From Runella sp. (lineage in GTDB: Bacteria > Bacteroidota > Bacteroidia > Cytophagales > Spirosomataceae), in the NCBI GenBank assembly GCA_023254175.1, contig JALQYJ010000166.1:1-32764 (forward strand): a stretch of 32,764 bases of DNA, given 5' to 3'. Positions within the stretch are counted from its first letter, which is position 1. Each line of letters begins with the position of its first letter. The translations under genes and the position numbers were made by a program. The notes beneath the pieces were generated by a model, which saw only the letters and a program-made list of their open reading frames with translations, was not told where the DNA came from and did not search any database. Of this stretch, positions 1 to 32,764 are shown in pieces.

Positions 1-2
1 AG

Positions 3-815
3 TTGTATGGCGGCGAAGGCCCACACCGTTCAGGCCCACGCCTATCCCAGTTCCTCAAGACTGAGGCGTTCATTGTTAACCCCGAAGCGTTTACAACGTC
101 CTTGATCCGCCAGATTGAGCGTTTCCGCGCAGAGGCTAAGAAGGTTGACTACTATCCGTCCATTCGTTTAAACGTTACCTCGGACTTCCCGGGCAAGATG
201 TTCAAACCCATCATGGATATGTTCCCGGACGTTAAGTTCTACGATTACACAAAGCTGGTGACTGCCAAGCCTGTGGCGGGTAACCACCACCTGACCTACT
301 CATCCACCGGAGCATCTCAGGTTGTCAAAGGCGAAACGATTGTTAACAAAGAATCCAATTGGGATCAGTTGGTTGACAAGGTTCTGCCCAACGGCATGAA
401 CGTTGCCATGGCGTTTACAAGCCGTACCAGCATGCCCAAAGCCATTTATGACGAACGCACCGATCAGACGTTTGAGGTTTGGAATGGCGACGAGTACGAT
501 GCTCGATTCCTTGACCCCAAGCGTGAAGATGGCAAGGGTTGGATCATTGGTCTGACCAACAAGGATAGAACAACCGCCCCTGAGAATGCGGCGAAAGAAC
601 GTGACGGGTTCTTCCTTGATTACGACCCGGAACGTGATGGCGATACATTGACCATCAAAAACCAGAACAAGCTGGCTGGCAAACCCGAGAAGAAGGTTAT
701 CCCGATTGCGAAGAAGAGCTTGCGTGCCCCTAACACTAAAGAGTTTAAATGCAATCTCAATGTTGGCATAATCACCATCGTTCCAGTTGAGTTCTTCAGA
801 AAGGGTCGATTTTAA
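3..815 (+). CDS. Phage gp88-like protein, truncated at both ends
   Basis: The frame is open at the left window edge, and the first codon in view is TTG in a run without an obvious start, so the true start lies outside. A central stretch (IRLNVTSDFPG, then FPDVKFYDYTK, then HLTYSSTG) resembles the gene-88 family of tailed-phage proteins; their function is unknown to me. Phage-like sequence appears to end near residue 247 (KKVIPIAKKSLRAPNTKEF). The remaining ~20 residues are antisense to the start of a transporter gene, so the C-terminus and stop at 815 are probably artefacts of a junction near 744. Base composition looks richer in G+C than the neighbouring genes. The family call is by recalled resemblance only. 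Confidence 0.55.
   Translation: MYGGEGPHRSGPRLSQFLKTEAFIVNPEAFTTSLIRQIERFRAEAKKVDYYPSIRLNVTSDFPGKMFKPIMDMFPDVKFYDYTKLVTAKPVAGNHHLTYSSTGASQVVKGETIVNKESNWDQLVDKVLPNGMNVAMAFTSRTSMPKAIYDERTDQTFEVWNGDEYDARFLDPKREDGKGWIIGLTNKDRTTAPENAAKERDGFFLDYDPERDGDTLTIKNQNKLAGKPEKKVIPIAKKSLRAPNTKEFKCNLNVGIITIVPVEFFRKGRF
738..760. other. Junction between phage-like DNA and the uronate operon
   Basis: Left of this point the plus strand encodes a phage gp88-like protein. Right of it the minus strand encodes the start of an MFS transporter. Both recognisable proteins end here, and neither has its own natural terminus. No direct repeat, integrase or transposase is visible on the right side, and the left side runs off the window. 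It could be an insertion boundary, a deletion endpoint or a chimeric assembly join; the breakpoint is placed only to within about 10-20 nt. Confidence 0.6.
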
Positions 816-908
816 GAGGCTAATAACCTGCCTATCAAGATAGTTGATGGTAGTTGCAAAAAACACCAGACCACAAATCGTCCAGCGATAATTACCGATT
901 TTTTCCAT
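744..908 (-). pseudogene. 5' fragment of hexuronate-type MFS transporter (ExuT-like)
   Basis: Starting at an ATG at 906-908, about 54 codons read like the N-terminus of MFS hexuronate/sugar-acid transporters: YRWTICGLVFFATTINYLDR, then SLLKSTLSEELNW, then DYANIEIAF, covering the first membrane helix. After about residue 54 the frame stays open to 300, but the protein no longer resembles a transporter because it is antisense to the phage-like gene. It lies 55 nt downstream of eda on the same strand, as expected for the uronate importer at the end of the uxaB-uxaC-kdgK-eda operon. As shown it cannot make a working permease, since eleven or so of the twelve expected helices are missing. Confidence 0.7.
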
Positions 909-963
909 TTAGGTAGAAGGGTTTAAATCTTTGTAATGTAGAAGGTTGTTTAGGAGCAACCGA

Positions 964-1629
964 CTACTTCGTAAGGGTTTGGTAATAACTAATTAGAGCA
1001 TTTATCTTTTGCGTAATTTCGTCGAAATTTCCTGCTTCAACGACATTTTTTGGAAAAAGTTGCGAGCCGATTCCCACGGCACTTACCCCTGCTCCAAACC
1101 ATTCTTTGAGGCTTTCTGGCGTGGGTTCTACGCCTCCTGTTACCATTACTTTGGTGGTAGGCATGGGGCCTTTAAGCGCTTTTACAAAGCCAGATCCAAC
1201 CACATTGCCAGGGAAAATCTTCACGATTTCAGCGCCTAGTACCTTGGCGTTATACACCTCTGAGATGGTCATTGCACCTGGCATCCAAGCAATGTTGTGC
1301 GCTTTACAAACGTCGGCAACATCGGGAGACGTAACGGGTTGTACCAAAAAATCGGCACCTGCTGCAATGAACTCTTCGGCTTGCTGTCCGTTGAAAATCG
1401 TTCCAATACCTAAAGCCATTTCTGGGTAATTTGTACTTATGTATTGGCGCAATACTTTGAAAACTTCTTTGGCTTTGTCGCCACGATTGGTAAACTCAAA
1501 CGCCCGAATCCCGCCCTCGTAACACGCCTTGATGATTTGGCAGGTAAGGTCTGCGTCGGGATGGTAAAACACGGGGACGATTGGGGCAGTGGCTAAGGTT
1601 TGATAGACTTTTTGTGGTTCAAAGGCCAT
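964..1629 (-). CDS. eda: KDPG/KHG aldolase
   Basis: Cleaves 2-keto-3-deoxy-6-phosphogluconate to pyruvate and glyceraldehyde-3-phosphate, the last step of uronate breakdown, in the cytoplasm. With the ATG at 1627-1629 the protein is 221 residues. FEFTNRGD places the catalytic Glu and Arg at 45 and 49, as in E. coli Eda. The Schiff-base Lys is K137 in VKIFPGN, and a GIGTIF glycine motif and VTGGV phosphate-binding loop are present. A longer reading from a TTG at 1671 adds 14 residues and is rejected because the ATG start fits family numbering. It lies 84 nt downstream of kdgK, so the two enzymes acting in sequence are adjacent and probably co-transcribed. Confidence 0.93.
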   Translation of the reverse strand: MAFEPQKVYQTLATAPIVPVFYHPDADLTCQIIKACYEGGIRAFEFTNRGDKAKEVFKVLRQYISTNYPEMALGIGTIFNGQQAEEFIAAGADFLVQPVTSPDVADVCKAHNIAWMPGAMTISEVYNAKVLGAEIVKIFPGNVVGSGFVKALKGPMPTTKVMVTGGVEPTPESLKEWFGAGVSAVGIGSQLFPKNVVEAGNFDEITQKINALISYYQTLTK

Positions 1630-1713
1630 TTCTGAGGGGAAATTAAGGTTATGTACTTTTAGATGTTCCAAGTTTAGTGTTTAAGTAGAACTGTAAACTT
1701 GGAACGTCTTATC

Positions 1714-2763
1714 TTAATTGCTTAACAAACTTTGGAGGGTTTCTTGCACATCTTCTACGCGTTGCTGAGTGGCGTCGCCGTATTCTTGCAATTTGCCAAA
1801 GGCTGCCGCCGCTGCAAAATCAATGATGTCTTGCGGAGCATGATTCTGACTTAGTCCGTAAATCAGCCCACCCATAAAACAGTCACCGCTGCCGACTTTA
1901 TCGACTACTTTTGCGGTTGTAAATTCAGGCGAAACGTACTGCTGCCCGTCTTTGTAGAGGGTGGTATAATACTGAATTCCCTGTCCAAATGCGTCAAAAC
2001 GGAACGTATGCGCTACTACTTTGCATTTGGGGTAAGCCGCTTGGATAGCCTCGGCGGTAGTAATGCTGTGCGCTAGGTACCTTTCTTGGGTATGAATTTC
2101 TTCCACCGTTTTATCGACAGGAATGCCCAAAAGGGTATTGGCTGCCCAAATATTACCCATGATGACATCGCAATACTTGACCAATTCGGGCATGATTTCA
2201 ACGGGCTTTTTACCGTACTGCCACAATTTTGCGCGGTAATTGAGGTCGACCGAAATGGTCAAGCCTTTGCGGGACGCAACTTCTAAAGCTTCTTTGCAGG
2301 CAGCGGCTACGTCTTGGTTGAGGGCTGGACTAATGGCACTAAAATGAAACCAAGAGCAATCTTCTAATACTTCTTCCCAGTTGACTTTCCCGACGGCAAG
2401 TTCGGAAAAAGAAGAAAACGCGCGGTCGTAAATCACGCCTGCGTTTTTGAGGTCAGCGCCTTGCGGGAGGTAATACGCACCAATTCGGCTTCCAAAATGG
2501 CGAATACCCCCGATATCAATGCCTTTTTGTGTCAAGTATTCTTTGATTTCGACCGAAAGTTGGTTGTCGGGCATGATGGTACTGTACCGAACGGGAATGT
2601 TCCAATTAGCAAGGGCATTGGCTACATTTAGCTCGGCTCCTCCCACAAACACAGGCATGTTTGTGTGCTTAATCCATTCTCCGTTGAACTGAGGCGAAAA
2701 GCGAAGGAGAACTTCCCCAAAGCAGCAAATAGCTCCCAATCCTACGTTATTTTTGATGTCCAT
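1714..2763 (-). CDS. kdgK: 2-keto-3-deoxygluconate kinase (PfkB family)
   Basis: Phosphorylates KDG to KDPG with ATP. The 349-residue protein is of ribokinase/PfkB type: substrate-binding glycines at FVGGAELNVANALA (residues 39-52), a DLNYR motif (173-177), and the anion hole/catalytic base GSGD at 291-294, with D294 the likely base. ATG start at 2761-2763. PfkB kinases have varied sugar specificity; the KDG assignment rests on position between uxaC and eda, whose pathway needs exactly this kinase. It is separated from uxaC by a 100-nt gap holding a short repeat, so partial transcriptional polarity or an internal promoter is possible. Confidence 0.88.
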   Translation of the reverse strand: MDIKNNVGLGAICCFGEVLLRFSPQFNGEWIKHTNMPVFVGGAELNVANALANWNIPVRYSTIMPDNQLSVEIKEYLTQKGIDIGGIRHFGSRIGAYYLPQGADLKNAGVIYDRAFSSFSELAVGKVNWEEVLEDCSWFHFSAISPALNQDVAAACKEALEVASRKGLTISVDLNYRAKLWQYGKKPVEIMPELVKYCDVIMGNIWAANTLLGIPVDKTVEEIHTQERYLAHSITTAEAIQAAYPKCKVVAHTFRFDAFGQGIQYYTTLYKDGQQYVSPEFTTAKVVDKVGSGDCFMGGLIYGLSQNHAPQDIIDFAAAAAFGKLQEYGDATQQRVEDVQETLQSLLSN

Positions 2764-2822
2764 AGTGCTATACTTTTAGTACATAAGCGGTTATGAGTAA
2801 CCACCTGCACGAAAAATGAAAA

Positions 2823-2850
2823 CTTAGTGAATCTTAGTGCCTTAGTGGTT
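2823..2850. repeat. CTTAGTG triple short repeat
   Basis: Three CTTAGTG copies lie at 2823, 2833 and 2841 (spacing 10 then 8 nt), ending in GTGGTT, within the 100-nt uxaC-kdgK gap. The pattern resembles short interspersed repeats that I recall from other Bacteroidota intergenic regions. A small hairpin (GGTTA-TGAG-TAACC, 2789-2802) lies nearby. Confidence 0.45.
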
Positions 2851-2863
2851 GAGAAAAAAGACC

Positions 2864-4273
2864 TTAAAATCCAAAGTACTGTTTTGCGTTATTGTAACAA
2901 ATGTTCTGAACCACTTGGCCGACCCACTCCATGTCGCTGGGGATTTCGCCGTTTTCGATGTCATTCCCGAACATATTGCACAAAATACGACGGAAATACT
3001 CGTGACGAGGAAACGATAAAAATGAGCGAGAGTCGGTGAGCATACCTACAAAACGGCTTAACAAGCCCATGTTCGATAAAGCCGTGATTTGTTTTTCCAT
3101 GCCGTCTTTTTGGTCTAAAAACCACCATCCCGAACCAAACTGCACCTTGCCAGCAATTGACCCGTCGTTGAAGTTACCAATCATGGTGGCAATTATTTCG
3201 TTGTCGGCAGGGTTGAGGTTGTAGATAATGGTTTTGGCTAATTGGTCGTATTCGTCTAAGCGTCCCAAGAATTTCGATAATGCTACGGCTTGCGACCAGT
3301 CACCAATCGAATCCCAACCAGTATCAGGGCCTAGAAGACGTAAAGCGCGGGCGTTGTTATTGCGGAGTGCTCCCAAGTGGAACTGCTGTGTCCAGCCAAG
3401 TTCGTGGTACATCGTGCCTAAGAAGTGTAAAATGGCGGATTGATATACCAAAATGTCTTCTTGTGAAAGTGATTGTCCTGCAAGTGCTTTTTGCAAAATA
3501 CTATCGGCAGCTTCGGGGGTAAAATCGGTGGCGTAGATTTGCTCTAGGCCGTGGTCAGATAATTTACAGCCCAAAGAAGCAAAGAAATCGGCGCGCGTAC
3601 GGAGTGCTTTGGTAAGGTCGTCGTAACGCTTGATTTCAAAACCAACGATAGCACCTAATTTTTGAAGATATGTAGCAAAGTTGGTGTTTCCAATTAAGAT
3701 AAATTTATCAGGTCGAAAAGCAGGACGCATTTGAATTTCAAACGTTCCTTCTTTGGCTAATTGTTGGTGGTATTCCAAGGTATCGAGTGGATCGTCGGTG
3801 GTACATACCACTTCTACGTTCATTTTGCGGAGCAAGTTACGTACCGAATAATCAGGCGTACGCAGTTTCTCCGAACACTCGTCGTAAATACGACGGGCAC
3901 TTTTGGGGTTTAAAACTTCGTGAACGTCGAAATAGCGCTGCAACTCAAGGTGAGTCCAGTGGTACAGTGGGTTACGAAGGGTATAAGGCACGGTTTCGGC
4001 CCATTTTTCAAACTTTTCGTAATCGGTAGCAGCGCCCGTACAATAGTTTTCATTGATACCGTTGGTACGCATAGCCCGCCATTTGTAGTGGTCTCCGTAC
4101 AACCAAATTTGCGTAAGGTTTTCAAAGGTTTTATCGGCTACGATTTGGTCAGGAGGAAGGTGGTTATGGTAGTCAATGATAGGCATTTGCTTAGCAAACT
4201 CGTGGTAGAGTGTGCGTGCGCTATCGGTTTGGAGTAAAAAATCTTCGTCAAGAAAAGTCTTAGTGACCAACAT
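2864..4273 (-). CDS. uxaC: Glucuronate/galacturonate isomerase
   Basis: Isomerises D-galacturonate to D-tagaturonate and D-glucuronate to D-fructuronate, the first intracellular step of hexuronate breakdown. The protein is 469 residues, full length for the family. It belongs to the amidohydrolase superfamily; PIIDYHNHLPP near the N-terminus supplies the metal-ligand type His36-x-His38. Other family stretches include CTTDDP, HLGALRNNN and WWFLDQKDGME. ATG start at 4271-4273. It follows uxaB by only 21 nt, so the two are co-transcribed. Confidence 0.97.
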   Translation of the reverse strand: MLVTKTFLDEDFLLQTDSARTLYHEFAKQMPIIDYHNHLPPDQIVADKTFENLTQIWLYGDHYKWRAMRTNGINENYCTGAATDYEKFEKWAETVPYTLRNPLYHWTHLELQRYFDVHEVLNPKSARRIYDECSEKLRTPDYSVRNLLRKMNVEVVCTTDDPLDTLEYHQQLAKEGTFEIQMRPAFRPDKFILIGNTNFATYLQKLGAIVGFEIKRYDDLTKALRTRADFFASLGCKLSDHGLEQIYATDFTPEAADSILQKALAGQSLSQEDILVYQSAILHFLGTMYHELGWTQQFHLGALRNNNARALRLLGPDTGWDSIGDWSQAVALSKFLGRLDEYDQLAKTIIYNLNPADNEIIATMIGNFNDGSIAGKVQFGSGWWFLDQKDGMEKQITALSNMGLLSRFVGMLTDSRSFLSFPRHEYFRRILCNMFGNDIENGEIPSDMEWVGQVVQNICYNNAKQYFGF

Positions 4274-4294
4274 GGTAATAAATGAGGGTTAAGT

Positions 4295-5842
4295 TTAGAG
4301 AATCTCGTTCGTTTCGGCTACCTGAGAGGGGTGTCTTAGGAAAAAGCTTTCAAGGGATTGTTTTACCCCATGTTCGAGCATATTTCCTAAGTTATCTGTA
4401 ACACTCTGGGCAAACCCAGGCAAAAGCGAAAGGTCGGTATCCCAGAGAGATTTATCTTGTAGTACTTTTTCAACCAGTTCTGTCGTATCGTATTGTTGCC
4501 ATTTTTGGTAGAAATATTCAGCTTTTTCGTCTTGAATGGGATAGGGCTGCCCATTACGTTCACCGAAATATACAAAACCTTCTTTGGCAACGGGCTTCAT
4601 AAAATACAAGTAAGCTGCAAATCCCAAAGAGACATACTGAGGAATGCAATCGAAAATTTCGTAATAACGCAGCAACGTAGGCACGTTTCGCATTTTCATT
4701 TTGGACGTGTAGTTCAGGGTGATGCTAAGCCACTGGTGATTGAGGTGTGGGTTGCGGAAACGGTCAATTACCTGCATCCCAAATCGCTGAGGACGTTTGC
4801 CGTCCATTGGGTATGGAATAGCCAAGCCCAATTCTGCCAACATTAGATTGCCGATGTACGAAGCCATGATTTCATCTTGCATGGCACTTATAACCGTGTC
4901 ATAACCTGCAAGGTAAGCCAAACCGCAGCTAAGCGTATGGGTTCCGTTGAGTAAGCGAAGCTTAAGTTCACGGAACAAGTTAATATCGGGTTCAATAAAA
5001 ATCCCGTCGTCGGTAGTAGCAAATGAGAGTACCTGTTTGATGTGTTCGTCGCCTTCAATCGCCCACAAGCGAAATACTTCGCTGAGGGTTAAAAGCTTGT
5101 CTTTGTACCCAAATTTATCGTACAACGCTTGGCACGTATCGGCGTCGGGTTTGCCAGGAACAATGCGGTCAACAAGCGAGTTGCAAAAGTGATTGGCACT
5201 TTCGAGCCAATCAAAGAAACCTGATTCCACGCCATTGCGGTGGGCTAGTTCAATCACAATCGACTCCAATTTGGTTCCGTTATCAGAAATCAATTCGGTT
5301 GGAACAATCACCAAACCTGATTCTTGGCTTCCCCCAAACGCTTTAAAACGGGCGTAAAGAAATGCCAGTAATTTACCAGGAAATGAAGCAGGCGGCGTGG
5401 CCGAAATGTCGTCTTGAACCAACTGAATACCTACCTCGGTGGTATTGGAAAGAATAATTTGTAGCTCAGGGTTTTGGGCACATGCAAGAATGGTTTCCCA
5501 CTGCGACTTGGCCGACAACACGCGACTGATGGCCGAGCAGACGATATTTTCTTCGACGAGTTCGTTGTTTTCAATTCCACGAACACAGAGCGTATATAGG
5601 CTGTCTTGTTCATTGAAAGCAGCGGAATCGCCCGAGTCAGTCGATTTTACCACGACAATTCGGCCATTAAACACGCCTTGGCGATTGGCTTTGTCAATCA
5701 AATAATCGGGTAAGCCTCGCAGCAATACCCCCGTTCCAAATTGTAAAACTTTTTCGGGGAGGTTAAATATAGCCGCCTTAGGTACCACCAAATTTGGGTG
5801 CTGGCGTAGGCGGGATAGTTCGTTTATAGATAGATGACTCAT
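4295..5842 (-). CDS. uxaB: Tagaturonate reductase (altronate oxidoreductase)
   Basis: NADH-dependent reduction of D-tagaturonate to D-altronate. At 515 residues it has the two-domain mannitol-dehydrogenase layout: an N-terminal Rossmann region beginning KVLQFGTGVLLRG (residues 31-43), NTTEVGI in the mid part, and an all-alpha C-terminal domain with LLNGTHTLSCGLAYLAG. In this superfamily fructuronate reductase (UxuB) and mannitol dehydrogenases are alternatives. The N-terminus and pairing with UxaC favour UxaB. It is the first gene of the minus-strand uronate unit. A palindromic operator candidate lies 121-144 nt upstream of its ATG. Altronate dehydratase (UxaA), which would use its product, is absent from the window. 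Confidence 0.93.
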   Translation of the reverse strand: MSHLSINELSRLRQHPNLVVPKAAIFNLPEKVLQFGTGVLLRGLPDYLIDKANRQGVFNGRIVVVKSTDSGDSAAFNEQDSLYTLCVRGIENNELVEENIVCSAISRVLSAKSQWETILACAQNPELQIILSNTTEVGIQLVQDDISATPPASFPGKLLAFLYARFKAFGGSQESGLVIVPTELISDNGTKLESIVIELAHRNGVESGFFDWLESANHFCNSLVDRIVPGKPDADTCQALYDKFGYKDKLLTLSEVFRLWAIEGDEHIKQVLSFATTDDGIFIEPDINLFRELKLRLLNGTHTLSCGLAYLAGYDTVISAMQDEIMASYIGNLMLAELGLAIPYPMDGKRPQRFGMQVIDRFRNPHLNHQWLSITLNYTSKMKMRNVPTLLRYYEIFDCIPQYVSLGFAAYLYFMKPVAKEGFVYFGERNGQPYPIQDEKAEYFYQKWQQYDTTELVEKVLQDKSLWDTDLSLLPGFAQSVTDNLGNMLEHGVKQSLESFFLRHPSQVAETNEIL

Positions 5843-5962
5843 TGGTGTAATAGTGCTATCAATTCAAGTTATTGGTTCAAAAAAAGGAAGGTTGTACTGT
5901 ATTCTGTTTCGAGATTACAACCTATTCTGCTTGTGTTCAATCTTTTGTCGAATTATTTCCAC

Positions 5963-5986
5963 GCAATCGTTTTCGGTAACGTTTTC
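5963..5986. promoter_or_regulatory. LacI-type operator candidate, copy 1
   Basis: A 24-nt sequence nearly identical to 8529-8552. Both fit a palindrome with half-sites GCAAwCGTTAyC and GrTAACGwTTGC and a central CG, a layout typical of LacI-family operators. This copy departs from the symmetrical consensus at two positions (T for A at 5972, T for G at 5985). It sits 121 nt upstream of the uxaB ATG and downstream of the GH105 stop, so it most plausibly controls uxaB-uxaC-kdgK-eda. No regulator gene is in the window. The 237-nt gap holds no other feature I can support. Confidence 0.65.
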
Positions 5987-6079
5987 GTAAGTCAACCTTA
6001 GCTGCTTTTGCTTTTCAAAATAAAGAGAAGGACAAGCAAGCAGGTTTGATTCACAATTGACGGGGAAGCCTACGTTTTT

Positions 6080-7993
6080 TTATTTTTTTGTGCTCAACAG
6101 CCACGTCGCTAAATCCTTGGCGGCTGAAAAATTTTCGTAGGTTATTGGAATGCGACGGCCGTCGGTGTATTCGTTGTAAAGCCAAGGGTCACCCACGGCA
6201 AAGACGGTTCCTTTACCGAACTTCGATACAGCCACGATGACGTCGCCTTTTTGAGTAACGAGTGCTTGAGCAGGGGCTTTTACTTCCAATGGAGATAACT
6301 CTTTGATGTACACTGTTTTGGTATTTTTAAATACGGCATTGCCTGCTGGAATGTCCACGCGTCCTTGTTCCCACTGCTGTCCTTGTACCATGTTGACGTT
6401 TTTGGGCAAAAACTGCACCCCAAATTCTTTAGCCAAACGGTTGAAATGAAGGTGTTCGCAGTTGGATGTATCGTTGGACATCAACACCAGCGCCCCCCCT
6501 GCTTTGACCCAAGCGCTAATGGCTTTGATGTCGGCTTCTTGGACAAAATTTGGGGCAGTAGTTTCTTTCTTTGTGTCAGGGTCAACGATGATATAGATGT
6601 TGACGTTTTTGAGGTTGGCTGCCGTTGGTGCGGTAGTAATACTGGCAGTTTTAGCTCCTAAATCGCGAAAAATAGTTCCCCAAAGCCAAAAACCTGAGTG
6701 TTGGCGGTCTTCCCACGTGTAGTGGAATTGCTCTTGGTTGCCGTTGTGGTCTTTTCTAAATTCACGGTTAAAATAATAATCCGTTGCCACCACTTTGCCT
6801 TTTCCGAGGTTGTTTTCTTCGGCAATTTCCATCTCTACGCTGGCAAAAATAAACGGCCCTACACCTTTGAGGTCGTTTTTGCGGATTGGCTCGCTCAAGT
6901 AATATTCGTAAGTACCGTCGCGGTAAGGAGAGCCTCCGAGGCCACCCACGCTCACCGTTTTGTTGAGGCTGATGGTACCGTTGGCTTCTTCTTCTATAAA
7001 TTCTTTCAAGATGCCCGCGTATCCTTTTTTGGCCAAAGCAAGGTAAGAAGCTGGCAAATACCCCATACGAACGCCTTTGGCGAGGGCATATACAAACATA
7101 CACGATGCCGATGCTTCAAAGTAGTTTCCTTTGCGGGTTCCTTGGGTAGTCATTTGATACCACACGCCCGACTTGGCATCTTGGTATTTTACCAAAGCAG
7201 GCGCAAGGCGCTGAAGGTATTTGATTAGATTGGCGCGTTCAGGATGGTTGGCGGGTATGTAATCTAAGACATCGACCAACGCCATAGCGTACCAGCCAAT
7301 TGCTCTGCTCCAAAAGTGCGGCGAGCGACCTGTTTTTGGGTCTGCCCATTTTTGCTCTTTACTTTCGTCGTAAGCGTGGTAAATCAAGCCCGTTTTGTCG
7401 TCAACGGCGTATTTTTCAATGAGGGCAAACTGTTTTGCAATGTGGTCGAAATGCTCAGGATGGTTAAAAATAAGGCTATACTCAGCGGCAAACGGCTCGG
7501 CCATAAACAGCCCGTCGAGCCACATTTGGTACGGATAACGTTTTTTGTGCCAAAAACCACCTTCTTTGGTTTGGGGTTGATTCTCAATTTGTTTCCAAAG
7601 CAAATCTGCGGCTTTTCGGTATTTGTCCTTGTCGGGTTGGGTTTGCTGGTACAAGGTCAATAAAGCACGACCTGTAGGAATATTGTCAAGGTTAAAATCA
7701 TCGTATTTGTACGTACGGATGCTGCCGTCTTTTTGGACATAGCGGTCCATGTCGCGGCGTACGTATTCGTAGTATTTGCCGTTGCCTGTCCGATTCCATA
7801 CTTTTTCGATGGCTTTGTACATCAATCCCTGCTCATAATCCCAACTGGCGGGTTTGTTTTCTTTGACCATAATAGAGTCTTTGTGCCAAGTCATAAACGA
7901 CTCAGCCATGCGCACTGAGTAAGGAGATTTTTGGGCGGTAGCTGTGTAGGCTACCAACATACTTACGATTAGATGCAGAAGAACACGTTTCAT
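6080..7993 (-). CDS. Secreted GH88/GH105 unsaturated uronyl hydrolase with C-terminal DUF4350-like domain
   Basis: Probably removes the 4,5-unsaturated uronate from oligosaccharides left by pectin or rhamnogalacturonan lyases. Residues 1-20 are a signal peptide ending ATAQ, so it acts in the periplasm or at the surface. Residues ~30-400 form the alpha/alpha barrel: WDYEQGLMYKAIEKVW (51-66), QMWLDGLFMAEPF with likely catalytic D160, and HFWSRAIGWYAMALVDVL. After a linker, residues ~455-637 look like a DUF4350/ThuA-type fold (IYIIVDPD, AWVKAGGALVLMSND, GKGTVFAVGDPW), often found appended to such hydrolases. It lies 66 nt downstream of kdgF, which acts on the released sugar. Exact linkage specificity cannot be read from sequence. 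Confidence 0.9.
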   Translation of the reverse strand: MKRVLLHLIVSMLVAYTATAQKSPYSVRMAESFMTWHKDSIMVKENKPASWDYEQGLMYKAIEKVWNRTGNGKYYEYVRRDMDRYVQKDGSIRTYKYDDFNLDNIPTGRALLTLYQQTQPDKDKYRKAADLLWKQIENQPQTKEGGFWHKKRYPYQMWLDGLFMAEPFAAEYSLIFNHPEHFDHIAKQFALIEKYAVDDKTGLIYHAYDESKEQKWADPKTGRSPHFWSRAIGWYAMALVDVLDYIPANHPERANLIKYLQRLAPALVKYQDAKSGVWYQMTTQGTRKGNYFEASASCMFVYALAKGVRMGYLPASYLALAKKGYAGILKEFIEEEANGTISLNKTVSVGGLGGSPYRDGTYEYYLSEPIRKNDLKGVGPFIFASVEMEIAEENNLGKGKVVATDYYFNREFRKDHNGNQEQFHYTWEDRQHSGFWLWGTIFRDLGAKTASITTAPTAANLKNVNIYIIVDPDTKKETTAPNFVQEADIKAISAWVKAGGALVLMSNDTSNCEHLHFNRLAKEFGVQFLPKNVNMVQGQQWEQGRVDIPAGNAVFKNTKTVYIKELSPLEVKAPAQALVTQKGDVIVAVSKFGKGTVFAVGDPWLYNEYTDGRRIPITYENFSAAKDLATWLLSTKK

Positions 7994-8059
7994 ATAAAGT
8001 GTTAAAAATGGAGGTTAAAAGTAATGAGTGTTTGAGGTAATACTTTCCTGTGCCATAAG

Positions 8060-8413
8060 TTACAGGAAGTCTTCACGTAATGGGTTAAATACATCAATGA
8101 GAACACCTTCTTGGTGGCACACGGCTCCGTGCAATACATTGGAAGGGACAAAGTAAACATCTCCTGCTTGCAGCAAACGGCTTTCTTCGCCAATGGTAAC
8201 CTCAAACGCCCCACTTGCTATGTAGCTGATTTGTAAATGAGGATGTTTGTGCGTAGTACCTATTCCTCCCTGTAAAAATGCTACTTTGACCAACATTAAT
8301 TCGTTGGAAAATGACATAATCTTTCGTTGAATTTTGTCGTCCACTTTTTCCCAAGGGATGTCACTGTCGGCCACTAAGGCTTTCTCGAATGCAGGATGAA
8401 TGAAAGAGCTCAA
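8060..8413 (-). CDS. kdgF: KdgF-type cupin, unsaturated uronate linearisation
   Basis: Converts the 4,5-unsaturated monouronate released by lyases and GH88/105 enzymes into its linear keto form. The 117-residue single cupin has metal ligands H55, H57, Q61 and H95 (HKHPHLQISY and VLHGAV) and ends NPLREDFL, a family signature. The start is inferred to be TTG at 8411-8413: an in-frame TAG lies six codons upstream with no ATG or GTG between, and the first internal Met (33) would remove much of the N-terminus; ATT at 8414-8416 is a less likely alternative. It heads the unit with the GH105 gene. A palindromic operator candidate lies 116-139 nt upstream. Confidence 0.87.
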   Translation of the reverse strand: MSSFIHPAFEKALVADSDIPWEKVDDKIQRKIMSFSNELMLVKVAFLQGGIGTTHKHPHLQISYIASGAFEVTIGEESRLLQAGDVYFVPSNVLHGAVCHQEGVLIDVFNPLREDFL

Positions 8414-8745
8414 AATTGTATTATTTAGCTATGAATGTGCTGGCTTTGACTACCATTCTTGCAGTTTGGCAGGACTGAGTTTATTGCTATTTATTGAGTA
8501 AGTCAATGATTGGTTGCGATATTTTTACGCAATCGTTACCGATAACGTTTGCAAAATTGTACTTAACAAAAAATAGATTGTAATCAGGCAAGAACTTGGG
8601 GTATTTGTATGCTTTGTTTCAATAAAACATGTAAGTTAAAAATTTGCCTAAAAATTATACTTTTCAAAGTTTTTGGTCGTCCTTCCAATGCACTTTTGTA
8701 GCTTTGTGCTCGTAGAGTTTCGCTTGTTTTTTCAACTTACCTCCC
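8414..8745. other. 332-nt divergent intergenic region
   Basis: It separates kdgF (leftward) from the AEC carrier (rightward) and must hold both promoters. I see one palindromic operator (8529-8552) and otherwise A+T-rich sequence without a convincing promoter match, small gene or RNA. A frame on the minus strand overlapping 8664-8978 is antisense to the carrier gene and not coding. Confidence 0.6.
8529..8552. promoter_or_regulatory. LacI-type operator candidate, copy 2
   Basis: The strand and its own complement agree at 20 of 24 positions: half-sites GCAATCGTTACC and GATAACGTTTGC, central CG. It matches the site at 5963-5986 at 20 of 24 positions. It is 116 nt upstream of the kdgF start and 194 nt upstream of the divergent AEC gene, so it could act on either. 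Equal placement of the two copies before uxaB and kdgF favours coordinated control of the two uronate units. Confidence 0.7.
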
Positions 8746-9669
8746 ATGAACCAGACCAATAGTGTTTTTCTCATTACCCTTGGCATTGCTACAATGGGGT
8801 TTTTGATTAAAAAATTTGATTTTGTTACCGAAAAAGACGGGAAATCAATTTCTAAATTCCTGATGCACACGACCTTCCCCGCGTTGATGATTGTCAGTAC
8901 GATTCGGATTGATTTTAAGCCCGCCTTGATTTTAAGCCCTTTGCTGTGCATTGCTTTGGGGTCGATCATGACGCTCATTGGTTGGTTTTGGTTTTCGAGC
9001 TATCCCGATCGCCTGAGAGGAATGCTGACCATGGCCTGCGGAGGGCTCAATGTGGGTTTGTTTGCCTTTCCCATTATTGAGGGAATTTGGGGCAGGGAAG
9101 GGCTAGTTTACGTCGCGATGTTCGACATTGGCAATACCATCATTACTTTCGGATTGGTCTATTCGGTGGGGAGTTATTTTGCGGTAAAGGAAGAAGGTAC
9201 TTCGGTAGAATTTAAAAAAGTACTGAGAAAAGTACTCCAACTGCCGCCGCTGCAAGCCATGTTTATTGGCCTTACCATCAATGCTCTTGACATCGAACTT
9301 CCGACCGTTGCCTACGATTTTTTGGATGTACTGGCCAAAGCCAACAAGCCGTTGGTACTTTTATTGATGGGAATTTACATGAGTTTTGCCCTCGAAAAGA
9401 GCCAAGTATGGGCAGTAGTAAAGGTGTTGAGCATTCGATATGGCTGTGGATTGTTAGTAGCCGTGTTGCTTTATTTTCTTATCCCCGAGCCTTCGATGTT
9501 TCGGAATGTGTTGTTGGTTTGCGTAATTCTTCCAATCGGAATGACGATTTTACCTTTCGCTGACGAACTCAACTACGATTCTCAAATCGCGGGAGTTCTG
9601 GTAAATGTATCTTTGATTATCAGCTTTTTATTGATGTGGGGGCTTGTGGTAGGATTGCATTTAGCCTAA
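8746..9669 (+). CDS. AEC-family transporter
   Basis: A 307-residue integral membrane protein with about ten hydrophobic segments and the layout of the auxin-efflux-carrier/malate permease family. The two halves begin SVFLITLGIATMGFLIKK and LQAMFIGLTINALDIELP, and GMTILPFADEL near the C-terminus is typical. Substrates in this family are organic anions; none can be assigned here. It is transcribed away from kdgF and shares a promoter region with it, so a role in uronate or organic-acid efflux/uptake is possible but only inferred. ATG start at 8746. Its stop is 16 nt from the convergent radical SAM gene. Confidence 0.85.
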   Translation: MNQTNSVFLITLGIATMGFLIKKFDFVTEKDGKSISKFLMHTTFPALMIVSTIRIDFKPALILSPLLCIALGSIMTLIGWFWFSSYPDRLRGMLTMACGGLNVGLFAFPIIEGIWGREGLVYVAMFDIGNTIITFGLVYSVGSYFAVKEEGTSVEFKKVLRKVLQLPPLQAMFIGLTINALDIELPTVAYDFLDVLAKANKPLVLLLMGIYMSFALEKSQVWAVVKVLSIRYGCGLLVAVLLYFLIPEPSMFRNVLLVCVILPIGMTILPFADELNYDSQIAGVLVNVSLIISFLLMWGLVVGLHLA

Positions 9670-9685
9670 TGTCTCCGACGTTTCT

Positions 9686-11887
9686 TTATAAAATCAACAG
9701 TCCATTCTCACGAAGTTTTTTCCAAGTAGGTGTTTTTGAAAATGCACTAAATCCTCCTAATTGAGCCGTTTCAAACTCCGTTTGTAATTGTTGGTAAGCC
9801 AGTGGTTGTTCAAAAAGATGAATCGCGATTTTGGGAAACAATCTTTCCAAAAAATGCGCTTGTTGGACAGGAAGTTGAATACTCCAATCGTGTTTTTTAT
9901 CGTAAAAATGAAGTTCTGCGAGTTCAATTACTTTTTTCCCTTGCTTTACCTCAAAATACTCCACGTTAGGTAGCTTCCCAAGCCAAACCACAAAGGCATT
10001 TTTACGAATGTTATCTTCTTTTTGCGCCATTTGCCGCTGAATGTAATTCGATGGAATGGTTGTGGTTGGAACTTTGGAATCGAACCATTTTGATAATGGA
10101 ATATCAAAACCTACCCCGTGCATGTAGTTAAACAGTGATTTTCGAAGCCCCTCGCTGTACAAATCATGGTTCGCACCTTTGGGGTCATCGTGGTACAAAT
10201 CATTGTCGGCAAAACCTCCGAAACTAGGCCCAATGCGCTGTACGTCGAAAGTATCTGGAGCTAAACCCACGGGACTGTGTGAGGTCATAGCAAACCGATG
10301 CCAAAAACCTGATTGAAGAACGCCGTTTTCAAATAATTGTCGCACCATTTCGAGCGAATCGATGGTTTCTTGGGCCGTTTGTGTCGGGAAACCGTACATC
10401 AAATAGGCGTGAACCATGATGCCCGCTTGGGTAAACCCATCGGCTACGCGTGCTACTTGTCCTACAGTTACGCCTTTTTTCATCATCGCCAGTAAGCGGT
10501 CAGATGCCACTTCTAGTCCACCTGACATGGCAATGCAGCCCGAGGCTTTGAGTAATAAAGATAAATCGTGAGTGAAGTTTTTTTCAAAACGAATATTGGT
10601 CCACCAAACGACGGTTAGCTTGCGGCGGATGATTTCAATCGCTACGTCGCGAAGCAAAGCGGGCGGTGCGGCCTCGTCTACAAAATGAAAGCCATTTTGC
10701 TGGGTTTTGGCAATAATCTCTTCGATTCGGTCGCAAATCAGCGCGGCCGTGAGAGGCTCGTAATTTTTGATATAATCCAGCGAAATGTCACAGAAAGAAC
10801 ATTTACCCCAGTAGCAGCCGTGGGCGAGGGTCAGTTTGTTCCAGCGCCCGTCGCTCCAAAGGCGGTGCATTGGATTGACGATTTCGATGACCGATAGGTA
10901 ATCCAACAAAAATAAGTCGGAATAATCGGGCGTTCCTGTGTCTCGTTGCGCTACGTCTTTTTCAGAAGCACCGTTGTAATACACGACTTGGTTATCAGTT
11001 CGGGCAAAAGTGCGCTTGAGTGAAGACAAAGGCCGTTTTTCATCTAGGTATTCGAGCAGTATGCGCAAGGGGGCTTCTCCGTCGTCGAGGCATACAAAAT
11101 CGAGGTAGTCAAATACGCGCGAGTCAGAAAGGGAGCGTAGTTCGGTGTTACAAAAGCCACCTCCTATCACGATTTTTACGCTAGGATAGTGTTTTTTGAG
11201 GTATTGACCGCATTTTAGTGCCCCAAATAAATTGCCTGGAAAAGGAACACTCAAACAAACAACGGTAGGCTGGAACGCGTCTATTTTTTGTTCCAATAAC
11301 TTATGCAGAAAAACGGTGATAAGTGTATCAGGCTTTTGAAGTTCGGACAAGAGTTCGTCAAAATGCGTAGCAGTACGGCCTAAGCGTTCGGCATAGCGGC
11401 TAAACCCAAAATGTGGGTCAATAGCTTCTTGCAAAAAATCGCCTAAGTCTTCTAAATAAAGGGTAGCCAAGTGACGTGCTTTGTCTTGCGTACCCATGGT
11501 TCCAAACGCCCAATCAAGGTCTTCTACGTCTTTGAAGCGAGAGGCTTCGGGCAAATAAGCGCGGTCGCAAATGCTGTGGGCGAGGGTGGGGTTTTTATTT
11601 TGTAAAAATGAAATAATAGGTTCGATAGTTGCGATGTACTCGTCGCGAAGATGATAGATACGATACGCGTTTTCGGTAAGTTCTATGTCATGCTCGGCTT
11701 TTTCGAGAGCTTCGAAGATTTGGGTAAGTCCCTGGACTGAAAATAGCTCCAAAATGACTTCAATCCCCAAGTCGGCTTGGTGAGAAACAACGCCCAACGT
11801 ATTCAGAAATCCCTTTATGTAGGCCGTGGCAGGGTAGGGGGTATTTAGTTGAGTGAAAGGCGGCGTAAGTAGTAAAACCTTTTGCAA
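9686..11887 (-). CDS. B12-binding radical SAM protein
   Basis: The 733-residue protein begins KVLLLTPPFTQLNTPYPATAY, typical of cobalamin-binding radical SAM enzymes. A Rossmann-like B12 segment follows (VVCLSVPFPGNL, IVIGGGFCN, CLDDGEAPL; residues ~205-280). No DxHxxG cobalamin His motif is evident. The cluster motif is C358-YWGK-C363-SF-C366, spaced CX4CX2C rather than the usual CX3CX2C, followed by HFVDEAAPP and SGGLEVASDRLL. The substrate is unknown. Start is TTG at 11885-11887: the preceding codons are CAG and the gmk stop TAG, and the next in-frame Met is residue 131. The protein is therefore coupled to gmk, with one codon between stop and start. Confidence 0.88.
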   Translation of the reverse strand: MQKVLLLTPPFTQLNTPYPATAYIKGFLNTLGVVSHQADLGIEVILELFSVQGLTQIFEALEKAEHDIELTENAYRIYHLRDEYIATIEPIISFLQNKNPTLAHSICDRAYLPEASRFKDVEDLDWAFGTMGTQDKARHLATLYLEDLGDFLQEAIDPHFGFSRYAERLGRTATHFDELLSELQKPDTLITVFLHKLLEQKIDAFQPTVVCLSVPFPGNLFGALKCGQYLKKHYPSVKIVIGGGFCNTELRSLSDSRVFDYLDFVCLDDGEAPLRILLEYLDEKRPLSSLKRTFARTDNQVVYYNGASEKDVAQRDTGTPDYSDLFLLDYLSVIEIVNPMHRLWSDGRWNKLTLAHGCYWGKCSFCDISLDYIKNYEPLTAALICDRIEEIIAKTQQNGFHFVDEAAPPALLRDVAIEIIRRKLTVVWWTNIRFEKNFTHDLSLLLKASGCIAMSGGLEVASDRLLAMMKKGVTVGQVARVADGFTQAGIMVHAYLMYGFPTQTAQETIDSLEMVRQLFENGVLQSGFWHRFAMTSHSPVGLAPDTFDVQRIGPSFGGFADNDLYHDDPKGANHDLYSEGLRKSLFNYMHGVGFDIPLSKWFDSKVPTTTIPSNYIQRQMAQKEDNIRKNAFVVWLGKLPNVEYFEVKQGKKVIELAELHFYDKKHDWSIQLPVQQAHFLERLFPKIAIHLFEQPLAYQQLQTEFETAQLGGFSAFSKTPTWKKLRENGLLIL

Positions 11888-11890
11888 CTG

Positions 11891-12457
11891 CTATTTTGTG
11901 AAGTTTTCGACCAATTCTTCGGCTTTAATAAGCGCTGATTCCAAATCGTCGTTGACCAAAATAACGTCAAATTTATTTTGAAACGACATTTCAAACTTTA
12001 CTTTGAAGAGCCGTTTAGACAAGCTGTCTTCGGTCTCTGTCCCGCGCGCCATCAGGCGTTCTTTGATTGCTTCTTCGCTAGGAGCTTTTACAAAGATAGC
12101 CAAGGCTCGTTCTTTAAAATATTCTTTTAATTTTAAGCCGCCCTTGACGTCAACGTCAAACACAACGTGTTTGCCACTCGCCCATAAGCGTTCGATTTCT
12201 GATTTTAAGGTACCGTAGTAGCCTCCAGGATATACTTCTTCCCATTCAACAAACTCGTTGTTGTCAATGCGTTTTTTGAAATCATCGGGGGTAAGGAAGT
12301 AATAATCTTTTCCATCTACTTCATTGCGCCCTCGTCGGTCGCGAGTACAAGCTGAGATAGAAAATCCTAAGTTGTTATACTTAGAAAGAAGGTGTCTTAC
12401 GATGGTTGTTTTACCAGAACCAGACGGAGCGGAGAAGATGATGAGTTTTCCTTCCAA
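11891..12457 (-). CDS. gmk: Guanylate kinase
   Basis: Phosphorylates GMP to GDP with ATP. The 188-residue protein is full length: P-loop [11 protein letters not shown] (residues 8-18), GMP-binding region with [18 protein letters not shown] and [14 protein letters not shown], then [12 protein letters not shown] and the lid [17 protein letters not shown]. The start must be TTG at 12455-12457, because the upstream in-frame codons are GCT, TAC and TAA (the stop of the preceding gene) and the first internal ATG lies far beyond the P-loop. [18 protein letters not shown] is a typical Gmk N-terminus. It lies 6 nt after the putative anti-sigma gene. Confidence 0.96.
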
Positions 12458-12463
12458 AGCGTA

Positions 12464-12751
12464 TTATATATTGAGTTTGGCTTTGATTGTAGCGACAAGA
12501 TTGTCGGGGCAGAGGCGCTTATCAATTTTCGATTGAAGAGATTCTTTGACACACTTTTCGAGATGATACATTTTGATGCAATGCAAGCAGTGATCCATAT
12601 TATTTCGGAAGTGTTCCTTCTCGTCTTCGGTTGCTCCGCCATCTAAGACCGCCTGAATTTTTTTCAGACACTCTTCATGGTGCTCGCAGTACTCTTTTTG
12701 ATACTTCGCATTTTCTGTGGCGGAAGGTGACGATTGCATATCCAGTCCCAT
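12464..12751 (-). CDS. Small Cys/His-rich putative anti-sigma factor
   Basis: A 95-residue soluble protein with C22, C28, C55, C58, C67 and C81 and several His. The block H54-C55-LH-C58-IKMYHLEKC-V...LCPDNL resembles the RsrA/zinc anti-sigma layout (CxxC, a Cys ~9 later, then a final Cys-Pro). The usual His four residues before the CxxC is Asn51; His47 or His54 might replace it as a zinc ligand. It is on the same strand as, and downstream of, an ECF sigma gene, the usual arrangement of sigma/anti-sigma pairs, but the 286-nt gap is larger than normal. Function is inferred from context and Cys pattern; binding to the sigma factor is untested. Confidence 0.6.
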   Translation of the reverse strand: MGLDMQSSPSATENAKYQKEYCEHHEECLKKIQAVLDGGATEDEKEHFRNNMDHCLHCIKMYHLEKCVKESLQSKIDKRLCPDNLVATIKAKLNI

Positions 12752-12921
12752 TGTAAAGGTTCAATAAATTCTTTGAATCTTTCTGTTTTTTTGTTATTTA
12801 TTATCAAAAGGAAATCTTCAAAGAAAAAGTTCACAAACGCCATTGAGGGGATATTTTTACCTCATTTGGAACTGTAAACGACTTTTTATTTTCTAATCTC
12901 CACTATTCAAGATAAACCAAT

Positions 12922-12988
12922 AAAAGCAAACAAATCGTTCATTAACAGCACAAATGTTTATCAGCAAACATTTTATGTGTTTGCTTTT
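12922..12988. repeat. Nested, mutually exclusive inverted repeats between sigma and anti-sigma genes
   Basis: Three perfect pairings share arms. AAAAGCAAACA (12922-12932) pairs with TGTTTGCTTTT (12978-12988). AGCAAACA (12963-12970) pairs with part of that same right arm (12978-12985). AAATGTTT (12952-12959) pairs with AAACATTT (12966-12973). They cannot all form at once. All are A+T-rich and no T-run terminator follows on the minus strand. This might be a weak terminator, an mRNA switch or a chance outcome of low complexity. Confidence 0.35.
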
Positions 12989-13037
12989 GTGTGCTTCATC
13001 GTAGGGAAATGTACCCAGATGAGGATAAACATGATTG

Positions 13038-13667
13038 CTAGTGTTCGTCAGTATCGTAGCCCATGGAAGCGGCGTACGTTCTGAGCTTATCTTTGAGGAG
13101 ATTCCGAGCACGGTGCAGACGAGAACGAACTGTACCAATCGGAATGTCCAGAATTTTAGCCATCTCTTCGTACGTAAATCCTTCGATGTCACAAAGGATA
13201 ATAACTGTACGAAAATCGACAGGTAACGAATTGAGAGCCGTAGCCACCTCGTCGCCAATCATGTCCTGAACAGTCTCGATGCGCAAGTCGGTTGTATGGT
13301 CAACTTCAGCGGCTTCTTCTGAATTGTAGGTAGTTTCTACTTCTTGGTAGTCGACTTTAGAAGGTTCCTTACTACGCTTACGGTAGTCGTTAATGAAACT
13401 GTTTTTTAGGATTCTGAACAACCACGCTTTAGCATTAGTTCCCCGCTCGAAGGAAGAAATAAAACGGAAAGCTTTTAAATAAGTGTCTTGAACAAGGTCG
13501 TTAGCATCGTCCTCGTCCATGGTTAGCCTAAAGGCAAAGTTATACATGGAGTTTATGTGAGGCATAAACTCGCGCTTGAAGATGTCGTTGCGCTCGTTGT
13601 CGCTGTACGACGTTTCGGAGGCGGCTAAAGGTATTTCTTCGATTTCTTCTGACATAATGACTGACAT
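13038..13667 (-). CDS. ECF RNA polymerase sigma factor (sigma-70 family)
   Basis: The 209-residue protein has sigma region 2 at ~32-98 (NFAFRLTMDEDDANDLVQDTYLKAF, then KAWLFRILKNSFINDYRKR) and region 4 at ~138-192 (LNSLPVDFRTVIILCDIEGFTYEEMAKIL, then IGTVRSRLHRARNLL helix-turn-helix). The acidic N-terminal extension and linker make it slightly longer than minimal ECF factors; it resembles the SigH/SigR-like group. Starts at 13667 or four codons later (13655) are both ATG; I cannot decide. A small Cys/His protein downstream may be its antagonist, suggesting redox or stress control, which is inference. Confidence 0.92.
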   Translation of the reverse strand: MSVIMSEEIEEIPLAASETSYSDNERNDIFKREFMPHINSMYNFAFRLTMDEDDANDLVQDTYLKAFRFISSFERGTNAKAWLFRILKNSFINDYRKRSKEPSKVDYQEVETTYNSEEAAEVDHTTDLRIETVQDMIGDEVATALNSLPVDFRTVIILCDIEGFTYEEMAKILDIPIGTVRSRLHRARNLLKDKLRTYAASMGYDTDEH

Positions 13668-13884
13668 GGCTGCCGTAAATTTACGAATTTTAACAAACCA
13701 TCACCCTTCTCCGCAAATCATCTTTCTTCAATCAACAAAAACAATCCATGAAAGGTTATTTTTTTGTGATTATTTGTGAATGATTTTGTCCAGATTAGTT
13801 CGTACTAATATACGTCAAAAACTATTCCAATGGTTTTGAAGAAATAAAAATGGGGACAAAATGTCAGTCAAACAATAAAAAAGA

Positions 13885-14388
13885 CTAGCGTGAAAAAAAC
13901 TGTGTTAAGATGGTACTTACGGATGTGAAGATAATGCTACACACAATTTTTAAGAAGGTGTACGGAAGTACGCTGAGGCTGCCCGCTTCTATCAAAAACA
14001 GTATAATGTGGTGAATTGAAATCAGTATTAGGGTATACGACATGAACGTGGGGAAGCCAAGTTCTCTGATAGACAGGTGTAAGCGCCCTTCTATAAGTTT
14101 TTGTCCAAGTTGAAATCGAATAATGATAGGACGAAGATAGGCAATCATTACGGAGGCAGAGGCGTGTAAGCCAAGGGTATTATCAAAAGTATCAATAATA
14201 ACACCCGTAAAAAAACTAATGGCTAAGAGGGCTGTGAGGTTGATTTCAAGCGGTAAGAACAAAATAGCTCCTACGTAAATAAAACAGAACGCATAGTCAA
14301 ACAGCACTAAGTGACGTGCGACAAAAAGGTGAAGCAACACGTACACGAGCCATTTGACAACACTGCGAACTATTTCGTTTGGGTTCAT
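13885..14388 (-). CDS. mreD: Rod shape-determining protein MreD
   Basis: A 167-residue inner-membrane protein with about five hydrophobic helices (WLVYVLLHLFVA, FCFIYVGAILFLPL, ALLAISFFTGVIID). It is the membrane partner in the elongasome that guides lateral wall synthesis. Sequence conservation in MreD is weak, so the call leans on topology and position: its ATG overlaps the mreC stop (14385-14388, ATGA arrangement), which implies translational coupling. The open region 13668-13884 between it and the sigma gene shows a 6-bp-arm inverted repeat (13794-13809) and no gene. Confidence 0.87.
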   Translation of the reverse strand: MNPNEIVRSVVKWLVYVLLHLFVARHLVLFDYAFCFIYVGAILFLPLEINLTALLAISFFTGVIIDTFDNTLGLHASASVMIAYLRPIIIRFQLGQKLIEGRLHLSIRELGFPTFMSYTLILISIHHIILFLIEAGSLSVLPYTFLKIVCSIIFTSVSTILTQFFSR

Positions 14389-15233
14389 TTGCGTTTGGGA
14401 GTAAGACTTTCTTGAAGCGACTGTTGTTGTTCCAATAGTTTATTTTCTACCAAGTACACGTATGAGATCTTCGAAAAGTCGGTAGAAAGTTTGAGGTCAA
14501 TGTCAAAAAATGCTTGATCAGGTGCTACACGAAATGACTTGACAATACCAACGGCAATTCCTGGAGGAAAAACGACGTTTTGGTCGGAAGTTACGGCGGT
14601 ATCTCCCTTCATAATTGTGGTATAACGAGAAATATCTTTCAGTTGAATAATGGAAGGTGTAGTATTATTTTCCCATTTGGCCGTTCCTTGGTCACGACTA
14701 CGGAGAAGTTTGGTCGAGACCATAAATTGTGAATGTAAAATGGAAGTAATGACCGAGAAGTTTTTGTTGCAAATCTTCACTTTACCAACCACTCCCGTAG
14801 CTGATACAACGCCCATTCCTTCTTTCACACCGTCGGCATAACCTTTATCGATAGTCAAATAATTGTCGGTTCGGTGCGTGCTGTTTTCAATTACTTTGGC
14901 GATTGTCACAAATTTATACCGATTGGCAAAGGCAGAATCTGCTTGATAACCTACTGGAGCATTGGCGGGTTTTTGCTGTTGAAGTTTTGTAATTAACTCA
15001 TTAAGACGGCGGTTTTCTTCTGCCAAGGCCGCATTTACATCCCGTAAGTTGGTGTACTCACGCGCGGCATTAGATAATTCAAGGCTCTTAGCACTGATTG
15101 TATTGGCCGTATTAAAGTACTCAACACTCCAATAGTTGTTGTTATTGACAAGCAACAAAAAGCTAGATACCTCTAACAAAACAAAGAGGATAAAATTGCG
15201 GTTACGCCCAATAAACTCAAATAGTTGGAGCAT
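14385..15233 (-). CDS. mreC: Rod shape-determining protein MreC
   Basis: A 282-residue bitopic periplasmic scaffold of the cell-elongation complex. It has one N-terminal membrane helix (NFILFVLLEVSSFLLLV), a coiled coil at ~55-85 (LSNAAREYTNLRDVNAALAE and onward), then the beta-rich domain with DKGYADGVKEGMGVVSATGVVGKV. I place the start at the ATG 15231-15233. A longer reading from GTG at 15260 translates only the adjacent TAGTCCACAG repeat and is rejected. It lies between mreB and mreD. Confidence 0.95.
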   Translation of the reverse strand: MLQLFEFIGRNRNFILFVLLEVSSFLLLVNNNNYWSVEYFNTANTISAKSLELSNAAREYTNLRDVNAALAEENRRLNELITKLQQQKPANAPVGYQADSAFANRYKFVTIAKVIENSTHRTDNYLTIDKGYADGVKEGMGVVSATGVVGKVKICNKNFSVITSILHSQFMVSTKLLRSRDQGTAKWENNTTPSIIQLKDISRYTTIMKGDTAVTSDQNVVFPPGIAVGIVKSFRVAPDQAFFDIDLKLSTDFSKISYVYLVENKLLEQQQSLQESLTPKRK

Positions 15234-15240
15234 TTTTTTA

Positions 15241-15320
15241 GTCCACAGTCGGTAGTCCACAGTTGGTAGTCCATAGTCAATAGTAAGCTAATGTGGACTA
15301 TCGACCATTGACTATGGACT
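15241..15320. repeat. TAGTCCA-type direct and inverted repeat between mreB and mreC
   Basis: Tandem units related to GGTAGTCCACAGT start at 15241, 15251 and 15265. AGTCCATAGTCAAT (15268-15281) pairs perfectly with ATTGACTATGGACT (15307-15320), and TAGTCCACA (15253-15261) pairs with TGTGGACTA (15292-15300). The element reaches to within 8 nt of the mreC ATG and fills most of the mreB-mreC gap, so the mRNA can fold into a hairpin just before mreC. It resembles interspersed repeats I recall from related genomes. Confidence 0.7.
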
Positions 15321-15337
15321 GTAAACCATCCGAATAA

Positions 15338-16363
15338 TTACTGAATCAATACCGATTTATACAAGTCTAAACTCTTTAGGATTTCGCCTGTTCCTTTTAC
15401 AACCGCTTTAAGGGGGTCATCGGCGACGTGAATAGGGAGCTTGGTTTTGGCCGTAAGGCGTTTGTCCAAACCGTGCAATAATGCTCCACCACCTGTGAGG
15501 TGAATACCGTTGGTATAAATATCGGCAGAAAGTTCTGGGGGCGAAATTTCGAGTGCTTTCATTACTGCTTCTTCGATTTTAGAAATCGACTTGTCGAGGG
15601 CATAAGCAATTTCGCTGTAGGTTACTTTGATTTCTTTTGGAATACCCGTCATAAGGTCACGTCCACGAATCTCGAAGTCAGCTGGAGGGCTGTCTAATTC
15701 TGGTAAGGCTGAACCTACTTCGATTTTGATTTGCTCTGCCGAACGCTCTCCGATGAGAAGGTTGTGCTCGCGGCGCATGTAATCCACGATGTCTTTGGTG
15801 AACACGTCGCCAGCAATACGAATTGATTGCTCACACACGATACCCGAAAGGGCAATCACGGCGATTTCGGTCGTTCCGCCACCAATATCGACAATCATGG
15901 TACCGTTGGGTTGTGTGATGTCGATACCGATACCAATAGAAGCTGCAATAGGTTCATGGACCATATATACCTCTTTGGCACCTGCGTGCTCGGCGGAGTC
16001 TTTTACGGCTCGTTTTTCGACTTCGGTGATACCCGAAGGAATACAAATAACCATTCGATGCGAAGGCGTAAAAAAGCGATTGTTTGGAGCAATCATCTTA
16101 ATCATCCCTCTAATCATCAATTCCGCTGCGGTAAAGTCGGCAATGACACCGTCTTTTAACGGGCGGATGGTTCTTATATTTTCGTTGGTTTTTTCGTGCA
16201 TTTGCATCGCTTTGTGACCAATTGCCAGTACCTTCCCGTTGTTTTTGTCCAAAGCAATGATAGAGGGCTCGTCTACCACAATTTTACCCTTGTGAATAAT
16301 GAGAGTATTGGCCGTTCCTAAGTCAATTGCAATCTCGCTCGTTAAAAAATCAAATAATGCCAT
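15338..16363 (-). CDS. mreB: Rod shape-determining protein MreB (bacterial actin)
   Basis: A 341-residue actin-like ATPase that forms membrane-associated filaments guiding wall synthesis. Phosphate 1 motif EIAIDLGTANTLI (residues ~9-21), then DGVIADFTAAELMIRGMI, phosphate 2 MIVDIGGGTTEIAVI and adenosine motif GIHLTGGGALL. The start is the ATG at 16361-16363 (MALFDFLTSEIAIDLG). A TTG 14 codons upstream is rejected because it departs from the family N-terminus and overlaps the promoter box. First of mreB-mreC-mreD. Confidence 0.98.
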   Translation of the reverse strand: MALFDFLTSEIAIDLGTANTLIIHKGKIVVDEPSIIALDKNNGKVLAIGHKAMQMHEKTNENIRTIRPLKDGVIADFTAAELMIRGMIKMIAPNNRFFTPSHRMVICIPSGITEVEKRAVKDSAEHAGAKEVYMVHEPIAASIGIGIDITQPNGTMIVDIGGGTTEIAVIALSGIVCEQSIRIAGDVFTKDIVDYMRREHNLLIGERSAEQIKIEVGSALPELDSPPADFEIRGRDLMTGIPKEIKVTYSEIAYALDKSISKIEEAVMKALEISPPELSADIYTNGIHLTGGGALLHGLDKRLTAKTKLPIHVADDPLKAVVKGTGEILKSLDLYKSVLIQ

Positions 16364-16402
16364 ATTGTTTGCTTTCGCAGAGTGACTAATGTTTATAAGC
16401 CG

Positions 16403-16410
16403 CAAAATTA
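16403..16410 (-). promoter_or_regulatory. Bacteroidota -7 box upstream of mreB
   Basis: TAATTTTG on the minus strand matches the Bacteroidota consensus TAnnTTTG and ends 39 nt before the mreB ATG. A clear TTG -33 box at standard spacing is not seen. The same octamer sits at a near-identical distance before gcvP. Confidence 0.45.
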
Positions 16411-16460
16411 AAGGAATTTATCGGCTTTTTGACAGAATACAAAACAAGTAATTTTTTTGA

Positions 16461-17492
16461 TTAAAGTCTTGAAAATGAGTCGAACGTTTTATGACCTTTG
16501 ACAAAATAGCCCCAAATCACACTCTTGGGCGCAATAGGCAGAAAATGAGCTTCTTTGGGCTGCCCAATTTCTACAATAATTTTTTCTCGTTTCTGAGATA
16601 AATTGCCTACAATCCACTTATAAAACGCAAAATGAGCCCGAATGATAGCCCAAATATTTGCCCATTCTCCTTTTGGTATAAACCGAACGGCGGAGATTCC
16701 ATCTACTACTAATCTCCAAAAAATAATGCCGAAGCGATTTTTAGAAGGTAAGTTTTTGTAGAGCATCGCAAGGCTATTGCGGTAATTGAGGTAGGTTTTG
16801 AAGGGGTTGGAGGGCGGTAAAGTGCCGCCACCTACGTGATAGACCGTCGACTGAGGAAGGCAATAAATTTCGTAACCGCCTGTGTGCAAGCGCCAGCAAA
16901 GGTCGATTTCTTCCATGTGGGCAAAAAAGTCCTCGTCGAAGCCGCCTAGGTCGTGGAATAAATACCTCCGAATAAATAAGCAAGCCCCCGACGCCCAAAA
17001 AATGGGCATTGGGGTATCGTATTGGCCTTTGTCGGTCTCGCAATGGTCAAATATTCGCCCACGGCAGTAAGGAAAACCCAGGCAATCTATAAATCCACCC
17101 GCAGCGCCCGCGTATTCAAACTGCGTTTTATCGTGGTAAGCCAGTAGCTTGGGTTGGCAAGCGCCAACGTTGGGATGAGTGTCCAAAAACTGCACCATCG
17201 GAGCGAGCCAGTTGGCAGTGACTTCCACGTCAGAATTAAGCAAAACGTAGTATTCGGCCTCAATTTGGCCTAAAGCAGCATTATAGCCGCCCGCATAGCC
17301 TCGGTTTTGCGGAAGTTCTATCAACCGAACGCTGGGGTAGCGCGCGCGCGTCCAGGCCAAGGAATCGTCTTTCGAGGCATTGTCGGCTACGTAAATCGGA
17401 TAAGATTCCGAATGTGCAATAACAGACGGGAGAAACTTTTCTAGAAAGTTTCTCCCGTTGTAATTCAAAATGACAATGGCGATTTTATCCAT
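16461..17492 (-). CDS. GT2 family glycosyltransferase
   Basis: The 343-residue cytoplasmic or membrane-associated enzyme has a GT-A fold: AIVILNYNGRNFLEKFLPS at the start, VADNASKDDS, NRGYAGGYN, and the DxD-type metal motif LNSDVE (residues 85-90), followed by WASGACLFIRR and HMEEIDLCWR. These are typical of rhamnosyltransferase-like enzymes of polysaccharide synthesis. Donor and acceptor are unknown. ATG start at 17490-17492. It follows ebfC by 6 nt and ends about 97 nt before mreB, so it belongs to the upstream housekeeping run. Confidence 0.9.
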   Translation of the reverse strand: MDKIAIVILNYNGRNFLEKFLPSVIAHSESYPIYVADNASKDDSLAWTRARYPSVRLIELPQNRGYAGGYNAALGQIEAEYYVLLNSDVEVTANWLAPMVQFLDTHPNVGACQPKLLAYHDKTQFEYAGAAGGFIDCLGFPYCRGRIFDHCETDKGQYDTPMPIFWASGACLFIRRYLFHDLGGFDEDFFAHMEEIDLCWRLHTGGYEIYCLPQSTVYHVGGGTLPPSNPFKTYLNYRNSLAMLYKNLPSKNRFGIIFWRLVVDGISAVRFIPKGEWANIWAIIRAHFAFYKWIVGNLSQKREKIIVEIGQPKEAHFLPIAPKSVIWGYFVKGHKTFDSFSRL

Positions 17493-17498
17493 TGCGTA

Positions 17499-17837
17499 TT
17501 ATTTCATGAATTTACTCAAGTCCAAGCCTGGGATGTTTGGCAAAACGCCTTCGGTTGACTCTTGGATTCGAGCTTTGATTTTTTCTTCGATATTTTCCAT
17601 CGCCCGATTTACCGCCGCAATAATGAGGTCTTGTACGACTTCGGCATCTTCGGGTTTCATCAAATCGGGGTCAATGGTTAGTTGAGTGACTTGTTTGTGG
17701 CCGTTTACGGTGACTTTCACCATGCCCGCACCAGCTTCTGCCGACTCGCTCAATTGGCCAAGACTTTCTTGGGCTTCTTTCATTTTGGCTTGGAATTCTT
17801 TTACTTTCCCAAGCATTCCCATCATATCTCCAAACAT
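17499..17837 (-). CDS. YbaB/EbfC nucleoid-associated protein
   Basis: A 112-residue DNA-binding protein: MFGDMMGMLGKVKEFQAKMKEAQE at the N-terminus gives the first helix, then VKVTVNGHKQVTQLTIDPDLM for the beta sheet and DLIIAAVNRAMENIEEKIK for the last helix. The start is the ATG at 17835-17837; a reading from GTG at 17873 adds 12 residues that do not fit the family. In many bacteria this gene sits beside recR/dnaX; here it lies between a thioesterase and a glycosyltransferase gene. Bulk DNA organisation is the family role. Confidence 0.92.
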   Translation of the reverse strand: MFGDMMGMLGKVKEFQAKMKEAQESLGQLSESAEAGAGMVKVTVNGHKQVTQLTIDPDLMKPEDAEVVQDLIIAAVNRAMENIEEKIKARIQESTEGVLPNIPGLDLSKFMK

Positions 17838-17882
17838 AGTTTTTTTCTGATTTTTAAGTGCGCAAAGATACACAATATCGGT

Positions 17883-18431
17883 TTATCTTTGGGCGATAAC
17901 GCAACGTTCTTTTTCCAACAAATGTAGGTTTTCTTCGATGCTTAAGCGTGTTTTTTCGTTGTCAAACTCGTCGGCGTAGAGGTTTTTTAATTCGCGGCGT
18001 TTGATGGCTTCCAAAAACCGTCGAATGTCTTCTTTGGAGTCTAACAACAACGGAGGAACTACTGTAGGCTTGCCGTTATCGTCTTTGGCAACCATCGTAA
18101 AATATGAGGTATTGGTATGTTTTTGGGTACCTGAGCGGACGTTTTCGGCAATGACCCGAATGCCAATGACCATTGAACTACGCCCGACGTAGTTGACCGA
18201 GGCGTGCAACGAAACGAGTTCGCCCACCTCAATGGGTTGGAGAAAATTGACCCCGTCCACTGATACCGTCACTACGTACGTACCTGCGTGCTTAGACGCA
18301 CAAGCGTAGGCCACCTTGTCCATGAGCGAAAGCAGGATTCCCCCGTGAATTTTACCTCCAAAATTGGCGTACGACGGAATCATCAACTCCGTAATGGTTG
18401 TTTGTGAGCTTGCGACTGATTTGGGCGTCAT
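17883..18431 (-). CDS. Acyl-CoA thioesterase (hotdog fold, YciA/BACH type)
   Basis: A 182-residue hotdog-fold enzyme that hydrolyses acyl-CoA. ANFGGKIHGGILLSLMDKVAYACASKHAG (residues 22-50) holds the conserved H-G-G and D38 of the active site, and TVSVDGVNFLQPIEVGELV follows. Hotdog unit ~10-130 with a helical C-terminal extension. Its ATG overlaps the last base of the S41 protease stop, so the two are translationally coupled. Chain-length preference cannot be read from sequence. Confidence 0.9.
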   Translation of the reverse strand: MTPKSVASSQTTITELMIPSYANFGGKIHGGILLSLMDKVAYACASKHAGTYVVTVSVDGVNFLQPIEVGELVSLHASVNYVGRSSMVIGIRVIAENVRSGTQKHTNTSYFTMVAKDDNGKPTVVPPLLLDSKEDIRRFLEAIKRRELKNLYADEFDNEKTRLSIEENLHLLEKERCVIAQR

Positions 18432-20110
18432 TATTTCTTCGCGTCTTTTAAGCTTACGTTTCCTTTGGCCAATTTTTCGGCTTCGTCAAAAAGGGTTACC
18501 GCTTTGCGAATACCTTCGTCCGTGTTGGACATGACTTGGTAAAATTCGTTGTTGAGGCCCCCTTTATCGCGTTTTTGGTAAGCATAACGGGCAATAAGCG
18601 CCTTGAGGTACGTACGAATGTAAGGTTTAGAACGGCCAAACTCTTTTTCGTTGAATTTGATATTATCGATGGTAGCGTTTTTAACTACGCCGTTCAAATC
18701 GGCATCGGTAACATTATAGCTTTTTAAAAACTCCGCAAAGGTTTGTTTTTCAAACTGTTTGCGGTTTTGATTGACGTAATTAAGGGCATAATCCCGCACG
18801 GTATTCTTGGCAAACAACTCGTACAAATACGGCGACATCATGCTGGTATCGCGCGGTACAAATACGTCGGGCGTAATCCCACCTCCGCCGTAAACAATCC
18901 GCCCTGCGTCGGTACGGTACTGAAGTTTAGGGTTATTTTTGATGCTGTCAGAAACGAACAACTCGCCGTGTTCGAAACGATTTTTGATGTCTTTTTCGTA
19001 GTCATCCAAATCACCCATTTTGTACGGTTTTTGGATGCTACGGCCACTTGGGGTATAATAGCGCGAAATGGTGATGCGTAGTTCGGAGCCGTCCGAAAGA
19101 TTGACAGGCATTTGGACTAATCCTTTTCCAAATGAACGACGACCCACAATGAGGGCGCGGTCGTGATCTTGCAGTGCCCCTGCCACAATTTCAGAAGCCG
19201 AAGCACTACTTTCGTCGATAAGCACAACCACGCTACCATTTTCAAACATTCCTGCATTTTTGGCGCGTGTTTGGCGGTCGTAGCGGTCATCTTTACCATC
19301 GGTATAAACAATTAACTTATCCCCCGCCAACAATTCGTCCACCATGTTGGTGGCTCTATCCATGTATCCGCCAGGGTTGCCACGGAGGTCGAGCATGAGT
19401 TTTTTCATGCCTTGAGCTTTAAGCGAACTCATCGCGTTTTTAAACTCATCATAGGTAGATTCCGAAAAACGAGTCACTTTGATGTATCCTACTTCTTTGT
19501 CCATCATGTAAGCCGCATCTACCGAATAGGTTGGGATACGGTCGCGACGAAGTAAGAACGATAATGGTTTAGGGATGCCACGGCGCAAAATTTCGATTTT
19601 GACTTCGCTACCACGCGGCCCGCGGAGTTTGGAAAAAATGAAGGCATTGTCCACTTTTTTACCCGTAAAAATGTCGTTATTTACTTTTAAAATTTTATCC
19701 CCACTCTGAATCCCAGCGGCTTCTGAAGGGCCACCGACCAGAGGCGTCACTACGTAAACGGTATCTTTATAGAGGTTGAATTCGATACCGATGCCATCAA
19801 AACCGCTTTCGAGTTGTGAGCGTGCGGCTATGGCATCTTTGGGGTTAAAATAGTAGGTGTGAGGGTCGAGCTTTTCGAGCATTTTGGTAATGGAATAATC
19901 CACAAGCTCGTCGGTGTTGACGGTGTCAACGTAGTTATTATCAATGAGCTGTAATACTTCTTTGAATTTGGTATGACCGCGTGCTACGTCAGCAATTCCC
20001 TTGCTTCCACCAAAAAACGTAGCCCCCAACAACATACCAGCGGCAAGGGTAACACTCAATAAAATGGGTAAACGAACTGCCCAACGTTCGTTTTGTATCG
20101 GATTTTCCAT
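18431..20110 (-). CDS. S41 family C-terminal processing protease
   Basis: A 559-residue periplasmic protease anchored by an N-terminal helix (LPILLSVTLAAGMLLGATFFGG). A PDZ domain spans ~100-175 (GIGIEFN, AAGIQSGDKILKVN). The S41 catalytic domain has LDLRGNPGGYMDRA (~240-253), the Ser in SSASASEIVAGALQD (S304 by alignment to E. coli Prc S430) and the Lys in RRSFGKGLVQ (K329). A C-terminal helical region follows. It is the first gene in the minus-strand run and diverges from polA across a 120-nt gap; this gap shows no clear promoter match. Confidence 0.95.
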   Translation of the reverse strand: MENPIQNERWAVRLPILLSVTLAAGMLLGATFFGGSKGIADVARGHTKFKEVLQLIDNNYVDTVNTDELVDYSITKMLEKLDPHTYYFNPKDAIAARSQLESGFDGIGIEFNLYKDTVYVVTPLVGGPSEAAGIQSGDKILKVNNDIFTGKKVDNAFIFSKLRGPRGSEVKIEILRRGIPKPLSFLLRRDRIPTYSVDAAYMMDKEVGYIKVTRFSESTYDEFKNAMSSLKAQGMKKLMLDLRGNPGGYMDRATNMVDELLAGDKLIVYTDGKDDRYDRQTRAKNAGMFENGSVVVLIDESSASASEIVAGALQDHDRALIVGRRSFGKGLVQMPVNLSDGSELRITISRYYTPSGRSIQKPYKMGDLDDYEKDIKNRFEHGELFVSDSIKNNPKLQYRTDAGRIVYGGGGITPDVFVPRDTSMMSPYLYELFAKNTVRDYALNYVNQNRKQFEKQTFAEFLKSYNVTDADLNGVVKNATIDNIKFNEKEFGRSKPYIRTYLKALIARYAYQKRDKGGLNNEFYQVMSNTDEGIRKAVTLFDEAEKLAKGNVSLKDAKK

Positions 20111-20230
20111 TTGCTTATTTTATCTTAAAAAACACCTAAAGTAACGAACAAAGGCAAAAGGTAGTTTACAAACTTCAAAAATCTCTCCAAACTTTGCGTT
20201 ATTTGTGACTAATATATATTCAAATACCCC

Positions 20231-23062
20231 ATGAAACCCGAAAAAAAATTATTTCTTTTAGATGCGTTTGCTCTGATTTACCGTGCCCATTTTGCGTTTG
20301 TTAAAAATCCTCGAATTTCTTCTAGTGGACTAAATACCAGTGCTATTTTTGGTTTTGCCAATACTCTCTTAGAAGTATTAAAAGATGAAAAACCTACCCA
20401 CCTTGGGGTGGCTTTTGATACACCAAAGCCTACTTTTCGGCATGTGCAGTTTGAAGCGTACAAAGCACAGCGCCAAGAACAACCCGAAGACATTACAACG
20501 GCGGTTCCGTACGTAAAACAGCTACTGAAGGCAATGTGTATTCCCATTTTAGAAATGGAAGGTTATGAAGCCGACGACGTGGTCGGGACGCTTGCCAAAA
20601 AAGCTGCCCGCGAAGGATTCGAGGTTTTTATGATGACCCCCGACAAAGACTACGGGCAGTTGGTGGAAGAGCACGTATATCTTTATAAACCAGCTATATC
20701 GGGGAAAGGTGTGGAGATTATGGGGCCAAAAGAAGTATGTGAGCGTTGGGGAATCAGCGATATTGGTCAGGTGGTGGATATGTTGGGACTGCAAGGGGAT
20801 GCTTCCGATAATATTCCTGGGATTCCTGGTGTGGGGGAAAAAACAGCCCAAAAATTAGTAGCAGAGTTTGGTTCAGTTGAAAATTTAGTGGCTAATACCG
20901 ATAAATTAACGGGTAAACTCAAGGAGAAAGTTATTGAAGGAAAAGACTTAGCGGTGTTGTCAAAACAATTGGCAACGATTGACATTAACGTGCCGATTGC
21001 CTTTGAAGAGGAAGATTTGCGCATGTGCGAGCCTAACCGCGAGCTATTGTCGTCGTTGTTGGATGAGCTAGAGTTTAAAACCCTTAAAAAACGCCTTTTG
21101 GGCGAAACGGAAGCCCCCGTAGCTATTCCTACCGCCAATAAAACGGGTCAATTGAACCTGTTTGGCGAAGCGCCAACGGCAGCATCTTCGGTGAGTAAGC
21201 CAAGCGAAGTGACTTCGGTAAGCACCGAATCAGTAACGAACAACGAGCGCCGTACGGTTGCTACTACGGCACACCGTTATCATTTGGTGAATACTCCTGA
21301 GCTTCGCCAATCGCTGGCGTATTACTTGAGCTTACAAGAATCATTTTGTTTTGATACCGAAACCACGTCGGTGGATGCCATTGATGCCGAATTGGTAGGA
21401 TTGGCGTTTGCTTACCGCGATGGTGAGGCGTTTTATGTGCCTGTGCCCGCCGACCGTACCGAAGCGCAAACTATTGTGGAGGATTTTCGGGAAGTGCTTG
21501 AAAACGAAAAGATTGAAAAGATAGCACAGAATCTCAAATACGACATGTTGGTTCTGCAAAATTACGGAGTAGAGGTGCGTGGGCTATTGTACGATACCAT
21601 GTTGGCGCACTACCTTATTGAACCCGACAAACGCCATAACATGGATGCGTTGGCCAATGCCTATCTCAACTACGAACCCGTGGCGATTGAGGTACTTATT
21701 GGTAAAAAAGGGCCTAAACAATTGACCATGCGGGATGCTGCCATTGAAAAATTGGTAGAATATGCCGCTGAAGACGCCGATATTACCCTCCAACTTAAGC
21801 ATAAACTGCAACCACTTTTGGTCGAAAACCAAGCCGAGAAACTCTTCAAGGGTGTAGAAATGCCGTTGGTGCCCGTTTTGGCAGCCATGGAACGTGAGGG
21901 AATAAAAGTCGATACTAACGTTTTATCCGAAATGTCGGGCGTGCTGGAAATTGATATGAAGCAAGTGGAGCAAGAGATTTTTGGATTGGCAGGAGAGGAT
22001 TTTAACATCGGTTCACCGAAACAACTGGGGGTCGTTCTGTTTGAAAAAATGAAATTGATTAAAAACCCCAAGAAGACAGCAACTGGACAATACGCTACGG
22101 GCGAAGATATTTTGTCGGATTTGGAATCGGAACACGAAATTGCGCGTAAGATTTTGGATTACCGCGAGTTGCAGAAACTAAAATCGACTTACGTGGATGC
22201 GTTGCCGCAGCTTATTAACCCTTCGACGGGCCGAATTCATACGTCTTTCAATCAGGCGGTGGCCGCGACGGGGCGTTTGAGCAGTACCAATCCTAATCTT
22301 CAAAATATCCCGATTCGTACGCCTCGTGGACGTGAGATTCGGAAAGCGTTTATTCCTAGAAACGAAGATTACGTGATTTTGTCCGCCGACTATTCACAAA
22401 TCGAACTTCGTATCATGGCTGCTTTTAGTCAAGATGCTACCATGCTCGAAGCCTTCAATAAAGGCATTGATATTCACGCCAGTACGGCCAGTAAAGTATT
22501 TAAAGTAGCCCTCGAAGAAGTAACGTCGGATATGCGTAGAAAAGCCAAAATGGTCAATTTTGGTATCATTTATGGTATTTCGGCCTTTGGTTTAGCCCAA
22601 CGCTTGGGGATTGCGCGGGGAGAAGCAAGTGAAATCATCAAAGCCTATTTCCAAGAATTTCCTGCCGTAAAAAGCTACATGGATATGGTGATTAACAAAG
22701 CGCGTGAACAAAAGTACGTTGAAACAATTTTAGGACGTCGGCGTTATTTGGCCGATATTGATTCTCAAAACCAAACGACACGTGGTTTTGCCGAACGAAA
22801 CGCCATCAACGCCCCGATTCAAGGCTCAGCGGCGGATATGATTAAAGTAGCAATGATTAATATACACGACTTTCTGAAACGAGAAAAGTTACAATCGCGG
22901 ATGCTTTTGCAGGTACATGACGAATTGGTGTTTGACGCGCACCGTGATGAAATCGACTTGTTGAACCACCACGTAAATGAATTGATGGTGAATGCCATTC
23001 CGTTGCCCGTAAAAATGGAAACAGGGATTGGTAAAGGAAACAACTGGTTAGAAGCGCACTAA
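20231..23062 (+). CDS. polA: DNA polymerase I
   Basis: A 943-residue three-domain enzyme for Okazaki-fragment processing and repair. The 5'-3' exonuclease occupies ~1-290 (EADDVVGTLAKKA, LQGDASDNIPGIPGVGEKTA), followed by a Ser/Thr-rich linker at ~300-340. The 3'-5' exonuclease is apparently active, with D375-T-E377 and YAAEDAD. The polymerase domain has motif A with D720 (SADYSQIELR), the O-helix region RRKAKMVNFGIIYGIS and motif C with D897 (VHDELVF). Proofreading residues are retained, unlike in Taq-type enzymes. ATG start at 20231. Confidence 0.98.
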   Translation: MKPEKKLFLLDAFALIYRAHFAFVKNPRISSSGLNTSAIFGFANTLLEVLKDEKPTHLGVAFDTPKPTFRHVQFEAYKAQRQEQPEDITTAVPYVKQLLKAMCIPILEMEGYEADDVVGTLAKKAAREGFEVFMMTPDKDYGQLVEEHVYLYKPAISGKGVEIMGPKEVCERWGISDIGQVVDMLGLQGDASDNIPGIPGVGEKTAQKLVAEFGSVENLVANTDKLTGKLKEKVIEGKDLAVLSKQLATIDINVPIAFEEEDLRMCEPNRELLSSLLDELEFKTLKKRLLGETEAPVAIPTANKTGQLNLFGEAPTAASSVSKPSEVTSVSTESVTNNERRTVATTAHRYHLVNTPELRQSLAYYLSLQESFCFDTETTSVDAIDAELVGLAFAYRDGEAFYVPVPADRTEAQTIVEDFREVLENEKIEKIAQNLKYDMLVLQNYGVEVRGLLYDTMLAHYLIEPDKRHNMDALANAYLNYEPVAIEVLIGKKGPKQLTMRDAAIEKLVEYAAEDADITLQLKHKLQPLLVENQAEKLFKGVEMPLVPVLAAMEREGIKVDTNVLSEMSGVLEIDMKQVEQEIFGLAGEDFNIGSPKQLGVVLFEKMKLIKNPKKTATGQYATGEDILSDLESEHEIARKILDYRELQKLKSTYVDALPQLINPSTGRIHTSFNQAVAATGRLSSTNPNLQNIPIRTPRGREIRKAFIPRNEDYVILSADYSQIELRIMAAFSQDATMLEAFNKGIDIHASTASKVFKVALEEVTSDMRRKAKMVNFGIIYGISAFGLAQRLGIARGEASEIIKAYFQEFPAVKSYMDMVINKAREQKYVETILGRRRYLADIDSQNQTTRGFAERNAINAPIQGSAADMIKVAMINIHDFLKREKLQSRMLLQVHDELVFDAHRDEIDLLNHHVNELMVNAIPLPVKMETGIGKGNNWLEAH

Positions 23063-23170
23063 AAAAGTCTGTTGGTAAATGTGGAAAAAAATCGCGTACT
23101 TACTTTGGCATCGTGAAGCAGTTTGCTCACAACCCGATGTATTCACTGGTAGAATTTTAATTTTGTAAGA

Positions 23171-23656
23171 ATGAATGCAAAAGGTTTGATAATGAGTGGG
23201 TTGCTGGTTATGGCGCAAATGAGTGGGCAGGCGCAGCAGGTATTGGTCGTAAAATGGGCGATGATGGATAGTCTTTTTGCTCAAAAAAGCGATACTACCT
23301 ACGTATTGAACTTCTGGGCGACTTGGTGCAAGCCTTGTGTGACAGAATTGCCGTATTTTGAACAAACCCAGCAAAAATACCTGAATCAGAAGCTCAAAGT
23401 GATTTTAGTTAGCATGGATTTTACTAGGGAATTGACAACGAGAGTGATTCCTTTTGTGACCGAACGAAAGCTAACCTCACAGGTATGGTTGCTCAATGAA
23501 TCCGATGCCAATAGCTGGATTGAGAAGGTGAACAAAGAATGGTCAGGTGCTATTCCTGCCACCCTGATTTTCAATAATGCAAAGGGGAAAAAAGTGTTTT
23601 TTGAACAAAAACTTGACGCCCTCCGTTTGGAAAAGGAACTCTCTGATTTTCTCTGA
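23171..23656 (+). CDS. TlpA-like thioredoxin-fold protein
   Basis: A 161-residue secreted or periplasmic protein with a signal-peptide-like start (MNAKGLIMSGLLVMAQMSGQAQ). The redox motif WCKPC lies at residues 52-56 in YVLNFWATWCKPCVTELP, and the likely cis-Pro is in AIPATLIF. It is probably a thiol-disulfide reductase of the TlpA/ResA type. It is followed after 23 nt by another thioredoxin-fold gene on the same strand, so the pair is likely co-transcribed. Partner proteins are unknown. Confidence 0.86.
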   Translation: MNAKGLIMSGLLVMAQMSGQAQQVLVVKWAMMDSLFAQKSDTTYVLNFWATWCKPCVTELPYFEQTQQKYLNQKLKVILVSMDFTRELTTRVIPFVTERKLTSQVWLLNESDANSWIEKVNKEWSGAIPATLIFNNAKGKKVFFEQKLDALRLEKELSDFL

Positions 23657-23679
23657 CTTTTTAACTTGATTTCGTCAAA

Positions 23680-24342
23680 ATGGCAAACATACCAACAACC
23701 ATGAAAAATAAGTTTTGGGCGACATTATTCGTAGCGTTGACAGTGAGTCTCGCAACGACCTTGTTGTTCCAACAGCAACGCGCGCAGGCTTCTTCGGTGG
23801 GGTATCCGATTGGCGGAACTGTCGCTGAGTTTAAGCTTCAAAATGCCAAAGGAGGAATCGTAAGTTTGTCGGATTACAAAGACAAAAAAGGCGTGATAGT
23901 AGTGTTTACTTGCAATCACTGCCCTTTTGCCAAAGCCTACGAAGAGCGCCTCATTGCATTGGATAAAAAATATGGGGCACTCAATTTTCCCGTCGTGGCG
24001 ATTAACTCCAACGATGCCTCCGATTACGAAGACGAGTCGATGGACAATATGAAGAAACGAGCGAGCGAAAAAGGATACACTTTTCCTTATTTACAAGATG
24101 CAACGCAAGCCGTGGCAAAAGCTTTTGGCGCAACGCGTACGCCGCATGTTTTTGTTTTACGAAATGAAAATGCTAAATTCACGGTACAATACATTGGAAC
24201 CATAGATGATAATTACCAAGACCCCACAAGCGTTACCAAACGCTACGTGGAAGATGCAGTCAACAACATTTTGGCGGGTAAGCCCGTCGTAGTGACCCAA
24301 ACCAAAGCCGTCGGATGCGCGATTGGTTGGAAAGACGCTTAA
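23680..24342 (+). CDS. Exported thioredoxin/AhpC-TSA fold protein with CNHC motif
   Basis: A 220-residue protein with an N-terminal hydrophobic signal (FWATLFVALTVSLATTLLF). The peroxiredoxin-like fold follows: GGTVAEFKLQNAKGG, then GVIVVFTCNHCPFAKAYEERL with the CxxC pair C78/C81, and GATRTPHVFVL with the cis-Pro. Proteins of this kind are usually annotated as thioredoxin-family or redoxin-domain. Start ambiguous: ATG at 23680 or the ATG at 23701, which gives the more typical signal peptide (MKNKFWATL). Confidence 0.88.
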   Translation: MANIPTTMKNKFWATLFVALTVSLATTLLFQQQRAQASSVGYPIGGTVAEFKLQNAKGGIVSLSDYKDKKGVIVVFTCNHCPFAKAYEERLIALDKKYGALNFPVVAINSNDASDYEDESMDNMKKRASEKGYTFPYLQDATQAVAKAFGATRTPHVFVLRNENAKFTVQYIGTIDDNYQDPTSVTKRYVEDAVNNILAGKPVVVTQTKAVGCAIGWKDA

Positions 24343-24377
24343 AACAATTGGTAGTCTATATTTTACAGTCGACAGTA

Positions 24378-24414
24378 AGCAAAAAAGGACAGCCCCAAGC
24401 TGCCCTTTTTTGCT
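24378..24414. terminator. Bidirectional intrinsic terminator
   Basis: Sixteen-base arms (24378-24393 and 24399-24414) with a 5-nt loop CCCAA pair with a single A-C mismatch on the plus strand, which is G-U on the minus strand. A-runs and T-runs flank a GC-rich stem on both sides. It lies between the convergent genes ending at 24342 and 24514 and suits both. Confidence 0.88.
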
Positions 24415-24444
24415 TTTCAGGAAAAAACGCAGTCACAAATTTTT

Positions 24445-24462
24445 CTGGTTGTGAACAACCAG
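24445..24462. repeat. Small hairpin downstream of the GT2 gene
   Basis: CTGGTTG-TGAA-CAACCAG, 7-bp perfect arms. On the minus strand it is followed by AAAAA rather than a T-run, so it is not a standard terminator for the glycosyltransferase gene. The adjacent stretch 24488-24510 has ATTCGT-type short repeats. Confidence 0.35.
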
Positions 24463-24513
24463 AGGTACTCCTAATTCATCATCCAAAATTCGTTCTTCGT
24501 CATTCGTTCTCGC

Positions 24514-25254
24514 TTAATCTAGCAAATCCCATTTCCAGAGCCCGATTTTTGCCAAAAAGTAGCGGCTTGATACCCCTAAAACACCAAAGCCGTATTTCAT
24601 GCTTCGTTGGAAATTGATAGACGATGCTTCTTCAAAATATTTGGTAGGGCAAGTTACTTCACCAATTTCGTAGCCTTTCCAGAAAATTTGGGCAATCATT
24701 TCGTTGTCAAATACAAAATCATCGTTGCATTTTTGAAAAGGAACGCTCCGTAAAACTTCCCCCGAAAACGCGCGGTAGCCCGTATGGTATTCGGAGAGTT
24801 TTTGGTTCATCAAAATATTTTGAGTCAAAGTCAAAATGCGGTTGGCGATGTATTTGTATATAGGCATTCCGCCTTTGAGAGCGCCTTTTCCTAAGATACG
24901 TGACCCAAACACGACCTGATATAGCCCATTGCCAATGATGGAAATCATGGCCGTTAACAACAGTGGAGTGTATTGATAATCAGGGTGAAGCATGATGATA
25001 ATATCGCCGCCTAGCTCAAGGGCTTTGGTGTAGCATGTTTTTTGGTTGCCACCATACCCTTTGTTTTTATCGTGGCGAATGACGTGTTTGATGCCTAGTC
25101 GCTCAGCCACTTCAACGGTGTTGTCTGGACTAGCATCATCGACCAAAATAATATCATCTACCAAATCAAACGGAATTTCTCGGTAGGTTTTTTCTAACGT
25201 GAGCGACGCTTTATAAGCGGGCATAACGATGATTACTTTTTTTCCCTTATACAT
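24514..25254 (-). CDS. GT2 family glycosyltransferase (dolichol-phosphate mannosyltransferase-like)
   Basis: A 246-residue enzyme: VIIVMPAYKASLTLEKTYREIP, the nucleotide-binding LVDDASPDNT (D39/D40), KNKGYGGNQK, and the metal motif region LHPDYQYTP (D92), then VFGSRIL and HTGYRAFS. It resembles polyprenyl-phosphate sugar transferases; no C-terminal membrane helices are seen. The start is ATG at 25252-25254; a TTG four codons upstream is less likely. Its substrate cannot be told. A hairpin (25296-25338) lies ~40-85 nt upstream. Confidence 0.9.
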   Translation of the reverse strand: MYKGKKVIIVMPAYKASLTLEKTYREIPFDLVDDIILVDDASPDNTVEVAERLGIKHVIRHDKNKGYGGNQKTCYTKALELGGDIIIMLHPDYQYTPLLLTAMISIIGNGLYQVVFGSRILGKGALKGGMPIYKYIANRILTLTQNILMNQKLSEYHTGYRAFSGEVLRSVPFQKCNDDFVFDNEMIAQIFWKGYEIGEVTCPTKYFEEASSINFQRSMKYGFGVLGVSSRYFLAKIGLWKWDLLD

Positions 25255-25295
25255 TAAAGAAATCAATTTTCAGTTCTACGCTCTTTTGTATGAGA

Positions 25296-25338
25296 CCTAT
25301 GGGGTTTATCAATGATATTCCTTGGTAAACCCCATGGG
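25296..25338. repeat. Inverted repeat upstream of the GT2 gene
   Basis: ATGGGGTTTA (25299-25308) pairs perfectly with TAAACCCCAT (25326-25335), extendable by three pairs with one wobble. No T-run follows. It lies in the divergent gap 25255-25524 between the glycosyltransferase and the enoyl-CoA hydratase-like gene, nearer the former's start, so it could be in that 5' leader or be a short interspersed repeat. Confidence 0.45.
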
Positions 25339-25524
25339 TTTGTTAGTAAGTGCGGCCGTAAAGTTACAATTAAAACGTCTCGGAGGGCTGATTCTCCAAT
25401 TTTAGAAACGATTTTAAGCGACGAAATTGTTTTACTCCATAAATAATCTAGCTAAAAATGTGCCATCAAATGAGCGTTTTACGATTAGAAATGCAGATAT
25501 TTAAGAAAGATTAATCGAAAAAAC

Positions 25525-26286
25525 ATGACTATGTACCAAGATATCCTCTTTTCGCAAGAAGCAGGAGTAGCCAAAGTAACGCTCAATCGCCCGTCGGTGT
25601 TGAACGCCCTCAGCCCCAATCTCATCGCTGAATTGGCAGATGTAGCACGAAAAGTTTCGTTGGATGAATCTATTAAGGTGTTTGTCGTTACGGGGGCTGG
25701 TCGGGCATGGTCGGCAGGGGTTGACCTAAAAGCGTTGAATGAAAGCATCGAAGGGGGGCACTTTTCTAACTTTGAAGTAATGGAAATGGGTGCGGCTTTT
25801 ATTCTGACGCTACAAGCGATGCCTCAAGTAACAATTGCCAAAGTCAACGGTCATTGTTACACAGGAGCTACCGAATTGATGCTTGCGTTTGACTTAGTGT
25901 ATGCTGCCGACGAAGCCCAAATCGGGGACACGCACACTAAGTGGGGGATTGCCCCCAAATGGGGAATGACTCAGCACCTGCAACAAAAAGTAGGTTTGAT
26001 GAAGGCGATGGAACTTTCGTTTACGGCCCAACCCGTGTCGGGCAAAGAGGCAGAGCGGATAGGGTTGGTAAACAAGTCGGTGCCCTTGGCAGAGTTAGAA
26101 CCGACAGTAAACCAAGTAGTTGAAAAAATAAAAGGTAATTCGGCGCAAACCATTGCCGCCATGAAAAACATGTATTATTTCGGTGCCCAACATGGTCTTC
26201 ACCGAGGCTTAGAATACGAATGGCAAGCCGATTTTAAAATCACCGACCGCGAGGAGTTTTTGAGGAATTTTGAGAAGAATAAGTAG
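25525..26286 (+). CDS. Enoyl-CoA hydratase/isomerase family protein
   Basis: A 253-residue crotonase-fold protein. Oxyanion-hole segments are GRAWSAGVDLKAL (residues 59-71) and VNGHCYTGATELMLAFDLVYA (107-127). The first catalytic Glu is present (E117), but the second position, usually within a GxPE-type motif, is His137 (IGDTHTKWGIAP). Classical hydratase activity is therefore uncertain; other crotonase reactions such as isomerase, hydrolase or ligase need different residues. ATG start at 25525. Convergent with the GH39-like gene, 7 nt between stops. Confidence 0.88.
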   Translation: MTMYQDILFSQEAGVAKVTLNRPSVLNALSPNLIAELADVARKVSLDESIKVFVVTGAGRAWSAGVDLKALNESIEGGHFSNFEVMEMGAAFILTLQAMPQVTIAKVNGHCYTGATELMLAFDLVYAADEAQIGDTHTKWGIAPKWGMTQHLQQKVGLMKAMELSFTAQPVSGKEAERIGLVNKSVPLAELEPTVNQVVEKIKGNSAQTIAAMKNMYYFGAQHGLHRGLEYEWQADFKITDREEFLRNFEKNK

Positions 26287-26293
26287 GTTCAAT

Positions 26294-27973
26294 TCACCAC
26301 TCCACCACCACCAACCCCACTCCCTGGCGCTCCAAGGAAGTAGTAATAATCAGCTGATTATTTTGAACGGTTTGGGTTTGAGCTGCGCCTAGCTGTGCCA
26401 ACTGCCCCGCTTTCTCCAGTTCCTTGATTTGCTCGGGAGTTGGATTAGTAGGGGAACCCATTTTTTTCCATACTTCGTAGCTGTTGCTATGTTGGCTGTC
26501 GATGCGGTAGTGGGTAATTTTGACCTTTTTGGCAGGAAGGTGGTCAAACGTTAACTGTACTGGAGAAGCAGCGGAAGAAACGTCGTCGTCGTGGTAGTTC
26601 CAAAAAAGTACGGTGGCTTTTCGTTGATCTTTGGCGGCCAATCCACCCACGTCGGGGGTCGTTTTTCGTACGCTCGAATCCCGAACCGTTAAGGTGGGAT
26701 ACATCAAGTTTCCTTTGACTTCTACGCGTTGGCCGCTCATTTTGCCAAACATCCGAAATACGTTCAGCACGGGTTTGTCCACGCCGTTGGTGGCCAAATC
26801 GCGGAATCCATAAAACCAAGGTTGATCTTCAAACTCAAATGACCACGACACGGCCCCTTTAAAATTGACTTGGTGGAGGTCGGCCAAGGCGTATTTTCGG
26901 GCAAAAGATGCGGCGGTGTAGCTTGAGTACATGGTGCCGTTGCGGTAGGCGTTTTGTGGGTCGGTTTTCATACCACAGGCCGCGCAGCCTTCGGGGTCAG
27001 ACTCACCGATGACGATGGGCAAGTGTTTTAATTCGGGAAAAGAAGCAACTATCTGAAAACCCGTTGAAATGTCACGAAGCTGCGTTCCCATGTTCATCTG
27101 AACGTGCCCGTTGATGAGTTTAGGCGCGCCTTTGGCATGAAAGGCAATAAAATCGAGGGGAGTGCCGATTTTACCTGTTACGTAATTGGTATCAGAAACA
27201 CAGTGTTTTAAGAATTTTTTCAGAAAATCACCACCACGGCTTCCCGCAGGGCCTGTGACGTGAGGGCCGCCGATTTTGGCCGTTGGTAATGCGCGCCGAA
27301 CGGCATCGACCGAGTAATCGTATAATTTGCAATATTCCTGTATCGTGCCGCCCCAATAAGGGCTGTCGGGTTCGTTCCATAGCTCCCAGTACCAGCTTTC
27401 GACTTCTTTTTTGCCGTAACGTTCTACCGAATGTTTTACCCACTGATGGACCAATTCGGCCCATTTGGAGTAATCTTTGGGAGGGTGCGTCCAACCCGTA
27501 AAAATCGAAGTGTAGTGCTGACCAGGTGCCCATTGGTGGCGATAGGGGTGAGGTTTGGTCGAAAGTGCTTCGGGCATGAATCCAATTTGAGCCATCGGTT
27601 TCATCCCCCGTTCGATGTACGTATCAAAGATTTTATCCACAATCGTCCAGTCATAGACAGGATTTCCTTGGGCGTCTTCGGTGTAAGCGTTGGTCGAGCC
27701 CCATTTGAGCGCGGGAGTGCCGTCGCCTGTGGTTAGCAAATTATGAGCGCGAACATAAACAGATACGGGGCTAAGCGCAGAAAGCTCAGACAACAGCTTT
27801 TTGCCGTCTTTCATGTAGGTATAATTTGGCTCGTCATACCCAAACCACGCCCACGCAGGGTGCATGAGGCCAATTTCTTTGTTAAGGTCGATTTTCAAAG
27901 TAACATTTTGAGAAAAGACCACTTGGCAGTATAAAAGTAAAATAATAATAGCAATGTGAAAAATATTCTTCAT
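26294..27973 (-). CDS. Secreted GH39-like glycoside hydrolase
   Basis: A 559-residue exported enzyme (signal: MKNIFHIAIIILLLYCQVVFS) with a TIM-barrel resembling GH39 beta-xylosidases and iduronidases. The general acid/base is expected at E201 in WYWELWNEPD. The nucleophile is possibly E324 in PIVIGESDPEG, though this match is weaker. A C-terminal beta domain follows (~400-559). Substrate unknown. It diverges from gcvP. Its position in the genome is unlinked to the uronate locus by distance (about 18 kb), but it shares the plant-polysaccharide theme. Confidence 0.8.
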   Translation of the reverse strand: MKNIFHIAIIILLLYCQVVFSQNVTLKIDLNKEIGLMHPAWAWFGYDEPNYTYMKDGKKLLSELSALSPVSVYVRAHNLLTTGDGTPALKWGSTNAYTEDAQGNPVYDWTIVDKIFDTYIERGMKPMAQIGFMPEALSTKPHPYRHQWAPGQHYTSIFTGWTHPPKDYSKWAELVHQWVKHSVERYGKKEVESWYWELWNEPDSPYWGGTIQEYCKLYDYSVDAVRRALPTAKIGGPHVTGPAGSRGGDFLKKFLKHCVSDTNYVTGKIGTPLDFIAFHAKGAPKLINGHVQMNMGTQLRDISTGFQIVASFPELKHLPIVIGESDPEGCAACGMKTDPQNAYRNGTMYSSYTAASFARKYALADLHQVNFKGAVSWSFEFEDQPWFYGFRDLATNGVDKPVLNVFRMFGKMSGQRVEVKGNLMYPTLTVRDSSVRKTTPDVGGLAAKDQRKATVLFWNYHDDDVSSAASPVQLTFDHLPAKKVKITHYRIDSQHSNSYEVWKKMGSPTNPTPEQIKELEKAGQLAQLGAAQTQTVQNNQLIITTSLERQGVGLVVVEW

Positions 27974-28100
27974 CGAAGGGGATAGGAAACGTTGCGGAAG
28001 AGGATTTTGATTTTTATGTAATAAGTCTAAAAACGAAAACTTTACCCTTCGGTTTTTGTTTTTCCAAGAAAAGGGCGCAGCAAAGACCCTTTTTTTTGAC

Positions 28101-28108
28101 TAATTTTG
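28101..28108 (+). promoter_or_regulatory. Bacteroidota -7 box upstream of gcvP
   Basis: TAATTTTG fits TAnnTTTG and ends 38 nt before the gcvP ATG, the same octamer and nearly the same distance as upstream of mreB. A -33 TTG at normal spacing is not clear. The rest of the divergent gap (27974-28146) shows no glycine-riboswitch-like fold that I can identify. Confidence 0.45.
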
Positions 28109-28146
28109 CGAAATCTTACACACAATAGACCGCTCTGATAAATCGG

Positions 28147-31038
28147 ATGAAAATCAGTCTTCACCAACAAGAATCCTTTGAGCGCCGTCACCACGGCCAA
28201 CGTCCCGAAGAGTTACAAGAAATGCTAAAGACCATCGGAGTAAGTACTGTCGATGAGTTAATTGAGCAAACCGTTCCTGCCGCTATTCGTTTAGCAAGGC
28301 CGTTAGAGCTACCGGCTCCCAAATCGGAGTTTGAGTACCTCAACGACTTGAAAAAAGTCGCCCGTCTCAATCGCATTTACCAGTCATATATCGGTACGGG
28401 TTACTACGATACGATTGTTCCCAACGTGATTTTGCGTAACATTTTGGAAAACCCTGCATGGTACACGGCTTACACGCCGTATCAAGCAGAGATTGCGCAG
28501 GGACGTTTGGAGATGTTACTCAATTTCCAAACAGCGGTGATTGATTTGACAGGAATGGAGATTGCCAACGCCTCGCTTTTGGACGAAGCCACGGCAGCTG
28601 CAGAAGCAATGACAATGCTTCATAGCTTGCGTACAGGAGCTAAAAAGAAAGCGGAGACGTTTTTTGTATCGGAGCGCTGCCATCCACAAACCATTGATTT
28701 GATTTATACACGTGCTACTCCGTTGGATATCAACGTCGTAGTGGGTGACCACTCTAAAGTAGACTTGACCGACCCCGCCATATTTGGGGTGTTGGTACAA
28801 TACCCAGCCACCGACGGAGAGGTCATTGACTATACTGATTTTATTGCCGCTGCCCACGAACTGAACGTATTTGTGGCAGTTGCGGCTGATTTGTTGAGCC
28901 TTACGCTGTTGAAAGCTCCTGGTGAAATGGGAGCAGACGTAGTAGTAGGTTCGGCACAACGTTTTGGCGTTCCGATGGGATACGGTGGGCCACACGCTGC
29001 GTTTTTTGCCACCAAAGATGCCTACAAGCGTCAGATTCCAGGGCGTATCATTGGGGTGTCGGTAGATACCGAAGGAAACCGTGCGTTGCGCATGGCCCTC
29101 CAAACGCGTGAGCAGCACATTCGTCGCGAAAAAGCCACTTCTAATATTTGTACAGCGCAGGTATTACTTTCTGTGATGGCTGCTGCGTATGCAGTTTACC
29201 ATGGCCCTGAAGGCTTAAAAAGCATTGCTTCAAAGATTCAAGGATTAACGAAGGCGTTTGTAGATGCCATTTCGGAAATGGGGTATGAAGTAGCGACTCA
29301 AAACTATTTTGACACAGTAACGGTCAATGTGCGTGATGCCAAAAATTTAGAGGAAGAGGCACTCAAGCGCGGTATTAATTTGCGCTACAACGCCAACGGT
29401 TCGGTAGGAATTTCGTTTGACGAATCGAAGACATTTGCCAACCTGATTGAATTGTTGGACTTGTTTGCAACGGCGTCGGGAGAAGGCATCGAAATGAGCA
29501 TCCCTGACGAAGTAGAAGTATCGCTACCTGCGAACTTGGCCCGCGAATCGGTGTATTTGACGCATCCTGTTTTCAATAACTACCACACGGAACATGATAT
29601 GCTTCGCTATTTGAAGTCGTTGGAAAACAAAGATTTGTCGTTGGTTCATTCGATGATTTCGTTGGGAAGCTGTACAATGAAGCTCAACGCAACGGCCGAA
29701 ATGATTCCAGTGACGTGGCCAGAATTTGGCAAAATGCACCCGTTTGCGCCTATCTTCCAGACCGAAGGGTATCAGTTGTTGTTCAAGCATTTAAATGACT
29801 GGCTTTGTGAAATCACAGGTTTTGCGGCTATGTCGCTTCAGCCAAACTCAGGAGCGCAAGGTGAATACGCAGGTCTATTGACCATTCGTGCTTATCACGA
29901 AGCGCGAGGAGAAAGTCACCGCAACGTGGCACTGATTCCGTCGTCGGCGCATGGTACGAACCCAGCTTCGGCAGTAATGGCAGGGATGAAGGTAGTTGTA
30001 ACGAAGTGTGATGAGCGCGGAAACATCGACGTCGAAGATTTGAAAGCGAAAGCAGAACAATATAGCAACGAACTCTCGTGTTTGATGGTGACGTATCCGT
30101 CAACGCACGGGGTGTTTGAAGAAAGTATTATTGATATTTGTGCACTTATCCACAGTCACGGTGGACAAGTGTATATGGACGGTGCAAACATGAACGCTCA
30201 AGTAGGACTTACTAGCCCTGCAACTATCGGTGCCGATGTTTGTCACCTCAATTTACACAAAACATTCTGTATTCCTCACGGTGGTGGTGGCCCAGGTATG
30301 GGGCCCATTGGCGTAGCAGCGCATTTAGTTCCGCACTTACCAGGGCACGTTAACAGCCCCCTAACCCCCAATGGGGGCAAGGGAGCTGGGGCCGTTTCTG
30401 CGGCGCCTTATGGCTCGGCAAGCATTCTGACTATCTCGCACGCTTACATCGCCATGATGGGAGGCGAAGGGTTGACAAATGCGACCAAAATGGCCATCAT
30501 AAATGCCAATTATATCAAGCAACGCTTGTCGGGTGAAGGGCAATTTGAGATTTTATATACTGGAAGTAACGGACGTTGTGCGCACGAAATGATTGTTGAT
30601 TGCCGTCCTTTCAAAGCCGTAGGTATCGAAGCCGAAGACCTTGCCAAACGCTTGATGGATTACGGTTTCCATTCACCAACCTTATCATTCCCTGTGGCAG
30701 GTACGTTGATGATTGAGCCTACCGAATCAGAATCAAAAGCGGAATTAGATCGTTTTTGCGATGCCCTTTTGAGTATTCGTGCCGAAATTCGTGAAGTAGA
30801 AGAAGGCGTGGCCGATAAAGTAAATAACGTATTGAAAAATGCACCACACACGGCTCGTATTGTATTGACTGAAAGTTGGGATCGTCCGTACAGTCGTGAG
30901 AAGGCGGTCTTCCCATTGCCTCACTTGCGTTTCAACAAGTTTTGGCCAAGTGTAAGTCGTATTGATTCAGCTTACGGCGACCGTAACTTGGTCTGCTCGT
31001 GTATTCCCGTAGAAGAGTATGCACAGGTAGAGGCATAG
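28147..31038 (+). CDS. gcvP: Glycine dehydrogenase (aminomethyl-transferring), P protein
   Basis: A 963-residue PLP-dependent decarboxylase of the glycine cleavage system, a fused N- and C-half type. N-half: [34 protein letters not shown]-half: [27 protein letters not shown], and the PLP Lys K705 in [18 protein letters not shown]. The protein is complete to VEEYAQVEA. Residues 737-748 ([12 protein letters not shown]) are encoded by a C/G-rich palindromic repeat in the loop between LPGH and [10 protein letters not shown], a loop that varies between species. gcvT and gcvH are not in the window. ATG at 28147; strong terminator 19 nt after the stop. Confidence 0.98.
30355..30393. repeat. Palindromic C/G-rich repeat inside gcvP
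   Basis: CCCCC-AAT-GGGGG lies at 30366-30378, preceded by AGCCCCCTA and followed by a G-rich tail (GGGAGCTGGGG). This is the CCCCCTAACCCCC...GGGGG type that I recall as intergenic repeat in Bacteroidota. Here it is read in frame as [12 protein letters not shown]. It does not break the frame; the surrounding loop has a length near that of E. coli GcvP. Confidence 0.6.
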
Positions 31039-31056
31039 CTAAGTTACTATTTAAGC

Positions 31057-31102
31057 ATAAAAAAGGGGGGAGGCTGAAACAATCAGCCCCTCCCTTTTTT
31101 AT
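31057..31102 (+). terminator. Intrinsic terminator after gcvP
   Basis: A-run and G-run arm (31057-31077) pairs with the C-run and T-run arm (31083-31102), loop of about 5 nt (AACAA), one G-tract slip. GC-rich stem ending in TTTTTT, 19 nt after the gcvP stop. Bidirectional shape. Confidence 0.88.
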
Positions 31103-31103
31103 G

Positions 31104-31161
31104 TATCTATGTGGTTTTGTTTAATTTTTTTGCAAAAAAATTAAACAAAACCACATAGATA
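31104..31161. repeat. 58-nt near-perfect palindrome
   Basis: Two 28-nt arms (31104-31131 and 31134-31161) are exact reverse complements around a GC centre. Each arm reads from TATCTATGTGG through TTTTGTTTAA to a run of seven T (or complement). It lies just after the gcvP terminator and 64 nt before the fasciclin gene start. Likely one interspersed repeat copied in inverted orientation, or a REP-like element. Confidence 0.85.
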
Positions 31162-31225
31162 GAAGGTTATATGAGTAGTGTAATTAATTATCTACCCATT
31201 TAAATCAACAAACTTACTTAGTATC

Positions 31226-32185
31226 ATGAACATCCATTGGAAAACACTCAAGACAGCTTCATTGGCATTGACAGTTTTGGTCAGCAGTTTATTTTTAATG
31301 AGCTGTGAGAAGGATGAACCAGCTCCCAACACCATTACTGACGTAGTGCTTCAAAACAATGACTTTACCATCTTACGGGCGGCAGTGAGTCGGGCTGGCT
31401 TGGCAGATGCCCTGAGGGCAGGCACGCTTACGGTTTTTGCACCAAACGATGCGGCTTTCACAGCATCAGGCCTTGACCTTGCTACGGTCAACAGCTTAGA
31501 TGTAAATACGCTCAAAGCGGTGTTACAGTACCACGTATTGGCAACAAAAAACCTTTCGACAGACCTCCCAACGGCGAGTAATACGGAAGTGACTACGTTG
31601 GGTGGAACAAAAGCTTACATTACTAAAGGTACTGCTGGGGTATCTATCAACGGGGCTAAAGTGGTCGCTGCCGACGTCGCTGCCGACAACGGGGTTATTC
31701 ATGTCATCAACCGTGTGCTGTTGCCTCCTGTGGGCAATTTGCTTCAAGTAGCTCAAGGAAATACCAACTTTACGTTTTTGGTGGCAGCGCTTAACAAAGT
31801 AATTCAAGCAAACCCAACAGTGGGTGCAACGGTTACTTCGGTTTTGACAGGTAGCTCACCTTACACGGTGTTTGCTCCAACTAACGCAGCATTTCAGGCG
31901 ACTCCTTTTAACAGCGTCAACGCGATTAATGCTGCAAGTGGTGCTACTTTGACCGCTTTGACTAATGTATTGCTTGCGCACGTTGTGGCTGGCCGAGTAT
32001 TTTCTACCAATCTTGTAGCAGGTACAGTTGTGTCAGCAGGGCAAGCCCCACTCACAGTGACATTGGGTTCGACAGTACAAGTACGTGGCGTTGGTAACGG
32101 TACTAATAACGCCACTGTCACTTCTGCTGATATTATTGCGACCAACGGTGTTGTTCACGTCATTGACCGTGTGATATTACCATAA
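31226..32185 (+). CDS. Fasciclin-domain lipoprotein (two FAS1 domains)
   Basis: The 319-residue protein has a lipoprotein signal with lipobox LMSC and lipidated Cys27 (LVSSLFLMSCEKD). Two FAS1 domains follow, ~38-168 and ~172-319. Each shows the H1 box (TVFAPNDAAF, TVFAPTNAAF) and the H2-type end with GVIHVINRVLLP and GVVHVIDRVILP. Such proteins are cell-surface adhesion or matrix-associated; the ligand is unknown. ATG start at 31226. Its own promoter must lie in the gap after the long palindrome. Confidence 0.93.
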   Translation: MNIHWKTLKTASLALTVLVSSLFLMSCEKDEPAPNTITDVVLQNNDFTILRAAVSRAGLADALRAGTLTVFAPNDAAFTASGLDLATVNSLDVNTLKAVLQYHVLATKNLSTDLPTASNTEVTTLGGTKAYITKGTAGVSINGAKVVAADVAADNGVIHVINRVLLPPVGNLLQVAQGNTNFTFLVAALNKVIQANPTVGATVTSVLTGSSPYTVFAPTNAAFQATPFNSVNAINAASGATLTALTNVLLAHVVAGRVFSTNLVAGTVVSAGQAPLTVTLGSTVQVRGVGNGTNNATVTSADIIATNGVVHVIDRVILP

Positions 32186-32294
32186 GCAATTTTTCGGAAA
32201 CATGATTAAAAGCAGTATAAAAGGGCATCATTGGTCATAAAAGCTCTGTCAAAAAGAGGGTACTATTGCTCATCACAATAAACCAATCCTCCCA

Positions 32295-32711
32295 ATGAAA
32301 AGAAGAGAACCAATTTCGCACATCATGACCAAAAATGTAGCCACTGTTCAAGTTTCCGACGATTTGCATGATGTTATTGACTTAGTAAAAAAGAACCACA
32401 TTCGACACGTTCCAGTATTAGAAGGTCACGATGTGGTAGGAATCATCAGTAGTACAGACATCAATCGTTTGACCTTCAGTTCACTGTTTGAAAATCAAGA
32501 AGGTGCCGACGAAGCCATTTTGGAAATGTTGAGTATTTCACAAGTGATGACTCAAAAACCACGTACGGTAGAGGCAAGCTTGAGTATTCGGGATGTAGCA
32601 GAAATTTTGGCCTCAGAAGAATACCACGCTTTACCCGTTGTCGAAAATGGCCAACTTGTAGGAATTGTGACAACGACAGACGTCATCAAGTACCTATTGG
32701 AACAATACTAA
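32295..32711 (+). CDS. CBS-domain pair protein
   Basis: A 138-residue stand-alone Bateman module with two CBS domains, ~10-65 (IMTKNVATVQVSDDLHDVIDLV, HVPVLEGHDVVGIISSTDI) and ~80-138 (VMTQKPRTVEASLSIRDVAEIL, ALPVVENGQLVGIVTTTDVIKYLL). Such modules bind adenine nucleotides and sense energy state. No fused catalytic domain is present, so its target is unknown. It lies 109 nt after the fasciclin gene, which shows no clear terminator between. Confidence 0.93.
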   Translation: MKRREPISHIMTKNVATVQVSDDLHDVIDLVKKNHIRHVPVLEGHDVVGIISSTDINRLTFSSLFENQEGADEAILEMLSISQVMTQKPRTVEASLSIRDVAEILASEEYHALPVVENGQLVGIVTTTDVIKYLLEQY

Positions 32712-32738
32712 CAGTTGATAAAACATTCTTTCGGCCGG

Positions 32739-32764
32739 AGCAGTTTGTCAAGAGACAAGTTGCT
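32739..32764. terminator. Candidate terminator hairpin at the window edge
   Basis: AGCAGTTTGTC (32739-32749) pairs with GACAAGTTGCT (32754-32764) with two wobble pairs, 4-nt loop. It lies 28 nt after the CBS gene stop. Any following T-run is outside the window, so this may simply be a hairpin. Confidence 0.35.

Follow-up and report, generated by a model that had tools for sequence, protein, structure and literature searches.

Our analysis of a 32,764-nt stretch of Runella DNA (the window) suggests that two 24-bp elements within it are operators of a LacI-family protein, C108, and we consider it rather probable that this regulator activates six or more transcription units, which form a pectin/galacturonate regulon, by contacting RNA polymerase from about −68. 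The original prediction that one LacI-type regulator coordinates the kdgF and uxaB units of the window is well supported by seven genomic places, an adjoining lacI gene, the co-occurrence of lacI and site, and conservation upstream of uxaB.

Two putative operators in the window and their genomic counterparts

The two elements lie at 5963-5986 (GCAATCGTTTTCGGTAACGTTTTC) and 8529-8552 (GCAATCGTTACCGATAACGTTTGC), exactly where they had been placed, and are identical at 20 of 24 bases. On the minus strand, the former reads GAAAACGTTACCGAAAACGATTGC toward the uxaB unit and the latter GCAAACGTTATCGGTAACGATTGC toward the kdgF-GH105 unit. With up to three mismatches allowed, the originally proposed consensus matched twice in the whole window and never in 100 shuffles, and the suggested genome-wide motif search returned seven places in the same Runella genome, against zero for the reversed pattern, which rules out a chance origin of the pair. 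A different, composite pattern recovered the identical seven. Six of them are located at pectin/uronate genes (kdgF-GH105, uxaB-uxaC-kdgK-kdgA, GDSL-GH28, gntP-galactarate dehydratase, lacI/kduI-susCD-pectate lyase, and lacI/DUF1080-GH3-uxuA) and the seventh at a SusC/D pair; the scatter over many unrelated sites that had been named as counter-evidence was not found. Other Runella carry an operator at the same place before kdgF. Conservation upstream of uxaB, also anticipated, held for 19 of the 30 best matches of the uxaB search, with the remaining 11 lacking a site.

All genes of the two units are on the minus strand. The kdgF unit comprises a 117-aa cupin protein with a TTG start (8060-8413; Cupin_2 PF07883, 46.5 bits), for which the previously given name KdgF fits the context, and a glycoside hydrolase of family 88/105, unsaturated uronyl hydrolase type (6080-7993; PF07470, 4.6e-111), labeled GH105 from its context. 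The uxaB unit encodes tagaturonate reductase (uxaB, 4295-5842; NF002969, 583.4 bits, cut-off 359), glucuronate isomerase (uxaC, 2864-4273; NF002794, 651.9 bits, cut-off 387), a PfkB-family sugar kinase (1714-2763; PF00294) that is probably 2-keto-3-deoxygluconate kinase (kdgK), with its best NCBIfam matches (KDPG-aldolase/kinase and KDG-kinase types) all under cut-off, and KDPG/KHG aldolase (kdgA/eda, 964-1671; NF005499, 287.6 bits, cut-off 275). Because GH105 ends at most about 40 nt from uxaB without an intervening operator in 9 of 12 Runella loci, the two units may constitute one operon with an internal promoter.

The term imperfect palindrome, applied to both elements beforehand, suits the kdgF site better than the uxaB site, since their inverted halves match at 10/12 and 8/12 positions, respectively. 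Alternatively, the operator can be viewed as a tandem repeat with two 12-bp copies of the pattern GNNAACGTTNNC; GGGAACGG-type operators favor this tandem reading (10-11/12) and the kdgF operator the inverted one (10/12), with means of 8.0/12 (tandem) and 7.8/12 (inverted about the central CG) over 32 distinct operators. In these 32, chosen at lacI loci and picked by matrix, G1, A4, C6, G7, T9, C12, G13, A16, C18, G19, and C24 were invariant. The same positions were invariant in an 80-site set (sites less than 75% alike, the A-rich block described below being required for part of them), where the invariance is partly built in because sites were retained only if they carried CGTT, CG, and AACG at set positions. 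Covariation within the operator seems to arise mostly because a single core occurs in two orientations. Other CG-centred palindromes were seen alongside the LacI proteins C132 and C157, and a phylum-wide LacI search (148 genomes) yielded 30 loci.

LacI C108 as the likely regulator

The gene of LacI C108 (C108:54214-55239) is divergent from kduI-susCD-pectate lyase, with an operator-type site 128 nt before it, in line with the expectation of a lacI gene near other pectin genes. C108 is the likely regulator of the two window sites, as judged from its orthologue loci and from genome-wide co-occurrence (both described below). Its protein has an N-terminal LacI helix-turn-helix (PF00356, 50.5 bits; cut-off 27) and a sugar-binding domain matched by phmmer to the solved CcpA (1.4e-50, residues 4-316) and PurR (4e-46, residues 5-318). 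CcpA is its best solved structure and CytR its best NCBIfam match, and it scored below the curated equivalog cut-offs of CytR (214.7 vs 436 bits), PurR (201.1 vs 501), and CcpA (177.8 vs 442.35). When 29 LacI proteins were placed in a tree, C108 grouped with its chosen orthologues in one starred clade, to which C70 was adjacent, and the other LacI proteins of the genome sat on long branches.

With a matrix built only from the 24 bases of 32 operators, all of them followed by TTG at offset 22, the 450 nt upstream of lacI were scanned at 80 named C108-orthologue loci, and 66 had a site of at least 24 bits; the 14 loci without a site at 24 bits include that of R. limosa (98% LacI identity). Across 150 family genomes, 61 had both lacI and the site, 11 the site only, 64 neither, and 14 lacI with the site absent under the genome-scan pattern (Fisher p 7e-17, with kinship ignored, a 380-bit LacI cut-off chosen after the LacI search results had been seen, and genome lists entered by hand). 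The site was thus present in 72 of the 150 genomes, and the reversed control matched once each in four (G013, G035, G083, and G118).

A paralogue, the LacI protein C70, adjoins DUF1080-GH3-uxuA, shares its recognition-helix residues with C108 at 50% identity, and could bind the same sites. The matrix used above gives the C70 site 27.6 bits, and operators resembling the one in this genome occur at some C70-type loci in relatives, as would be expected if C70 were the cognate regulator of the window sites or if both proteins shared them. However, many C70-type loci in other genera carry GGGAACGGTTCCGGGAACGGTTGC, and it is C108 orthologues that the kdgF/uxaB-type operator adjoins, making an assignment to C70, alone or jointly, quite improbable.

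Fixed spacing between operator and predicted promoter

A stronger identity between the two units emerged on the gene-facing side of the operators, each of which ends 22 nt before a minus-strand TTG (predicted −33 element; 5940-5938 for uxaB, 8506-8504 for kdgF). Behind the TTG, a TAnnYTYR element (predicted −7) begins at offset 45, namely TAATCTCG at 5917-5910 in the uxaB unit and the TAnnTTTG-like TAAACTCA at 8483-8476 in the kdgF unit. An A-rich block, GTAAAAATA (8520-8528, minus strand), directly follows the kdgF operator and may be UP-element-like; its uxaB counterpart is GTGGAAATA (5954-5962, minus strand). The −33 assignment follows the Bacteroidota promoter consensus (PMC7366714, in its available text). 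Transcription is predicted to start near 5906 (uxaB) and 8472 (kdgF), and since these starts are predictions, we infer the promoter positions as well.

Equal placement of the two sites, as originally proposed, is better described relative to the promoter than to the start codons, which lie 120 nt (uxaB, ATG at 5842) and 115 nt (kdgF, TTG at 8413) from the operators. Start-codon distances also differ widely among relatives, and promoter distance replaces them as the key fact. Activation from upstream and a long leader had both been offered to explain the distance from the genes; because the equal placement is promoter-relative and the predicted leaders of both units measure about 60 nt, the former is favored and the long leader is not supported.

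The same geometry recurs in relatives. At the lacI loci, 61 of 66 sites share one orientation, and facing the divergent gene, TTG stood at offset 22 in 48/66 and TA at 45 in 44/66. Among 27 dissimilar loci (less than 70% identity across the 60 nt behind the operator), TTG at 22 occurred in 14 (mean over all offsets, 0.81) and TA at 45 in 16 (mean, 2.41), with RYAAAWAAA as the consensus at the position of the A-rich block; TA is part of this block at offset 1, which explains why it was about equally frequent there and at 45. For a set chosen by site, 60 stretches of relatives were hand-picked among the matches listed, giving 108 non-LacI directions after exclusion of those facing MemTrans and FAD-oxidase genes; a further 25, facing lacI, were treated separately. 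Since a site between two genes counts double here, the count was repeated on 43 sites with a single gene-facing direction, 28 of them dissimilar, with TTG at 22 in 15 (mean at other offsets, 0.49). Facing lacI, TTG at 22 was found in 0/25 and TA at 45 in 2/25; the lacI side showed a weak pattern of TTG at 34 in 8/36, a count also reached at offsets 102 and 103.

Individual regulon members varied in the −33 element. Operator-bearing uxaB relatives had TT at 22 in 17/19 and TA at 45 in 19/19, with the exact TTG in just 7/19, and this set depends on the lacI set because 12 of its 19 sites also lie upstream of a divergent lacI. SusC loci had TTG at 22 in 7/18 and TA at 45 in 16/18, both elements were missing at 4 of 10 kdgF loci, all four from one genus, and the DUF1080 locus of the genome itself has TTT in place of TTG.

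At C70-type lacI loci, the promoter lies mostly exactly 10 bp farther from the operator than at C108-type loci. TTG was found at 32 in 14/21 and TA at 55 in 16/21 (its own locus plus 20 hand-picked from 45-53% matches, the type being set by match identity), and in 6 and 8, respectively, of 10 dissimilar loci. Two Runella loci illustrate the shift, L270 and L269, whose C70-type operators differ by one base and whose promoters are at 32/55 and 22/45, respectively, with TTT for TTG at 22 in L269.

Mode of action and comparison with known systems

The fixed spacing together with the one-turn shift suggests contact with RNA polymerase, and activation from about −68 appears most likely. LacI C108, encoded away from the window, would bind the 24-bp element, whose centre lies near −68. 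From this fixed place on one helix face, it would touch the polymerase at a promoter of the Bacteroidota type (−33 TTG, −7 TAnnTTTG-like), and a uronate breakdown product would be the signal that turns transcription on. On the predicted promoters, the sites display the features of the class I type, with a fixed position upstream of −33 and alternative positions whole helical turns apart. Contact repression would account equally well for the spacing and the 10-bp shift if inducer-free LacI at about −68 held polymerase via the alpha subunit and inducer set polymerase free. Members of the LacI family can repress from upstream via polymerase, as GalR does at gal P1 through the alpha subunit, and the family acts most commonly by repression; yet contact repression is a rare mode that would be needed across the entire regulon, and the aligned loci, given their predicted promoters, do not have the usual operator-over-promoter layout, so that we regard it as unlikely. 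An ordinary steric or looping repressor, its operators being upstream by happenstance, would also represent the commonest family mode, and loops are possible since several units share sites. With the predicted −33 and −7 elements not covered by the sites and a rigid spacing across dissimilar loci unnecessary for loops, such a repressor is highly improbable.

Activation by polymerase contact could possibly, in a more tentative proposal, characterize a whole Bacteroidota LacI clade that includes, as a minimum, the C108 and C70 types of Cytophagales and Chitinophagaceae. Its members would act on TAnnTTTG promoters from a fixed helix face, near −68 or −78, through two abutting 12-bp operator units. 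If this is true, 'LacI-type' next to a PUL would often mean an activator. The spacing fixed across genera, with its one-turn shift at a paralogue, offers a directly testable mark of polymerase contact. The composite motif could serve to locate promoters of this kind, and their transcription starts, in Bacteroidota. SusC/D outer-membrane uptake, extracellular pectinases, and cytoplasmic uronate breakdown would all answer to a single cytoplasmic sensor, and in relatives, control may cascade further to sigma and GntR regulators.

CcpA, Cra, GalR, and CytR are LacI-family proteins able to activate or to act on polymerase from upstream; C108 shares their family and upstream site, and differs in scoring below the curated family cut-offs and in its promoter type. 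Class I activation, for example by CRP at −61.5 or −71.5, likewise involves an upstream site, fixed spacing, and one-helical-turn shifts, whereas in Runella, the protein belongs to the LacI family and the promoter is of the Bacteroidota type (TAnnTTTG). Our literature searches on this regulator returned no paper on this operator or on a Bacteroidota LacI-family activator, and PMC12125979, in its available text, deals with another regulator type. As far as the available texts go, LacI-family uronate regulons of the phylum are known from prediction, with the sign of regulation unsettled (PMC3878776, PMC4052901, PMC5507952). UxuR2 of Algoriphagus marincola, a predicted hexuronate regulator of the LacI family, comes from the same phylum and similarly places two galacturonate/glucuronate loci under one LacI regulator, and its regulon contains TRAP transporter genes, unlike that of Runella (PMC5507952, available text). 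The predicted Bacteroides regulons of KdgR (BT0487), UxaR (BT0824), and UxuR (BT1434) share phylum, LacI family, and pathway (glucuronate, galacturonate, and KDG) with ours, a likeness drawn from their descriptions. These regulators belong to another order and, in the available text, come without reported promoter geometry or LacI activation, and unlike them, the Runella regulon takes in susCD, pectate lyase, and GH28 genes (PMC3878776, PMC4052901).

Putative operator sites across the Runella genome

The two 24-nt imperfect palindromes of the original prediction lie at 5963-5986 and 8529-8552 and have 20 of 24 bases in common. Their consensus, with up to three mismatches allowed, matched only these two places in the 32.8-kb window and none in 100 shuffles. 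A slightly widened pattern found 7 places in the genome (4.85 Mb, 199 contigs), as did a composite pattern including the A-rich block, and the reversed pattern matched nowhere in the whole genome. On the window contig, the site at 8529 is followed by a kdgF-like cupin and GH88/105, and that at 5963 by uxaB, uxaC, a PfkB kinase, and a KDPG/KHG aldolase. The site on contig C45 (8096) precedes a GDSL-GH28 protein, and that on C37 (4635) precedes SusC-like (by length and context) and SusD-like proteins, neither with a pectin label of its own. At C108 (55367), lacI is on one side; across the site are kduI, a SusC-like gene, susD, and a gene for a pectate lyase that is incomplete in the stretch examined; at C188 (17292), a GntP permease and galactarate dehydratase (TIGR03248, 803.8 bits; cut-off, 730.85) diverge from an FAD-linked oxidase; and at C70 (2661), the site separates a second lacI from a 3-keto-disaccharide hydrolase (DUF1080), GH3, and uxuA. 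The window also encodes a large B12-binding radical SAM protein (9686-11887), which scores well under the cut-offs of the families that it resembles (best match PhpK-type, 89.4 bits against a cut-off of 600), and an ORF (3-815) carrying PF17338 ('Gene product 88').

Operator positions G1, A4, C6, G7, T9, C12, G13, A16, C18, G19, and C24 were invariant in 80 dissimilar sites (<75% alike) and in the lacI-chosen set (32 distinct operators), partly owing to how sites were picked. These positions fit a 24-bp inverted repeat as well as two tandem 12-bp units GNNAACGTTNNC, and the mean matches (7.8/12 inverted, 8.0/12 tandem) favour neither. The tandem unit resembles the PurR operator core.

The expected conservation upstream of uxaB held at 19 of the 30 best-matching uxaB loci and failed at the rest, and 12 of these 19 operators are common to a divergent lacI. 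Nine of 12 Runella uxaB loci have at most about 40 nt, and no operator, between the end of GH105 and uxaB. The window genes from kdgF to kdgA may thus form one longer operon, with the 5963 site serving a promoter inside it. The other three loci (the window, L231, and L237) have a wide GH105-uxaB gap holding one operator. Outside Runella, 12 of 18 loci have uxaB and a LacI gene in divergent arrangement on either side of the operator.

Candidate LacI regulator

The genome has five LacI genes. The C70 LacI shares 50% identity and all recognition-helix residues with the C108 LacI, and the remaining ones are 35-42% identical to the latter, which is 98% identical to R. defluvii and R. limosa proteins. 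A profile search of genome contigs, built from C108 orthologues, yielded 379 loci, the best 80 of which include Runella, Dyadobacter, Emticicia, Flectobacillus, Hymenobacter, Chitinophagaceae, and others. An operator of at least 24 bits occurred within 450 nt upstream of lacI in 66 of these best 80, at 110-130 nt in 49 of the 66. The divergent gene is often kduD, uxaB, kduI, or GDSL-GH28 (KduD in R. defluvii; TIGR01832, 341.9 bits; cut-off, 338.85). Over 150 family genomes, site and lacI orthologue were both present in 61, lacI only in 14, site only in 11, and neither in 64. These upstream sites and this co-occurrence make the C108 LacI the probable cognate regulator of the two window sites.

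On C132, a LacI gene and a SusC-like gene flank two GGGAACGTTCCC palindromes (L020, about 6971-7010) whose centres are separated by 19 bp. On C157, the near-perfect palindrome TTTCGGAAACGTTTCCGATA (L021, 7716-7735) adjoins a LacI gene whose product is extended at the N-terminus by a segment containing paired cysteines, at a locus holding a second uxuA (TIGR00695, 532 bits; cut-off, 199.55). In relatives, the same operator precedes ECF-type sigma factor genes (Sigma70_r4_2 and r2; L062, 4297-4875; L087, 4328-4876), which suggests a LacI-to-sigma cascade, and, at five loci (L054, L061, L083, L107, and L111; sites at 5001), genes encoding GntR-type regulators that carry a sugar-binding domain resembling that of LacI (PF00392 and PF13377), where a LacI-to-GntR-type cascade is possible.

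Operator-promoter geometry and probable mode of action

In the direction of the gene, 22 nt separate each window operator from a TTG, and TAAACTCA or TAATCTCG starts at offset 45 from the operator end. The promoter description in PMC7366714 places TTTG near -33 and TAnnTTTG near -7 in Bacteroidota, the -33 motif not being found in Flavobacterium johnsoniae, and the window elements fit such a promoter. Placing the centre of TTTG at -33 would put that of the operator at about -68 and the window transcription starts near 5906 and 8472.

Among relatives and our genome, TTG stood at 22 in 57 of 108 gene-facing directions (mean per offset, 2.4), and 65 of the 108 had TA at 45 (mean, 11.7); lacI-facing directions had 0/25 and 2/25, respectively. 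Single-direction sites (n = 43; 28 dissimilar, with <70% identity over the following 60 nt) had TTG at 22 in 15, versus a mean of 0.49 at other offsets. The 27 dissimilar loci of the protein-chosen set carried the block RYAAAWAAA directly behind the operator, TTG at 22 in 14 (TTG or TTC in 19), and TA at 45 in 16. The 19 uxaB loci with an operator had TTG at 22 in 7, TT in 17, and TA at 45 in all 19. Exceptions were kdgF in 4 of 10 rows, from a single genus, with neither element at the expected offset.

The C70-type operator, in many cases GGGAACGGTTCCGGGAACGGTTGC, is related to the window type. In our genome and 20 hand-picked relatives (n = 21), TTG stood at 32 in 14 and TA at 55 in 16 (6 and 8, respectively, of 10 dissimilar loci). 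The corresponding elements are TTT at 22 and TA at 45 in our genome and in Runella L269, L271, and L272; in Runella L270, whose operator differs by one base, they are TTG at 32 and TA at 55. Contact from a single face of the helix would permit such a shift of exactly 10 bp, in which the -33/-7 spacing stays the same. A third LacI (39% identical to the C70 LacI) is divergent from a SusC gene in two Dyadobacter-genus genomes (L028 and L032, both at 1501); its operator, of the GTAAACGTTACCGGTAACGTTTAC type, is symmetric, with TA at 45 and no TTG at 22.

Position and phase make activation from -68 the most likely mode: LacI carrying a uronate breakdown product would bind there and assist polymerase at promoters that often have imperfect elements (TTC for TTG; CTCG or CTTA for TTTG). 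The main rival is contact repression, a known mode of GalR, in which the bound LacI would instead hold polymerase back.

Relation to known uronate regulons

Comparative genomics predicted the LacI-family uronate regulators KdgR, UxaR, and UxuR in Bacteroides (PMC3878776, PMC4052901) and UxuR2 in Algoriphagus (PMC5507952). Neither the constant placement of operator and promoter nor its shift by 10 bp appeared in the available text of these three papers or in titles and abstracts of the literature searched. As far as that text describes them, the Runella regulon is of the same kind as the KdgR, UxaR, and UxuR regulons of Bacteroides and the UxuR2 regulon of Algoriphagus.
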